Shown: positions 1 through 55,660 of the stretch, piece after piece
How the letters are laid out: every line of letters begins with the position of its first letter
Numbering within the stretch: position 1 is the first letter of the stretch
Assembly (NCBI GenBank): GCA_903860195.1
Contig: CAIOPO010000048.1
Span: 1-55,660, forward strand
DNA from: an uncultured Opitutia bacterium
Lineage (GTDB): Bacteria; Verrucomicrobiota; Verrucomicrobiia; Opitutales; UBA953
Direction: 5' to 3'
DNA length: 55,660 nucleotides
Program-made: the position numbers and the translations under genes
The notes under the pieces: generated by a model
Seen by the model: only the letters and a program-made list of their open reading frames with translations
Databases searched by the model: none
Told to the model about the DNA's origin: nothing

Positions 1-90
1 ATCATCTTCTACGGCCGCGAGCATTGCACCGCGCGCGGGTGCGACGGGAAGACTTGCGGAATCTGCGCAGCGTTGCGCAGCCGAGGGTAG
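1..90 (+). CDS. nth: Endonuclease III-like DNA glycosylase, C-terminal end (partial)
   Basis: Frame 1 is open from the window edge to a TAG at 88-90 and encodes 29 residues beginning IIFYGREHC and containing CTARGCDGKTCGIC. The 'GRE-x-C-x-AR' segment followed by closely spaced cysteines resembles the C-terminal iron-sulfur cluster loop of endonuclease III (Nth), which removes oxidised pyrimidines from DNA. The visible spacing (Cys 9, 14, 19, 22) is not the textbook C-x6-C-x2-C-x5-C, so this would be a variant cluster or another member of the HhH-GPD family. Only the tail is present; the helix-hairpin-helix and the catalytic Lys/Asp lie outside the window. The gene converges on the thioesterase gene. 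Confidence 0.5.
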   Translation: MIFYGREHCTARGCDGKTCGICAALRSRG

Positions 91-103
91 AGTGCTGCGT
101 TCT

Positions 104-544
104 CTACCTCACTAGCGCCTCGTGCTTCGCGCGGAACTCGTCGCTCCATGGCGCCGGCTGGTGGGTCGATCCGTCCATCCGGCATGCCGTGCGGGAGGCC
201 TTGGCGTGCAGCACGGCGAAGTCGGCGCTGCGGAACTCGAAGTCGACCGTGAGTCCGGCGGCCCGCACCTTGCGCACGCTGAGGACCAGCTTCACGTCGC
301 ATTCGGGGCGGATCGGGGCAAGGTAGTGCAGTTCGAGGTCGCGCACGACCACGTAGACGTCCGGAGCCACGGCCGGGTCGAGCGTGTCCTTGCCCATCAG
401 GGCGACGAACATCGCCTTCTGGGCGCGTTCCATCAGCAGCACGTAGTGCGAATGGTGCAGGATTCCCAGTCCGTCCGTCTGGTCGAACCAAGTCCTCATC
501 GTCACGACGAAGGTCCGGTCGGGCTGGAGTCCGTCGGCGGGCAT
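104..544 (-). CDS. Acyl-CoA thioesterase, hot-dog fold (YbgC/4HBT family)
   Basis: A 146-residue single-domain hot-dog thioesterase, predicted to hydrolyse an acyl-CoA thioester in the cytoplasm. The N-terminal strand leads into WFDQTDGLGILHHSHYV (about residues 18-34). This matches the family signature in which the Asp of D-x-x-G acts in catalysis and is followed by a buried helix; the length is typical. I start it at the ATG at 544 because that keeps the first strand (FVVTM), which a start at 499 would remove. The gene lies 44 bp downstream of oleD on the same strand and probably ends the oleC-oleD transcript. The pairing suggests a role with long-chain acyl-CoA, but the substrate cannot be read from the sequence. 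Confidence 0.8.
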   Translation of the reverse strand: MPADGLQPDRTFVVTMRTWFDQTDGLGILHHSHYVLLMERAQKAMFVALMGKDTLDPAVAPDVYVVVRDLELHYLAPIRPECDVKLVLSVRKVRAAGLTVDFEFRSADFAVLHAKASRTACRMDGSTHQPAPWSDEFRAKHEALVR

Positions 545-588
545 GCGGTGAGGGATGGGGTGAAAGCTTCCCGGGGCAAGCGAACGCG

Positions 589-1584
589 TCACTTCGTGCG
601 CAAAGTCGCCGCGAGTCGGTCGAGCTCCGCCCAGGTGTCGACGGCGGGCCGCAGGCCGAGGTCGCGACGGGCCGCGCTGACGTCGAACCAATGGTCCTTG
701 GCGAGCTCGACGGCGACGAACCGGGTCATGGGCGGTTCGCCCTTGAGGCGGAAAAGCGTCCAGACGCCTTCGAGCGCCGCGCCGATCCAGTAGGCCGCGC
801 GCTGGCTGATCCGCTTCGTGACCGGCCTTTCACCGGCTCCGACGAGCAGTCGGTTGATGAACTCCCAGAGCTTCACCGGCTCGCCCTGCGAGAGGAAGTA
901 GGCCTTGCCGTTGGCGCGTCCGGCGAGGAGCGCGTCGAGCGCCGCAAGGTGGGCGTCGGCCGCGGTGTCGACATGCGTCACGTCGACCCGGTTCCCGCCG
1001 TCGCCGACGATGCGCAGTCGGCCGGCCCGGGCGCGGGCGAGGATGCGCGGGAAGATGTGCGGATCGCCCGGGCCCCAGATCAGGTGAGGCCGGAGCGCGC
1101 AGACTTTGAGGCGCCCCGAGGCGGCCTGCAGCGCGATCCCTTCGGCGACGGCCTTGGTCTCGGCGTAGGCACAGAGCCAGTTATCACCGCAGGGCAGGGA
1201 CTCGTCGGCCCCGCGGAAGGCCTCTCCGGTGAACACGACGCTCGGCGTGCTGGTGTGCACGAGGGCGCGCACTCCATGGGAGCCGCACGCCTCGACGACG
1301 TTCCGGGTGCCGTCGATGTTGACGCGGACGTAATCTTCCCAGGCGCCCCAGACGCCGGCCTTGGCCGCCACGTGGAAGACGTGGTCGCAGCCTTTGACGG
1401 CCGCGTCGACCGCCGCGCGGTCGGCGACGTCTCCGCGGAAGAATTCCACCCTGGCCATGAGCGCGTCGCTCGGCGGAGTGCGGCCGAGCACGCGAACTTT
1501 GTAGCCACGGGCGAGGCAGCGGCGGACCACGGCCCGGCCGAGGAAGCCGGCGCCGCCGGTGACGAGGACCAGGGGCGCGTTCAT
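589..1584 (-). CDS. oleD: OleD-like 2-alkyl-3-oxoalkanoate reductase
   Basis: A 331-residue extended short-chain dehydrogenase of the 3-beta-HSD group. TGGAGFLG (9-16) is the Rossmann NAD(P) loop and YAETK (140-144) the Tyr-x3-Lys catalytic pair. The stretch HVAAKAGVWG with VHTSTPSVVF is characteristic of OleD, which reduces the beta-keto acid made by OleA to the 2-alkyl-3-hydroxy acid used by OleC. The start is the ATG at 1584, which overlaps the oleC stop as ATGA; an upstream in-frame start at 1605 would lie inside oleC. A generic sterol/flavonoid-type reductase would be the alternative, but adjacency to oleC makes OleD much more likely. Confidence 0.85.
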   Translation of the reverse strand: MNAPLVLVTGGAGFLGRAVVRRCLARGYKVRVLGRTPPSDALMARVEFFRGDVADRAAVDAAVKGCDHVFHVAAKAGVWGAWEDYVRVNIDGTRNVVEACGSHGVRALVHTSTPSVVFTGEAFRGADESLPCGDNWLCAYAETKAVAEGIALQAASGRLKVCALRPHLIWGPGDPHIFPRILARARAGRLRIVGDGGNRVDVTHVDTAADAHLAALDALLAGRANGKAYFLSQGEPVKLWEFINRLLVGAGERPVTKRISQRAAYWIGAALEGVWTLFRLKGEPPMTRFVAVELAKDHWFDVSAARRDLGLRPAVDTWAELDRLAATLRTK

Positions 1585-3227
1585 CGGGGCAGGCGTCCGG
1601 CCCAATCCCGCGCGAGGCGGAGCCGGTGAATCTTGGCGTTATGGCGCACGTCCACGGGGAGGGCGCGTTGGAAGACGATGTGCCGCACCAGGCCGGCGCG
1701 GGGATTCACTTCGGCCATGCCCCGCAGCTCCGCTTCGAAGCGCCCGCGCGCCTCCGGCGTCTCGGGGAAAAGTCCCGCGCGCGGCTCCACCACCAGGCAG
1801 GGCGTCTGGTCGGGCGCCTCGCCGGTCCCGATGAGCGCGCAGCGCGCCACGTGCGGATGCTGCCGGAACGCCGGTTCGAGGCATTCGGTCGGCAGGTCGC
1901 CGGCGGCGCAGCGGACCTTTTCCGCCCTGCGGCCGAGGAAGAACAGGCGTCCGTCCGGCCCGATCCGGCCGAGGTCGCCCATGCGATGCCAGACCCGGTC
2001 GCCGTCCCTGATCTTGGCCAGCCGCGTGGCTTCCGGCAGGTCGTCATAGTCGCGCGTGACGCTGGGTCCCGTCACGATGATCTCCCCGGTCTCCCCCGTC
2101 GCGCAGGACGTCGCTTCACCGAGCGTCGCGAGCGCCCGGTCGGTCTCCCGGATCACGCGCACCTCGACCCCGTCCACCGGGCGTCCGACGCACGTCCCCT
2201 CGCCGCGCAGGGCGAGCTGCCGCGCCTCCCCGAGCAGCTCCTCGTCCGTGATCGTCGTGACCGGCAGGCATTCCGTGGCGCCGTAGGGCGTGTGCGTCAC
2301 GCAGGACGGCGCGACGATGCGCAGCTTGGACAGCAGTTCTCCTGAGACCGGCGCGCCGGCGATGAGCAGGCGGCGCAGCGAGGGCAGGGTGATCCCGCGT
2401 GACTCGCAGTGGTCGGCGACCTTGCCCCAGATGGCGGGGGAGCCGAAGGAGGTCGTGACCTTCTCCGAAAGCAGGGCCGAGACGAGGGCCTCCGCGTCCG
2501 CGGACATCGGACGGGACGGGTCGAGCGCGGGCGTGACGGTAGTCACGCCCAAGGCCGGATTGAAGAGGGCGAAAAGCGGAAGCATCGCCATGTCGACCTC
2601 CCCCGGGCGGATGCCGAAGGTCGAGCGCACCAGGCCGATCTGGGCCTCGAACATGCCGTGCTCGTAGCGCACGCCTTTGGGCGTGCCGGTTGAGCCCGAG
2701 GTGAAGAGTATCGCCGCCAGGTCGTCCGGCGACTTGTGCGCGAGCGGACGGGGCGCGCCGGCCGGGGCCGCCATCGCCTTGCGCCAACGCTTCCCGCCGC
2801 AGGTCAGTCGCACGCGGAGGGAGTCCAGCGCCGGCAGCGGAAGACGGCTGAGCAAAGTCGCCGTCCGCACTCCCAAGATGGCGGTCGGCGCGGAACTCCT
2901 CACGCATCCCAGGAAGCGCGCGAGGCCCATGCCCGGATCGATCGCCACGGGCACCGCGCCCAGTTTCAGCAGGCCGAACATGCCGATGATGAGTTCGGGG
3001 CCGGGCCGGACCGCCAGCAGCACCCTGTCTCCGGCCCGGATGCCTTCGGACTCCATCAGGGCGGCCGCCGCGTCACTCTCCCGGTCGAGTTCCCTGAAGG
3101 AACGTGCCGCATGCCGCACCCGGCCGTCCTTTTCACGACCCGACGGTGACAGCGTGGCGGTGGCCTCCGGAGTGCGGAGGGCCGCCTCTCGCAGGTGGCG
3201 GGCGACGTTGGCGCCGGGGTCGTTCAT
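1581..3227 (-). CDS. oleC: OleC-like beta-lactone synthetase (acyl-adenylating family)
   Basis: A 548-residue member of the ANL (acyl-CoA synthetase-like) superfamily. The ATP-binding motif FTSGSTGTPKG lies at 175-185 and the C-terminal adenylation lysine is K532 (NAKIHR), near the extreme C terminus as in OleC. AIDPGMGLARFLGCV (95-109) and the short C-terminal subdomain are typical of OleC. OleC cyclises syn-2-alkyl-3-hydroxyalkanoic acids to cis-beta-lactones, which OleB then decarboxylates to long-chain olefins. The downstream gene, oleD, is coupled by an ATGA overlap. oleA (thiolase-like) and oleB (alpha/beta hydrolase) are not in this window. GAGG lies 4 bases before the ATG, one of few plausible ribosome binding sites here. 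Confidence 0.87.
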   Translation of the reverse strand: MNDPGANVARHLREAALRTPEATATLSPSGREKDGRVRHAARSFRELDRESDAAAALMESEGIRAGDRVLLAVRPGPELIIGMFGLLKLGAVPVAIDPGMGLARFLGCVRSSAPTAILGVRTATLLSRLPLPALDSLRVRLTCGGKRWRKAMAAPAGAPRPLAHKSPDDLAAILFTSGSTGTPKGVRYEHGMFEAQIGLVRSTFGIRPGEVDMAMLPLFALFNPALGVTTVTPALDPSRPMSADAEALVSALLSEKVTTSFGSPAIWGKVADHCESRGITLPSLRRLLIAGAPVSGELLSKLRIVAPSCVTHTPYGATECLPVTTITDEELLGEARQLALRGEGTCVGRPVDGVEVRVIRETDRALATLGEATSCATGETGEIIVTGPSVTRDYDDLPEATRLAKIRDGDRVWHRMGDLGRIGPDGRLFFLGRRAEKVRCAAGDLPTECLEPAFRQHPHVARCALIGTGEAPDQTPCLVVEPRAGLFPETPEARGRFEAELRGMAEVNPRAGLVRHIVFQRALPVDVRHNAKIHRLRLARDWAGRLPR

Positions 3228-3232
3228 GTCCT

Positions 3233-3262
3233 CAAATGAAGAAGCCCCGTCTCCGGGGCTTC
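3233..3262 (-). terminator. Rho-independent terminator after the small lipoprotein gene
   Basis: Perfect 9-bp stem, GAAGCCCCG (3241-3249) and CGGGGCTTC (3254-3262), loop of 4. On the minus strand it is followed by TTCATTTG, a tail shared with two other minus-strand terminators in this window. It sits between the lipoprotein stop and the oleC start, so oleC should have its own promoter or depend on read-through. Confidence 0.85.
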
Positions 3263-3282
3263 GGCGGGGGAGCCGGCGAGGC

Positions 3283-3537
3283 TCAGTAGTCCGAAATCGT
3301 GATGGCGCCCCAGAGCAGGGTCACGCGGTCGCCGCTGGAGTTGCGTCGGGCCATGACCTCGTTGGTGCTCAGATTGACCTTGGTGCCGGAGTTGTAGCCG
3401 TAGGAGGCGGGCTCGGTCTTCACGATTCCGAAGAAATTGTGGCTGGGTTCGGCGGCCACCGACTTCGCGTGGTACGGGGTGTCGTAGGTGGTGCATCCTG
3501 CGAGCAGCAGCAGGGAGGCGAAGGCGAGGGACTTCAT
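3283..3537 (-). CDS. Small lipoprotein of unknown function
   Basis: An 84-residue protein. The N terminus MKSLAFASLLLLAGC has a Lys, a hydrophobic core and a lipobox (LAGC) with the lipidated cysteine at residue 15, so it should be exported and anchored by signal peptidase II processing. I chose the ATG at 3537 because the upstream ATG at 3558 would put extra polar residues before the signal peptide. The mature part (about 70 residues) is polar and ends in a short hydrophobic strand, LLWGAITIS. No family is recognised. A clear terminator follows, and the gene is probably monocistronic, 60 bp downstream of the prepilin peptidase stop. Confidence 0.72.
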   Translation of the reverse strand: MKSLAFASLLLLAGCTTYDTPYHAKSVAAEPSHNFFGIVKTEPASYGYNSGTKVNLSTNEVMARRNSSGDRVTLLWGAITISDY

Positions 3538-3597
3538 GGTCGGGGGTGGGGTTTCCAAGATGGGAAGGGGGGAGGGGGTGACAAGCCCGAACCTTGC

Positions 3598-4452
3598 TCA
3601 GCCGGAGACCCAATGGTGCCAGGCCCGCACCAGTTCCGGCCCTCTGAGGAACCAGAGCGCCCCGGCCACGGCCATGCTGGGCACGAAGGGCACCACCCCC
3701 TCGTATTCCGCTCCCCGGACGCGGGCTGAAATCACGCCGGGCAGCGCGGTGATCACGCCCACGATCGAGCCTCCGAACAGGCAGAAAAGGGCCCCTTCCC
3801 AGCCGCACCAGGCGCCGACGCCCGCGCACAGGATGATGTCCGCCTCACCCATGGCTTCACGCCCCGCCAGCACCGTCCCGACCGTCCTCACCCACCAGAC
3901 GACGGCGGTGCCCACCGCGATGCCGAACAGCGAGTCGCCGGCCGAATGGATCCGGTTCATCGCCGCCACGGCATGACCCGTCTCTCCCTGCAGTTCAGGC
4001 AGCAGCATCGAGGCCATGAGCCCGGCGCCCACCAGGGTGAAGTTGGGGGCGTCGGGCACGAGCATGTCCTCCAGGTCGCATCCCGCCAGCAGGATGAGCA
4101 AGGGAAGGAAGAGGCATGCGGCGAACGCCTTCGCGGGAGGCAGCAGCCACCATGAACCGGCGAAGGCCAGCGCGGTGAGCAGCTCGACCACCGGATAGCG
4201 CGCCGAAATCCTTCCGCCGCAGCAACGGGCGCGGCCGCGCAGCAGCAGCCAGCCCAGGACCGGGAGATTGCACCACCAGGGGATGGGTTCGCCGCAGGCG
4301 CAACGGGAGCCCGGAGTGACGACGGATTCCCCTTTGGGCAGACGGTGGATGCAGACGTTGAGGAAGCTCCCGACGCACGCGCCCACCAGGCCGAAGCAGA
4401 CCAGGACGGCTCCGGGGTGGAGCGCGGCGAATCTCTCAAAGGCGGCGGTCAT
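3598..4452 (-). CDS. pilD: Type IV prepilin peptidase / N-methyltransferase
   Basis: A 284-residue polytopic inner-membrane aspartic protease that cleaves the leader of type IV pilins and pseudopilins and methylates the new N terminus. GSFLNVCIHRLP (28-39) is the family signature near the N terminus. The cytoplasmic loop 49-91 holds the metal-type cysteines, but with unusual spacing (CAC at 51-53 and CC at 77-78 instead of two CxxC pairs). The catalytic aspartates are D126 (in CDLEDMLVPD) and D205 (in GEAD, where GxGD is usual). About seven or eight hydrophobic segments follow. It overlaps the aroE stop by ATGA. Its likely clients belong to the pilus system whose ATPases lie at 46.9-52.7 kb. 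Confidence 0.9.
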   Translation of the reverse strand: MTAAFERFAALHPGAVLVCFGLVGACVGSFLNVCIHRLPKGESVVTPGSRCACGEPIPWWCNLPVLGWLLLRGRARCCGGRISARYPVVELLTALAFAGSWWLLPPAKAFAACLFLPLLILLAGCDLEDMLVPDAPNFTLVGAGLMASMLLPELQGETGHAVAAMNRIHSAGDSLFGIAVGTAVVWWVRTVGTVLAGREAMGEADIILCAGVGAWCGWEGALFCLFGGSIVGVITALPGVISARVRGAEYEGVVPFVPSMAVAGALWFLRGPELVRAWHHWVSG

Positions 4453-5342
4453 GGAAGGGGCTTTTCGCCGATGGCGTCGCGCATCGGTCCGGAGGGAGGC
4501 AGGATGCCGGTCCAGATGCGGAAGGCGAGGGCGCCTTGCCAGCGGAGCATCGGGCGTCCGTCGCAGCCGGCGGCGCCGGCCGCCCTGGCTTCCCGGAGAA
4601 GCCGTGATTCGGACGGACCGTACGTGGTGTCGAAGATGAAGTGGTCCGACCGGAGCGCCTCGCGCGCCAGCGGCGAGGCGTCCTCCGCCTTGAGCCCCAG
4701 GACCGTGCAGTTGACGATGACCGCGCCGGGCGGAGGACGGAGCGCGGCTGACAGCGCCGTGGCCCGGGCCCGTCCGTCGTCGAGGCCCGCCGCCACCGCG
4801 GCGGCCTTCGCCTCGTCACGGTTGGCGATGAGCAACGAGGCGCAGCCGGCGTCCAGGCAGGCGGCGGCCACGGCGCGCGCGGCGCCGCCGGCCCCGAGGA
4901 TGACGACCGGCCGTCCGGCCGCGCCGGCGCCGGAGCTTTCCTTCAGCGCCTCGAGAAAGCCCGGCCCGTCCGTGGTGCGTCCTTCCCAGCCGGCCTCGAC
5001 GCGCACCAGCGTGTTGACCGAACCGGCGCGGCGGGCTTCGGGCGAGAGCGAGGTCACCAGGCCGAGCGCCGCGACCTTGTGCGGCACGGTGAGGTTGAGT
5101 CCGATGAAGCCGGCGGCGTGCAATGACCGCAGCGCCGCGCCGAGCTCGTCCGCCTTCACGTGCAGGCGCAGGTAGCGCAGCCGGCCGATCTCCGGGGAGG
5201 AGGAGGCCAGCGCCGCGATGGCCGCGGAGTGCATCTGCGGGCTCAGCGAATGGGCGACGGGGTCGCCGAGCACGCCGAGCCGCGGGCCGTCGGGCCGCAG
5301 GGCGGCGATCGCCGCCGCGTCGAGGGCTGCGTGCGGGTTCAT
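4449..5342 (-). CDS. aroE: Shikimate dehydrogenase
   Basis: A 297-residue enzyme of the shikimate pathway that reduces 3-dehydroshikimate to shikimate with NADPH. The substrate motif SLSP is at 32-35, the catalytic lysine is K89 in LTVPHK, NTLV follows around 110-113, and the nucleotide loop GAGGAA is at 150-155. The length is slightly above the typical 270-290 because of an extended N terminus. The ATG at 5342 overlaps the stop of the upstream gene as ATGA, and its own stop overlaps the prepilin peptidase start in the same way, so these three genes form one translationally coupled operon. Confidence 0.93.
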   Translation of the reverse strand: MNPHAALDAAAIAALRPDGPRLGVLGDPVAHSLSPQMHSAAIAALASSSPEIGRLRYLRLHVKADELGAALRSLHAAGFIGLNLTVPHKVAALGLVTSLSPEARRAGSVNTLVRVEAGWEGRTTDGPGFLEALKESSGAGAAGRPVVILGAGGAARAVAAACLDAGCASLLIANRDEAKAAAVAAGLDDGRARATALSAALRPPPGAVIVNCTVLGLKAEDASPLAREALRSDHFIFDTTYGPSESRLLREARAAGAAGCDGRPMLRWQGALAFRIWTGILPPSGPMRDAIGEKPLP

Positions 5343-6175
5343 GCCGGCTCCTCGAGCTTCTGCGCGAAGCCCTGATACATGCGGCTGAGTCCGTCGTCCC
5401 CGGCCGCCTCGCACTGCGAGGTCAGATTGCGGCAGCAGCGCGCCAGCGTCTGCCGGGCGGTGACCGGACCGAGGAAGGCGTCGTCCGCCGGCAGGTGGTT
5501 GTCGAGCAGCATGAGCTGCACTTCGGCGCGTGAACGGAACGTGCCGCCCTCGAAGCAGTCCACGTAGAAAGTCTCGGGACCGGTGAACATCCCGAGCATG
5601 AAGCGCCCCGGCAGTCCCACGGGTTCCAGCGGCAGGCCGAGACGGCGGGCCGTGAACAGGCAGAGCAGGCAGAGCGAGATGGGGATGCCGCGCCTCGAGG
5701 CGATCACCCGCGACAGAAGGGATGAGGCGGGGGAGGACATGCTCTCCCGGGCTCCGCGGTATCCTTCCTCCCCGAAGACCACGCGGCAAAGGAGCCGGCA
5801 ACGGTCGTGCATGTCGAGCGGCTCCGCCAGCAGTTCCTTGACGCGGGCGGCGAGCCGGTCGAATTCAGCCGAGTGGGAGTCGTCGGCCAGCGACGGATCG
5901 GCCGCCCGTTCGAGCAGCAGGCAGGCCCTTTCCAGTTCCGCGCCCTCCGTCGCCACGTAGCGGAGGAACGCCCGGGCGGCGGATTCGGGGGTGCGCAGCG
6001 CTTCCAGAAGCGCCTTGGCGTGGGCTGAGTGCTCCTGGTCGGCCAGTCTCGCCTCCAGCCAGTTCACGCCCTCCGCGCCGGCCTCACGCAACCTTTCGAG
6101 CACGGCTCTCCTGACGACCGGGGAAGGATCGTCGAGCAGTCGCCCCAGCGGGGTCAGCTGCGCGTCCTCTTTCAT
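5339..6175 (-). CDS. SirB1/transglutaminase-like protein with N-terminal HEAT-like repeats
   Basis: A 279-residue protein. The first 65 residues form short alternating helices resembling a HEAT repeat (DDPSPVVRRAVLERLRE). From about 135 there is a SirB1/YchA-type transglutaminase-like core: GYRGARE, then SSLLSRVIASRRGIPISL (151-168) and VGLPGRFMLG (186-195). In relatives the last motif usually reads PGHF; here the His position is Arg, so classical cysteine-protease-like chemistry is doubtful. It is first gene of the operon with aroE and pilD. The function is unknown; related proteins often sit near lipoprotein or translation genes. The ATG at 6175 starts the conserved fold, and the upstream extension would run into the clpB region. 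Confidence 0.75.
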   Translation of the reverse strand: MKEDAQLTPLGRLLDDPSPVVRRAVLERLREAGAEGVNWLEARLADQEHSAHAKALLEALRTPESAARAFLRYVATEGAELERACLLLERAADPSLADDSHSAEFDRLAARVKELLAEPLDMHDRCRLLCRVVFGEEGYRGARESMSSPASSLLSRVIASRRGIPISLCLLCLFTARRLGLPLEPVGLPGRFMLGMFTGPETFYVDCFEGGTFRSRAEVQLMLLDNHLPADDAFLGPVTARQTLARCCRNLTSQCEAAGDDGLSRMYQGFAQKLEEPA

Positions 6176-6223
6176 CGTTTCGGGTATGTCAGCCCCGCCC
6201 CCTGACCGCAACAAGGGACTCCG

Positions 6224-6270
6224 TCCCGCGTCCGAGCGACATCCCGTCGCGGGAGCGACGCATTGTCGCT
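6224..6270. promoter_or_regulatory. Nested palindromes in the divergent SirB1-clpB intergenic region
   Basis: Two copies of GCGAC-N5-GTCGC lie at 6236-6250 and 6255-6269, 19 bp apart start to start. Overlapping them is TCCCGCG (6224-6230) with CGCGGGA (6248-6254). The arrangement could be a protein operator dyad, or alternative hairpins in the clpB 5' leader, since it ends 77 bases before the clpB start. It does not match CIRCE (HrcA) or HAIR (HspR) consensus sequences. No convincing sigma-32-type promoter is visible. Confidence 0.5.
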
Positions 6271-6347
6271 GGCCTGTCCCTTCCGGCCTCTGAAAAAGGC
6301 CACTCGGGGCCGAGAAGTCCGGGAACGATTCCTGCACTGTCCATGGC

Positions 6348-8948
6348 ATGACCACTCCTTACGGAAACTTCACGGACAAGGCGGGCGAGGCCCTGGGGCT
6401 CGCCCAAGCTGAGGCCCAGCGTCGGCGCCATCCTGCGGTCGAGCCCGCGCACCTTCTTCACGCCCTGCTTGCCCAGGAGGGCGGCGTGACCGCTTCACTC
6501 TTCCGTCGCGCCGGCAAGGACGAGCGCGCCATCAACGCCTCCGTCGCCGCCGTCCTCGGCCGACAGCCCAGGCTTTCCCAGCCTGCCGGTCAGCCCGGCC
6601 TGTCCTCGGAGTCCCATCAGGCCCTCGTGAAGGCGGGCGAGGAGGCGGGTGCGATGAAGGACGATTACGTCTCCGCCGAGCACCTGCTCCTCGCCCTTTC
6701 CGAAGTCCCTTCGCTCCGCGGCGCTTTCGCCGAGGTCCAGTTCCAGCGCCCCGCCATCCTGGCGGCCCTGCAGGCCGTGCGCGGCAGCCAGCGCGTCACT
6801 TCCTCCAATCCTGAGTCCACCTACGAGGCCCTGGCCAAGTACGGCACCGACCTCACCGCCCGCGCGCGGGCCGGCAAGACCGACCCCGTGATCGGGCGCG
6901 ACGAGGAGATCCGCCGCGTCATCCGCATCCTTTCTCGCCGGACCAAGAACAACCCGGTGCTGATCGGCGAGCCCGGCGTCGGCAAGACCGCCGTCGTCGA
7001 AGGCCTCGCGCAGCGCATCGTCAACGGCGACGTGCCGGAGGGCCTCCGTGACAAGGTCGTCTTCTCCCTCGACCTGGGCGCGCTGCTGGCCGGCGCCAAG
7101 TACCGCGGTGAGTTCGAGGAGCGGCTCAAGGCCGTGCTCAACGAGGTGAAGTCGGCCGAGGGCGGCATCCTCCTCTTCATCGACGAGATGCACACCCTGG
7201 TCGGCGCGGGCAAGGCCGACGGCGCCATGGACGCGGCCAACCTCCTCAAGCCCATGCTCGCCCGGGGCGAACTGCACTGCATCGGCGCCACCACCCTCAA
7301 GGAGTACCGCGAGCACGTCGAGAAGGACCCCGCGCTCGAGCGCCGCTTCCAGCAGGTGCTGGTGGAGCCGCCTTCCGTCGCCGACGCGGTCTCCATCCTG
7401 CGCGGACTACGGGAGCGTTTCGAGGTGCATCACGGCGTGCGGATCGAGGACGCCGCGCTCGTCGAGGCCGCCGCGCTCTCCGACCGCTACATCACCGCGC
7501 GCTTCCTGCCCGACAAGGCGATCGACCTCGTCGACGAGGCCTGCGCGCAGATCCGCACCGAGATCGACAGCGTGCCTTCCGAGCTCGACGCCCTCAACCG
7601 GCGCGTCCTGCAGCTCGAGGTCGAGGAGAGCGCCCTGAAGAACGAGACCGACGAGCCTTCCAAGGCCCGTCTCGCCGCGCTCCGCAAGGAGCTCGCCGTC
7701 GCCCGCGAGGAGCAGACCGCGCTGCGGGCCCGCTGGACGGCCGACAAGGAGGCCGTCACCAAGGCGCGTGACACCCGCGCCAGGCTTGAGTCCGCCAAGG
7801 CCGACATGGCCAAGGCCGAGCGCGAGGGGCGGCTCGATGAGGCCGCCAAGCTGCGTTACGGCGTCATTCCCGAGCTCGAGAAGGAGTCGGCCGGCCTCGA
7901 GACCAAGGCGCGCTCCGCCGGAGCGCTCTTCCGTGAGGTCGTGACTCCCGAGGAGATCGCGGAGGTCGTCGCCCGCTGGACCGGGGTCCCGGTGAGCAAG
8001 CTGCTCGAGGGCGAGCGCAAGCGCCTCCTGCAGCTGGGCGAGCGCCTGCGGTCGCGCGTGATCGGACAGGACGAGGCCGTGCGCACCGTCGCCGAGGCCG
8101 TGCAGCGCGCCCGGGCCGGCGTGCAGGACCCCCGCCGCCCCGTCGGCTCCTTCCTGTTCCTCGGTCCCACCGGGGTCGGCAAGACCGAGCTCGCCAAGGC
8201 CCTGGCCGCCGAACTCTTCGACAGCGAGAAGGCCATGATCCGCCTGGACATGTCCGAATACATGGAGAAGCACGCCGTCTCCCGTCTCGTCGGCGCGCCT
8301 CCCGGCTACGTCGGGCACGAGGAGGGCGGCCAGCTCACCGAGGCCCTGCGCCGGCATCCTTACGCCGTGGTGCTCCTCGACGAGGTGGAGAAGGCCCACC
8401 CCGAGGTCTTCAACATCCTGCTTCAGGTCCTGGACGACGGGCGGCTCACGGATTCCCAGGGCCGCACGGTGGACTGTCGCAACGCGATCTTCATCATGAC
8501 TTCCAACATCGGAAGCCGCCATCTCGCCGACGCCGCCGTCTTCGGCATCTCGGACTCCGTGCGCGAGTCCGTGATGGCCGACCTGCGTGCCCATTTCCGC
8601 CCTGAATTCCTGAACCGCGTCGACGACATCGTCCTCTTCAGCCCCCTTGGGGAGACGGAGGTTCGTTCGATCGCGCGACTGCTTCTCGATGGACTCAACG
8701 CCCGCCTCGCGGGGCGCAGGGTGCGGCTCGATTTCTCGGACGAGGCCCTCGCCTGGATCGCCGACAAGGGGTTCCTTCCCGTCTACGGGGCCCGTCCGTT
8801 GCGTCGTCTGATTCAGCGGGAGGTCGAGACGCCCCTGGCGAGGATGATGCTCTCCGGAGAAGCGCCTGACGGCTCGGCGGTGGCCGTCGGACGCTCCAAG
8901 GCGGGCAGCCTGGCCTTCACCGTCCGCACCGGCGGGTTTTCGGATTGA
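6348..8948 (+). CDS. clpB: ATP-dependent disaggregase ClpB
   Basis: An 866-residue Hsp100 chaperone that pulls proteins out of aggregates with the DnaK system in the cytoplasm. The order is: paired N-terminal Clp repeats (about 1-145); NBD1 with Walker A GEPGVGKT at 207-214; a coiled-coil middle domain (about 410-540), which distinguishes ClpB from ClpA/ClpC; NBD2 with Walker A GPTGVGKT at 606-613; and the C-terminal D2-small domain. Length and order are those of full-length ClpB. No Shine-Dalgarno sequence precedes the ATG. The gene diverges from the SirB1-like gene, and palindromes in the leader may control heat induction. Confidence 0.97.
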
Positions 8949-8978
8949 ACGTCCCGCCGTGCCGCCGAATCTTCCGGC

Positions 8979-9923
8979 ATGACCGCCAGCCGCATCCGCT
9001 GCGGGGTCGCCGGCACGGGTTCGCTCGGCCAGCACCACGCCCGCATCTACGCCTCCCTCCCGGGTGCCGAGCTGGCCGGAATCTATGAGCCCGACGACGT
9101 CCGGGCCGCCGAAATCTGCGCCCGGCACGCCTGCCGCCGCTTCGCCACCCTCGAGGAAATGGCGCAGCACTGCGACGCCGTCAGCGTGGTCGTCCCGACC
9201 AACCATCACGCCTCCGTGGCGCTGCCCCTTCTCCAGAAGGGAGTGCACCTGCTCATCGAGAAGCCCATCTGCGTCACTCTTGAGGAGGCCGCGCGCATCC
9301 TGGACGCCGCCGCCAAGGCCGACCGCATCGTGCAGGTCGGCCACATCGAGCATTACAACCCGGTGATGTCCTTCCTCGAGAAGACCGTCACTGACGCCCG
9401 CTACATCACCGCGGAGCGCCTGGCTCCCTTCACGCCGCGGGGCACGGAGGTCGGCGTCGTCCTGGACCTGATGATCCATGACATCGGCATCGTGCTCCAG
9501 CTCGCCAATTCTCCCGTCGAACGGATCGACGCCGTCGGCGTGTCCGTCGTCACGAGGACCGAGGACATCGCCAACGCGCGCATCGCCTTCCGCAACGGCT
9601 GCGTCGCCAACCTGAGCGCCAGCCGCGTCTCCCTGAAGAAGAACCGGGAGATCCGCGTCTTCCAGAACGGGAGCTATCTCTCCATCGATTTCATGCAGCA
9701 GAAGGGGCATTCCGTGCGGGTCGACCCTTCCGCCGAAGGCGGTTTCGCCAAGGAGGACCTGCCCATCGAGAAGGGCGAGCCGCTGGCCATCGAGCTGGGC
9801 TCCTTCGTCGCCTGCGTCCGTGAGCGCGCCACGCCCAAGGTGGGCGGCGAGCTCGGCCGCTCGGCGCTCGAAGTCGCGTTGCGCATCACCGAGCAGATCC
9901 GCGCCGGCATGGCGCGCCGATGA
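8979..9923 (+). CDS. Gfo/Idh/MocA-family NAD-dependent sugar oxidoreductase (GnnA-like)
   Basis: A 314-residue protein with an N-terminal Rossmann fold (GTGSLGQHH, 12-20) and the family lysine motif EKP (94-96), followed by the mixed alpha/beta substrate domain that includes GHIEHYNP. It overlaps lpxB by ATGA and is therefore co-translated with a lipid A enzyme. In some bacteria a related oxidoreductase, GnnA, oxidises UDP-GlcNAc at C3 so that GnnB can aminate it, giving lipid A with 3-amino sugars. No GnnB aminotransferase is visible here, so the UDP-GlcNAc role is an inference from context. Confidence 0.82.
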   Translation: MTASRIRCGVAGTGSLGQHHARIYASLPGAELAGIYEPDDVRAAEICARHACRRFATLEEMAQHCDAVSVVVPTNHHASVALPLLQKGVHLLIEKPICVTLEEAARILDAAAKADRIVQVGHIEHYNPVMSFLEKTVTDARYITAERLAPFTPRGTEVGVVLDLMIHDIGIVLQLANSPVERIDAVGVSVVTRTEDIANARIAFRNGCVANLSASRVSLKKNREIRVFQNGSYLSIDFMQQKGHSVRVDPSAEGGFAKEDLPIEKGEPLAIELGSFVACVRERATPKVGGELGRSALEVALRITEQIRAGMARR

Positions 9924-11104
9924 GCGCCTTCCCGGTCATCCCCGCGGAATTCCCGCGCCCGAGGGCCGGGGGCGTCGACGTCCTCGTGGTGGCCGGCGAG
10001 CATTCCGGCGACCAGCATGCGGCCGAGATGGTCCGGGCGCTCGCCGCCTCGCGGCCCGGCCTGCGCGTCGCCGCCTTCGGCGGCCCGGCGCTGCGCGAGG
10101 CCGGAGCCCAGCTGCTGCTGGACATGACCGCTTTCTCCGCGGTCGGAATCGTCGAGGTCGTCTCGGCGTATCCCTTCTACCGGCGGCTGTTCGCGGCGAT
10201 GCGCGCCTGGACCTTGCGCTGGCGGCCCGCGCTGGTCGTGCTGGTCGACTATCCGGGTCTCAACCTCAGGCTGGCCTCGGAGCTCCGGCGGGCCGGCCTC
10301 TCCCGGCAGGGCGGCGGCGAGACGGCCGTCATCCAGTACGTCAGTCCCCAGCTCTGGGCCTGGAAGCCGCGGCGTCGTTTCCCGATGGCCCGCGACCTCG
10401 ACGCCGTCGGCACGATCTTCCCCTTTGAGACGGCGTGCTACGCCGACACCTCGCTGCCCGCGACCTTCGTCGGGCATCCTTTCGTTGACGCCTCGCACGT
10501 GCCCCCGGTCCGGCATGATCCCGAGGGTCCGGTGCTGCTGCTTCCGGGCAGCCGTCCCAAGCCCGTCCGGAAGATATTCCCTTCGCTGGTGGAGGCCTTC
10601 GCGCGCTACCGCCGGCATGACCCGCGGCGACGCGCCCTCGTGCTCCACACCGGCGGCGCCGTGCACTCCGAGCTTTATCGTCTGCTTGCGGAGTACGGCG
10701 ACGCCGCGAAGGGCGTCGACCTCCGGCCCGTGGGCGAAGGTCAGGCGGCAGGTTGCGCCGCATTGGTGAGCTCCGGCACCATGTCGCTTTCGGTCGCCCT
10801 GGCCGGCATTCCCGGCGCCGTAGTCTACCGCGCCAACCCCTTCACCTGGTTCCTGGGGAGGAACGTGCTGGCGCGCGGAGTCGACCGGCTGGGCATCGCC
10901 AACATCCTGCTGAAGCGTGAGGCGTGGCCTGAGTTCCTGCAGACCGCCTGTGAGCCCGAGGCCTTGGCGGCCCGACTGCGGGCCTGCGTGGGCGCGCCCG
11001 AGCCCCGTGAGCGCGCCCTGCGTGACGCCGCGGAGCTCAGGGAGATGCTTTCCGCCCGGCCCGGTTCCACCCCTGCCGAGTGGGCGGCGTCCTTTCTTCC
11101 GTGA
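9920..11104 (+). CDS. lpxB: Lipid-A-disaccharide synthase
   Basis: A 394-residue GT19 glycosyltransferase that joins UDP-diacylglucosamine and lipid X into the lipid A disaccharide at the inner membrane. The N-terminal VVAGEHSGDQHAAEMV (about 23-38), VLVDYPGLNLRLA, YVSPQLWAWKPRR and VGHPFVD are family motifs, and the C-terminal half holds the nucleotide-sugar site (LLPGSRP, SSGTMSLSVALAGIPGAVVYR). It overlaps the preceding oxidoreductase by ATGA and the next gene by GTGA. Its presence shows that the organism is a diderm that makes lipid A. Confidence 0.95.
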   Translation: MSAFPVIPAEFPRPRAGGVDVLVVAGEHSGDQHAAEMVRALAASRPGLRVAAFGGPALREAGAQLLLDMTAFSAVGIVEVVSAYPFYRRLFAAMRAWTLRWRPALVVLVDYPGLNLRLASELRRAGLSRQGGGETAVIQYVSPQLWAWKPRRRFPMARDLDAVGTIFPFETACYADTSLPATFVGHPFVDASHVPPVRHDPEGPVLLLPGSRPKPVRKIFPSLVEAFARYRRHDPRRRALVLHTGGAVHSELYRLLAEYGDAAKGVDLRPVGEGQAAGCAALVSSGTMSLSVALAGIPGAVVYRANPFTWFLGRNVLARGVDRLGIANILLKREAWPEFLQTACEPEALAARLRACVGAPEPRERALRDAAELREMLSARPGSTPAEWAASFLP

Positions 11105-11976
11105 GAAAAGTCGCGGTCCTCGGCTGCGGATACGTCGGAGCGCGGGTCCTGCGTCTCCTCCGGCCGCGCGGGATCTCCGCTTTCGGCGTGGTGCGGTCGG
11201 AGTCTTCCGCCGCCGCGCTGGCGGCGGAAGGGCTCGTCGTTTCGGCCTTTGACATGGATGAGCCGGACTGGACCCGACTGCCGCGCGACTTCGACTGCGT
11301 CGTCTGCGCCGCGAGCGCCGGCGGCGGAGGTCCGGAGGCCTACGTCGCCGCCTATGACCTCCGCGTCCGGCGTGCCGTGCAGTGGGCGAGGTCGGTCGGA
11401 GCGACCCGTTTCATCTTCACCAGTTCCACCGGCGTCTACCGGCAGGATGGTGGAGTGACCGTGGACGAGGATTCACCGGCGGGCGGCGAGCCGGCTTCGG
11501 ATGCGATCCTCGCCGGCGAGGCGGCGGTCGCCGCCGGGGGATTCGCGCAGGCCCGGGCGCTCAGGTTCGGCGGACTTTACGGCCCCGGCCGGCATTACCT
11601 TTTGGACGCTTTCCGTCGGGGCGAGACCGTGGTCGGCGGCCGCTCGGACCATCTCATCAACTATCTTCACGGTGACGACGCGGCCTTGTCCGTGATCGCG
11701 GCGCTGGAACGCGGCCCCGACGGGTTCCGGGTCTACAACGTGACCGACGGTGCGCCCGTGACCAAGGCCGACCTCGCCCGTTGGATCGCCGCCGGACTCG
11801 GGCTGCCTCCGCCGACGTTCGCGCCTGAAGCCGAAGCCGGTCCGCGCCTGCGGCGTGGCGGCCGGACGCAGCCCAGCCGCAGGGTCGATTCCTCCAGAAT
11901 CCTCAGGGAAATGGGGTGGAAGCCGTTTCATCCGGACGTTTATTCCGGCTTGAGGGACTGCCTGCGTCCGGGGTGA
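11101..11976 (+). CDS. NAD(P)-binding SDR/epimerase-like protein (YeeZ-type)
   Basis: A 291-residue atypical extended short-chain dehydrogenase. The GTG at 11101 is preferred: it overlaps the lpxB stop as GTGA and begins MRKVAVLGCGYVG, giving a Rossmann loop at 8-13 right at the N terminus; an ATG at 11080 would add only residues read out of frame within lpxB. SSTGVYRQ, LRFGGLYGPGR and YLHGDDAA are epimerase-type motifs, but the Tyr-x3-Lys pair is not obvious, so it may bind rather than turn over a nucleotide sugar. The substrate is unknown. The Gfo-lpxB-SDR coupling hints at envelope sugar metabolism. Confidence 0.75.
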   Translation: MRKVAVLGCGYVGARVLRLLRPRGISAFGVVRSESSAAALAAEGLVVSAFDMDEPDWTRLPRDFDCVVCAASAGGGGPEAYVAAYDLRVRRAVQWARSVGATRFIFTSSTGVYRQDGGVTVDEDSPAGGEPASDAILAGEAAVAAGGFAQARALRFGGLYGPGRHYLLDAFRRGETVVGGRSDHLINYLHGDDAALSVIAALERGPDGFRVYNVTDGAPVTKADLARWIAAGLGLPPPTFAPEAEAGPRLRRGGRTQPSRRVDSSRILREMGWKPFHPDVYSGLRDCLRPG

Positions 11977-11977
11977 C

Positions 11978-12028
11978 GTAACAGGTTCGTAACAAGAGGG
12001 GCATGGGTCCGTGACGGGGGCGTGACAG
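11978..12028. promoter_or_regulatory. Array of 11-bp-spaced heptamers resembling PhoB boxes
   Basis: Heptamers GTAACAG (11978-11984), GTAACAA (11989-11995), GTGACGG (12011-12017) and GTGACAG (12022-12028) all lie on one 11-bp phase, with one degenerate position at 12000. Read on the minus strand they are CTGTTAC, TTGTTAC, CCGTCAC and CTGTCAC, close to the PhoB half-site CTGTCAT/C with its 4-bp spacers. The next gene is a porin of the phosphate-selective-porin type, which fits. The orientation is reversed relative to the porin, a caveat. A possible -10 (CATACT) lies at 12048-12053. Confidence 0.55.
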
Positions 12029-12100
12029 AGTGTTCACGCCGCAGCCGCCATACTGCCATTCCTCCGTGAGAGGATGCTTTCGCTTATTCGCACCACCCAA

Positions 12101-13411
12101 ATGAAGAACATCCTCAAGACCACGCTGCTGGCGGCCTCCGCCCTGGCGGTCATCCCTGCCGCCGCCCAGGAGCGCAACCCCGCCTTGGACCTCCTCGTCA
12201 AGAAGGGCATCATCACCGCTGAGGAGCGCGCGCAGGCCCTGCAGCAGGCCGCGATCGCGAAGCTCAACTCCCCCAAGGAGACTCCCTGGTACGAGAAGCT
12301 CTCCATCGACGGCTACACGCAGGTGCGTTTCACCGAACAGCTCAATGACGCCGCCTACCTGACCGGCGGACTTCCGGCCGACCGTTCCGTCAGCTCCGCC
12401 GAGTCGTTCGTCATCCGCCGAGGCCGCTTCAAGATCGCCGGCGACGTCGGCCGCGTCTACCTCTACTCGCAGCTCGACTTCGCCGCGAACAACGGCGGCT
12501 CCACCTTCGCCCTTCAGGCGCGCGACCTTTATGCCGACGTCGCTCTGGACGAGGCCAAGGAACATCGCGTGCGCGTCGGACTCTCCAAGGTGCCTTACGG
12601 CTGGGTCAATCTCCAGTCCTCCCAGAACCGCCTGGCGATGGAGCGTCCCGAGGCCCTGAACTCCGCGGTCGAAGGTGAACGTGACCAGGGCGTCTACTAC
12701 ATGTACGCCTCGAAGGAGACGCGCGACCTCTTCAAGTCGCTCGTCAAGGACGGCCTCAAGGGATCGGGCGACTACGGCGTGTTCACCGTCGGCGGCTTCG
12801 GCGGCTCCGGCCTCAACCGTGCGGACAACAACGGAGAGCCCCACCTGCTCGCCCGTCTGAGCTATCCTTGGAAGAGCGCCAGCGGCCAGATCTACGAGGC
12901 CGGCGTCGGCGCCTACTCCGGACGCTTCAAGGTGACCACGGACGGCGTGCGCACCGCCAACACCCTTGCGGCCTACCCCGGTGAGGTGGCGGACGGCTTC
13001 AAGGACCGTCGGGCCTTCGCGACTTTCGTGATGTATCCCCAGCCCTTCGGCATCGAGGCCGAGTGGACCACCGGCCAGGGTCCGCAGATGGACGACGCCA
13101 ACACCGTCGTCAATCTCGGCTCCCTGCACGGCGGCTACATTCTGGCCAACTACCGCATCCAGTCGGGCCTTTCGGAATACATTCCCTTCGTCCGCTGGAA
13201 CTACTTCGACGGCGCCCGCAAGTTCGCCACCAACGCCCCCAAGATGTGCGTGAACGAAATCGACATCGGCATCGAGTGGCAGTGGCGCAAGGAGTGCGAG
13301 CTCACGCTGATGTACACGATGTCCAACGAGCGCAGCAACAGCAGCACCACCGCCCCGGCGATCATCACCGACTCACGTCGTCTCGCCCTGCAGCTCCAGT
13401 TCAACTACTGA
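12101..13411 (+). CDS. Outer-membrane porin (phosphate-selective porin O/P type)
   Basis: A 436-residue outer-membrane beta-barrel. The signal peptide MKNILKTTLLAASALAVIPAAA ends at a typical A-x-A site. A short helical segment follows (LLVKKGIITAEERAQAL, about 29-45), typical of PVC-group porins, and then alternating amphipathic strands to an aromatic C terminus (LQFNY) recognised by the BAM machinery. The ATG at 12101 puts the signal peptide at the N terminus; the ATG at 12074 would add nine residues in front. A strong terminator follows. The substrate is not certain; the Pho-box-like array upstream suggests induction under phosphate limitation. Confidence 0.82.
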   Translation: MKNILKTTLLAASALAVIPAAAQERNPALDLLVKKGIITAEERAQALQQAAIAKLNSPKETPWYEKLSIDGYTQVRFTEQLNDAAYLTGGLPADRSVSSAESFVIRRGRFKIAGDVGRVYLYSQLDFAANNGGSTFALQARDLYADVALDEAKEHRVRVGLSKVPYGWVNLQSSQNRLAMERPEALNSAVEGERDQGVYYMYASKETRDLFKSLVKDGLKGSGDYGVFTVGGFGGSGLNRADNNGEPHLLARLSYPWKSASGQIYEAGVGAYSGRFKVTTDGVRTANTLAAYPGEVADGFKDRRAFATFVMYPQPFGIEAEWTTGQGPQMDDANTVVNLGSLHGGYILANYRIQSGLSEYIPFVRWNYFDGARKFATNAPKMCVNEIDIGIEWQWRKECELTLMYTMSNERSNSSTTAPAIITDSRRLALQLQFNY

Positions 13412-13435
13412 TCCGCAAGGGTCAGCCTTCATGGC

Positions 13436-13467
13436 GGGGCCCTCCGGGAGGAGGGCCCCTTTCTTTG
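13436..13467 (+). terminator. Rho-independent terminator of the porin gene
   Basis: GGGGCCCT (13436-13443) pairs with AGGGCCCC (13452-13459), an 8-bp stem with an 8-base loop, followed by TTTCTTT on the plus strand. Confidence 0.88.
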
Positions 13468-13473
13468 GCGGAG

Positions 13474-13504
13474 CAAATGAAAGAGGCCCGCGGGGCGGGC
13501 CTCT
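13474..13504 (-). terminator. Rho-independent terminator of the coiled-coil gene
   Basis: AGAGGCCCG (13482-13490) and CGGGCCTCT (13496-13504) form a 9-bp stem with a 5-base loop. The minus-strand tail is TTCATTTG. It lies back to back with the porin terminator in a convergent junction. Confidence 0.86.
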
Positions 13505-13526
13505 GTTCCGTCAGTTCCGTAAGGAC

Positions 13527-14156
13527 TCAGATTCCCCGGTAGTTCGAGGAGCCGTTGTCGAGGCCGCGGGCCCGTCCCTTGAGGCGAGCGAGCTCCTCTT
13601 CCAGCTCCTTGACCCTGGCTTCGGCCTTGGCGGCGCGCGCGTTGGCCTCACGGAGCGCGGCGGAGGCCGCCTCGAGGTCGCCTTCGGCCTTCTTGCGGCG
13701 CTCGATGGCGTCACGCAGTTCCGCGCCGCTGCGGAGGGTGGCGAGTTCGGTCGAGAGCGCGTTGACCTGGGCGGCGGCGTCGGCGCGGGCCTTTTCAAGT
13801 TCGGCGGCTCGGGTGGCGGCCTTGGCCAGTGCGTCCTTGGCGTCCTTCGCCGCGGACTGGGCCGCTTCGAGGTCCTTCTTGGCGGCCTTCGAGGCTTCGA
13901 CCGCGGCGTTGAGCTGCGTCTTCACGTCGGCGGCTTCGGCGGCGGCGGCCTTGAGCGACTTCTCAAGGTCGGCGATGCGGGCGCGGTGTTCGCCGTCGGC
14001 CTTGGTCAGCTGGGCGTTGCGCACATTGGCGGCGTTGAGGGCGGCCTGGGCCTTGTCGGCCCGCTCGATGGCCTCGGCCTCACCGTTCCAGGTGATGACG
14101 GCGATGCCGGCAAAGGTGGTGGCGAGGGCGGCCAGGACGATTTCAGAGGTCTTCAT
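13527..14156 (-). CDS. Membrane-anchored coiled-coil protein of unknown function
   Basis: A 209-residue protein. Residues 5-23 (EIVLAALATTFAGIAVITW) form one hydrophobic segment that acts as an anchor or uncleaved signal. From about 27 to 195 the sequence is almost wholly heptad coiled coil rich in Ala, Glu, Lys and Arg (for example KVELEEELARLKGR-like repeats near 180-195), with a short polar tail, NGSSNYRGI. The topology suggests an extended periplasmic or cytoplasmic rod. The gene is 55 bp downstream of the carboxynorspermidine decarboxylase gene and ends in its own terminator. The low-complexity composition prevents family assignment. Confidence 0.72.
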   Translation of the reverse strand: MKTSEIVLAALATTFAGIAVITWNGEAEAIERADKAQAALNAANVRNAQLTKADGEHRARIADLEKSLKAAAAEAADVKTQLNAAVEASKAAKKDLEAAQSAAKDAKDALAKAATRAAELEKARADAAAQVNALSTELATLRSGAELRDAIERRKKAEGDLEAASAALREANARAAKAEARVKELEEELARLKGRARGLDNGSSNYRGI

Positions 14157-14211
14157 GCGGTTATGTCCCTCTTAGGATGCCCTGCGGCCCCCGTGGGTCA
14201 AGTCCCCGCCC

Positions 14212-15387
14212 TCAGGACAGCCTGCCCTTGTAGTCCGCGTAGCCGAACCGCCTGACCACGTGGATCCTGCCGTCCGCAGGCTCGTAGGAGGCGATGGCGG
14301 GCAGGGGCACCCCGTTGAACGTCGTGTTCTTCACGAAAGTGTAGTGCGACATGTCCAGGAACACCAGCCGCCGGCCGGGCCTGAGCGGTTCGGCGAAGGA
14401 GTAGTCACCGATGACGTCCCCCGCCAGGCAGGTGGAGCTCCCGAGCCGGTAAGTGTGAGCCAGCTTGCCCGGCAGGTCGGCCCCCACGATGTCGGGGCGG
14501 TACGGCATCTCCAGCGTGTCCGGCATGTGGCAGGTCGCGGAGATGTCCAGGATGGCGATCTCCATTCCGTTCCGGACCACGTCCAGCACCGTGCCCACGA
14601 GCACGCCCGTGCCGATGCCGATGGCCTCACCCGGCTCCAGGTAGACCTGGATGTGCTCGCCCCAGCGCCGGCGGAAGTCGGTGATGACCTTCACCAGCAG
14701 GTCGAGGTCGTAGCCCGGCCGCGTGATGTGGTGTCCGCCTCCGAAGTTCACCCATTTCATCATCGGGATGAATTCCCCGAACCGCCGTTCAAACGCCGCC
14801 ACCGTCCGTTGGAGCACGTCGGAGCCCTGCTGGCACATCGTGTGGAAGTGCAGTCCCTCGAGTCCGGCGAGGTCGTCGGCCGACCGGATCTCCGCGCGGG
14901 GCGTGCCGAGGCGTGAGCCGAGCGCGCAAGGATTGTAGAGCTCCACCTCGACCTCGGCGTGCTCGGGGTTCACCCGCAGGCCGAAGGAGACCTTGCGGTC
15001 CGCGGCGAGGCCGCGTTCCCGGAAGCGCCGCCACTGCGAGGGCGAATTGAAGGAGACATGGTCCGCGACCCGCAGCAGCCGCTCGAACTCCTCGTCCTTG
15101 AAGGCCGGCGAGTAGGCGTGCACCTCGCCGCCGAACTCCTCCCGGCCCAGCAGCGCCTCGTGGATGCCGCTGGCCGTCGTGCCGGCGAGGTATTTCGCGA
15201 CGAGCTTCGCCTCGCTGAACTGCGCGAAGCCCTTCAGCGCGAGCAGCACCTTGGCCCCCGACCGGTCCATCACCGACCTCAGCGTGCGGAGGTTCGCTTC
15301 CAGCAGTCCGCGGTGGAGGACGTGGCAGGGGCTCGGGACCTGCGAGAGGTCGATGCGGGAGAAGGCTTCGGTGAGCGCGTCGGACAC
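14212..15387 (-). CDS. nspC: Carboxynorspermidine decarboxylase
   Basis: A 391-residue PLP-dependent decarboxylase of the alanine-racemase-fold III group that converts carboxyspermidine to spermidine (or carboxynorspermidine to norspermidine). K52 in LLALKGF is the predicted Schiff-base lysine, GLHFHTMCQQ and VNFGGGHHITRPGYD form the PLP/phosphate pocket, EPGEAIG follows, and SSTCLAGD supplies the catalytic cysteine from the partner subunit. The start is a GTG at 15387. It follows the dehydrogenase gene on the same strand, so the two form the alternative aspartate-semialdehyde route to spermidine. A terminator lies between them, so either partial read-through or a separate promoter is expected. 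Confidence 0.93.
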   Translation of the reverse strand: MSDALTEAFSRIDLSQVPSPCHVLHRGLLEANLRTLRSVMDRSGAKVLLALKGFAQFSEAKLVAKYLAGTTASGIHEALLGREEFGGEVHAYSPAFKDEEFERLLRVADHVSFNSPSQWRRFRERGLAADRKVSFGLRVNPEHAEVEVELYNPCALGSRLGTPRAEIRSADDLAGLEGLHFHTMCQQGSDVLQRTVAAFERRFGEFIPMMKWVNFGGGHHITRPGYDLDLLVKVITDFRRRWGEHIQVYLEPGEAIGIGTGVLVGTVLDVVRNGMEIAILDISATCHMPDTLEMPYRPDIVGADLPGKLAHTYRLGSSTCLAGDVIGDYSFAEPLRPGRRLVFLDMSHYTFVKNTTFNGVPLPAIASYEPADGRIHVVRRFGYADYKGRLS

Positions 15388-15419
15388 GGCGGCAGGGTTG
15401 CCGCCGCGGGGTCACGGCG

Positions 15420-15447
15420 CAAATGAAAAGCCCGCCGGGCGGCGGGC
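15420..15447 (-). terminator. Terminator or attenuator between carboxynorspermidine dehydrogenase and nspC
   Basis: GCCCGCC (15430-15436) and GGCGGGC (15441-15447) form a 7-bp stem with loop GGGC. The minus-strand tail is TTTTCATTTG. It sits 11 bp after the dehydrogenase stop and before the nspC start, which may lower nspC expression. Confidence 0.8.
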
Positions 15448-15458
15448 CTGCGATCCGG

Positions 15459-16655
<1,197 letters not shown>

Positions 16656-16689
16656 GGGTGGCGTCATCATCCCTCCGCGGGCGGTGGGG

Positions 16690-16742
16690 GAAAGACAAAA
16701 CCTCGGACCGGCCGTGACGGGCCGGTGACGGCCTTCGGTCCG
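16690..16742 (-). terminator. Probable terminator downstream of tRNA-Asp
   Basis: CGGACCG (16704-16710) pairs with CGGTCCG (16736-16742), and inside it GCCGT (16711-16715) with ACGGC (16728-16732). On the minus strand a T-rich stretch (GGTTTTGTCTTT) follows. It lies 20 bp beyond the tRNA 3' end and upstream of the dehydrogenase start, so the dehydrogenase promoter must lie within or after it. Confidence 0.6.
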
Positions 16743-16752
16743 GGCCGGAGCC

Positions 16753-16852
16753 CCTTTCGGCTGGCGGGATGGACGGGACTTGAACCCGCGACCTCCTACG
16801 TGACAGGCAGGCGCTCTAACCAACTGAGCTACCACCCCGGACAGCCGAAAGG
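16753..16852. repeat. Perfect 11-bp inverted repeat flanking tRNA-Asp
   Basis: CCTTTCGGCTG (16753-16763) and CAGCCGAAAGG (16842-16852) flank the tRNA exactly, one arm running into the encoded CCA end. In the transcript the leader would pair with the trailer and extend the acceptor stem by a long helix. Confidence 0.9.
16762..16838 (-). tRNA. tRNA-Asp (GTC)
   Basis: A 77-nt cloverleaf with encoded CCA. The acceptor arms are GGGGTGG and CCATCCC (one G-U pair), the discriminator is G, the D arm contains AGCTCAGTTGGTTAGAGC, the anticodon stem is CCTGC/GTAGG with loop CTGTCAC (anticodon GTC), and the T loop is TTCAAGT. G73 and the GUC anticodon agree with aspartate identity. Confidence 0.97.
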
Positions 16853-16859
16853 ACGTTCA

Positions 16860-16888
16860 GCAAACGGCCTTCCGGGCGGGGGTGTCAA
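16860..16888 (-). promoter_or_regulatory. Candidate promoter for tRNA-Asp
   Basis: On the minus strand a perfect -35 hexamer, TTGACA (16888-16883), is followed after 17 bases by GTTTGC, a poor -10 (TTTGCT at 18 bases is slightly better). Transcription would begin about 15-20 bases before the tRNA 5' end, which includes the whole 11-base leader arm of the flanking inverted repeat. Confidence 0.45.
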
Positions 16889-16900
16889 ACGGAAAAGCCT

Positions 16901-18160
16901 TCAGCTCCGGACCTGGCCGTCGCCGCTGACCTCGAATTTCCACGTGGTCAGCTCCCGGATGCCCATGGGGCCCCGGGCGTGCAGCCGCTCGGTGCTGATG
17001 CCGACCTCGGCGCCGAAGCCGAACTCGCCCCCGTCGGTGAAGCGGGTGCTGGCGTTCCAGTAGACGCAGGCGCTGTCCACCTGGGCGAGGAAGGCCTGCG
17101 CGGCCGCCGCGTCCTCGGTCAGGATCGAGTCCGAATGATGGGAGCCGTACGTTTCCACGTGGTCGACCGCCGCGGTCAGGCCGTCCACCACCTTGACGTT
17201 GAGGATGAGGGCCAGGTGCTCCGTCCGATAGTCTTCTTCCGTGGCGGCCCGGGCGCCGGGCATGAGCGGCAGCGACCGCGGGCAGGCCCGGACCTCGGTC
17301 TTGCGGGCGGACAGCTCGCGCGCGAGCGCGGGCAGCAGCGCCGGGGCGACGGCGGCGTCGACGAGCAGCGTTTCGGCCGCGTTGCAGGCGCTCGGACGCT
17401 GGCACTTGGAATTGATGATGACGGGCGTCGCCTTGGCGAGGTCCGCGGCGGCGTGCACGTAGACGTGGCAGATGCCGGCGTCGTGCTTGATCACGGGCAT
17501 GCGGGCGGAGGCGCTCACGGCCTCGATGAGCCCCGGGCCGCCGCGGGGGACAATCACGTCCACCACGCCGCGCAGGGAGCCGAGCGCCGGGACGGCCTCC
17601 CGGTCGGTGAAGGGCAGGAGCGTGACGGCCTCGCCGGGCAGCCCCGCCTCGCGCAGGCCCGCCGCGAACGACGCGGCGAGGGCCAGGTTGGTGCGGATGG
17701 CCTCGCTGCCTCCGCGCAGCACGCAGCCGTTGCCGGACTTCAGGCAGAGCGCGGCGGCGTCGACGGTGACGTTGGGCCGTGATTCGAAGATGATCGCCAC
17801 GAGCCCGATGGGCACGCGCCGCTTCACGATCCGCAGCCCGTTGGGCCGCGTCCATTCCTCGATGACCTCGCCCACGGGATCGGGCAGGCCGGCGACTTCC
17901 TCGCAGGCGGCCGCGATCGCCTCGAGGCGTCCGTGGTCGAGGCGCAGCCGGTCCACCATCGCCTCCGCCAGGCCCTTGGCGCGCGCCGCCGTGAGATCCT
18001 CGGCGTTGGCGGCCAGGATCGCCGCCTCGTCGCGCCGCAGCGCGGCGGCGGCCGAGCGCAGGGCGCGGTCGCGCACGCTGGCCGGGGCCAGCGCCACGGC
18101 GCGGGCGGCCTTCTTGGCGGCGTCGGCCAGCCCGCGGACTTTGGCGAGCAGCTCGCTCAT
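16901..18160 (-). CDS. proA: Glutamate-5-semialdehyde dehydrogenase (gamma-glutamyl phosphate reductase)
   Basis: A 419-residue aldehyde-dehydrogenase-fold enzyme that reduces gamma-glutamyl phosphate to glutamate-5-semialdehyde with NADPH, the second step of proline synthesis. The catalytic cysteine is C259 in RPSACNAAETLLV; GLVAIIFESRPNVTVDAA (119-136) and the C-terminal FGFGAEVGISTERLHARGPMG are family signatures. Length is typical. The ATG at 18160 overlaps the proB stop as ATGA, so the enzyme pair, which hands over a labile intermediate, is translationally coupled. Confidence 0.96.
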   Translation of the reverse strand: MSELLAKVRGLADAAKKAARAVALAPASVRDRALRSAAAALRRDEAAILAANAEDLTAARAKGLAEAMVDRLRLDHGRLEAIAAACEEVAGLPDPVGEVIEEWTRPNGLRIVKRRVPIGLVAIIFESRPNVTVDAAALCLKSGNGCVLRGGSEAIRTNLALAASFAAGLREAGLPGEAVTLLPFTDREAVPALGSLRGVVDVIVPRGGPGLIEAVSASARMPVIKHDAGICHVYVHAAADLAKATPVIINSKCQRPSACNAAETLLVDAAVAPALLPALARELSARKTEVRACPRSLPLMPGARAATEEDYRTEHLALILNVKVVDGLTAAVDHVETYGSHHSDSILTEDAAAAQAFLAQVDSACVYWNASTRFTDGGEFGFGAEVGISTERLHARGPMGIRELTTWKFEVSGDGQVRS

Positions 18161-18927
18161 CGGCGGCGGAGGGAGAACCGTGTGCCGATCCTGCGGCCGG
18201 CGGCGAGGTCGAGCAGCACCTTGGCGCGGCGTCCGTTGGCGATGACCGTGTCGACTCCGCCGTCCGCCGCGATCTGCGCGGCCTGCAGCTTGGTCACCAT
18301 TCCGCCGACGTTGCGTTCGGAGCCGGCGCCGCCCGCGAGGGAGCGTACGGAGTCGTCGAGCCGGGTGACCTTGGGGATCAGCCGTCCGGTCCCGTCGGAA
18401 CGGGTCATGAGTCCGTCGACTCCCGAGAGGATGACGAGGAGGTCGGCCTCGACCAGCGCGGCCACGTGGGCCGAGAGGCGGTCGTTGTCGCCCACCTTGA
18501 TCTCCTCGTCGGCGATGGCGTCGTTCTCGTTGATGATCGGCACGAAGCGCCGGCGGCTGAGCAGCAGGTCCAGCGTGGCCCGCGCGTTGCGGGTGCAGCC
18601 CCGGCTGTCCAGGTCCCAGTAGGTCAGGAGCATCTGGGCCGCCAGCAGGCCGTGCCGGCGGAGGCGACGTCCGTATTCGGACATCAGCTCGGGCTGGCCC
18701 ACCGTGGCGCAGGCCTGCAGTTCACGCGCGTCCTTGGGGCGCTTCTGGAGCCCCATGGCGGTCATCCCCGAGGCCACGGCGCCGGAGGACACCAGCACGA
18801 CCTGGACGCCCCGGCGCGCGAGGGCCGCGACCTGGTCGGTGATGCGTCCGATCTGGGCGCGGTCGACCTTGCCGTCCTTGCGGGTGAGGAGGCCGGAGCC
18901 CAGCTTGATGACCCAACGCTTGGCCAT
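18157..18927 (-). CDS. proB: Glutamate 5-kinase, short form without PUA domain
   Basis: A 256-residue amino-acid kinase that phosphorylates glutamate for proline synthesis. VIKLGSGLLT (6-15), VLVSSGAVASG, INENDAIADEEIKVGDNDRLSA and the GGMVTKLQAA segment are ATP and glutamate-binding motifs. Enzymes such as the E. coli one have about 110 more residues, forming a C-terminal PUA domain; here the protein ends after the kinase fold. The proline feedback site resides in the kinase domain, so inhibition may persist. The gene is first of the proBA pair. Confidence 0.94.
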   Translation of the reverse strand: MAKRWVIKLGSGLLTRKDGKVDRAQIGRITDQVAALARRGVQVVLVSSGAVASGMTAMGLQKRPKDARELQACATVGQPELMSEYGRRLRRHGLLAAQMLLTYWDLDSRGCTRNARATLDLLLSRRRFVPIINENDAIADEEIKVGDNDRLSAHVAALVEADLLVILSGVDGLMTRSDGTGRLIPKVTRLDDSVRSLAGGAGSERNVGGMVTKLQAAQIAADGGVDTVIANGRRAKVLLDLAAGRRIGTRFSLRRR

Positions 18928-18971
18928 GGAAGGCCGAGACCCTAACTGGCGACCCGAGCGTTTGTCCAGCG

Positions 18972-20006
18972 TCAGAGCAGGCCGCCCTGGGCGGGCGGCG
19001 GCGTCGTCCCCGCGGCCCGCCAGCCTTTCTCGGAGAGCATCCGCCCCTGCGGGGTGCGGAGCACGTAGCCTTCCTGCACCAGGTAAGGCTCGTGGACTTC
19101 TTCGAGCGTGTGGGCGTCCTCGCCGACGGCGGCCGCCACGCTGCCGAGTCCCACCGGTCCGCCCTGATGCTTCTCCGCGATGGCGCGGAGGATGCGGAGG
19201 TCCATGTCGTCCAGGCCGTCGCGGTCGATCTCCAGCAGCTCGAGCGCGGCGGCGGTGACCTTGGCGTCCGCCTTGCCGCCGGCCCGTTCCAGCGCGTAGT
19301 CGCGGGTGAAGCGAAGGAGGTTGTTGACCACCCGGGGCGTGCCCCGGGCGCGACGGGCGATCTCCACGGCCCCGCCTTCGTCGAGTTCAAGCCGGAGCAG
19401 GGCGGCGTTGCGCCGCACGATGGTCAGCAGCTGCGCGCGGTCGTAGTAGTCCAGGCGCGTCTGCAGGGTGAAGCGGCTGCGCAGGGGCGCCGTGAGGAGG
19501 CCGGTGCGCGTCGTGGCGCCGACGAGCGTGAAGCGGGGCAGGTCGAGGCGCACGCTCCGGGCGTTCGGCCCCTGGTCGATCATGATGTCGATGCGGAAGT
19601 CCTCCATCGCGGAGTAGAGGAACTCCTCGACCGACTTCGGGATGCGGTGGATCTCGTCCACGAACAGCAGGTCGCCTTCCTGCAGTCCGGTCAGGAGGCC
19701 GGCGAGGTCCGAGGCCTTCTCGACGACGGGTCCGGAAGTCTGGCGCAGCGGGCGCCCCATCTCTTCGGCGAGGATCATCGCCAGGGTCGTCTTGCCGAGG
19801 CCCGGGGGCCCGTGCAGGAGCACATGGTCCAGGGCCCGGCCCTCGCGCCGCGCGGCCCCGACCATCACGCGGAGGCGCTCCACCGTGCGCGACTGTCCGA
19901 TGAAGTCCTGGAGCCGAGGCGGCCTCAGTGCCGCGTCAAGGGCCCGGTCAGGACGGGCCAGTCCCTGCTTGCCGGAGCTTTCGGAAGGTTCGGGCGCGCG
20001 GGCCAT
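18972..20006 (-). CDS. ruvB: Holliday junction branch migration DNA helicase RuvB
   Basis: A 344-residue AAA+ motor that drives RuvA-bound Holliday junctions. Walker A is GPPGLGKT (66-73), Walker B/sensor DEIHR (117-121), with GATTRTGLLTAPLRSRF carrying the arginine finger and sensor region, and a C-terminal winged helix (about 270-335, with EPYLVQEGYVLRTPQGR). Length is typical. ruvA and ruvC are not in the window. The gene lies 44 bp before proB and 39 bp after murA on the same strand, so it may be co-transcribed with them. Confidence 0.97.
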   Translation of the reverse strand: MARAPEPSESSGKQGLARPDRALDAALRPPRLQDFIGQSRTVERLRVMVGAARREGRALDHVLLHGPPGLGKTTLAMILAEEMGRPLRQTSGPVVEKASDLAGLLTGLQEGDLLFVDEIHRIPKSVEEFLYSAMEDFRIDIMIDQGPNARSVRLDLPRFTLVGATTRTGLLTAPLRSRFTLQTRLDYYDRAQLLTIVRRNAALLRLELDEGGAVEIARRARGTPRVVNNLLRFTRDYALERAGGKADAKVTAAALELLEIDRDGLDDMDLRILRAIAEKHQGGPVGLGSVAAAVGEDAHTLEEVHEPYLVQEGYVLRTPQGRMLSEKGWRAAGTTPPPAQGGLL

Positions 20007-20045
20007 GCGGCAAAGTGTCTCCGCCCCGGGCGGTTGGCAAGCGTC

Positions 20046-21341
20046 TCAGTCCTCCGAACGCAGCGAGGAGGGCATCTCCGACTGGGGCAGCCTGACGATG
20101 TCGGCTCCGAGGGAGCGCAGGCGTTCCTCGAAACGTTCGTAGCCGCGGTCCAGATGGTAAAGTCGTTGCACCCAGGTCTCTCCAGAGGCGGCGAGGCCCG
20201 CGAGGATGAGCGCGGCGGAAGCCCGCAGGTCGGAAGCCATCACCGGAGCTCCTGACAGGGGCCGGCCGCCCAGGACCGTGGCCACCGCGCCGTCGAGCCG
20301 TATGTCGGTGCCCATGCGCTGGAGTTCCGCCACGTGCATGAACCGGTGGGGATAGACTCTCTCAGTGACGGTCGTCACGCCCGGCGCCATGAGCTGCACG
20401 GCCATGAACTGCGCCTGCAGGTCCGTCGGGAAGCCCGGGTGCGGCTCCGTCACCACGTCGACGCCGCGCAGCGGCCGTCCGGCGGCGCGCACGTATCCCC
20501 GGCCGACTTCGATGCCCACTCCGGCCGCCTCCATCCGGCCGAGGAACGCGGCGAGATGTCCGGCCTCCGCTCCGAGCACGGTGACGTCCCCGCCGGTGAT
20601 GGCGCCCGCGGCGAGGTAGGTGCCCGCCTCGATGCGGTCGGCGATGATCGCATGGTCGGCCCCGCCGAGCGAGTCGGCGCCCGTGACCTCGATGACGGAC
20701 GTGCCGTCGCCCGCGATGGCGGCTCCCATCCGGCGCAGCAGGTCGCAGAGGTCCGTGACCTCGGGTTCCATCGCGGCGTTCAGTATCCGCGTCGTGCCGC
20801 GCGTGAGGGACGCGGCCATCACCAGGTTGGCCGTGCCCAGCACGGTGCTGCCCATCGGGCCGCCCATGTCGACCTCCGCGCCGCGCGCCGCCGACGCGTC
20901 GACGGAGACCACGCCGGACTCAAGTCCGACTCGGCATCCCAGGGCCTCGAGGCCGCGCAGGTGGAGGTCGATGGGCCGCGGGCCGATCACGCAGCCTCCG
21001 GGAACGGCCATCTCGGCCCGTCCCAGCCGGCCGACGAGCGCGCCGAGCAGGCACACCGAAGCCCGCATCTTGCGCACGAGCTCATAAGGAGTGCGGTGCG
21101 AGACCTCCCCGGCGCGGATGCGCCAGGTTCCGGGCTCGGGGGAGGAGGCTTCCGCGCCCAGGTGGCGCAGGATCTCCGCCATGAAGCGCACATCGCTGAG
21201 ATCCGGCACGCCGCGCAGGATCACCTCCGAGGAGGTGAGGAGCGCCGCCGCCATGAGCGGCAACGCCGCGTTCTTCGCGCCGGCCGCGCGCACTTCGCCC
21301 CGGAGTGGGGCGCCGCCGGTCATGCGTGCGACTTCGAGCAT
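20046..21341 (-). CDS. murA: UDP-N-acetylglucosamine 1-carboxyvinyltransferase
   Basis: A 431-residue EPSP-synthase-fold enzyme that transfers enolpyruvate from PEP to UDP-GlcNAc, the first committed step of peptidoglycan synthesis. K23/N24 (GAKNAALP) bind substrate, and the PEP-reactive loop has C117 in [15 protein letters not shown], so it is of the fosfomycin-sensitive Cys type. [24 protein letters not shown] and [13 protein letters not shown] are conserved. I chose the ATG at 21341 ([10 protein letters not shown]) over a TTG three codons upstream. It follows the Arg-rich gene by 42 bp. Confidence 0.95.
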
Positions 21342-21383
21342 CTCGGACAAGAGGCGGGGGCGCCTGCGGCGCCCCCGGTCACT

Positions 21384-22181
21384 TCATCCTTCGCGTCGGC
21401 CGCCGCGGTGGCCGCGGTCGCCGCGGTGCCCGTCGCGTCCGCGTCCACGTCCACGGTCGCGGCCGCGTCCGCCGTGCCTTCCGCCGCGGTCGTCGCGACG
21501 TCCTTCACGGTGTTCGTGGCTTCGGGCGGCGGGAATGAAGACGGCCTTGTCGGGGATGCCGAAGAGCGTGGCGAGCTTGCGCTTCACCGAAGCCCAGAAG
21601 CCGATCGGCTCCTGGACCGGGATCACCACGGGCTCGATCTGGATGCGGGGCTTCTCTTCGCGACGAGGACGGTCCTCGCGACGTCCCTGGCGTTCGCCTT
21701 CGGGGCGGGGCTCACGGCGCTCACGCGCCTCGTGCCCTTCGCGCCGTTCGTGGCGTTCGTGACGTTCGCCCTCGGGCCTCGGCTCGCGCCTTTCGCGGGG
21801 CTCGCGGCGCTCACGCGCTTCCGGACGGGGGGCGCCGCCCGACCTGGAGGCGAGCGGTCCGGAGATCGATTCAGTGACCTCGGCGGGATTCTCGACCACG
21901 CCGATCGTGGGGCGGGCTCCCGGGGCGCCGGCGGACGGCTGCACGCCTCGCGGCGCGCCTCGGCGGCCGAACTGCTTCGGCGCCGCGATGGTGCCGGGCT
22001 TGGCGGCCGGTTCGTCGGAGGCGCCGATCACGGACATGGGAGGGAGGTCGGCGTGCTCGGATTCGAGGCGGGAGGCGGCCACGCCGGAGGTTTCGTTGCG
22101 GGTTTCCTGGGCGGCGGACTGTTCGGCCGCCGGGTTTTGGGCTGAGTCGTGCTCGTGCCCGGTGTTTTCTTCGTTGCTCAT
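21384..22181 (-). CDS. Low-complexity Arg/Glu/Gly-rich protein with RGG-type tail
   Basis: A 265-residue protein of unknown function. Residues 1-115 are polar, Ala/Pro-rich and probably disordered. About 116-175 is a charged repeat of the REPRER/RREPRPEGERHE type. Residues 176-214 hold the only likely folded part, including IGFWASVKRKLATLFGIPDKA, an amphipathic helix candidate. The final 45 residues are dense in RGG, GRG and DRG tripeptides, as in RNA-binding tails. The frame is real despite its composition: it is preceded by a leader hairpin, spaced properly between rny and murA, and the hydrophobic core is well formed. It may bind RNA or nucleic acid, but no domain confirms this. Confidence 0.68.
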   Translation of the reverse strand: MSNEENTGHEHDSAQNPAAEQSAAQETRNETSGVAASRLESEHADLPPMSVIGASDEPAAKPGTIAAPKQFGRRGAPRGVQPSAGAPGARPTIGVVENPAEVTESISGPLASRSGGAPRPEARERREPRERREPRPEGERHERHERREGHEARERREPRPEGERQGRREDRPRREEKPRIQIEPVVIPVQEPIGFWASVKRKLATLFGIPDKAVFIPAARSHEHREGRRDDRGGRHGGRGRDRGRGRGRDGHRGDRGHRGGRREG

Positions 22182-22192
22182 TGTTGTGTTGG

Positions 22193-22209
22193 GGACGGCG
22201 GAGCCGTCC
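22193..22209 (-). promoter_or_regulatory. Leader hairpin before the Arg-rich gene
   Basis: GGACGGC (22193-22199) and GCCGTCC (22203-22209) form a perfect 7-bp stem with a 3-base loop. On the minus strand the hairpin is followed by an unstructured A/C-rich stretch (CCAACACAACA) directly before the ATG, without a Shine-Dalgarno sequence. It could be a weak terminator after rny or a stabilising 5' hairpin. Confidence 0.5.
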
Positions 22210-22342
22210 GGGTGTCGCGGGCCCCCGTCGTGGAGGCGTGCCGCTTGGGGCGGGCTCCTGTCGGAACCCGGCCCCGCGCCGGTCCTGTGACCGGAAAGTC
22301 CTAAATGGCCCTGGCCGTCCCTGTTAACAACCCGAAACTGGG

Positions 22343-23779
22343 TCAGCGGGCCTCTTCGGTGAACCTTTGTTCACGAATGACGATGATTCTCACCGTCCCT
22401 TGGTAGGAGACCGCCTCCTCAATCCGGTTACGGATGCGACGACTGAGTTCACCGGCTTCCGAATCGCCCACCTTGCCGGGATCCACGATCACGCGAAGTT
22501 CCCGGCCTGACTGGAAGGCGTAGGCCTCGCGCACGCCTTCGAAGGAAGAGGCCACTTCCTCGAGGGAGCGGATCCGCTGGGCGTAGCTCTCGAGCGTGGA
22601 GGACCTGGCGCCCGGCCGGGAGCCGGAGGCGGAGTCGGCGATGATCACCAGCGGAGCATAGAGCGATTCCGCCGGGACCTCGCGGTGATGGGCCGCCACC
22701 GCGTTGACCACCCTGGGATCCTCACCCAGCCGCCTGAGCAGGGATGCGCCGGCGGCCGCGTGACTGTTGCCGGTCTCCGCCTCGATCGCCTTGCCGAGGT
22801 CGTGCAACAGGCCGGCCCGCTTGGCGGGCACCGGGTCGAGGCCGATTTCGGAAGCCAGCGTCGCGCACAGCTGGGCCACTTCGACCGAGTGCGAGAGCGT
22901 GTTCTGGTTGGCTGAAAGCCGGAAATGGAGCTTGCCCAGCAGCTCCTCCACCTGCGCGTCCATCGGGGGCAGGCCAAGGTCCCTCACCGCCTCGCGGCCC
23001 AGCCTTCTGGCCAGCCGGAGCGTCTCCTCCTGGGCTGAGCGCACCGCCTCCTCGATGAGCGCCGGAGTGATGCGTCCGTCCTTCACGATGCGCTCGAGGG
23101 CGATGCGGGCCGTCTCCCGGCGGACCGGGTCGAAGCACGACAGAAGAGCGACGCCGGGGGTCTCATCGATGAGCAGCGTGGCGCCCGTGGCCTGCTCGAA
23201 GGCCCGGATGTTCCTGCCTTCGCGACCGATGAGCCGTCCTTTCATCTCCTCGCTCGGAAGCGCCACGGAGACCGCGGTCGCGTCCTGCGTGGTCTGGGTG
23301 GTGAGCCGCTGCATCGCGGCGAGCAGGGTGCGGCGGGCCGAATCCTCGACCTCGTCCTCGGCGCGCTCGAGCAGTTCGGCCCGGAGCCGTTCGGCCTCTC
23401 CCGTGAGTTCGCCGCGGAGACGTTCGACCGCGAGATTCCGCGCCTCTTCAGGCGTCAGGCTGCCGGCGCGCAGGAGATCCCGCGAAAGTTGATCGCGCCG
23501 GCGCGCCAGGTCTTCCGCGAGCTCTTCGGCCTCGCGCCTCTCCTCCTGGGCCAGACGTCGGGCCTCCTCGGCCTCCCGTTTCTCGGCCTCGGCCTGCGCA
23601 TGGAGCTCGGCCGCCTCCACCGAGGCTTCCCGGCGCGCCAGCTCGACCTCGGAGCGGAGGCGGGCTTCGCGCAGCGCTCCCAAGGTGCTTTCGCGCCATT
23701 TGGCCACCGCATAGGCCACGATGGCGCCCGAGGAGAAGGCCACGGCGGCGAGGATGCTCTGGTCGGCGGCCACTGGCAT
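22343..23779 (-). CDS. rny: Ribonuclease Y
   Basis: A 478-residue membrane-tethered endoribonuclease that initiates mRNA decay. Residues 8-27 form one transmembrane anchor, about 30-165 a long coiled coil rich in Glu/Arg, GRLIGREGRNI (181-191) the KH RNA-binding motif, and HD (326-327, in LLHDLGKAIE) the metal-binding catalytic pair of the HD domain. Length is slightly under the usual ~520 because the coiled coil is shorter. I chose the ATG at 23779 so the anchor starts the protein; an upstream start at 23848 would add a basic stretch before it. The gene diverges from rodA. Confidence 0.93.
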   Translation of the reverse strand: MPVAADQSILAAVAFSSGAIVAYAVAKWRESTLGALREARLRSEVELARREASVEAAELHAQAEAEKREAEEARRLAQEERREAEELAEDLARRRDQLSRDLLRAGSLTPEEARNLAVERLRGELTGEAERLRAELLERAEDEVEDSARRTLLAAMQRLTTQTTQDATAVSVALPSEEMKGRLIGREGRNIRAFEQATGATLLIDETPGVALLSCFDPVRRETARIALERIVKDGRITPALIEEAVRSAQEETLRLARRLGREAVRDLGLPPMDAQVEELLGKLHFRLSANQNTLSHSVEVAQLCATLASEIGLDPVPAKRAGLLHDLGKAIEAETGNSHAAAGASLLRRLGEDPRVVNAVAAHHREVPAESLYAPLVIIADSASGSRPGARSSTLESYAQRIRSLEEVASSFEGVREAYAFQSGRELRVIVDPGKVGDSEAGELSRRIRNRIEEAVSYQGTVRIIVIREQRFTEEAR

Positions 23780-23898
23780 GGTTTGGCTCGGGACCGTAGT
23801 CCGGAGTCCCAGACACTTGTTCCGGCTCCGCCGGTCGCAAGCCTCCATTTGGACGGTTCGCCTTGCCTCCCGGTTGGCCGGACCGTTCCCTTGGGGCG

Positions 23899-25233
23899 AT
23901 GTCCCCTTCCGAGGCAGAGCAGGGCGAGGCCGTCTCCGAATGGTGGGACAAGTTCACCAACTTCGCCTGGCGGACCGACTGGACCCAGGTCGTGATCATC
24001 TCGGCCCTGAGCTTGCTGGGCTGGGTCGCGATTCGTTCCGCCGGCGAGGCGCGGGCGTCGCTTCATCATGAGAATCAGGCCGTCTTCCTGGGGCTCGGCT
24101 GGGCCGTCTACTGGGCGGTGTCCTCGCTCGATTATCGCAAGGTCATCTTCCATGCGCGTACCGTTTACCTGGTGACCCTTGGACTGCTCCTGCCCGTCTC
24201 CGTCTGTGCGCTTCTTGACAAGGATCTCGGCGACTTCATCCGCAACGTCTACGGCGCACGCCGCTGGATGGATTTCGGTCCTTTCTCCCTGCAGCCTTCC
24301 GAACTGGCCAAGGTCGGGACCCTGCTGTTCCTCGCCGCCTTGCTGGCCCGCCTTCCGATCGGGACGCTGGCCGTCAGCTGGCGCACGCTCGGCATCGTCG
24401 CGGCGGTCGCAGGGGCGCCCTTTTTCTTGATTTTCGTGCAGCCTGACCTAGGGTCTGCACTCATCTACCTGCCGCTGTCATTCACCCTGCTGCACGTCGC
24501 CGGACTCACTTACAGGTTCTTCGCGGCGGCGGGGGCGGCGGCCCTTCTGCTGGCCGGGGTGCTGGCGGTCGACCTCACCGAATATTCCCGGGGCGTTTCG
24601 GATTACTCCAAGTCCCATCCTGAGGAGCGAGACCCCGCGCGCAAGGTCAGGGGGCAGCATCAGGAACGCGCCTGGTTCTTCCTCCTCAAGGATTACCAGA
24701 GGGAGCGCATCATGTCCTTCGTCGCCCCGGACGTCATCGACCCCCGCGGGCTGGGGGTCACTTGGAATGTGCGCCAGGCCGTCATCGCCGTCGGTCGCGG
24801 CGGTCTGGCGGGGCAGGGCGTCGGCAAAGGCACCCAGGCCCGTTCCGGCTATTTGCCGGAGGCGGCCGCCCACAACGACTTCCTGTTCTCCGTCCTCGCC
24901 GAGGAGTTGGGCTTCGTCGGGGCCGCGGGCGTGGTGTTCGCCTTCTTCCTGCTCATCTGGCGCGTCATCCGCACCGGGCTGCGCGCCGCCGACCGATTCG
25001 GCACCCTTCTCGCCGCCGGCGCCGCCGCCGTGCTGGCCACCCATGTCATCATCAACGTCGGGATGAACGTCGACCTCATACCGGTCGCCGGCGTCCCCCT
25101 TCCTTTCCTCAGTTACGGAGGGTCTTTCGTGCTCAGCTGCTTCCTGCTCCTAGGACTGGTCCAGAGCGTGCACCGGCATTCGGCCGGCGGCGGCGAGCGC
25201 GGGGATTCTCCGGCAAACGGCCTGACGGCCTGA
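23899..25233 (+). CDS. rodA: SEDS-family peptidoglycan glycosyltransferase RodA
   Basis: A 444-residue polytopic membrane protein that polymerises lipid II during cell elongation, paired with a class B PBP. About ten hydrophobic segments are visible, with WMDFGPFSLQPSELAKV, a QPDLGSALIYLP motif, and the C-terminal GMNVDLIPVAGVPLPFLSYGGS signature. A long polar loop between hydrophobic segments (around residues 225-295, with YSKSHPEERDPARKVRG) is larger than in many relatives. The ATG at 23899 was chosen over one at 23863 because relatives begin close to the first hydrophobic segment. RNase E/G follows after 7 bp. Confidence 0.93.
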   Translation: MSPSEAEQGEAVSEWWDKFTNFAWRTDWTQVVIISALSLLGWVAIRSAGEARASLHHENQAVFLGLGWAVYWAVSSLDYRKVIFHARTVYLVTLGLLLPVSVCALLDKDLGDFIRNVYGARRWMDFGPFSLQPSELAKVGTLLFLAALLARLPIGTLAVSWRTLGIVAAVAGAPFFLIFVQPDLGSALIYLPLSFTLLHVAGLTYRFFAAAGAAALLLAGVLAVDLTEYSRGVSDYSKSHPEERDPARKVRGQHQERAWFFLLKDYQRERIMSFVAPDVIDPRGLGVTWNVRQAVIAVGRGGLAGQGVGKGTQARSGYLPEAAAHNDFLFSVLAEELGFVGAAGVVFAFFLLIWRVIRTGLRAADRFGTLLAAGAAAVLATHVIINVGMNVDLIPVAGVPLPFLSYGGSFVLSCFLLLGLVQSVHRHSAGGGERGDSPANGLTA

Positions 25234-25240
25234 ACCCGAG

Positions 25241-26956
25241 ATGCCCGAACACAACGAACCCGAAGAAATCCACGATGAGTCCGAGCCGACGTCCGGCCAG
25301 GACCGCATCGACCAGCGCAAGATCGCGGAGGAGGCCGCGCGCCGCCGCAAGGAGCTCCCGCTCCTCCAGCGCATCGTCAAGCACTTCTCCAAGGACCGCG
25401 CCAACTTCCGCGAGCTCGTCATCAACGGCGAGACCTTGGAGAAGCGCGTCGCCCTGCTGACCAACGGCGTCCTCGACAAGTTCGAGATCGAGCACAAGGG
25501 CGAGAACCGCATGGTCGGCGCGGTCTTCAAGGGCCGCGTCCAGAACCTCGAGGCCGGCCTGAAGGCGGCCTTCGTCGACATCGGCCAGCCCAAGAACGCC
25601 TTCCTGCATTACTGGGACATGCTTCCCGCGGCCAATGACTCGCAGGTCGAATTCATCCGCGACAACGAGTCCGCCGAGCAGAAGCAGCGCAAGGCCCGTT
25701 ACCAGGCGAAGGACATCCCCCAGCTCTTCCCGGCCGGCTCCGACATCGTCATCCAGGTCGTCAAGGACCAGATCGGCACCAAGGGTCCCCGTTCGACGAC
25801 CAACATCGCGCTCCCCGGGCGTTACGTGGTGCTGATGCCCTTCAGCGGCGCCTGCGGCGTCTCCCGCAAGATCGAGGACGCCTCCGAGCGGGAACGGCTC
25901 AAGGACATCCTCCGTTCCCTCACCATCCCCGAGGGCATGGGCGTGATCATCCGCACCGCGGGCGAGGGCAAGCAGGCCCGCTGGTTCGTGCGCGACCTGC
26001 ACATGCTCCTGCTGCGCTGGCAGAAGATCGTCGAGAAGATCAACCAGCCCGACCGCCGCCCCGTGCTCCTGCACAGCGAGCCCGGGCTCATCGAGCGCAC
26101 CGTCCGCGACTTCCTCACGGAGGAGGTCGACCGCATCCTCGTCGACAACGAGGAGGACTTCCGCCTGGTGCAGGAGCTGGTCGGCGAGGTTTCGCCCCGT
26201 TCACGGAGCCGGGTGGAGCTCTACTCGGACCCCATCCCGGTCTTCGAGCGCTACAACATCGAGCGCCAGATCGAGCAGCTCTTCCAGCGCCGGGTGCCGC
26301 TGCCCAGCGGCGGTGAGATCGTCATCGACGAGACCGAGGCCCTTACGGCCATCGACGTCAACACCGGCTCGCACAAGGGCGCCGGCAAGGACGGCAAGGA
26401 CTACATCGTCCAGGCGAACCTTGAGGCGGTGACCGAGGCGGCCCGCCAGATCCAGCTCCGCAACCTCGGCGGCCTGATCATGATCGACACGATCGACATG
26501 AAGAACCCGAAGGACCGCAAGAAGGTCTTCGACCAGCTCCGGGAGGCGATGGAGAACGACCGGGCCAAGCATCAGATCCTCCCCATCTCCCAGCTGGGCG
26601 TGCTGCAGATGACGCGCCAGCGTCACACCGAGTCGAACACCACCTCGATGTACACCGGCTGCCCGCACTGCCAGGGGCGCGGCATCGTGAAGAACCCCCG
26701 GACGGTCTCGGTCGAGGTCCAGCGCAAGCTGCTCAGCGTCATCCGCAAGCTGCGCGAGACCCACGGCCCTGACAAGGAGCTGGAGATCAACATCCTCCTC
26801 CATCCGGTCAACCTCGAGCGGATCGTCACCGAGGACCGCGACTTCTTCCGGGACCTCATGAAGTCCTGCAAGGTGCGCCTCGGCACCAAGGCCGACCCCA
26901 CCTACAGCGTCGAATCGTTCCGGCTCTTCGACGCCTCAGGCAAGGAGCTGCGCTGA
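25241..26956 (+). CDS. rng: Ribonuclease E/G
   Basis: A 571-residue endoribonuclease of the RNase E/G family for rRNA maturation and mRNA decay. After a charged N-terminal extension (1-60) there is an S1 domain (about 90-185, with GAVFKGRVQNLEAGLKAAFVDIG), the RNase H/DNase I-like catalytic core with the metal-binding aspartates D372 (AIDVNTG) and D416 (IDTIDM), and the zinc-link CPHC at 474-477. There is no long disordered scaffold tail, so it resembles RNase G in architecture. It is 7 bp after rodA and probably co-transcribed with it. Its last 21 bp overlap the convergent ATPase gene. Confidence 0.94.
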   Translation: MPEHNEPEEIHDESEPTSGQDRIDQRKIAEEAARRRKELPLLQRIVKHFSKDRANFRELVINGETLEKRVALLTNGVLDKFEIEHKGENRMVGAVFKGRVQNLEAGLKAAFVDIGQPKNAFLHYWDMLPAANDSQVEFIRDNESAEQKQRKARYQAKDIPQLFPAGSDIVIQVVKDQIGTKGPRSTTNIALPGRYVVLMPFSGACGVSRKIEDASERERLKDILRSLTIPEGMGVIIRTAGEGKQARWFVRDLHMLLLRWQKIVEKINQPDRRPVLLHSEPGLIERTVRDFLTEEVDRILVDNEEDFRLVQELVGEVSPRSRSRVELYSDPIPVFERYNIERQIEQLFQRRVPLPSGGEIVIDETEALTAIDVNTGSHKGAGKDGKDYIVQANLEAVTEAARQIQLRNLGGLIMIDTIDMKNPKDRKKVFDQLREAMENDRAKHQILPISQLGVLQMTRQRHTESNTTSMYTGCPHCQGRGIVKNPRTVSVEVQRKLLSVIRKLRETHGPDKELEINILLHPVNLERIVTEDRDFFRDLMKSCKVRLGTKADPTYSVESFRLFDASGKELR

Positions 26957-28840
26957 CCGGCGGGACGGCCGGAAGGCCAGCAGGCGCAGCCCGTTAAGGC
27001 AGACCAGGACGGTGCTGCCCTCGTGCACCGCCACGCCCAGCGTGAGCGGGGCGCCCGCGACGATGACGTAGCAGGCCATGCCGAGGGCGGCGCCGACCGA
27101 GATCGCCACGTTGACGCGGATGGCGCGCCGGGCGGCCCGGCTCAGTTCGATCGCGTCGACCAGTCGGCCGATGCGGTCGTCCGGCAGGACGACGTCGCTC
27201 GATTCCAGGGCGGCGTCGCTGCCGCGTCCTCCCATCCCGACCGCCACGTCCGCCGCCGCCAGGCCGGGCGCGTCGTTCACGCCGTCGCCGACCATGGCCA
27301 CGACCCGCCCCTCCGCCGAGAGCGCGCGGATCGCGGCCATCTTGGCGTCGGGGGTGAGCGCCGCCAGATAGGAGCCCACCCCGACCTGCTTCGCCGCCGC
27401 CGCGGCCGCCTCCTCGCGGTCTCCCGTCAGCATCACGGTCCTGACGCCCCGGCGGGCGAGTTCGGCGAGCGTCGGGGCGCTCTCCTCACGGATGCGGTCG
27501 ACCAGCGTGGCGCGCACGGTCACGACCCCGTCCGAAGCCCAGACCTCGCTGACGATCGCGCCCGGATCGACCGCCGCCGGCGGCAGCCCCGGACAGCCCG
27601 CGAACTCGCGGGTGCCGGCCGCCCATCGTCGTCCGTCGACCGTCCCCGACACTCCCAGTCCCGGCGACACGGAGAGTCCGCCCACGGGCAGCCTGCGGGC
27701 GCCTTCCTTCTCGCAGGCCCGCACGATGCCGGGCGCGAAGGGGTGCGTCGTCCCGGCTTCGAGGGAGAGCAGGGCGGAGAGGGCGCGCATCCGGTCGGCG
27801 TCGCGCGGCTCGACTTCCAGCGCGGCCACCTCGGGCTCGCCGGCCGTCAGCGTCCCGGTCTTGTCAAAGCAGACGCAGTCGACGTCGGCCAGCCGTTCCA
27901 CGGCGGCGCCGCCGCGGAAAAGGATGCCGTTGCGCGCGCCGGCCGCGATCGCCGCGAGCACCGCGGACGGAACGGACAGCACCAGGGCGCACGGGCTCAG
28001 GACCACGAGCAGCGTCAGTGAGCGGTAGAGGGCCGACTCCTCGCCGCCCGTCGCCGGCGATCCCGCCGCGATCCGCGCGGCGAAGAACGCCGCGCTGACC
28101 GCGATCGTGAAGACCGCGTACCGGTCGCCCCACCGGTCGATGGCGCGTTGCGCCGGGGCCTTGCTCTCCTGCGCCACCCTGATCAGGCGCACGATCCGGT
28201 GAAGCGCGCTGTCCTCCTGCCGGCGGAGCACCTTGCCGACCAGCCGGCCCCAGCCGTTGAGCGTCCCGCCCGACAGGGGGTCTCCCGGGCCCTTGCGCAC
28301 CGGACGGGCCTCGCCCGTGAGCGTCGACTCGTCGATTTCGCTGGCGCCGGACTCCGTCAGGCAGTCGGCGGGAATCAGCTCCCCCGGAAGCACCGCGACG
28401 CGGTCTCCCGGCCGCAGTGATTCCACCGGCACCTCGGTCTCCGCGCCCTCCGGCGTGATCAGCCGGGCCCGTCGCGGCGAGCGGTCCAGGAGGGCCTCGA
28501 TGGCGCCGCGCGTCCTCGCCATCGCGAACCGTTCGATGGCGCCGGCGGTCGAGAACAGGAACAGCAGCAGCGTGGCCTCCAGGGGCTGGCCGAGCGTCCA
28601 GGCCCCGCCGGCGGCGATGAGCATCAGCAGGTGGACGTCGATGCGGCGCGCGCGCAGGGCGGCCCAGGCCTCGCGCGCGGCCTCCCATCCTCCGGCCGCG
28701 CAGGCGGCGACGGCCAGGGCGCGCGCGGTTACGCCGTCCGCGGCCGCCGCGAGTCCGCCGAGCGTCCCGCACGCCGCCGCCAGGGCCGCCTCACGTCTCC
28801 AGCCTGCGGTCGCTCCGCGTTCCGCGTCTTGAGCGCACAT
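26936..28840 (-). CDS. P1B-4-type heavy-metal-transporting P-type ATPase
   Basis: A 634-residue inner-membrane metal exporter. The actuator motif is TGEA (about 175-178), the transmembrane metal motif SPC (282-284), the phosphorylated aspartate D326 of DKTGTLT, the P-domain hinge GDGVNDAPGL, and HEGST at about 606-610 in the penultimate membrane segment. SPC plus HEG(G/S)T defines group P1B-4 (Co/Fe/Zn/Ni-type efflux), and the absence of an N-terminal heavy-metal-associated domain fits. A TTG start at 28879 is possible; the ATG at 28840 is preferred. It overlaps the RNase E/G stop by 21 bp, convergently. The metal is not predictable from sequence alone. Confidence 0.92.
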   Translation of the reverse strand: MCAQDAERGATAGWRREAALAAACGTLGGLAAAADGVTARALAVAACAAGGWEAAREAWAALRARRIDVHLLMLIAAGGAWTLGQPLEATLLLFLFSTAGAIERFAMARTRGAIEALLDRSPRRARLITPEGAETEVPVESLRPGDRVAVLPGELIPADCLTESGASEIDESTLTGEARPVRKGPGDPLSGGTLNGWGRLVGKVLRRQEDSALHRIVRLIRVAQESKAPAQRAIDRWGDRYAVFTIAVSAAFFAARIAAGSPATGGEESALYRSLTLLVVLSPCALVLSVPSAVLAAIAAGARNGILFRGGAAVERLADVDCVCFDKTGTLTAGEPEVAALEVEPRDADRMRALSALLSLEAGTTHPFAPGIVRACEKEGARRLPVGGLSVSPGLGVSGTVDGRRWAAGTREFAGCPGLPPAAVDPGAIVSEVWASDGVVTVRATLVDRIREESAPTLAELARRGVRTVMLTGDREEAAAAAAKQVGVGSYLAALTPDAKMAAIRALSAEGRVVAMVGDGVNDAPGLAAADVAVGMGGRGSDAALESSDVVLPDDRIGRLVDAIELSRAARRAIRVNVAISVGAALGMACYVIVAGAPLTLGVAVHEGSTVLVCLNGLRLLAFRPSRRSAQLLA

Positions 28841-28963
28841 CGCGCGTCCGAAGATGCGGCGCGCCCGCGCTTGCGTCAATCGCGGTCGCGTATCCGATTC
28901 GCGTTTACAACTCGTCCGTCGCTCGCTCCGGAACGGCGCTCCGACGGCGGGTGAAATTTCCTC

Positions 28964-28991
28964 TTGCGCATTCGCGCACGTCTCCTAATAA
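28964..28991 (+). promoter_or_regulatory. Candidate sigma-70-type promoter for the RHH gene
   Basis: TTGCGC (28964-28969) and TAATAA (28986-28991) are separated by 16 bp. Transcription would start near 28998, some 17 bases before the GTG at 29015. That argues against the TTG at 28964 as the translation start. Confidence 0.55.
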
Positions 28992-29014
28992 GGTTGCCAA
29001 GAGTTGACCGCGAC

Positions 29015-29410
29015 GTGACGAACCGAACCGAACCCCTCAGCGAAAGTCTCATCACCGTGTCGCTTCCCGCGAAGCTCCACTCCGAGACCGTCGCCTTCCA
29101 GCAGAGGTCGGGCTTCGCCACTCTCTCCGAAGCGATCCGGCACGCGCTGGACCGCTTCACCGACTCCCGTCACGACCTGGAGGCCCCCCGGTCGCGCCAA
29201 GTTTCTTTCCGAGTACCGTCGGAGCTCCGCAGCAGGATCACCCGCCAGGCGCGCAACGCCCGGGTGAGCGTGGGGCGAATCGTCAGGGTGGCGCTTCAGG
29301 CGCTGCCCTTTAACCCAACAACGACCCAAAATAAGGAAAAAACTATGGCTAAGAAGAAGGCCGCCAAGAAGAAGGGCGCCAAGAAGGCCACCAAGTCCAA
29401 GAAGAAGTAA
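29015..29410 (+). CDS. Double ribbon-helix-helix protein with lysine-rich histone-like tail
   Basis: A 131-residue protein. Two ribbon-helix-helix-like units are visible: strand ITVSLP plus two helices (13-48, LSEAIRHALDRF) and strand QVSFRVP plus two helices (62-97, VGRIVRVALQAL). RHH proteins bind DNA through the paired strands; two in one chain could form a pseudo-dimer. Residues 111-131 are almost only Lys and Ala (MAKKKAAKKK at the start), like the tails of chlamydial histone-like proteins. That tail begins with a Met preceded by AAGGA, a good ribosome binding site, so a 21-residue peptide could also be made separately from 29345. The GTG start is chosen from the promoter position. Neither function is established. 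Confidence 0.62.
   Translation: MTNRTEPLSESLITVSLPAKLHSETVAFQQRSGFATLSEAIRHALDRFTDSRHDLEAPRSRQVSFRVPSELRSRITRQARNARVSVGRIVRVALQALPFNPTTTQNKEKTMAKKKAAKKKGAKKATKSKKK
29345..29410 (+). CDS. Possible separate 21-residue Lys/Ala-rich peptide (in-frame internal start)
   Basis: The ATG at 29345 lies in frame within the RHH gene and is preceded by AAGGA with an 8-base spacer, stronger than most start sites in this window. The peptide would be the basic tail alone (12 lysines). It is either the C-terminal tail of the RHH protein, a separate peptide, or both. Confidence 0.35.
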   Translation: MAKKKAAKKKGAKKATKSKKK

Positions 29411-29418
29411 TTCTTCTT
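29399..29418 (+). repeat. Stem-loop with the stop codon in a GTAA loop
   Basis: AAGAAGAA (29399-29406) pairs with TTCTTCTT (29411-29418). The four-base loop GTAA, of the GNRA type, contains the TAA stop codon of the lysine-rich tail. There is no T-tract after it, so it is not a normal terminator. Confidence 0.6.
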
Positions 29419-29466
29419 AGACTTTCCGTCCTTCGGGGCGGGTGGCGCCGGCTCAGCCGGTCAAAC

Positions 29467-29498
29467 AAGGACCCTCGCAAGGGGGTCCTTTTCTTTTT
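29467..29498 (+). terminator. Rho-independent terminator after the RHH gene
   Basis: AAGGACCC (29467-29474) and GGGTCCTT (29483-29490), 8-bp stem with an 8-base loop, followed by TTCTTTTT. Confidence 0.9.
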
Positions 29499-29564
29499 CC
29501 CACGTCCTGCCCCGAATGGGCTTGAAAACGCCCGTCCGGGCGGGGTTTCTTGTGGAACTGACCT

Positions 29565-30818
<1,254 letters not shown>

Positions 30819-30891
30819 ACGCCGCCGCTTCGGCGGCCGGCCCTTGGGACTTGCCACCCGCCGACCCGCGGGCAGGATGGGTCCGTTCATC

Positions 30892-31665
30892 ATGAAGAAG
30901 CCCGCCATCACCGCCCTCGCGCTCGCAGTCTGCGGGGGCGCCTCCGGCCAGGAGGCCGCCAAGCAGCTAGACTCCGCCCAGTTCGCCAAGGACCTCTCCG
31001 TCCGCGCCGAATTCTCCTGGCAGGCCAAGAACGTCTTCCGCGGCAAGGAGCGCTCGGACGAGGACGGCCTCATCCAGAACAAGATCGGCATCGAATATTT
31101 CGTTCCCGGCCTCAGCGGCCTTTCCGCCTACGCCACCTTCTTCAACGCCGACGACCTTGAGCGCTCCTACGCCTACGGCCTGCGCAAGTCCGTCGGGGAC
31201 GCGGTGGTCGACGCCGGTTTCCTGAGGATGACTTCGCCCAGCGCCAAGTTCTTCAACGGCGCCCAGGGCTTCACCCAGCTCCGCAATGAGGACGAGGTCT
31301 ACCTCGGCATCGTGCTGCCCAAGTCCTTCCTCCAGCCCGCGCTTTACGCGAACTACGGCTTCAACCTCGACCAGATCGTGGTCGAAGGATCCCTGTACCA
31401 TGAGTTCAAGGAGGTCGGCCCGTTCAAGCTGGACATGACCCTCCGCGGCTTCGTGGGCACCATCGCCGCGAACGACGCCCTGGATGACGGTTCCGGCGCC
31501 CAGAACGGGTATGCTTACGCCGGAGCCGGCCTCGATTTCTCCAAGCAGGTCGGTCAGGGCTCCGTCATCGGGGTCGGCGTCAATTACGCCGTCAACAACG
31601 ACGAACAGCCCGCCACCCGGGAGTCCCAGGTCTGGACCGGGGTCTTCGCCAAGTTCAGGTTCTGA
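30892..31665 (+). CDS. Outer-membrane beta-barrel protein (TorF-like)
   Basis: A 257-residue secreted protein. The signal peptide MKKPAITALALAVCGGASG is followed by a polar linker and by alternating amphipathic strands: SVRAEFSWQAKNVFRGKE, a NVFRG-type motif recalling TorF/Gcw_chp outer-membrane proteins, and a last strand ending in an aromatic Phe (FAKFRF). About 10-12 strands fit the length. The ATG at 30892 is preferred over 30877; GGCAGG lies upstream of the first. The function is unknown. It follows icd by 73 bp and ends at a strong terminator. Confidence 0.75.
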   Translation: MKKPAITALALAVCGGASGQEAAKQLDSAQFAKDLSVRAEFSWQAKNVFRGKERSDEDGLIQNKIGIEYFVPGLSGLSAYATFFNADDLERSYAYGLRKSVGDAVVDAGFLRMTSPSAKFFNGAQGFTQLRNEDEVYLGIVLPKSFLQPALYANYGFNLDQIVVEGSLYHEFKEVGPFKLDMTLRGFVGTIAANDALDDGSGAQNGYAYAGAGLDFSKQVGQGSVIGVGVNYAVNNDEQPATRESQVWTGVFAKFRF

Positions 31666-31714
31666 GGCCTTCCCGGGGTCCCTCCCGGTCCGAGGGGAGC
31701 TCCAGAGGGGGCAG

Positions 31715-31736
31715 GGGGCTGAAAAAGCCCCTTTTA
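31715..31736 (+). terminator. Rho-independent terminator after the outer-membrane protein gene
   Basis: GGGGCT (31715-31720), loop GAAAA, AGCCCC (31726-31731), followed by TTTTA. Confidence 0.85.
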
Positions 31737-31744
31737 TTCGGGTG

Positions 31745-31770
31745 TTGACGAGCATGGGGGCGTTCCCATG
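31745..31770 (+). promoter_or_regulatory. rplM leader: -35 hexamer and hairpin
   Basis: TTGACG (31745-31750) is a near-consensus -35. The next bases form the perfect inverted repeat CATGGG (31753-31758) and CCCATG (31765-31770). No good -10 is visible at the expected spacing, so the repeat may be either promoter DNA or part of the L13 mRNA leader. It ends 18 bases before the rplM start, which lacks a Shine-Dalgarno sequence. Confidence 0.45.
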
Positions 31771-31788
31771 TTCCCGCTTTCCCTCTTT

Positions 31789-32232
31789 ATGAAGACCACG
31801 CTCGCCAAGAACGTCCAGCTCAAGGACAAGACCTGGTACGTCGTTGACGCCAAGGACCAGCACCTCGGCCGTCTGGCGGTCAGGATCGCCAACGTGCTCC
31901 GCGGCCGTCACAAGCCGACCTACACCCCCCACGTCGACACCGGCGACTACGTCGTCGTCATCAACGCCGACAAGGTGGTCCTCACCGGTTCCAAGGAGCT
32001 GGACAAGACCTACATGTTCTACACCGGCTGGGTCGGCACCTCCTATCGTCGCACCGTGGCCGCCATGCGCGCCCGTCGCCCGGAATTCATCGTCACCCAT
32101 GCCGTCAAGGGCATGCTCCCGAAGAACCGCCTCTCCAATGACATGCTCCGCAAGCTCCGGGTCTTCGCCGGGGAGAAGCACGGCATCGAGGCCTCCAAGC
32201 TGCAGCCGCTTCCGGTCCTGCCCCGCGGCTGA
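31789..32232 (+). CDS. rplM: 50S ribosomal protein L13
   Basis: A 147-residue large-subunit protein that binds 23S rRNA early in assembly. WYVVDAKDQHLGRLAVRIANVLRGRHKPTYTPH, VVVINADKVVLTG and the C-terminal MLPKNRL with LRVFAGEKHGIEASKL are family hallmarks. The ATG at 31789 gives the conserved start MKTTLAKN; a start at 31768 would add seven residues. It is paired with rpsI as in most bacteria. Confidence 0.97.
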   Translation: MKTTLAKNVQLKDKTWYVVDAKDQHLGRLAVRIANVLRGRHKPTYTPHVDTGDYVVVINADKVVLTGSKELDKTYMFYTGWVGTSYRRTVAAMRARRPEFIVTHAVKGMLPKNRLSNDMLRKLRVFAGEKHGIEASKLQPLPVLPRG

Positions 32233-32251
32233 TACCATCTTCCTGAAGTAA

Positions 32252-32650
32252 ATGAGCGCCAAGTCCTCCGCCATCACCGCCGTCGGCCGTCGCAAGACCG
32301 CCTCGGCCCGCGTCCGCCTCACCCGCGGCACCGGATCCATCTCCATCAACGGCCGTCCGGCCGAGGAGTACCTTTACACGGAGGCCCTGGTCAAGTCGGC
32401 CACCCAGCCCATCCGCACCGCCGGCCTCGAGGGTCAGGTGGACGTCAGCGTCAACGTCATCGGCGGCGGACCCAACGGTCAGGCCGGAGCCATCTCCCAT
32501 GGCCTCGCCCGCGCCATCCAGAAGCTCGACGCCGGACTCCGGGCCCCCCTCAAGAAGGAAGGCCTGCTGACCCGCGACGGACGCATGCGCGAGCGCAAGA
32601 AGCCCGGCCGCCCCGGCGCCCGCAAGCGCTTCCAGTTCTCGAAGCGCTGA
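32252..32650 (+). CDS. rpsI: 30S ribosomal protein S9
   Basis: A 132-residue small-subunit protein whose C-terminal basic tail reaches the P-site tRNA. AVGRRKTASARVRL (10-23), GGGPNGQAGAISHGLARAI, LTRDGRMRERKKPGRPGARK and the terminal FSKR are diagnostic. It follows rplM by 19 bp and is closed by a terminator. Confidence 0.97.
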   Translation: MSAKSSAITAVGRRKTASARVRLTRGTGSISINGRPAEEYLYTEALVKSATQPIRTAGLEGQVDVSVNVIGGGPNGQAGAISHGLARAIQKLDAGLRAPLKKEGLLTRDGRMRERKKPGRPGARKRFQFSKR

Positions 32651-32672
32651 GCTTCCTGGACAGGAAACGAAG

Positions 32673-32700
32673 AGGCCCCGGCACCCCGGGGCCTTTCTTT
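32673..32700 (+). terminator. Rho-independent terminator of rplM-rpsI
   Basis: AGGCCCCGG (32673-32681) and CCGGGGCCT (32686-32694), 9-bp stem with a 4-base loop, then TTCTTTTT. Confidence 0.9.
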
Positions 32701-32748
32701 TTCCGTGTCCCCGGGACCTCCCTCCCTTAATCCTTCCATCGTACAGCC

Positions 32749-33798
32749 ATGTCACAGTCCGTCATCAAGGTCGGCGTCGTCGGCGCCTCCGGTTACACCG
32801 GCGAGGAGCTCGTCCGGGTGCTCGCGCGGCATCCCCGCGTGCGGCTCGCCGCCGTCTGCTCGCGCAGTCTCGCGGGCAAGTCCGTCGCCGACGAGCTCCC
32901 TCGGCTGAGGGGGATCGTGGATCCCGCCCTGAAGTTCTCCGCCTCCTCTCCCGAGGAGTGCGCCGCTTCCGACGTCGACGCCTGGTTCCTGGCCTTGCCT
33001 CACGGCGTGGCCGCGGAGTACGCACGGCCGCTCGTGGCGGCCGGGCGCCGGGTGCTGGACCTTTCGGCCGACTTCCGGCTGCGCGACCTCGCCTCATACC
33101 GGAAGCATTACGGTCATGAGCATCCCGCGCCCGAGCTGGCCGCCGCGGCGCGCTACGTGATTCCCGAACTGCAGTCCGACACGTCCTGGAAGTCCGCTCC
33201 GCTGATCGCCTGTCCGGGCTGCTACCCCACGAGCATCCAGGTGCCGGTCGTCCCGCTCCTGCGCGCCGGGCTCCTGCGGCCCGAGCCGGGCCGCCTCGTG
33301 ATCAATTCCTGCAGCGGCGTTTCCGGCGCCGGCAAGAAGGCCGAAGTCGCCTACCTCTTCTCGGAGCGGGACGGCTCGATGAAGGCCTACGGCGTCCCCG
33401 GACATCGCCACATCGCCGAGATCGAGGAGCAGTTCGCCGCCGCCGCGGGCGCGCCCGTCGTCGTCCAGTTCAGCCCCCATCTCGCGCCCATGCACCGCGG
33501 CATCGCGACCACGATCGTCGTGCCCGCGCCCGGCGTGACCGCCGCCCAGGTCGAGGAAGTCTGGCGCCGCGCCTATGCCGGACGTCCTTTCGTCACCGTG
33601 CTCGCCTCGGGGGATTTCCCCGACACCGCGCACGTCGCGGGCACCAACCGCGTCGCCTTCTCGGCCGTCGCGGACCCGCGCACCGGCAATCTGGTGATCA
33701 CTTCAGTCATCGACAACCTCCTCAAGGGCGCCGGCGGCCAGGCCGTCCAGTGCCTCAACCTCATCATGGGCTGGGACGAGGCCGAGGGCCTGCGCTGA
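32749..33798 (+). CDS. argC: N-acetyl-gamma-glutamyl-phosphate reductase
   Basis: A 349-residue enzyme reducing N-acetylglutamyl phosphate to the semialdehyde with NADPH, the third step in arginine synthesis. The nucleotide loop is GASGYTGEELVR (12-23), the catalytic cysteine C158 in ACPGCYPTS, and the catalytic His region is GVPGHRHIAEIEEQ. Long (type 1) form. It is first in the argCJBDFG run and probably reads from a promoter just after the rpsI terminator. No ArgR box is recognisable in the 98-bp gap to rpsI. Confidence 0.97.
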   Translation: MSQSVIKVGVVGASGYTGEELVRVLARHPRVRLAAVCSRSLAGKSVADELPRLRGIVDPALKFSASSPEECAASDVDAWFLALPHGVAAEYARPLVAAGRRVLDLSADFRLRDLASYRKHYGHEHPAPELAAAARYVIPELQSDTSWKSAPLIACPGCYPTSIQVPVVPLLRAGLLRPEPGRLVINSCSGVSGAGKKAEVAYLFSERDGSMKAYGVPGHRHIAEIEEQFAAAAGAPVVVQFSPHLAPMHRGIATTIVVPAPGVTAAQVEEVWRRAYAGRPFVTVLASGDFPDTAHVAGTNRVAFSAVADPRTGNLVITSVIDNLLKGAGGQAVQCLNLIMGWDEAEGLR

Positions 33799-33815
33799 CC
33801 CGAGGCAGCTTCCCC

Positions 33816-35042
33816 ATGTCCATCGAGTTCACTGACGATTCTCCCGGCCTGACCGACGTCGCCGGATTCCGCGTGGGCGCCGCCTCGTGCGACATCCGGA
33901 ACAAGGCCAACGGCCGCCTCGACCTCGCGCTCGTGGTCGCCGACCGTCCGTGTTCAGCCGCCGGCGTCTTCACCACGAACGACGTCAAGGCCGCCCCCGT
34001 CCGCTTCTGCCAGCGTCTGCTCGCCGCCGGCGGGCAGGTTCGCGGCATCGTGGGCAACAGCGGCAACGCCAATGCCTGCACCTCCGTCCAAGGTGACGCC
34101 GACGCGGCCGAGACCGCCCGGCTGGCCGCCGCCGCCCTCGGCGCGAAGGACGGCGCGTTCCTCGTCTGCTCGACCGGCCGCATCGGCGAGCTCCTCCCGA
34201 TGGCCAAGGTCGCCGCGGGCGTGAGCGAGGCGGCCGGACGTCTTTCGCGTGACGCCGCCGAGGGCCGTCGGGCGGCGGAAGCCATCCTCACCTCCGACAC
34301 CCGGCCGAAGACCTGCACCGCGCGGTTCACCCATGCGGGCCGGACCGTCACCGTCTCAGGCATCGCCAAGGGCGCCGGCATGATCGAGCCGAACATGGCG
34401 ACCATGCTCGCCTTCGTCTGCACGGACGCCGAGGCGTCCGCCGATTTCCTCAAGGAGGCGCTCCGGTCGGCTTCCGACGCCTCCTTCAACTGCGTGAGCG
34501 TCGACGGCGACATGTCGACCAACGACACCGTCCTCCTGCTGGCCTCCGGCGCCTCCGGCGTCCGGGTGGGCCCCGACGGCGATCCCTCCGCGACGGCGCT
34601 CTTCCGCGAGGCCCTCGGGCGCGTGTGCTTCGCGCTCGCCGAGAAGATCGTCGGGGACGGTGAGAAGATCACCAAGGTCGTCTCCGTCGAGATCGAGGGC
34701 GCCCGCAGCCGCGCCGACGCCGAGAAGATCGCCCGCGCCATCGGCAACTCCCTCCTGGTGAAGTCCTCCTGGTTCGGCGAGGATCCCAACTGGGGCCGTC
34801 TCGCCGACGCCGCCGGCTACGCCCGGACCGGACTCGACGAGGCCCGGCTGGACATCCACTACGGCGACGTGCCCGCCGTGCTCGCCGGCCGGCCCGTCCC
34901 TGAGAACAAGCCCCGCTGGAAGGAGGTCGTGAAGGCCGCCCGTTTCTCCGTGCGGCTGAACCTCCGGCTCGGCGACGGAAAGTTCCGCCTCCTCGCGTCC
35001 GACCTGACCGACGGGTACGTGAACTACAACAAGAGCGAGTGA
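33816..35042 (+). CDS. argJ: Bifunctional ornithine acetyltransferase / N-acetylglutamate synthase
   Basis: A 408-residue Ntn-hydrolase-like enzyme that recycles the acetyl group from N-acetylornithine to glutamate. Self-cleavage is expected between A195 and T196 ([10 protein letters not shown]), T196 being the nucleophile of the beta chain. [40 protein letters not shown] and the C-terminal GYVNYNKSE are conserved. Whether it can also use acetyl-CoA (the bifunctional form) cannot be settled from motifs alone. The ATG at 33816 is 17 bp after argC. Confidence 0.95.
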
Positions 35043-35097
35043 GGGCGCTTTTCCGTTTGCCCCCCGTCCCGCGTCCGCAACGCTCCGCCACCGTCAG

Positions 35098-35979
35098 ATG
35101 AGCACTCCCGCAGCGCAGAAGGCCGAGGTCCTCCTCGAGGCGCTTCCTTACATCCAGAAGTTCCGCGGCTCCACCTTCGTGGTGAAGTACGGCGGCAGCT
35201 TCATGGACGACCCGAGCCCCGAGGGCCGTGACCGCGTCGCCACCGACATCGCGTTCCTCGCGGCGGTCGGGATCCAGGTCGTCGTCGTGCACGGCGGCGG
35301 CAAGGCCATCACCCGCGCCATGGACAAGGCCGGCATCAAGTCCGAGTTCCGCGGCGGCATGCGGGTCACCGACGCCGCCACGGTCAAGATCGTCGAGGAG
35401 ACCTTGAACGGCGAGATCAACGGCCAGATCTGCGAGTCGCTCCGGGCCCGGGGCGCCAACCCCCTCGGCATGCCGGGCAACCACGTGAACCTCTGCCAGC
35501 GCCTGATGGGGTCCGATGAGCAGGGCAATCCCGTGGACATCGGATTCGTCGGCGACATCCGTTTCGTGAAGGCCAAGCTGATCAAGAAGGCGCTCGCCGA
35601 CGGCTTCCTGCCGGTCGTCTCGCCCGTCGCGCTCGACGAGGCCGACCAGCCCCACAACACCAACGCCGACGTGGCCGCCGCGGCCGTCGCTGACGCGCTG
35701 CGGGCCCGCCGGCTCATCTTCATGAGCGACGTCCCCGGCCTGCTGGCCGATCCCAAGGATCCGTCCTCCCTGATCACCACCCTCAAGGTGAGCGAGGTCG
35801 ATGAGCTCAAGCGCAAGGGGGTCGTCGCCGGCGGCATGATCCCCAAGGTCGACAGCGCCGTGAAGGCGCTGCGCGAGGGCGTCCGCCGCGTCCACTTCAT
35901 CGACGGGCGGGTGCCGCATGCGCTCCTGCTCGAGGTGTTCACCGACCGGGGCATCGGCACCGAGATCGTCCACGGCTGA
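35098..35979 (+). CDS. argB: Acetylglutamate kinase
   Basis: A 293-residue amino-acid kinase that phosphorylates N-acetylglutamate. [10 protein letters not shown] (21-30), [39 protein letters not shown] and KVDSAVKAL are family motifs. The N-terminal helix before the kinase core (1-18) is of the kind found in arginine-sensitive hexameric enzymes, so feedback inhibition is plausible. Its stop shares a base with the argD start (TGATG). Confidence 0.96.
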
Positions 35980-37199
35980 TGTCGGGGGAGAGTCCAGATC
36001 CGTCCGCCTCGCGGTATGACCGGCACGTCATCCGCAGCTACGCCGCTCCCGCGCTGACCTTCGTCCGCGGCGAGGGCAGCCGCGTCTGGGACGCCGCGGG
36101 CCGGCGCTACCTCGATTTCGCCACGGGCATCGCGGTCAACGCCCTCGGCCATTCGCACCCCGTCTGGGTGCGTCGCGTGCAGGAGCAGGCCGCGCGCCTC
36201 ACGCACGTCAGCAACCTTTACCGCAACGAAGGGCAGGGCGCCCTGGCCGAGGCGCTCGCGCGGCGCTGCGGGCCGGGACGGGCGCTTTTCTGCAACAGCG
36301 GCGCGGAGGCCAACGAGGCCTTGCTCAAGCTCGCCCGGCTGCACGGCGTCAGGAAGTCCGGGCAGGAGGGCGTCTGCTTCGGCGTCGTCGTCGCCGAGAA
36401 GGCCTTCCACGGCCGCACCTTCGGCGGCATGTCCGCCACCCCGCAGGAGAAGATCCAGAAGGGCTTCCGTCCGCTCCTCACGGGCTTCACCGCCGCCCCG
36501 TTGAACGACCTCGCCGCCTGGGACCGCGCGATCGACGCGCGGACGACGGCCGCCGTGCTCATCGAGACCATCCAGGGCGAGGGCGGCGTCAACCCCGCCT
36601 CCTCCGAGTTCCTGCGCGGCGTCGAGCGGCTCTGCCGTGAGCGCAACGTGCTGCTGATGATCGACGAGATCCAGTGCGGCGTCGGCCGGACGGGGGCCTT
36701 TTTCGCCTTTGAGCGCGCGGGCATCCGTCCCGACGCCATCGCGATGGCGAAGGGACTCGGCGGCGGGTTCCCGATCGGCGCCATCTGGGTGGCGCCGCCG
36801 CACGACGACCTCTTCACCGCCGGTTCGCATGGCACCACCTTCGGCGGCGGCGCGCTGGCTTCGGCCGCCGCGCTGGCCGTGCTCGAGGTCATCGAAAAGG
36901 AGGGCCTGCTGGAGAAGGTCACGCGGCAGTCCGCGCCCTGGCATGAGCGCCTGCGCGGGCTCGTCGCGCTCCGGCCCGACCTGGTGTCCGAAGTCCGGGG
37001 CGAAGGTTACATGGTCGGAGTCATCCTGAAGTGCGATCCCGTGCCGGTCTGCGCCGCCCTGCGCGAGGCCGGCCTGCTCACCGCGCCCGCCGGGGGAGTC
37101 GCGGTCAGGCTTCTGCCTCCCCTCACGGCTTCGGCCGAGGAGCTGGCGGAATCCGTCGACGTCCTGACCCGCGTGCTCAGGGACTGGAAGCCCGCCTGA
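35979..37199 (+). CDS. argD: Acetylornithine aminotransferase
   Basis: A 406-residue class III PLP aminotransferase that makes N-acetylornithine. K258 in AMAKGLGGGFPIGA is the Schiff-base lysine; FCNSGAEANEALLKLAR, FHGRTFGGMSAT, ETIQGEGGVNPAS, MIDEIQCGVGRTG are conserved. Such enzymes often also act as succinyldiaminopimelate aminotransferase in lysine synthesis. It is translationally coupled to argB. Confidence 0.95.
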   Translation: MSGESPDPSASRYDRHVIRSYAAPALTFVRGEGSRVWDAAGRRYLDFATGIAVNALGHSHPVWVRRVQEQAARLTHVSNLYRNEGQGALAEALARRCGPGRALFCNSGAEANEALLKLARLHGVRKSGQEGVCFGVVVAEKAFHGRTFGGMSATPQEKIQKGFRPLLTGFTAAPLNDLAAWDRAIDARTTAAVLIETIQGEGGVNPASSEFLRGVERLCRERNVLLMIDEIQCGVGRTGAFFAFERAGIRPDAIAMAKGLGGGFPIGAIWVAPPHDDLFTAGSHGTTFGGGALASAAALAVLEVIEKEGLLEKVTRQSAPWHERLRGLVALRPDLVSEVRGEGYMVGVILKCDPVPVCAALREAGLLTAPAGGVAVRLLPPLTASAEELAESVDVLTRVLRDWKPA

Positions 37200-37267
37200 A
37201 GGCCTCCCGGCCGCAATTTTCCTCTGTCCAAACGCTCCGGCAGCGGTAGATTCGACCCTTTCCTGAG

Positions 37268-38209
37268 ATGCGCCATTTCCTCAAGGAGACGGACTTCACC
37301 GCCGCCGAGACCGCCGAGGTCTTCGTGCGTGCCGCGCGGATGAAGTCCGGCCGCGGCACCGAGAGTCCCGCCTTGGCGAGGCAGTCCTGGGGGCTGCTCT
37401 TCTTCAAGAAGAGCACCCGGACCCGCGTCTCCTTCCAGGTCGGCGTGCATGAGCTGGGCGGACAGCCCGTCATGCTGAATGCGGACGACATGCAGATTTC
37501 GCGCGGCGAGACCGTGGCCGACACCGCCCGGGTGCTCTCCCGCTACCTCCATGGGATGGTCATCCGCTGCCATGAGCACTCGTTGCTGGAGGAGTTCGCC
37601 GCCTCCGGATCGATGCCGGTGGTCAACGCCCTTTCGGACTTCCTGCATCCCTGTCAGTTCCTGACCGACATGTTCACCCTAGCCGAGCGTCTCGCCCCCG
37701 GCCGGCCGGAGGCCTATCTCGATTCCCTGCGGGGCCGCAAAGTCGCCTTCCTCGGCGACACCGCCTGCAACATGGCCAATTCCTTCGTGCTCGGCGGCGC
37801 CGCCCTCGGGCTGGAGGTCGCCCTGGCGGGCCCCGCCGGATACGAGCCCGGCGAGCAGGTCCGTGCGCAGCTGAAGAAGGACGGCCTCGCGCCGACTTTC
37901 TCCTTCTCCGTCGATCCGGCCGCGGCGGTGAAGGGCGCCGACATGGTCTACACGGACGTCTGGGTGAGCATGGGGATGGAGGCCGAGAAGGCCGAACGCC
38001 TGCGCACCATGCAGCCCTACCAGGTGAACCAGAAGCTGATGTCGCTCGCCAAGCCCTCCGCCTGGTTCATGCACTGCCTGCCCGCGCACCCGGGCGAGGA
38101 GGTCTCAGCCGACGTCCTCCAGGGCCCGCGCAGCATCGTCTTCGACCAGGCCGAGAACCGTCTCCACGTGCAGAAGGCCGTCCTCGCCCATCTCGCCTCC
38201 TCCCGCTGA
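37268..38209 (+). CDS. argF: Ornithine carbamoyltransferase
   Basis: A 313-residue enzyme condensing ornithine with carbamoyl phosphate to citrulline. STRTR (49-53) binds carbamoyl phosphate, and HCLPAH (269-274) carries the Cys that binds ornithine; [14 protein letters not shown] is also conserved. It lies 68 bp after argD; no terminator is seen between them. Confidence 0.96.
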
Positions 38210-38225
38210 CCCCTTCACGAATCCC

Positions 38226-39482
<1,257 letters not shown>

Positions 39483-39499
39483 GGCCGTCTGTCTCTGAC

Positions 39500-39574
39500 T
39501 GGAGGCGCGGGTCGGAATCGAACCGACGCATGGGGCTTTTGCAGAGCCCGGCCTTACCACTTGGCTACCGCGCC
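39500..39574 (-). tRNA. tRNA-Cys (GCA)
   Basis: A 75-nt cloverleaf with encoded CCA. Acceptor arms GGCGCGG and CCGCGCC, discriminator T (U73, the cysteine identity base), anticodon stem GGGCT/AGCCC with loop CTGCAAA (anticodon GCA), T loop TTCGATT. Upstream on the minus strand TTGAAA (39622-39617) with 17-base spacing to CACGCT is a weak promoter candidate, and the leader holds the small hairpin CTGTC/GACAG. Confidence 0.97.
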
Positions 39575-39675
39575 GCTCCTGTCGAAGGCTGACAGCGTGC
39601 CCCCGGGTCCCCCGGCTTTCAAGGGTTTTTGTGCCGGGGCTTCCCTTGCGCCCCGGTTGCGCTTAACCTGCTCCC

Positions 39676-40164
39676 ATGACGCAGCCGCCGTTCCGAGTTG
39701 GCACCGGGTATGACATCCACCCCCTCAAGGCCGGACGGCCCTGCGTCTTGGGCGGGGTGAGCATTCCTTCGGAGGTCGGCCCCGACGGGCATTCCGATGC
39801 CGACGTGGTGCTGCATGCGGCGGCGGACGCCGTGCTGGGCGCGGCGGGCCTGCGTGACATCGGCCATCATTTTCCCAACACCGATGAGGCCTGCCGGGGG
39901 ATGGATTCGGCGCTGATCCTCGCCGCCGCCGCCCGCGAAGCGGCGAAGGCCGGCTGGAAGGTCGGCAATCTCGATCTCGTCGTCGTGGCCGAGCGCCCCA
40001 AGCTTTCGCCCCATGTCCCCGCCATGCGTAGCCGCATCGCCGGGATTCTGGAAATCGACCCCTCCCAGGTGGGCATCAAGGCGACCACCAACGAGGGCAT
40101 GGACGCCGTCGGGCAGGGCAGGGCCCTGGCCGTTCACGCCGTTTGCCTGCTTTTCAGGGCATAA
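39676..40164 (+). CDS. ispF: 2-C-methyl-D-erythritol 2,4-cyclodiphosphate synthase
   Basis: A 162-residue trimeric enzyme of the MEP isoprenoid pathway. VGTGYDIHPLKAGRP (8-22) gives the zinc-binding Asp and His, SDADVVLHAAADAVLGAAGL the active-site region, DIGHHFPNTD the zinc His, and KATTNEGMDAVGQGR the C-terminal signature. Length is typical. It shows that the MEP route is used here. Confidence 0.96.
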   Translation: MTQPPFRVGTGYDIHPLKAGRPCVLGGVSIPSEVGPDGHSDADVVLHAAADAVLGAAGLRDIGHHFPNTDEACRGMDSALILAAAAREAAKAGWKVGNLDLVVVAERPKLSPHVPAMRSRIAGILEIDPSQVGIKATTNEGMDAVGQGRALAVHAVCLLFRA

Positions 40165-40232
40165 AGGCCGTTTTCGGGGCCGAAAAGCGATTCGGTCTTG
40201 TCAAAACGGGGTAAAACGGAGATGTTGAACGA

Positions 40233-40251
40233 CCCCTCTGCACCAGAGGGG
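40233..40251 (+). promoter_or_regulatory. Hairpin sequestering the ndk ribosome binding site
   Basis: CCCCTCT (40233-40239) and AGAGGGG (40245-40251), 7-bp stem with loop GCACC. The 3' arm is itself the only Shine-Dalgarno-like sequence and ends 5 bases before the ndk ATG, so the folded RNA would hide it. Confidence 0.6.
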
Positions 40252-40256
40252 CCGTC

Positions 40257-40691
40257 ATGGAAAAGACCCTCATCATCCTCAAGCCCGACTGCATGGAGCG
40301 CAGGCTAGCCGGCATCGTGCTGTCCCGCTTTGAGGCCGCCGGGTTCGACATCGAGGCCTGCAAGATGACGATCCTTTCCGCTTCGGTCCTCCGCGAGCAT
40401 TATGCCCATGTCGCGGACAAGCCCTTCTACCCCGACATCGAGGCGTTCATGTCCTCCCGTCCCGTGATCGTCGCGGTGCTCACCGGCGACAACGTCATTG
40501 CGCGCGTGCGGGAGCTCCTCGGGCCCACCAATTCCAAACTGGCGCCGAAGGGCACCATCCGCGGCGACTACGGCACCGAGATGATGCGCAACGTCTGCCA
40601 CGCGTCGGACAGCCCGGCCGCCGCCGAGGCCGAAATCCGCAGATTTTTCCGGTCGGACGAAGTGCGCGCCCCTCAGGCGAGCCGAGTCTGA
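40257..40691 (+). CDS. ndk: Nucleoside diphosphate kinase
   Basis: A 144-residue enzyme that transfers the gamma-phosphate between nucleotides through a phosphohistidine. TLIILKPDCMER (4-15), GPTNSKLAPKGTIRGDYG and NVCHASDS, where the His is the phosphorylated residue (the common form is NAVHGSDS), are visible. Length is typical. A hairpin covers its ribosome binding site and a strong terminator follows it, so it seems to be an independently controlled transcript. Confidence 0.96.
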   Translation: MEKTLIILKPDCMERRLAGIVLSRFEAAGFDIEACKMTILSASVLREHYAHVADKPFYPDIEAFMSSRPVIVAVLTGDNVIARVRELLGPTNSKLAPKGTIRGDYGTEMMRNVCHASDSPAAAEAEIRRFFRSDEVRAPQASRV

Positions 40692-40707
40692 TCCGGTCAT
40701 AGCGCCC

Positions 40708-40748
40708 GCAGGTCCCGTCGCGCGAGCGACGGGCCTGCCTTTTGGTTT
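40708..40748 (+). terminator. Rho-independent terminator of ndk
   Basis: GCAGG plus CCCGTCGC (40708-40721, one bulged T) pairs with GCGACGGG plus CCTGC (40726-40738, allowing one unpaired base). T-rich sequence (TTTTGGTTTT) follows. It has a 4-base loop, GCGA. Confidence 0.8.
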
Positions 40749-40782
40749 TGGCAACACCCGGTCCGGCGTCAGTCTGCGGCGC

Positions 40783-41457
40783 ATGGAGCTGCACTGCCCT
40801 GATTGCGGCCTGCCCATTCCGGCCGTCGAGGTCGCGCCGGCGGCCGGCCTGGCCGTCTGCCGTTTCTGCGAGCGCACCTATTCCCTCGCGGCCTGCCAGG
40901 AGGCGGCCCCGATCGAGGATCGGCCCGAGCTCGCTCCCGGCCCGCCGCCCAAGGGCGTCACGGTCACGGAAGGCATGGACGGCTTCAGGGTCGCCGTCTC
41001 CACGCGGAGCTGCCTGGCCTTCTTCCTGGTGCCCTTCACCCTCTTCTGGGCGGGCGGATCGCTGGGCGGAATCTACGGCACGCAGATCGCCAAGGGGGAG
41101 TTCAATCTCCTCCTGTCGCTGTTCGGCATCCCCTTCCTCATCGGCTCCGTCTTCCTGATCGGCTTCACGCTGCTCACCGTCGCCGGCAGCCATGTCGTGG
41201 AGCTCAAGGGCGGGCGGCTGGAGTCCTATGTCTCGGTCCTCGGTTTCCGCCGGGGGCGCTCCGTCAACTGGGCCGACGTCGAGTCCGTCCGTCTCACCGA
41301 GACTTCCCGCCGATCCCGGGGCAGGTATGTCGTGACGCACGAGGTCGAGATCGCGGTGCGCGGCGAGAAGCCCCTCGCCCTCGGGTCCGGCGCCGACCGC
41401 GACCTGCTGCAGTGGGCCGTCCGATTCCTGGCCGCCCGCATCCGCCGGGGCCGCTGA
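40783..41457 (+). CDS. Zinc-ribbon membrane protein of unknown function
   Basis: A 224-residue protein. The N-terminal 5-29 region has CPDC and CRFC pairs, a small zinc ribbon. About 77-120 holds two hydrophobic segments (LAFFLVPFTLFWAG and LLLSLFGIPFLIGSVFLIGFTLLTV), predicted transmembrane. The C-terminal 85 residues form a soluble PH-like beta-rich segment (VVELKGGRLESYVSVLGFRRG, VNWADVESVRLTE). The order zinc ribbon, two membrane helices and beta domain resembles many uncharacterised bacterial proteins. It lies between ndk and serS. Confidence 0.7.
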   Translation: MELHCPDCGLPIPAVEVAPAAGLAVCRFCERTYSLAACQEAAPIEDRPELAPGPPPKGVTVTEGMDGFRVAVSTRSCLAFFLVPFTLFWAGGSLGGIYGTQIAKGEFNLLLSLFGIPFLIGSVFLIGFTLLTVAGSHVVELKGGRLESYVSVLGFRRGRSVNWADVESVRLTETSRRSRGRYVVTHEVEIAVRGEKPLALGSGADRDLLQWAVRFLAARIRRGR

Positions 41458-41501
41458 ATTCCCCGTTGCCCTCGGGCGGTGGTCTTGGGCAATCTGCGGG
41501 C

Positions 41502-42770
41502 ATGCTGGACCCGAAGCTGCTCCGTGAGAACGTCGACCTCGTCCGCCAGGGCGTGGCCCGGAAGAAGTTCCAGGTCGACCTCGACGCCGTGCTCGCGGCG
41601 GACGACGCCCGTCGCGCCGCGCTCGCCGATTTCGAGGCGGCCCGTTCCGCGCAGAACGCCGCCAACAAGGAGATGGCCGCGCTGCCCAAAGGATCTCCGG
41701 AGTTCGTCGCCAAGGTCGCCGAGATGAAGTCCGCCTCGGCCCGGGTGAAGGAGCTGGAGAAGCGGGTGCAGGACGCCGAGGCCGCCTGGCAGTCCGCCGC
41801 GCTCACGGTGCCCAACGTGCCGCACGACTCCGTGCCTCCCGGACGCACCGAGGCCGACAACCGCGTGGTTTCAGAGTGGGGTGACGTCGGGGCCCTGGTC
41901 TCCGGCGCCGCCAAGCCGCATTGGGACATCCCCTGGTTCGCCAAGGCGGTGGACTTCGAGCGCGGAGTCAAGGTGACCGGAGCCGGCTTCCCCTTCTATG
42001 TCGGCGACATGGCCCGCCTCGTGCGCGCCCTCATCCAGTTCTTCCTCGAGGAGGCCGGTGCGGCGGGCTACCAGGAGGTCCACGCGCCCCTGCTCGTCAA
42101 CGCCGCCAGCGCCACCGCGACCGGTCAGCTGCCCGACAAGGAGGGGCAGATGTACCATGCGCAGACGGACGACTTCTACCTCATCCCCACGGCGGAGGTG
42201 CCGGTCACCAACTTCTTCCGCGACGAGATCCTCGAGGAATCCGCCCTGCCGGTGAAGCGTTGCGGTTACACGCCCTGCTTCCGCCGCGAGGCGGGCAGCT
42301 GGGGCGCCCATGTGCGCGGCCTGAACCGCCTGCATCAGTTCGACAAGGTGGAGCTGGTCAAGTGGGTGCATCCGTCGCGGTCCTTCGAGGAGCTCGAGTC
42401 GCTCCGCGGCGACGCGGAACGTCTGCTGCAGAAGCTGGGCCTGCCTTACCGAGTCCTGCTCATCTGCGCCGGGGACATAGGCTTCGCGCACAGCAAGCAG
42501 TATGACCTCGAGGTCTGGGCCGGCGGCCAGAAGCGCTGGCTCGAGGTCTCCAGCTGCTCCAACTTCACCGACTTCCAGGCCCGCCGCGCCGGCATCCGCT
42601 TCCGTCCCAAGGACGGCAAGCCCGAGCACGTCCACACGCTCAACGGCTCCGGACTGGGACTGCCCCGGGTCCTGGCCGCGATCCTGGAGAACAACGTCGG
42701 TCCCGACGGCGTCGTGCGCGTGCCCGAGGCGCTCCGACGCTGGTACGGCAAGGACACTCTGGCCCTCTGA
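41502..42770 (+). CDS. serS: Serine--tRNA ligase
   Basis: A 422-residue class II synthetase. Residues 1-110 form the N-terminal coiled coil that holds the long arm of tRNA-Ser; motif 2 is in CFRREAGSWGAHVRGLNRLHQFDKVE and motif 3 in LNGSGLGLPRVLAAILEN. YDLEVW and SSCSNFTDFQARR are SerRS hallmarks. The ATG at 41502 starts the conserved MLDPKLLREN. Confidence 0.97.
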   Translation: MLDPKLLRENVDLVRQGVARKKFQVDLDAVLAADDARRAALADFEAARSAQNAANKEMAALPKGSPEFVAKVAEMKSASARVKELEKRVQDAEAAWQSAALTVPNVPHDSVPPGRTEADNRVVSEWGDVGALVSGAAKPHWDIPWFAKAVDFERGVKVTGAGFPFYVGDMARLVRALIQFFLEEAGAAGYQEVHAPLLVNAASATATGQLPDKEGQMYHAQTDDFYLIPTAEVPVTNFFRDEILEESALPVKRCGYTPCFRREAGSWGAHVRGLNRLHQFDKVELVKWVHPSRSFEELESLRGDAERLLQKLGLPYRVLLICAGDIGFAHSKQYDLEVWAGGQKRWLEVSSCSNFTDFQARRAGIRFRPKDGKPEHVHTLNGSGLGLPRVLAAILENNVGPDGVVRVPEALRRWYGKDTLAL

Positions 42771-42815
42771 GGCGGTTGGGTTTGTCAGTCGTGCGGCCGT
42801 GGCTACCGTGACGGC

Positions 42816-44218
42816 GTGACCGAAGGTCTGCCCAGTCCCGAACAGCTCCGCGCGGCGGCCTCGGGTCTGCCGCGTCTGCCGCGTCTGGCGGACGATTCCG
42901 GCGGCCCCGTGCTGGCCGGCGTTTCAGGCGGTGCGGATTCGGTCTACCTGCTGCTCGCCCTCGCGGGGGATCCGGACTTCGCGGGCCGCCTCGTCGTCGC
43001 CCATTTCGACCACCGCGTGCGCGGCGCCGAATCCGCGGCGGACGCCGATTTCGTCAGCCGGCTTTGCGCGGCCTGCGGCGTGCGGTGCCTGCGTGGTGCG
43101 CGGGAGACGTCGGGAGCCGCGTCGGAGGGCGGACTTCGTTCGGCCCGCGAGGCCTTCTTCGCTTCGGCTCGCGCCGACTGCGGCGCCCGCGTGCTGGTGA
43201 CCGCGCACCACTTGGATGACGTGGTCGAGACGGTCCTCCTGCGGCTCGCGCGCGGCGCCGGAGCGGGCGGACTCGCCTCGCCGCGCGTGCGCCGCGGATT
43301 CCGCGACGGTCACGTCAGGTGGCGGCCGCTGGTCGCCGCCGGCCTCCGCAAGCGGGACCTCGTCACGGCCTTGCGCAGCGCCGGAGTCCCCTGGAGGGAG
43401 GACGCGACCAACGCCCTTCCGGTCACGGCGCGGAATCGCGTCAGGTCTTGGCTGGAGTCCGGGGCCGCGGCCGCCCTGGGCGAGGGCCATCCCGCCGGTT
43501 TCGCCCTTTCCGCCTCGATCCTCGGGGACTCGCATGATGCGCTGCTCGCCTGGGCGGCCGAGCTCGGCTGCAGTCCGGGTGCGGCTTCGCTTGACCTGTC
43601 CGGACTCCGCGGCCGTCCGTCCGCCCTCGCCCATGCGGCGCTGGCCGAGCACGCGCGCAGGGTCCTTGATGCCGACGCATCCCCGCAGTCGCTTGCTCCT
43701 CTCGTCGAAGCGGCGGTGAGGGGAGGGGAGGGGCGGTTCACTCTCTGCGGCCGGCTCTTCCGTCTCCGTGCCGGCGTGCTCATTCCGTGCGACGAGGCGC
43801 CCGCCTGGGGAGCCGCCGTTCGTTCTCTGCAGCTTGGCTCGCCCGATGCCGAGTGCGGACTCACGGCCGAGCTCGCCGATGTCGATGCGCCCCTGTGGGA
43901 GACCCTTTCATCCGGCGGCGTTCCCAACGCCTCCGAAGTCTACTTGCGGCCCCCCGTCGAAGCCCTCGGCTGGCGCGGTCGGGCCGAAGGGGACCGCTAC
44001 CGGCCTCTCGGCGCTCCCGGAGGATCCAAAGTCTCCGACATGCTCATCAACCGGAAGGTGCCGGAAGAGCTCCGCGACTCCCTGCCCGTCGTGCTCGCCG
44101 GCGAGGAAATCCTGTGGGTTCCGGGCCTTCCGCCCTGTCATGACCGCAGGCTTGATGGCCCGTGCAGGGGGGCTCTCCGTTTGACTTGGCCGTCCGGCGG
44201 GGTAGGCTGGAACGTCCG

Positions 44219-44222
<4 letters not shown>
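42816..44222 (+). CDS. tilS: tRNA(Ile)-lysidine synthase
   Basis: A 468-residue PP-loop enzyme that modifies C34 of the CAU-anticodon tRNA-Ile to lysidine so that it reads AUA. SGGADS (37-42) is the ATP loop; AHFDHRVRG, VTAHHLDDVVETVLLRLARGAG and NAL-x-RNRVR-like segments follow. The C-terminal domain is large, as in E. coli TilS. The start is a GTG at 42816. It overlaps ftsH by ATGA, the order seen in many bacteria. Confidence 0.94.
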
Positions 44223-46183
<1,961 letters not shown>

Positions 46184-46220
46184 GGTTTGCCCCTCGCGGG
46201 CCTTCCGGCAGAATCCCGGC

Positions 46221-46805
46221 ATGGTCATCGGGCTCACGGGCGGGATAGGCTGCGGCAAAAGCGCCGCCGCCGCCTGCTTCGCGGCCCATGGGTTCGTGCA
46301 TGTCGACGCCGACTCCCTGGCCCACCGGGCGCTCTGTCTGCCTGAAGTGCGGCAGGCCGTCCAGCAAAGGTGGGGCCAGGGCTTCTACCATGCTGACGGC
46401 TCCCCGGACCGCCCCCGGATCGCCGCCAAGGTCTTCGCGGAAAGGGCGGAGCTGGATTTCCTCGAGTCGCTGGTGCACCCCTTGGTCGCGGATCTCCGGC
46501 GTGAGGCCGTCGCCGATGCATCCCGTTATTACGTCGTCGAAATCCCGCTGCTTTTCGAAAAACAGCTCGCCCCGGAGTTCGATCGCGTCGTCTGCGTGGC
46601 CTGCTCCGATTCAGTCCGCCTGCAACGACTCCAAAGCAGGGGTCTGAGTCCGGAAGAATCTGAGCGTCGAATAAAGATGCAAATGCCTATGAATCATAAG
46701 GTTAAGAATTCTGACTACGTCCTCTGGAATGATGGCGACCTTCCCTCGCTGCAGCGTCAAGTCGACCGCCTTGCGACGCAGCTGGCGGCCGGCCTTTCCG
46801 CCTGA
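46221..46805 (+). CDS. coaE: Dephospho-CoA kinase
   Basis: A 194-residue P-loop kinase for the last step of coenzyme A synthesis. GGIGCGKS (7-14) is the P-loop, VDADSLAHRA the substrate region and VVEIPLLFEKQL the conserved segment. Length is typical. Codons for residues about 150-165 (46668-46715) are strikingly A/T-rich compared with the rest of the gene. Confidence 0.95.
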   Translation: MVIGLTGGIGCGKSAAAACFAAHGFVHVDADSLAHRALCLPEVRQAVQQRWGQGFYHADGSPDRPRIAAKVFAERAELDFLESLVHPLVADLRREAVADASRYYVVEIPLLFEKQLAPEFDRVVCVACSDSVRLQRLQSRGLSPEESERRIKMQMPMNHKVKNSDYVLWNDGDLPSLQRQVDRLATQLAAGLSA

Positions 46806-46924
46806 AGCGTGGGGATACTTTGCGGTTGCCGCACCTAGACGGCGTTTTAGCGTATTTTTTCCAACCGTTTCCCCCCAAGGAAGCGTCTCACCCCCCTTTT
46901 TTTCTCACCCCGGGAACTACGCCT

Positions 46925-48640
46925 GTGACGACCGCCGACGACTTCGTCATCCAATTCATTCAGGACAAGGGACTGGTTTCCCCGGATGACGTGGCCGCCG
47001 CCCGTTCCGCCCTGGGCGAACTCAAGGAGGGCCAGAATCCGGACACCGTGGCCCTCGAGCACCTCGTGGCCGAAAAGAAGGTCACCTGGCAGTCGATCAC
47101 CCAGGCCCTCGGGGCGGAGTTCGACATGGAGGTCGTCGACGTGTCCCAGGTCGCGCCGGCGGAGGAGCTCCTCAAGCTCGTCGGCCGCGAGCAGGCCGAG
47201 CGTCACTCGATCCTGCCTCTGCAGATGGACGGCGTCGAACTGCTCGTCGCCATCGCCGACCCGCTCGACACCGAGACCCTCGACTCGCTGTCCCGCATCC
47301 TCAAGCTTACTCTGCATCCCAAGCTGGCGCCGCCGGACGAGCTCCGTTCCGCCATCGAGCGCTGCTACAGCGGCGGCCAGGTCAACGTCTCCTACGAGGA
47401 GGTCTTCGGCAAGTCCGAGGACGGCGTCTCGGTCGAGCTGCCGCAGGGCGGCGAGGTCAAGGAGGACGACGCGCCCATCATCCGGTACGTCAACTCCCTG
47501 ATCGTCGACGCCATCCGTCGCAAGGCCTCGGACATCCATCTCGAGCCCCTGGAGAAGCGCTTCCGCGTGCGCTTCCGCATCGACGGCGTGCTGCAGGAGA
47601 TGAAAGGGCCGCCCAAGCGCCTGCAGCCCTCCGTCATCTCCCGACTCAAGCTGATGGCCGACGTCTCCCTGGCGGAGAAGCGCATCCCGCAGGACGGACG
47701 CATCCAGGCCCGCACCGGCGGCCGCGACATCGACCTCCGCGTCTCCGTCCTGCCGACCGTCTACGGCGAGTCCATCGTCATGCGAATCCTCGACAAGGAG
47801 GGCCTCAAGCTCGGCCTGCCCGAGCTCGGCTTCTTCGCGGACGACCAGGCCAAGTTCCAGTCCCTCATCGGCGGGTCCGACGGCGTCTTCCTCGTCACCG
47901 GTCCGACCGGCTCGGGCAAGTCGACCACCCTGTATTCCGCCCTCAACTACATCAACAAGCCCGACCGCAAGATCATCACCGTCGAGGATCCGGTCGAGTA
48001 CCAGATGGCGGGCATCAACCAGGTCCAGGTGAAGCGCGACGTCGGCATGACCTTCGCCGCCGCCCTGCGCGCCATGCTGCGACAGGCGCCCAACGTCGTG
48101 ATGATCGGTGAAATCCGCGACCTTGAGACCGCCGAAATCGCGATCAACGCGGCGCTCACGGGCCACATGGTCTTCTCGACCCTGCACACCAACGACTCCG
48201 TGTCCGCCGTCACCCGCCTCGTCGACATCGGCGTCAAGCCCTTCCTCGTGTCGGCCGCCCTCCGCGGCGCCCTCGCCCAGCGCCTCGTGCGCCGCGTCTG
48301 TCAGAACTGCGCCCAGCCGCACACGCCCTCCTCCAAGGAGCTGATGTCCGTCGGCCTCACCGAGAAGGACCTCGCCGGCGCCACCCCGATGAAGGGGGCC
48401 GGCTGCGCGAAGTGCGGCGAACGCGGCTACAAGGGCCGGCGCGGCGTCTTCGAGCTCTTCGTCATCACCGAGGAGATCCAGGAGATGATCTACTCCGGCG
48501 CCACGCTCGTCGACCTCCGTCGCAAGGCCCGCGAGGCCGGCATGCGCACCATGCGCGAGGACGGCATGCGCAAGATCCTCTCCGGCATGACCACCGTCGA
48601 GGAGGTCATCAGCGCCACCGTGGCGGACGACGTGCTCTGA
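46925..48640 (+). CDS. pilB: Type IV pilus / type II secretion assembly ATPase (PilB/GspE family)
   Basis: A 571-residue hexameric ATPase that powers pilus extension. The N-terminal part (1-150) resembles an MshEN-type domain, Walker A is GPTGSGKS (326-333), the Asp box VEDPVEYQ and Walker B/His boxes [13 protein letters not shown] and STLHTNDS follow, and the C-terminal zinc fingers are CQNC and CAKC. The start is a GTG at 46925 after an A/T-rich gap. It opens a compact run pilB-pilT-pilB2-pilC. Confidence 0.93.
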   Translation: MTTADDFVIQFIQDKGLVSPDDVAAARSALGELKEGQNPDTVALEHLVAEKKVTWQSITQALGAEFDMEVVDVSQVAPAEELLKLVGREQAERHSILPLQMDGVELLVAIADPLDTETLDSLSRILKLTLHPKLAPPDELRSAIERCYSGGQVNVSYEEVFGKSEDGVSVELPQGGEVKEDDAPIIRYVNSLIVDAIRRKASDIHLEPLEKRFRVRFRIDGVLQEMKGPPKRLQPSVISRLKLMADVSLAEKRIPQDGRIQARTGGRDIDLRVSVLPTVYGESIVMRILDKEGLKLGLPELGFFADDQAKFQSLIGGSDGVFLVTGPTGSGKSTTLYSALNYINKPDRKIITVEDPVEYQMAGINQVQVKRDVGMTFAAALRAMLRQAPNVVMIGEIRDLETAEIAINAALTGHMVFSTLHTNDSVSAVTRLVDIGVKPFLVSAALRGALAQRLVRRVCQNCAQPHTPSSKELMSVGLTEKDLAGATPMKGAGCAKCGERGYKGRRGVFELFVITEEIQEMIYSGATLVDLRRKAREAGMRTMREDGMRKILSGMTTVEEVISATVADDVL

Positions 48641-48645
48641 CCGCC

Positions 48646-49722
48646 ATGGCCTACGATCTCGACCAGCTGCTGGAGGCGATGCTCGAGAACGGGGCTTCCG
48701 ACCTGCATCTGCACGTCGGCCGGCCTCCGTCCCTCCGCATCAACGGCGACATCGTCCCGCTCGAGGGCCCGGCCCTCGTGTCGGCCGAGACCGAGGCGCT
48801 CGCCGCCCGGATCGTGCCGGCCCACCTCCGCGAGCGTCTCACCCGCGAGGGCGGCTGTGACTTCGCCTTCGCTTTCCAGAAGAAGGGCCGCCTCCGCTGC
48901 AACGCCTTCCGGGCCACCGGGGAGACCGGGCTCGTCCTGCGTCTGCTGCCGACCCGCATGTTCACCCTCGAGCAGCTGCGCCTGCCGCCCGTCATCAAGG
49001 ACCAGCTGCGCCGGGCCCGCGGGCTCGTGCTCGTCACCGGCCCCACCGGCTCCGGCAAGTCCACGACCCTGGCGTCGATGATCGACTGGATCAACCAGCA
49101 CGAATCAGGCCACATCATCACCCTCGAGGACCCCATCGAGTACGTCCACCCGCACAAGAAGTGCACCGTCACGCAGCGCGAGGTGGGGCCGGACATGCCC
49201 TCCTTCGCCGAAGGCGTGCGCGCGGCGCTCCGGCAGGACCCCGACGTCATCCTCATCGGCGAAATGCGCGACCTCGAGACCATCGAGGCCGCGCTCACCG
49301 CGGCCGAGACCGGCCACCTCGTGCTCGGCACCCTGCACACCTCGGGCGCGGCCCGCACCATCGAGCGCATCGTCGACGCCTTCCCCACCGGCAGCCGCGA
49401 CCAGGTGCAGGTGCAGCTCGCCTCCTCGCTCAGCATGGTCATCTCGCAGAGCCTGCTGCACACGCTCGACGACCGTCGCGTCGCCGCGTTCGAGATCCTC
49501 ATCAACACCGTGGGCGTCGCCGCCAAGATCCGCGACAAGAAGACCTTCCAGATCGCCTCCGACATCGAGACCGGCGCCGCCCGCGGCATGCGCTCCCTCG
49601 ACGCCGACCTGCTCTCCCTGCTCGCCCAGGGCGTCGTCTCCGAGGAGGAGGTCTACAATTACTGCCAGGACCCCGAGGCCATCCGCGCGCGGATCGGCGG
49701 CAAGGGCTCCGCCAACTCCTGA
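48646..49722 (+). CDS. pilT: Type IV pilus retraction ATPase PilT
   Basis: A 358-residue hexameric retraction motor. Walker A is GPTGSGKS (132-139), [22 protein letters not shown] the Asp box, and [21 protein letters not shown] the Walker B/His region; [20 protein letters not shown] is the N-terminal PilT signature. The usual AIRNLIRE-type motif near the C terminus is poorly conserved (GVAAKIRD here). The start is 5 bp after the pilB stop. Acting with PilB it gives twitching-type motility or DNA uptake. Confidence 0.93.
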
Positions 49723-49727
49723 CCTCC

Positions 49728-51407
49728 ATGTTCGAAGACCACAGCGACATCATCCGTGACATCGCCCTCGAGGCCGGCCTCGTCGACGCCGCCCAGGCCG
49801 GCGAGCTCTGGGAGTCGCACGCGACCACCGGCAAGTCCTTCGCCGACGCCCTGCTCGACTCCGGAATGGCCGACCGGCCCACGCTGCTCCAGGCGATCGC
49901 CGACCACCTGCAGGTCCAGTTTTACTCCGCCGTGCCCGCCGACTCCGCCTCGGAGATCGTCCGCGTCCTCAAGCCCGCCCAGGCCCACAAGTACGTGGTG
50001 GTGCCCGTCGCCGACGAAGCCGGCAAGCTCGTGCTGGTCGCCAAGGACCCCTTCAACTCGGCCGCCGTCGGCGAGCTGACCTTCATCCTGCAGCGTGACG
50101 TCGAGTTCGCCGTGGCCGATCCGGACCAGGTGGACTCCGCCGTGATCCGCGCCTACGGCGAGCCCTCCGCCTCCTCCATGGAGGACCTGCTCGGGGAGTT
50201 CGACCAGGCCGAGGCCGTGCAGACCGAGGAGGACGTCGCCGCCGCCGCCAGCCAGGCGCCCATCATCCGGTTCGTCGACCTCGTGCTCCAGGAGGCCGTG
50301 AAGGCCAAGGCCTCGGACATCCATTTCGAGCCCTTCGAGGACCAGTTCCGCATCCGCTACCGCATCGACGGCTCGCTCTACGAGATGGCGCCGCCGCCCA
50401 AGAACCTGGCGCCCGCCGTCATCGCCCGCGTCAAGGTGCTCTCGGCCCTCAACATCGCCGAGCGCCGCGTCCCCCAGGACGGACGCATCAAGACCACCAT
50501 CGGCGGCCGCGCCATCGACCTCCGCGTCTCGACCCTCCCCACGCAGTTCGGCGAGTCCGTCGTGCTCCGAATCCTGGACAAGACCGTCGTCAACCTGAGC
50601 CTCGACGCGCTCTCGATGCAGGACGACATCAAGGAGGGCATCCGCCAGATGGTGAACCGTCCGAACGGGATCTTCATCGTCACCGGTCCGACCGGCTCCG
50701 GCAAGACGACCACCCTCTACTCCGCGCTCCGCGAGGTGAACACCGAGGACATCAAGATCCTCACCGCCGAGGACCCCGTCGAGTACGAGGTCGAAGGCAT
50801 CATGCAGGTGCCCATCAACCACCAGGTGGGGCTCACCTTCGCCGCCGCGCTCCGCTCCTTCCTGCGTCAGGACCCGGACACCATCATGGTGGGCGAGATC
50901 CGCGACCTTGAGACCGCCCAGATCGCCGTCCAGGCGTCGCTCACGGGACACGTCGTGCTCTCCACCCTCCACACCAACGACGCGCCCGGGGCCGTGACCC
51001 GTCTCATCGACATGGGGCTGGAGCCGTTCCTCATCTCCGCCTCCCTCGAGGGCGTCCTCGCCCAGCGCCTCCTGCGTCGCATCTGCCGTTCCTGCAAGAC
51101 GGCCTACGAGCCCGACAAGGAGGTGGTCTCGATGCTCGAGGTCGACGCGCTTGAGATCGCCGGCAAGCAGTTCTTCTTCGGCAAGGGCTGCACCGAGTGC
51201 AACCGCTCCGGCTACCGCGGCCGCCAGGGCCTGTTCGAGCTGATGCCCATCAACGACGGCATCCGCACCCTCATCACGCAGAAGGCGCCCACGCTGGTGC
51301 TCAAGCAGAAGTCCGTCGAGTCCGGCATGCGGCCCCTCCGCGAGGACGGACTCCGCTGCATCTTCGACGGCCTCACGACCATCGAGGAAGTCCTCAAGTA
51401 CACCTGA
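49728..51407 (+). CDS. Second PilB/GspE-family assembly ATPase
   Basis: A 559-residue paralogue of the first ATPase. Walker A is GPTGSGKT (320-327), with [30 protein letters not shown] and C-terminal CRSC/CTEC zinc fingers. The N-terminal domain (1-150) differs clearly from pilB's. It is 5 bp from pilT and 19 bp before pilC. Either this or the first may serve a type II secretion system instead of the pilus, or both may power one machine under different conditions; the sequence does not decide. Confidence 0.93.
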
Positions 51408-51426
51408 CCCCCTTCACCGCATCACC

Positions 51427-52674
51427 ATGCCCGACTACAAGTACACCGCCCTCGACAAGAACGGCGCCCAGACCACCGGTTCCATCACCGCCCCTGACGA
51501 GGCGCAGGCCCGTCAGAAGCTCATGGCCCGCGGCCTCATGGTCACCGGCCTCACCGCCGACGGCGGCGCTGCCAAGCCGGCGGCCGCCGCGCCCGCCGCC
51601 CGCAAGAAGGGCGGCTTCGGCTTCCGCGCCAAGGTCACGCAGGACGACGTCACGGTCATGACCCGCCAGCTCGCCACGCTGATCACCGCCGGCCTGCCGC
51701 TCCTCCGCGCGCTTGAGCTGATCGCCAAGCAGGAGCGCAACCTCGCCTTCAAGGACATCCTGACCAACGTCGCGGAGAGCGTCGCCCAGGGCAACAACCT
51801 GTCCGAGGCCCTGCAGTCCCACCCCAAGGTCTTCGACAAGCTCTACGTGAACATGATCCGCGCCGGCGAGGCCGGCGGCGTGCTCGACAAGGTCCTGGAC
51901 CGTCTCGCCAAGTTCCGCGAGAAGGCCTCCCGCATCGCGAAGAAGGTCAAGTCGGCGATGGTCTACCCGGGCGTCGTGCTCTCCGTCGCCATCATCATCG
52001 TCTACATCCTGATGGTGAAGGTCGTGCCCTCGTTCCAGAAGCTGCTCGACGGCCAGAAGACCCAGATGCCGCCCCTCACCGAGTTCGTCGTGGGCATCTC
52101 CAAGGCCCTCACGGAATTCTGGTACATCACTCCGGTGCTCGTCGCCGGCCTCTGGTTCGGCCTCAAGTACTGGCTGGCCACCCCGAAGGGCAAGGCGCTG
52201 TTCGACCGCATGATCTTCCGCCTGCCCAAGGTCGGCTCGTTCGTGCAGATCGTCTCGGTCTCACGCTTCGCCCGCACGTTCGGCACGCTCATGGCCTCGG
52301 GCGTGCCCATCCTGCAGTCCATCTCCATCACCCGTGACACGCTCGACAACGTCGTCATCGCGAAGTCGCTGGAGCGCGTCCATGACCGGGTGCGTGACGG
52401 CGAGCCGCTCTCGGTGCCGCTCGAGCAGTCGGGAGTCTTCCCGCAGATGGTCACCTCGATGATCCAGGTGGGCGAGGAGACCGGCCAGCTGCCCGAGATG
52501 CTCAACCGCGTGGCCGACATCTACGACGAGGAGGTCGACAACGCCGTGACCGCCCTGACCTCGATCATCGAGCCGGTCCTCATCGTGTTCCTGGCCGTCG
52601 TGGTCGGCACGATCGTGCTCGCGATGTTCCTGCCGCTGATCGCGCTCATCTCCAAGATGACCGGCGGCGGCTGA
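51427..52674 (+). CDS. pilC: Inner-membrane platform protein PilC/GspF
   Basis: A 415-residue platform protein with two T2SSF domains. The N-terminal cytoplasmic domain (about 70-190) has TRQLATLITAGLPLLRAL and GGVLDKVLDRLAKFRE; the second domain (about 275-400) has FARTFGTLMASGVPILQSI and VGEETGQLPEMLNRVADIYDEEVD. Three transmembrane stretches are predicted, including a C-terminal VLIVFLAVVVGTIVLAMFLPL. It ends the pilus cluster, followed by a very strong terminator. Genes for pilins and PilMNOPQ are absent here. Confidence 0.94.
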   Translation: MPDYKYTALDKNGAQTTGSITAPDEAQARQKLMARGLMVTGLTADGGAAKPAAAAPAARKKGGFGFRAKVTQDDVTVMTRQLATLITAGLPLLRALELIAKQERNLAFKDILTNVAESVAQGNNLSEALQSHPKVFDKLYVNMIRAGEAGGVLDKVLDRLAKFREKASRIAKKVKSAMVYPGVVLSVAIIIVYILMVKVVPSFQKLLDGQKTQMPPLTEFVVGISKALTEFWYITPVLVAGLWFGLKYWLATPKGKALFDRMIFRLPKVGSFVQIVSVSRFARTFGTLMASGVPILQSISITRDTLDNVVIAKSLERVHDRVRDGEPLSVPLEQSGVFPQMVTSMIQVGEETGQLPEMLNRVADIYDEEVDNAVTALTSIIEPVLIVFLAVVVGTIVLAMFLPLIALISKMTGGG

Positions 52675-52703
52675 GGTCCGGTCTTCACGACCCCCGAAAA
52701 AGG

Positions 52704-52742
52704 AGGCGGCTTGCATACCCCTATGCAAGCCGCCTGTTTTTT
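52704..52742 (+). terminator. Rho-independent terminator of the pilus gene cluster
   Basis: A perfect 14-bp stem (52704-52717 with 52722-52735, loop CCCC) followed by GTTTTTT. It is the strongest terminator of the window and ends the pilB-pilC transcript. Confidence 0.95.
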
Positions 52743-52874
52743 ACTGCTTTATCTTACTTACCCCATTGCCCCGTAGGGCAAATTTAACTGTGGTTATCGT
52801 GCTATTAAACGACGCGGGTTGCAAGTCGCATCTGCTTAATTATCACAAACTGCTGTCATTCAACGTCTTGAAAT
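52743..52874. other. A/T-rich gene-free spacer between pilC and tRNA-fMet
   Basis: About 130 bp, clearly richer in A/T than the rest. It contains a small hairpin (TTGCCC 52766-52771, GGGCAA 52776-52781, loop CGTA) but no ORF with a credible start. It lies downstream of both the pilC and the tRNA transcripts, so it may only be an inter-terminator spacer. Confidence 0.5.
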
Positions 52875-52952
52875 TGGGTGCAGGGGTAGGATTTGAACCT
52901 ACGACCTTCAGGTTATGAGCCTGACGAGCTAACCGGGCTGCTCCACCCTGCA
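52875..52952 (-). tRNA. Initiator tRNA-Met (CAT)
   Basis: A 78-nt cloverleaf with encoded CCA. The anticodon stem TCAGG/CCTGA carries loop CTCATAA (anticodon CAT). The D stem GAGC/GCTC gives A11-U24, the hallmark of bacterial initiators, as does the body resemblance to E. coli tRNA-fMet. Unlike the standard initiator, base 1 is U and base 72 is A, so they can pair, the discriminator is C, and the 29-41 pair is A-U instead of G-C. It is called initiator mainly on A11-U24. Confidence 0.85.
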
Positions 52953-53079
52953 ATCAGTGGGAAGTGCAGAGAAAAGGCCGTTCGGCCGCCCTCGCAAGCC
53001 ATTTCTGAACGAGGGCCTGGGCAAGGAAATGGGTTGAAGCACTCCGGTGCCGCTCAATGATTGTATTCCCCCTTCTGCG

Positions 53080-54363
53080 ATGAGCGAAACCCCGCCCCCG
53101 CCCCCCTCCGGAGACGCTCCTGAGGTCAAGCCCGCCAAGACCGAGTCGGTGGTCACGGTGCGCCCCCGTGGCTCTTTCTGGCGCCGTCTCGGCGGTGAAG
53201 GCCTCACGGTCTCCCTCGCCATCCACGCGCTCCTGGTCCTTCTGGCCGCCGCCTGGGTGGTGTCCGAAATCACGACGCAGACCAAGAGGGATCCCAACAC
53301 GTTCGCCACCGGCGCCGGCGGCGGCAGCGGCGGCGAACGGGTCAACAACCAGCCCCGCAAGGTGCAGCCCAAGAACGTGAAGAACATGGCCAAGACCACG
53401 GCCAGGATCACGTCCAAGAGCTCGACGTCCTCCATCGCTCTCCCCGATCTTCCGCCCGCGGCCTCCATGTCCTCGATGATCTCAGGCATGATGGGCGGCG
53501 GCTCCTCCAAGGGCTTCGGCGGCGGTTCCGGCGGCGGCATCGGCGCCGGACGCGGCATGGGCGTGGGCGGCGGCAAGAACTTCGTGGCCAAGCCCATGAT
53601 GGGCGCCCAGGTCTTCGCCCAGAGCATCGCGGTCTACTTCGACTCCTCCGACTCGCTCATCGACTACCTCGACGCGGTGCAGTCCGAGATCAAGAAGTCG
53701 TTCCCGGACGCCGACGTGTTCATCTACGAGCAGCCGGCCATCACCATCCAGGACGGGGACGTGGTGGGCGGCAAGGACTTCATGAAGAACAAGGTGCGCA
53801 CCGCCCGCGGGGTGAACACCAACACCAAGCGCCCTGACGGCAAGACGCTCAAGCCGGTCACTGAGCCCAAGACGCTTTCGGGCAAGGGACGCACGATGCT
53901 CACGCGCTACGACCAGCACTTCAAGACCGGCCGGCTCGGCGCCTGGCTCGACATCATGCGCGACGAGAAGACCTACGACGCGCTGGTCGTCTTCACGGAC
54001 TTCGCGGACTACGGTCTGACGCAGATCCGCGTCAAGGGAGTCAAGGCGGAGAAGGGCTTCGCGCCGACGCCGCTCGTGCTTTTCTCCGATGACACCAACT
54101 ACGGGGTCGGACGTGGCGTCGACAATCGCAAGCCTTCGGAGAAGGAATGGGAGCAGGACTGGATCAAGTCCTTCTCGCCCCAGGCCAACGGGCCCAAGCT
54201 CTACGTGTTCACGACGCGCAACAATCCGGGAGCTTTCATCACGTCTCTCGCCACGGCCTCCGGCGGCGCGGTGACCAAGATCAATCCCGCCAATCTCGGC
54301 AAGGGCGACTCCAAGGCGCCCGGCGTGCCGCAGGGGGCCGGCGCGGTCAAGCCGGTCCGCTGA
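53080..54363 (+). CDS. Membrane-anchored VWA-like protein with Gly-rich linker
   Basis: A 427-residue protein. After a Pro-rich cytoplasmic N terminus (1-40), residues 43-62 (TVSLAIHALLVLLAAAWVVS) form one membrane anchor, like the TonB/TolA type. A long Ser/Lys and Gly-rich linker (63-170) follows. From about 183 a folded domain begins with IAVYFDSSDSL, where DSSDS (188-192) matches the DxSxS metal site of von Willebrand A domains; ALVVFTDFADYG could supply the third metal residue. The domain is probably periplasmic. A paralogue starts at 55339. Function is unknown. The ATG at 53080 is chosen over one at 53047. Confidence 0.68.
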   Translation: MSETPPPPPSGDAPEVKPAKTESVVTVRPRGSFWRRLGGEGLTVSLAIHALLVLLAAAWVVSEITTQTKRDPNTFATGAGGGSGGERVNNQPRKVQPKNVKNMAKTTARITSKSSTSSIALPDLPPAASMSSMISGMMGGGSSKGFGGGSGGGIGAGRGMGVGGGKNFVAKPMMGAQVFAQSIAVYFDSSDSLIDYLDAVQSEIKKSFPDADVFIYEQPAITIQDGDVVGGKDFMKNKVRTARGVNTNTKRPDGKTLKPVTEPKTLSGKGRTMLTRYDQHFKTGRLGAWLDIMRDEKTYDALVVFTDFADYGLTQIRVKGVKAEKGFAPTPLVLFSDDTNYGVGRGVDNRKPSEKEWEQDWIKSFSPQANGPKLYVFTTRNNPGAFITSLATASGGAVTKINPANLGKGDSKAPGVPQGAGAVKPVR

Positions 54364-54369
54364 GCCTCC

Positions 54370-55203
54370 TCAGCGGTCGGCGGCGAACCTGAAGGGGCTG
54401 CCGCCGAGGATATCGGCGCTGGTCAGCGTCGGGCACCAGTGGCGCTCGACGTGCTCGACCATGAGCCGCGTGCCCTCGAAGTGGCTGACCTTCGGCGCAC
54501 GCTCAGGATTGTACATGGTGTCCGTGAGATCGCGCATGAGGAAGGTGCTCAGGCCCTGTGACACGAGCTGGCGGATGCCGAAGGGACGGCCCAGCACGCA
54601 CATGTTCAGGTGCACGCCCATGATGATGGCCGTGTCCCGGCCTTGCGAGACCATGAGGTCGTAGGCCTCCCGGCTGTCCGTGACGGCGTCGCCGGGCTCG
54701 ATGGCGATGGCGGCGATCTGGCGAGTCCAAGGGTAGGGGTCGCCGGGCTTCCAGGTCCGCGGTCCGTCGCAGCCTCCGTCGGAATCGTCGATGGGCAGGG
54801 CGCCCTCGCGCTCCGGCATGAGCCGGATCCAGCGCTGCAAGGGCGTCTTGGTGGGCGCCTGAGGCGCCGATTGGGCCAGTTTCCTGCCCGGAGAGCCCTC
54901 GTAGAACTTCATGGTGTCGCTGGGACAGTGGATGATGAGGACTCCGCGCTGCCGCAGCTCCCTCAGCACTCGGTCCATGCGTGGAGCCATTTCCGCCACC
55001 CGCGCCGCCGCCGCGGGACAGGTGTGGGTGTCCCACATGTCGCAGACGATCGCGGCCGTGCGCTTGGGTTCGACGCGCGTCCTGGCCAAGACGGGTTCGG
55101 TGCGGGCGACGTCCTTCGCTCGCGTGCGGACCTCCACTTCGAAGGGCTCCGCCATCAACATCGCGGTCGACGCAAGCAGCAGGAAGAGCAGGGCGGGGCG
55201 CAT
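54370..55203 (-). CDS. Secreted isochorismatase-like hydrolase
   Basis: A 277-residue cysteine-hydrolase-fold protein. The signal peptide MRPALLFLLLASTAMLMA ends at about residue 18, so the enzyme should be periplasmic. AAIVCDMWDTHTC (catalytic Asp), the central Lys region, and VHLNMCVLGRPFGIRQL with the nucleophilic Cys form the triad of the isochorismatase superfamily, which includes nicotinamidases and carbamoyl hydrolases. The substrate is unknown. Export is unusual for the family as a whole. The ATG at 55203 places the signal peptide first. It is convergent with the VWA-like gene. Confidence 0.8.
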   Translation of the reverse strand: MRPALLFLLLASTAMLMAEPFEVEVRTRAKDVARTEPVLARTRVEPKRTAAIVCDMWDTHTCPAAAARVAEMAPRMDRVLRELRQRGVLIIHCPSDTMKFYEGSPGRKLAQSAPQAPTKTPLQRWIRLMPEREGALPIDDSDGGCDGPRTWKPGDPYPWTRQIAAIAIEPGDAVTDSREAYDLMVSQGRDTAIIMGVHLNMCVLGRPFGIRQLVSQGLSTFLMRDLTDTMYNPERAPKVSHFEGTRLMVEHVERHWCPTLTSADILGGSPFRFAADR

Positions 55204-55338
55204 GTCCTGAGACTGCGTCGTCGCCGCCTCATCACAATCTGAAAGGTCCCGCCATGGGGTTGGCCCTGCCCGGACCAGGGTTGTCATGCTCAGGTCGGCG
55301 TGGTTGAGCGAAGCAGGCTCCGGCTTGAAGTCATCCGG

Positions 55339-55660
55339 ATGGGGCCGGATCTCCTGTTCAGACGGGCGCGACGGGAGCGCGATTGGCGCGGAGCTGCGGC
55401 GTCCGTGGCCGTCCACGCCTGCCTGGTCGTGCTGGCCTGCTGGATCGTGATGCGTGAGCCGCCACCGCCTTCACATCCGCGGAGCAGCGCCTGTGTCGGC
55501 CCCGGCGGAGGCTCAACGTCGGCGGCGCCGCGTCAGGCCATCCCAGTGAAGAGGCCGCCGACAGGTCACGTCCCCAAGCGGATCGCGGCCGTGGGGCGTC
55601 CGGCGGGCGTGAAGTTGCCCCCGCTTGCGTCCGTGCCGTCGACGCTGTCATCCGTGCTTG
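55339..55660 (+). CDS. Second VWA-like/TonB-like anchored protein (N-terminal part)
   Basis: An open frame from the ATG at 55339 to the window edge, 107 residues, without a stop. RRERDWRGAAASVAVHACLVVLACWIV (about 11-36) parallels the WRRLGGEGLTVSLAIHALLVLLAAAWV anchor of the gene at 53080. The following GPGGGSTSAAPRQ, KRPPTGHVPKRIAAV and LPPLASVPSTLSSVL match its GGGSGG, RKVQPKNV and LPDLPPAASMSSMIS segments in order. So this is a diverged tandem paralogue, truncated here by the window end. Confidence 0.65.
   Translation, partial: MGPDLLFRRARRERDWRGAAASVAVHACLVVLACWIVMREPPPPSHPRSSACVGPGGGSTSAAPRQAIPVKRPPTGHVPKRIAAVGRPAGVKLPPLASVPSTLSSVL

Follow-up and report, generated by a model that had tools for sequence, protein, structure and literature searches.

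A phased array of 11-bp repeats before a Porin_O_P gene in an uncultured Opitutales bacterium is probably a PhoB operator

The closest described counterparts of the array reported here are the boxes bound by PhoB and PhoP. The Escherichia coli PHO box, CTGTCAT-N4-CTGTCAT, consists of 11-bp direct repeats with 7 conserved and 4 loose bases per unit, and stands before pst and other phosphate genes; PhoB contacts sigma-70 at these boxes (PMC4415409). The PhoP box of Streptomyces coelicolor, GTTCACC-N4-GTTCACC, is also built from 11-bp repeats and occurs in complex operators with units of unequal strength (PMC4415409, PMC4832192). PhoP of Mycobacterium tuberculosis, a regulator of the same family, binds TCACAGC-N4-TCACAGC sites as a tandem dimer, trimer, or tetramer; its 4-bp spacer is strict, and three or four repeats are bound more tightly than two (PMC4832192). 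In Pseudomonas aeruginosa, the porins OprP and OprO rise >80-fold at low phosphate, along with PhoB and Pst (PMC9769906).

The locus described here shares with the E. coli box its unit plan, its 11-bp direct repeats, and its occurrence before pst and phosphate genes, and with the S. coelicolor box its 11-bp repeats, complex operators, and unequal units; the TTCAC/GTCAC words of the latter are close to unit 6 of the array and to units before the phosphate transporter gene pit. It differs from the E. coli box in its code, G(T/A/C)(C/A)AC(A/G) and then GTAACAAT on the coding strand, in its up to eight in-phase units, and in its Opitutales host. From the S. coelicolor box it differs in phylum and in its strongest unit, which is GTAACA in the Opitutales genus, not GTTCACC. 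From M. tuberculosis PhoP it differs in regulator and regulon, and the locus is known from sequence alone.

We analyzed a window of 55,660 nucleotides, contig C48 of a draft genome (G000; 2.1 Mb, 209 contigs, 85% complete) whose near relatives, mostly MAGs, are recorded as Opitutales, Opitutae, or Verrucomicrobiota. On one side of the array an epimerase-like gene stops (11976); on the other a Porin_O_P gene starts with an ATG (12101). In the following list, clade A denotes G000 and two sister species (G019 and G005).

11080 to 11976, plus strand: NAD-dependent epimerase-like gene, the upstream neighbour, ending just before the array
11978 to 11988, plus strand: array unit 1, GTAACAGGTTC; GTCAC in both sister species
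11989 to 11999, plus strand: array unit 2, GTAACAAGAGG; GTAAC the same in all three clade A species
12000 to 12010, plus strand: array unit 3, degenerate in G000, GGCATGGGTCC; GACGC and GACAC in the sister species
12011 to 12021, plus strand: array unit 4, GTGACGGGGGC; GTCTC and GTCCC in the sister species
12022 to 12032, plus strand: array unit 5, GTGACAGAGTG; GTGAC the same in all three clade A species
12033 to 12043, plus strand: array unit 6, TTCACGCCGCA; TTCAC kept in clade A and in 18 of 18 aligned clade C porin promoters
12044 to 12065, plus strand: weak in-phase units 7 (from 12044) and 8 (from 12055), GCCGCCATACT and GCCATTCCTCC; other species have strong units (GCCAC, GTAAC) at these positions
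12066 to 12076, plus strand: conserved -10 block, GTGAGAGGATG, with a predicted -10 hexamer GAGGAT at 12070-12075, beginning 15 bp beyond the first base of unit 8
12101 to 13411, plus strand: outer-membrane porin, Porin_O_P (PF07396; E = 6.7e-32), with a signal-peptide-like N-terminus; the reading frame is also open from an ATG at 12074

The initial annotation had placed four words on one 11-bp grid of the plus strand, and we found them exactly there: GTAACAG (11978-11984), GTAACAA (11989-11995), GTGACGG (12011-12017), and GTGACAG (12022-12028). The window thus holds the at least two direct 11-bp repeat units with a conserved core that mark a PHO box; the step at 12000 reads GGCATGG, a misfit to the GTRAC word, and a further GTGAC at 11973 is off phase and shares bases with the stop codon of the epimerase-like gene. 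Of periods 7-21, 11 was the only one at which the window had over two GTRAC words in phase. Four words in five steps occurred in none of 300 second-order Markov windows, whether at 11 bp or at any period of 7-22, and three at 11 bp occurred once, which bears out the earlier judgment that four in-phase copies are improbable by chance. GTRAC-N6-GTRAC pairs with at most one mismatch were not enriched in the window (5 observed vs. 5.6 expected), so that it is the in-phase run that counts. As a regulon finder, the pair alone was too loose and was rejected (13 own-genome matches, mostly inside long open frames).

The 51-bp span first described is real, but its five steps are too short a measure of the array: in G000 and the two sister species the grid extends over up to eight phased units (11978-12065), distal ones strong and proximal ones weak. 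When units were weighted by the pstS and pit promoters, the best of periods 8-14 was 11 in each clade A species, and no shuffle equalled it (0/2000 per species, n = 3).

The porin itself scores 111.6 bits against a Porin_O_P cut-off of 20.9, and its AlphaFold2 model is a beta-barrel (mean pLDDT 72) whose best PDB matches are porins, including Omp-Pst2, DcaP, and OmpF (TM about 0.5-0.65); OprP is unnamed among the 50 structure matches listed. OprP and OprO are namesakes of the family, whereas the window porin has no match to PDB sequences, and hence to solved structures, at E <= 1. "Phosphate-selective", the type given in the initial annotation, comes from the Pfam name of Porin_O_P and would be a putative property of this porin; the model is most like general porins and gives no sign of phosphate selectivity, phosphate being the predicted cargo. 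The locus is syntenic: the epimerase gene adjoins the porin gene in 29 of 30 loci, with porin identity down to about 30%. Convergent with the porin gene is one for a coiled-coil protein (13527-14156, minus strand), and in L028 and L031, from the sister species, a similar coding sequence occupies the corresponding position. Beyond it (14212-16835, minus strand) nspC, encoding carboxynorspermidine decarboxylase, adjoins a carboxynorspermidine-synthase-like gene; proA and proB come next, and the genes represent an alternative route to polyamines.

The Pho-box likeness proposed in the initial annotation could be followed to the phosphate genes of the same genome, which lie on two other contigs:

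Contig C36 of G000: pstS-pstC-pstA-pstB-phoU
Contig C100 of G000: DUF47 gene with a PiT-family transporter gene (pit), divergent from a calcineurin-type phosphoesterase gene

We gathered the regions upstream of pstS and the DUF47 gene from congeners for motif training. The pstS promoters carry GACACGAAACCGTAACAATCGTATGGGATGATG, that is, GACAC and GTAAC at an 11-bp step. The DUF47 promoters have an inverted layout, GTNAC-11-GTAAC-9-GTAA(C) opposite a mirror copy, with some units degenerate in several species. The 34 sites from the two families yielded one gapless motif, G(T/A/C)(C/A)AC(A/G)-N5-GTAACAATCGT, also written on the coding strand as G(T/A/C)(C/A)AC(A/G)-N5-GTAACAAT, and within the genus GNNAC-N6-GTAACA at the same 11-bp step is common to pstS and DUF47-pit promoters. 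The motif stands before pst and another set of phosphate genes both in G000 (pstS on C36, DUF47-pit on C100) and throughout the genus. Likeness of the reverse strand to E. coli CTGTCAT, as invoked in the initial annotation, is not needed: the local coding-strand code suffices, and the argument is independent of the strand read. GTGAC and GTCAC are mutual reverse complements, and the known consensus words differ in the register chosen for them.

Two models were trained without any porin sequence. A position-specific scoring matrix, trained on the pstS and pit sites alone with a correction for 69% GC, placed 11978-11999 at the top of the window with 17.0 bits (runner-up 10.1; 0/200 simulated windows as high). 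The same two-unit score is lower in the sister species, low in G019 (-3.1) and modest in G005 (8.4). The second, a sequence-only profile model from the same sites, was run with Infernal against a uniform background; in its own genome up to E = 10, it listed only the pit and pstS sites, the window site being absent. We count this miss against our reading; the window site stands out only by the GC-corrected matrix and as an array.

Across the genus, the profile model had matches in 38 of 41 genomes (n = 84 matches: pstS 32, the divide between DUF47-pit and the phosphoesterase gene 37, main porin 6, second Porin_O_P gene 4, elsewhere 5). Thus pstS, pit, and porin genes account for 79 of the 84. 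The 10 porin matches, found before the main porin gene in six relatives and before a second Porin_O_P gene in three, are independent of the sites used for training. The boxes at the second Porin_O_P gene are oriented opposite to the gene (L151, 2035-2055; L165, 1995-2150; L168, 2015-2032). Reverse-orientation boxes also occur upstream of genes for proteins with hydrophobic stretches (L155, 2058-2074; L162, 2018-2038; L167, 1547-1566); the two such proteins tested have no Pfam match, and tRNA-gene-like sequence lies on the other side of the L162 and L167 boxes.

Outside the genus, seven of about 170 genomes of the order were matched at E <= 0.02, with about three expected by chance. Four of the seven matches precede genes for two Porin_O_P proteins, one Porin_5 protein, and one Na/Pi cotransporter, a hint of wider use of a related code in the order. 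With so few matches beyond the genus, the exact code is mainly one of the genus, with traces beyond. Outside-genus matches in L173, L176, L178, and L180, each near 1501-1524, include porins and a Na/Pi cotransporter with a PhoU domain.

A Pho-box reading also calls for a PhoB/PhoP-type response regulator with its kinase, and G000 has both genes, side by side:

L024 (contig C130), 4570 to 5265: PhoB-like regulator with receiver and winged-helix domains; TIGR02154 is the best NCBI family (234 bits)
L024, 5303 to 6553: PhoR-like kinase, adjoining phoB; TIGR02966 is the best NCBI family (228 bits)

Both scores fall under the NCBI equivalog cut-offs (234 vs. 296 and 228 vs. 334), each family being the best in its case. 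In a search of the 85% complete G000 genome, PhoB was the sole protein matched by the winged-helix family PF00486 (Trans_reg_C), so that OmpR/PhoB-type boxes in G000 have one known reader; 15% of the genome may be missing, and a second regulator could sit there. Of the two findings that the initial annotation named as counting against a Pho box, a genome lacking PhoB and pst/pho genes lacking the motif, neither was obtained. The pstS and pit matrix gave no good match for a box before phoB, the best (9.5 bits) lying beside the phoB start codon.

We compared porin promoters within the genus by anchoring them on the conserved block NTGAGAGGATG/NTGAGATAGT. One 11-bp grid fits 25 of the 26 promoters examined, and all 25 with an alignable block carry in-phase units. 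The order is GT(A/C)AC, GTAAC, a degenerate unit, GTNNC, GTGAC, TTCAC, two weak units, and the block in clade A; GCCAC or GCCAT, GTAAC, and the block in clade B (four species), which closely resembles pstS; and TTCAC, G(T/C/A)C(T/A)(T/C), GT(A/C)AC, and the block in clade C (18 species). In clade A, units 1, 2, and 5 have high mean scores and units 7 and 8 low ones; in clades B and C and in pstS, by contrast, no unit is stronger than the last. Moving the frame costs score at almost all slots. The position of the strong units thus varies from clade to clade, with phase kept. The predicted -10 hexamer (GAGGAT, GATAGT, GATGAT) begins 15 bp past the first base of the last unit, a spacing equal in alignable porin and pstS promoters. 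The conserved block would thus set the array at a fixed distance from a predicted -10, and the last unit would stand in for a -35 element.

The array with its phase and conservation, the code common to it and the pstS and pit promoters, the PhoB-PhoR pair, and the single regulator of the class found in the genome together argue that, very probably, a PhoB operator occupies 11978-12065 up to the porin -10, with the 51 bp as its distal part, and that phosphorylated PhoB would activate the porin gene under phosphate starvation. The presence of these features is read from the sequence; from them we infer PhoB binding, activation over repression, and phosphate as cargo.

Repression or graded tuning by PhoB at the porin promoter, with PhoB still reading the boxes, appears unlikely. 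In its favour, both activation and repression are open to phosphorylated regulators of the PhoB class (PMC4415409), clade A carries its strong units distally and clades B and C carry theirs proximally, and the proximal units by the -10 are weak in G000. Phase is nevertheless kept to the -10 block, and the strong units of the relatives occupy an activating position with the -10 spacing of pstS. Less probable still is a different regulator, a symmetric dimer, on the dyad GGCGTGA-N8-TCACG(C/T)C (12020-12041), which would make the 11-bp rhythm partly a by-product. This dyad is kept in G000, G019, and G005, but it leaves units 1 and 2 and the phase of the other units unexplained; the grid is also present in promoters lacking the dyad, whose GTGAC and TTCAC are grid units 5 and 6. 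CRP sites have a 6-bp spacer. We rejected a CRP-like reading of GTGA-N8-TCAC, where the spacer is 8, not 6, and where the grid accounts for the dyad. A functionless run of a frequent short word, arising by chance in GC-rich DNA, to which the unenriched pairs might point, is practically refuted by the simulated windows, the independent model, and conservation across species.

Under PhoB activation, PhoR would phosphorylate PhoB when phosphate is scarce, and phosphorylated PhoB would bind the units head-to-tail, one protomer per helical turn. The distal GTAAC/GTAAC pair would likely be the best anchor, from which a row of protomers would run to the weak proximal units, replace a good -35, and recruit RNA polymerase; more porin would be made, and phosphate would cross the outer membrane. 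We propose this distal-to-proximal occupancy and activation because related regulators bind in tandem and PhoB contacts sigma-70. Tandem oligomers with a strict 4-bp spacer, as in M. tuberculosis PhoP, would explain in-phase arrays, and the rise of OprP and OprO at low phosphate fits activation of the window porin. More tentatively, the porin operator may be phase-locked, with binding strength moved proximally or distally between clades of one genus while the places on the grid are kept. PhoB would then assemble into a short filament, at most eight protomers long, along which drift in strength could reset the phosphate threshold with the promoter unmoved.

Divergent from DUF47-pit on contig C100, the calcineurin-type phosphoesterase gene is accompanied by one for a glycosyltransferase with an MGDG-synthase domain. 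The inverted Pho-type array (L023, 3060-3180) lies between genes at 1267-3036 (minus strand) and 3236-5190 (plus strand); its units, 11 and 9 bp apart, face a mirror copy, and it is conserved across the genus. In marine bacteria, PlcP and a glycosyltransferase replace phospholipids at low phosphate; Pho boxes were predicted there, and a verrucomicrobial PlcP was noted (PMC4796936). By analogy, the C100 pair resembles a PlcP-like lipid-remodelling system, and a single operator may serve both phosphate uptake and membrane lipid remodelling. In the literature searched, the Pho box motif of Verrucomicrobiota is undescribed, the nearest paper being that on marine lipid remodelling; Pho control is well known as a system, but its code in this bacterial group is apparently undescribed there.

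The result is a predicted PhoB code and Pho regulon core (pstS, pit, the porin, and probably the PlcP/glycosyltransferase pair) for an Opitutales group known from metagenome-type assemblies. The apparently single OmpR-class regulator in the genome makes the match between regulator and motif unusually clean, and the aligned promoter set is good material on the evolution of multi-unit operators.

Follow-up and report, generated by a model that had tools for sequence, protein, structure and literature searches.

The window analysed here, a stretch of 55,660 nucleotides from an uncultured Opitutia bacterium whose genome is 85% complete, contains a reading frame on the plus strand (29015–29410; GTG start, TAA stop at 29408–29410) that encodes a 131-residue protein, and the question raised by this locus is whether the gene specifies that protein only or also its basic C-terminal tail as a free peptide. 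Judging from comparisons of sequence, we assign a probability of about 0.7 to the reading that one gene has two products, i.e., a tandem ribbon-helix-helix (RHH) protein that carries an H1-like tail, and the tail alone, a peptide of 21 residues that would be made by internal initiation (29345–29410, plus strand). The gene is flanked by a divergent P-type ATPase gene upstream (26936–28879, minus strand; Pfam E1-E2_ATPase) and by an isocitrate dehydrogenase gene, icd, downstream (29565–30818; Pfam Iso_dh). All 36 distinct genus sequences retain the GTG start, and codons 1–10 are under synonymous constraint in this set. A putative promoter was located by eye at 28964–28991 on the plus strand (TTGCGC 28964–28969, 16 nt, TAATAA 28986–28991); CTTGCGCA and a downstream A/T-rich box are repeatedly present at the genus loci, and a sigma-70 consensus scan gave no match to the element. 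At 28964–28975, TTGCGCA is followed in most relatives by AGCGC, yielding an inverted repeat across the putative −35 region, a possible operator through which the RHH protein could regulate itself. The transcript end is assigned to an intrinsic terminator (29467–29490, plus strand), whose ten pairs are intact in each of the 17 sequences aligned.

The initial annotation described the protein as two RHH units followed by a 21-residue Lys/Ala tail, and this is corroborated by the reading frame, by an AlphaFold2 model and by a sub-threshold Pfam RHH_1 match. The first unit (residues 10–50; 29042–29164, plus strand) is modeled as a β-strand (10–18) and two helices (19–32 and 37–47), and has no Pfam match; the second (residues 60–97; 29192–29305, plus strand) is modeled as a strand (60–68) and two helices (69–82 and 86–95), and its residues 63–96 match RHH_1 just under the cut-off (19.7 versus 20.5 bits; E = 8e-4). 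A linker connects the second unit to the tail, MAKKKAAKKKGAKKATKSKKK, which begins at ATG 29345. The model was built from 17 rows and has a mean pLDDT of 68.7, with values of about 80 across both β-α-α units, as expected for an RHH_1/CopG-like fold, and a disordered tail. Both modeled units superpose on known tandem-RHH chains: Foldseek ranks F-plasmid relaxosome chains first (probability 0.98–1.00; best for 9f0y/9f0z, at 1.00 and TMq 0.51–0.55), followed by AvtR (4hv0; probability 0.35–0.44), and single-chain Arc was also matched. The relaxosome RHH chain is presumably TraY, the hit title giving no chain identity. With E-values of 6e-3 to 1.1 and sequence identities of 11–15%, the matches to tandem-RHH chains are consistent with a likeness in fold, which is no proof of common descent, and with a one-chain RHH pseudo-dimer. 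When the PDB was searched with a sequence profile, only 2k9i was returned (E = 0.024).

Stand-alone H1-like basic proteins of the Chlamydia Hc1/Hc2 type are encoded by separate genes; their composition is like that of the free tail, whereas here the tail is nested in an RHH gene. To our knowledge, neither the F relaxosome chain nor AvtR has an H1-like tail or a nested product, and we know of no separate tail product of HupB. Both the relaxosome chain and AvtR resemble the modeled protein in placing two RHH units in one chain as a pseudo-dimer, and AvtR, from Acidianus filamentous virus 6, is described as a DNA-binding monomer that contains two RHH motifs in tandem (PMC5569661). A Lys/Ala-rich, eukaryote-like tail of the H1/H5 kind is described as required for nucleoid association of mycobacterial HupB (PMC5676037), which likewise joins a bacterial DNA-binding domain to a Lys/Ala-rich C-terminal tail; however, this domain has the HU fold in HupB and is an RHH domain here, so the 131-residue protein may work like HupB without being a member of that family. 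The short form of SpaO and Cas11b are reported as cases, among bacteria and archaea, where the C-terminal part of a protein is also made alone via internal in-frame initiation (PMC13059759, PMC11899642), but these are other proteins, and not a DNA-binding domain with a basic peptide. Each element has precedents, i.e., TraY/AvtR-like tandem RHH, a HupB-like tail and internal in-frame starts. The open-licence literature searched yielded no paper on an RHH protein that bears a tail of H1 type, or on a nested H1-like product, which is not taken to mean that none has been published.

The architecture had initially been called rare, which can hold at most globally, since a 10-row profile recovers the double RHH gene from 204 of 372 genomes in the order. 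The same profile matched 71 of 79 genomes of the family and 37 of 288 genomes of the phylum, all 37 within the same order, and a single-sequence search placed the gene in 35 of 37 genus genomes (counting that of the window) and in 4 of 20 further genomes. The gene is truncated at a contig end in some genus members. Named relatives are mostly Verrucomicrobia/Opitutae MAGs, including Opitutia bacterium UBA957 and UBA7397. Among the genus loci, repeats included, icd is present in 63 of 71 and the ATPase gene in 66 of 71; outside the genus, icd is nearby in 7 of 97 loci (L033, L071–L074, L139, L152), most of the 97 being only about 1.8 kb long. At one locus (L040; G026:C258, about 9539–9760), RHH1 is fused straight to a Lys tail, and RHH2 and the inner start are missing, perhaps by true deletion or misassembly.

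Within the genus, the tail is preceded by an internal Shine-Dalgarno (SD) core, AAGGA (29333–29337, plus strand; duplex energy −6.2), followed by a 7-nt spacer and the in-frame ATG 29345, an arrangement found at all 30 full genus loci first fetched. That the tail has an AAGGA-ATG of its own was already recognized in the initial annotation, and its conservation exceeds chance; the accompanying statement that such sites are rare in the window is contradicted by 13 occurrences of AAGGA-N4-9-ATG versus 3.5 expected in shuffles, with none of 100 shuffles as high. Constraint was measured on 39 genus loci, from which one without a stop was dropped, leaving 36 distinct coding sequences. Per codon, the pairwise synonymous difference amounts to 0.36 for RHH1, 0.24 for RHH2, 0.20 for the tail and 0.05 for the linker, and a comparably low level is seen at the GTG start (0.08 in codons 1–10). 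A least-changes count gives a single synonymous change versus 11 amino-acid alternatives for the 12 linker codons just ahead of the ATG, and 2.1 synonymous changes per codon for RHH1; the 11-codon run free of synonymous change has p < 1/20000 (20000 permutations, stratified by codon degeneracy). The ATG is present in 36 of 36 sequences and AAGGA in 34, while bases flanking the latter alter the amino acids (K/N/T, E/D, K/T, T/P); in L169 and L170, from two divergent species of the genus, AAGGA is lost and the ATG kept. These counts indicate that the constraint before the ATG acts on nucleotides, not on protein, and the 12 codons concerned (29309–29344, plus strand) overlap a putative internal translation-initiation region. 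By comparative evidence, then, the gene has a conserved inner start with initiation signals.

Across the order, about 100 loci outside the genus were taken from the 204 matching genomes, picked to cover genera and not as a random sample. A Met lies near the start of the basic tail in 73 of 131 distinct gene ends; removal of two with the Met before a non-basic stretch (L114, L120) and of the short L166 left 70 distinct tails, each with a single Met exactly at the tail start. Met is absent from the 671 linker residues and occurs once among the 4587 tail residues after the start Met, and the second tail residue is Ala in 40, Pro in 25, Val in 4 and Lys in 1, i.e., Ala or Pro in 65 of 70. Because 31 of the 70 tails are from the window's own genus (hand count), the cross-family rows are the stronger part of this evidence. 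The junction Met occurs in nine families (f1, f3, f11, f14, f20, f21, f22, f23 and f24) with widely diverging linkers; most sampled members of f14 have no long tail, and in f24 the Met is less informative, being embedded in a run of Lys (KGKMVKK). Tails reach more than 200 residues in relatives. Among 27 genera with tails of at least 25 residues (hand count), all sampled members of 16 have the Met, and the short form appears to be dispensable, since nine genera lack the Met in every sampled member and in two more (g22 and g36) only some sampled members have it. Some Met-less tails have a GTG in the right area (L031, L076, L095, L151), and these were excluded from the counts.

The initial annotation had named the constant joining of RHH and tail in relatives as a point against a dual product, and there is indeed no stop between them in any tailed locus fetched, in the genus or the order, so the long product exists wherever translation begins at the first start. 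One half of the refuting evidence named there is thus present. The nucleotide-level constraint and the single junction Met of nine families give the suggestion of two products strong comparative support. The same joining suits an account in which the long protein is the sole product and the junction ATG a relic from the time when an H1-like gene became fused to an RHH gene, as do the nine long-tailed genera without the Met and the clustering of the Met label on the tree, where 8 changes among 100 rows (from too few columns to judge ancestry) mean that it may simply be inherited. However, a relic would not freeze synonymous sites while amino acids vary, nor would it leave nine families with just one Met, and Ala or Pro behind it, amid diverging linkers, and we therefore consider this account unlikely, though worth keeping in mind.

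The SD is lineage-specific. Anti-SD duplex energies of −5 or better are found at 52% of 73 junctions versus 15% of 3023 background ATGs, with the excess deriving nearly all from g1 and g25. Junctions outside f1 have no SD, so that the start is indicated there by the Met and the openness of the RNA alone. With gene starts called crudely, as the first ATG of long ORFs, SD-like sites are present at 35% of them in the window, 27% in G019, 40% in G128, 2% in G125 (f11) and 9% in G055 (f20); the SD-less junctions of f11 and f20 thus fit their own genomes, each represented by one genome, but the g23 junctions have none although G128 has SDs at 40% of its predicted starts, which counts against an initiation site. 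An order-wide SD signal, missing at the f11, f20 and g23 junctions, was ruled out. RNA structure dips at the Met junctions, with a mean of −6.4 kcal/mol per 60 nt versus −15.0 in the RHH part of the same genes (72 loci, the doubtful L114 and L120 counted as Met), whereas Met-less tails show no such dip (−12.5 versus −13.1; 17 loci). Compared with synonymous shuffles, the mean z is +0.30 for energy and +0.82 for unpairedness, and the openness is due mainly to the linker amino acids, with a small synonymous part.

Alternatively, the constrained stretch could be another RNA or DNA element, such as an operator, an antisense transcript or a processing site, of which the SD and ATG are just a part. 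The 12 codons further upstream are also low, at 0.58 synonymous changes per codon, and contain a possible 9-bp hairpin, as such an element might; yet the constraint peaks in the 33 nt adjoining the ATG and spans AAGGA, and at this stretch Rfam gave no match and the sigma-70 consensus scan no internal promoter, which makes another element distinctly improbable. Chance, by which the Lys codons (AAG/AAA) of a Lys-rich tail would easily place AAGGA-like strings close to a Met, as the abundance of such sites in the window might suggest, is barely credible, since Lys codons cannot give ATG, Met is absent from the rest of the linkers and nearly so from the tails, and this explanation, already disfavored by the conservation tests, is opposed by the permutation test on the synonymous run.

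If the gene does have two products, transcription would proceed from the putative promoter near 28964–28991, ribosomes would initiate at GTG 29015 to give the 131-residue form, and a second initiation at ATG 29345, independent or coupled, would give the free basic peptide, of 21 residues here. The RHH units would form a DNA-binding pseudo-dimer within one chain, and the disordered, Lys-rich H1-like tail would add sequence-independent DNA affinity to the long form. By analogy with the families concerned, the fusion may act on the nucleoid at sites chosen by the RHH part and held by the tail as in HupB, and the free peptide may serve as a diffuse counter-ion or condenser that compacts DNA non-specifically. 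A broader version, to which we give even odds, is that the order (Opitutae MAGs) makes its H1-like protein chiefly from the internal start of a tandem-RHH gene, with one transcript fixing the ratio of site-specific anchor to free, condensing tail, and that the start was kept while its type, with an SD or without one, switched between lineages. If true, a bacterial chromatin protein and a free H1-like tail would come from one message with their ratio built into the gene, providing a simple, testable model for the balance between specific and non-specific DNA compaction in bacteria; the gene would be a dual-coding one likely overlooked by standard annotation, and a conserved Met combined with silent-site constraint would be a usable sign of other nested small proteins.

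The tail as a separate gene elsewhere was searched for by pattern within and outside the genus, and rejected. Hits to ATGGCNAARAARAAR, taken with additional degenerate positions, occur in 47 of 55 genus genomes, at one site each except in G001, G012 and G029, which have two; a looser tail pattern matched 4 of 15 outside genomes, and none of its six non-junction matches that were read out is a free H1-like gene. A bias-corrected protein search is weak for this purpose because it missed the tail of G055 itself. One of the six matches, in the same genome (L200; G055:C1, 1711600–1712900), is a different gene, whose Lys/Ala-rich, H1-like N-terminus is fused to a further domain.

A possible RNA hairpin, GGGUGGCGC-UUCAG-GCGCUGCCC (29286–29308, plus strand; 9 bp), appears in the centroid fold and not in the minimum-energy fold. 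It lies in the last RHH2 codons, where synonymous changes are few, some 25 nt 5′ of the internal SD, and could be a standby or processing element; its arms are nearly invariant in the genus and partly broken in L030, which weakens the support for it. As initially noted, the stop codon sits in the GTAA loop (29407–29410) of a predicted stem-loop (29393–29424, plus strand), whose 8-bp stem pairs AAGAAGAA (29399–29406) with TTCTTCTT (29411–29418) and is extended by AAGTC/GACTT. This hairpin is conserved in the window's genus (g1) and the neighbouring g23 (L071, L072), and not in the other genera looked at. In alignment A3 the six inner pairs are invariant and one of the two outer pairs varies, from U-A to G-U; covariation says little, because the A3 pairs hardly vary. 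A part for the stop hairpin in a dual-product device was rejected, as it is restricted to g1 and g23 and no connection with the inner start was found; it might contribute to RNA stability or to termination. Two more small hairpins, with some pair-keeping changes in relatives, lie at 29425–29466, after the stop stem and before the terminator.
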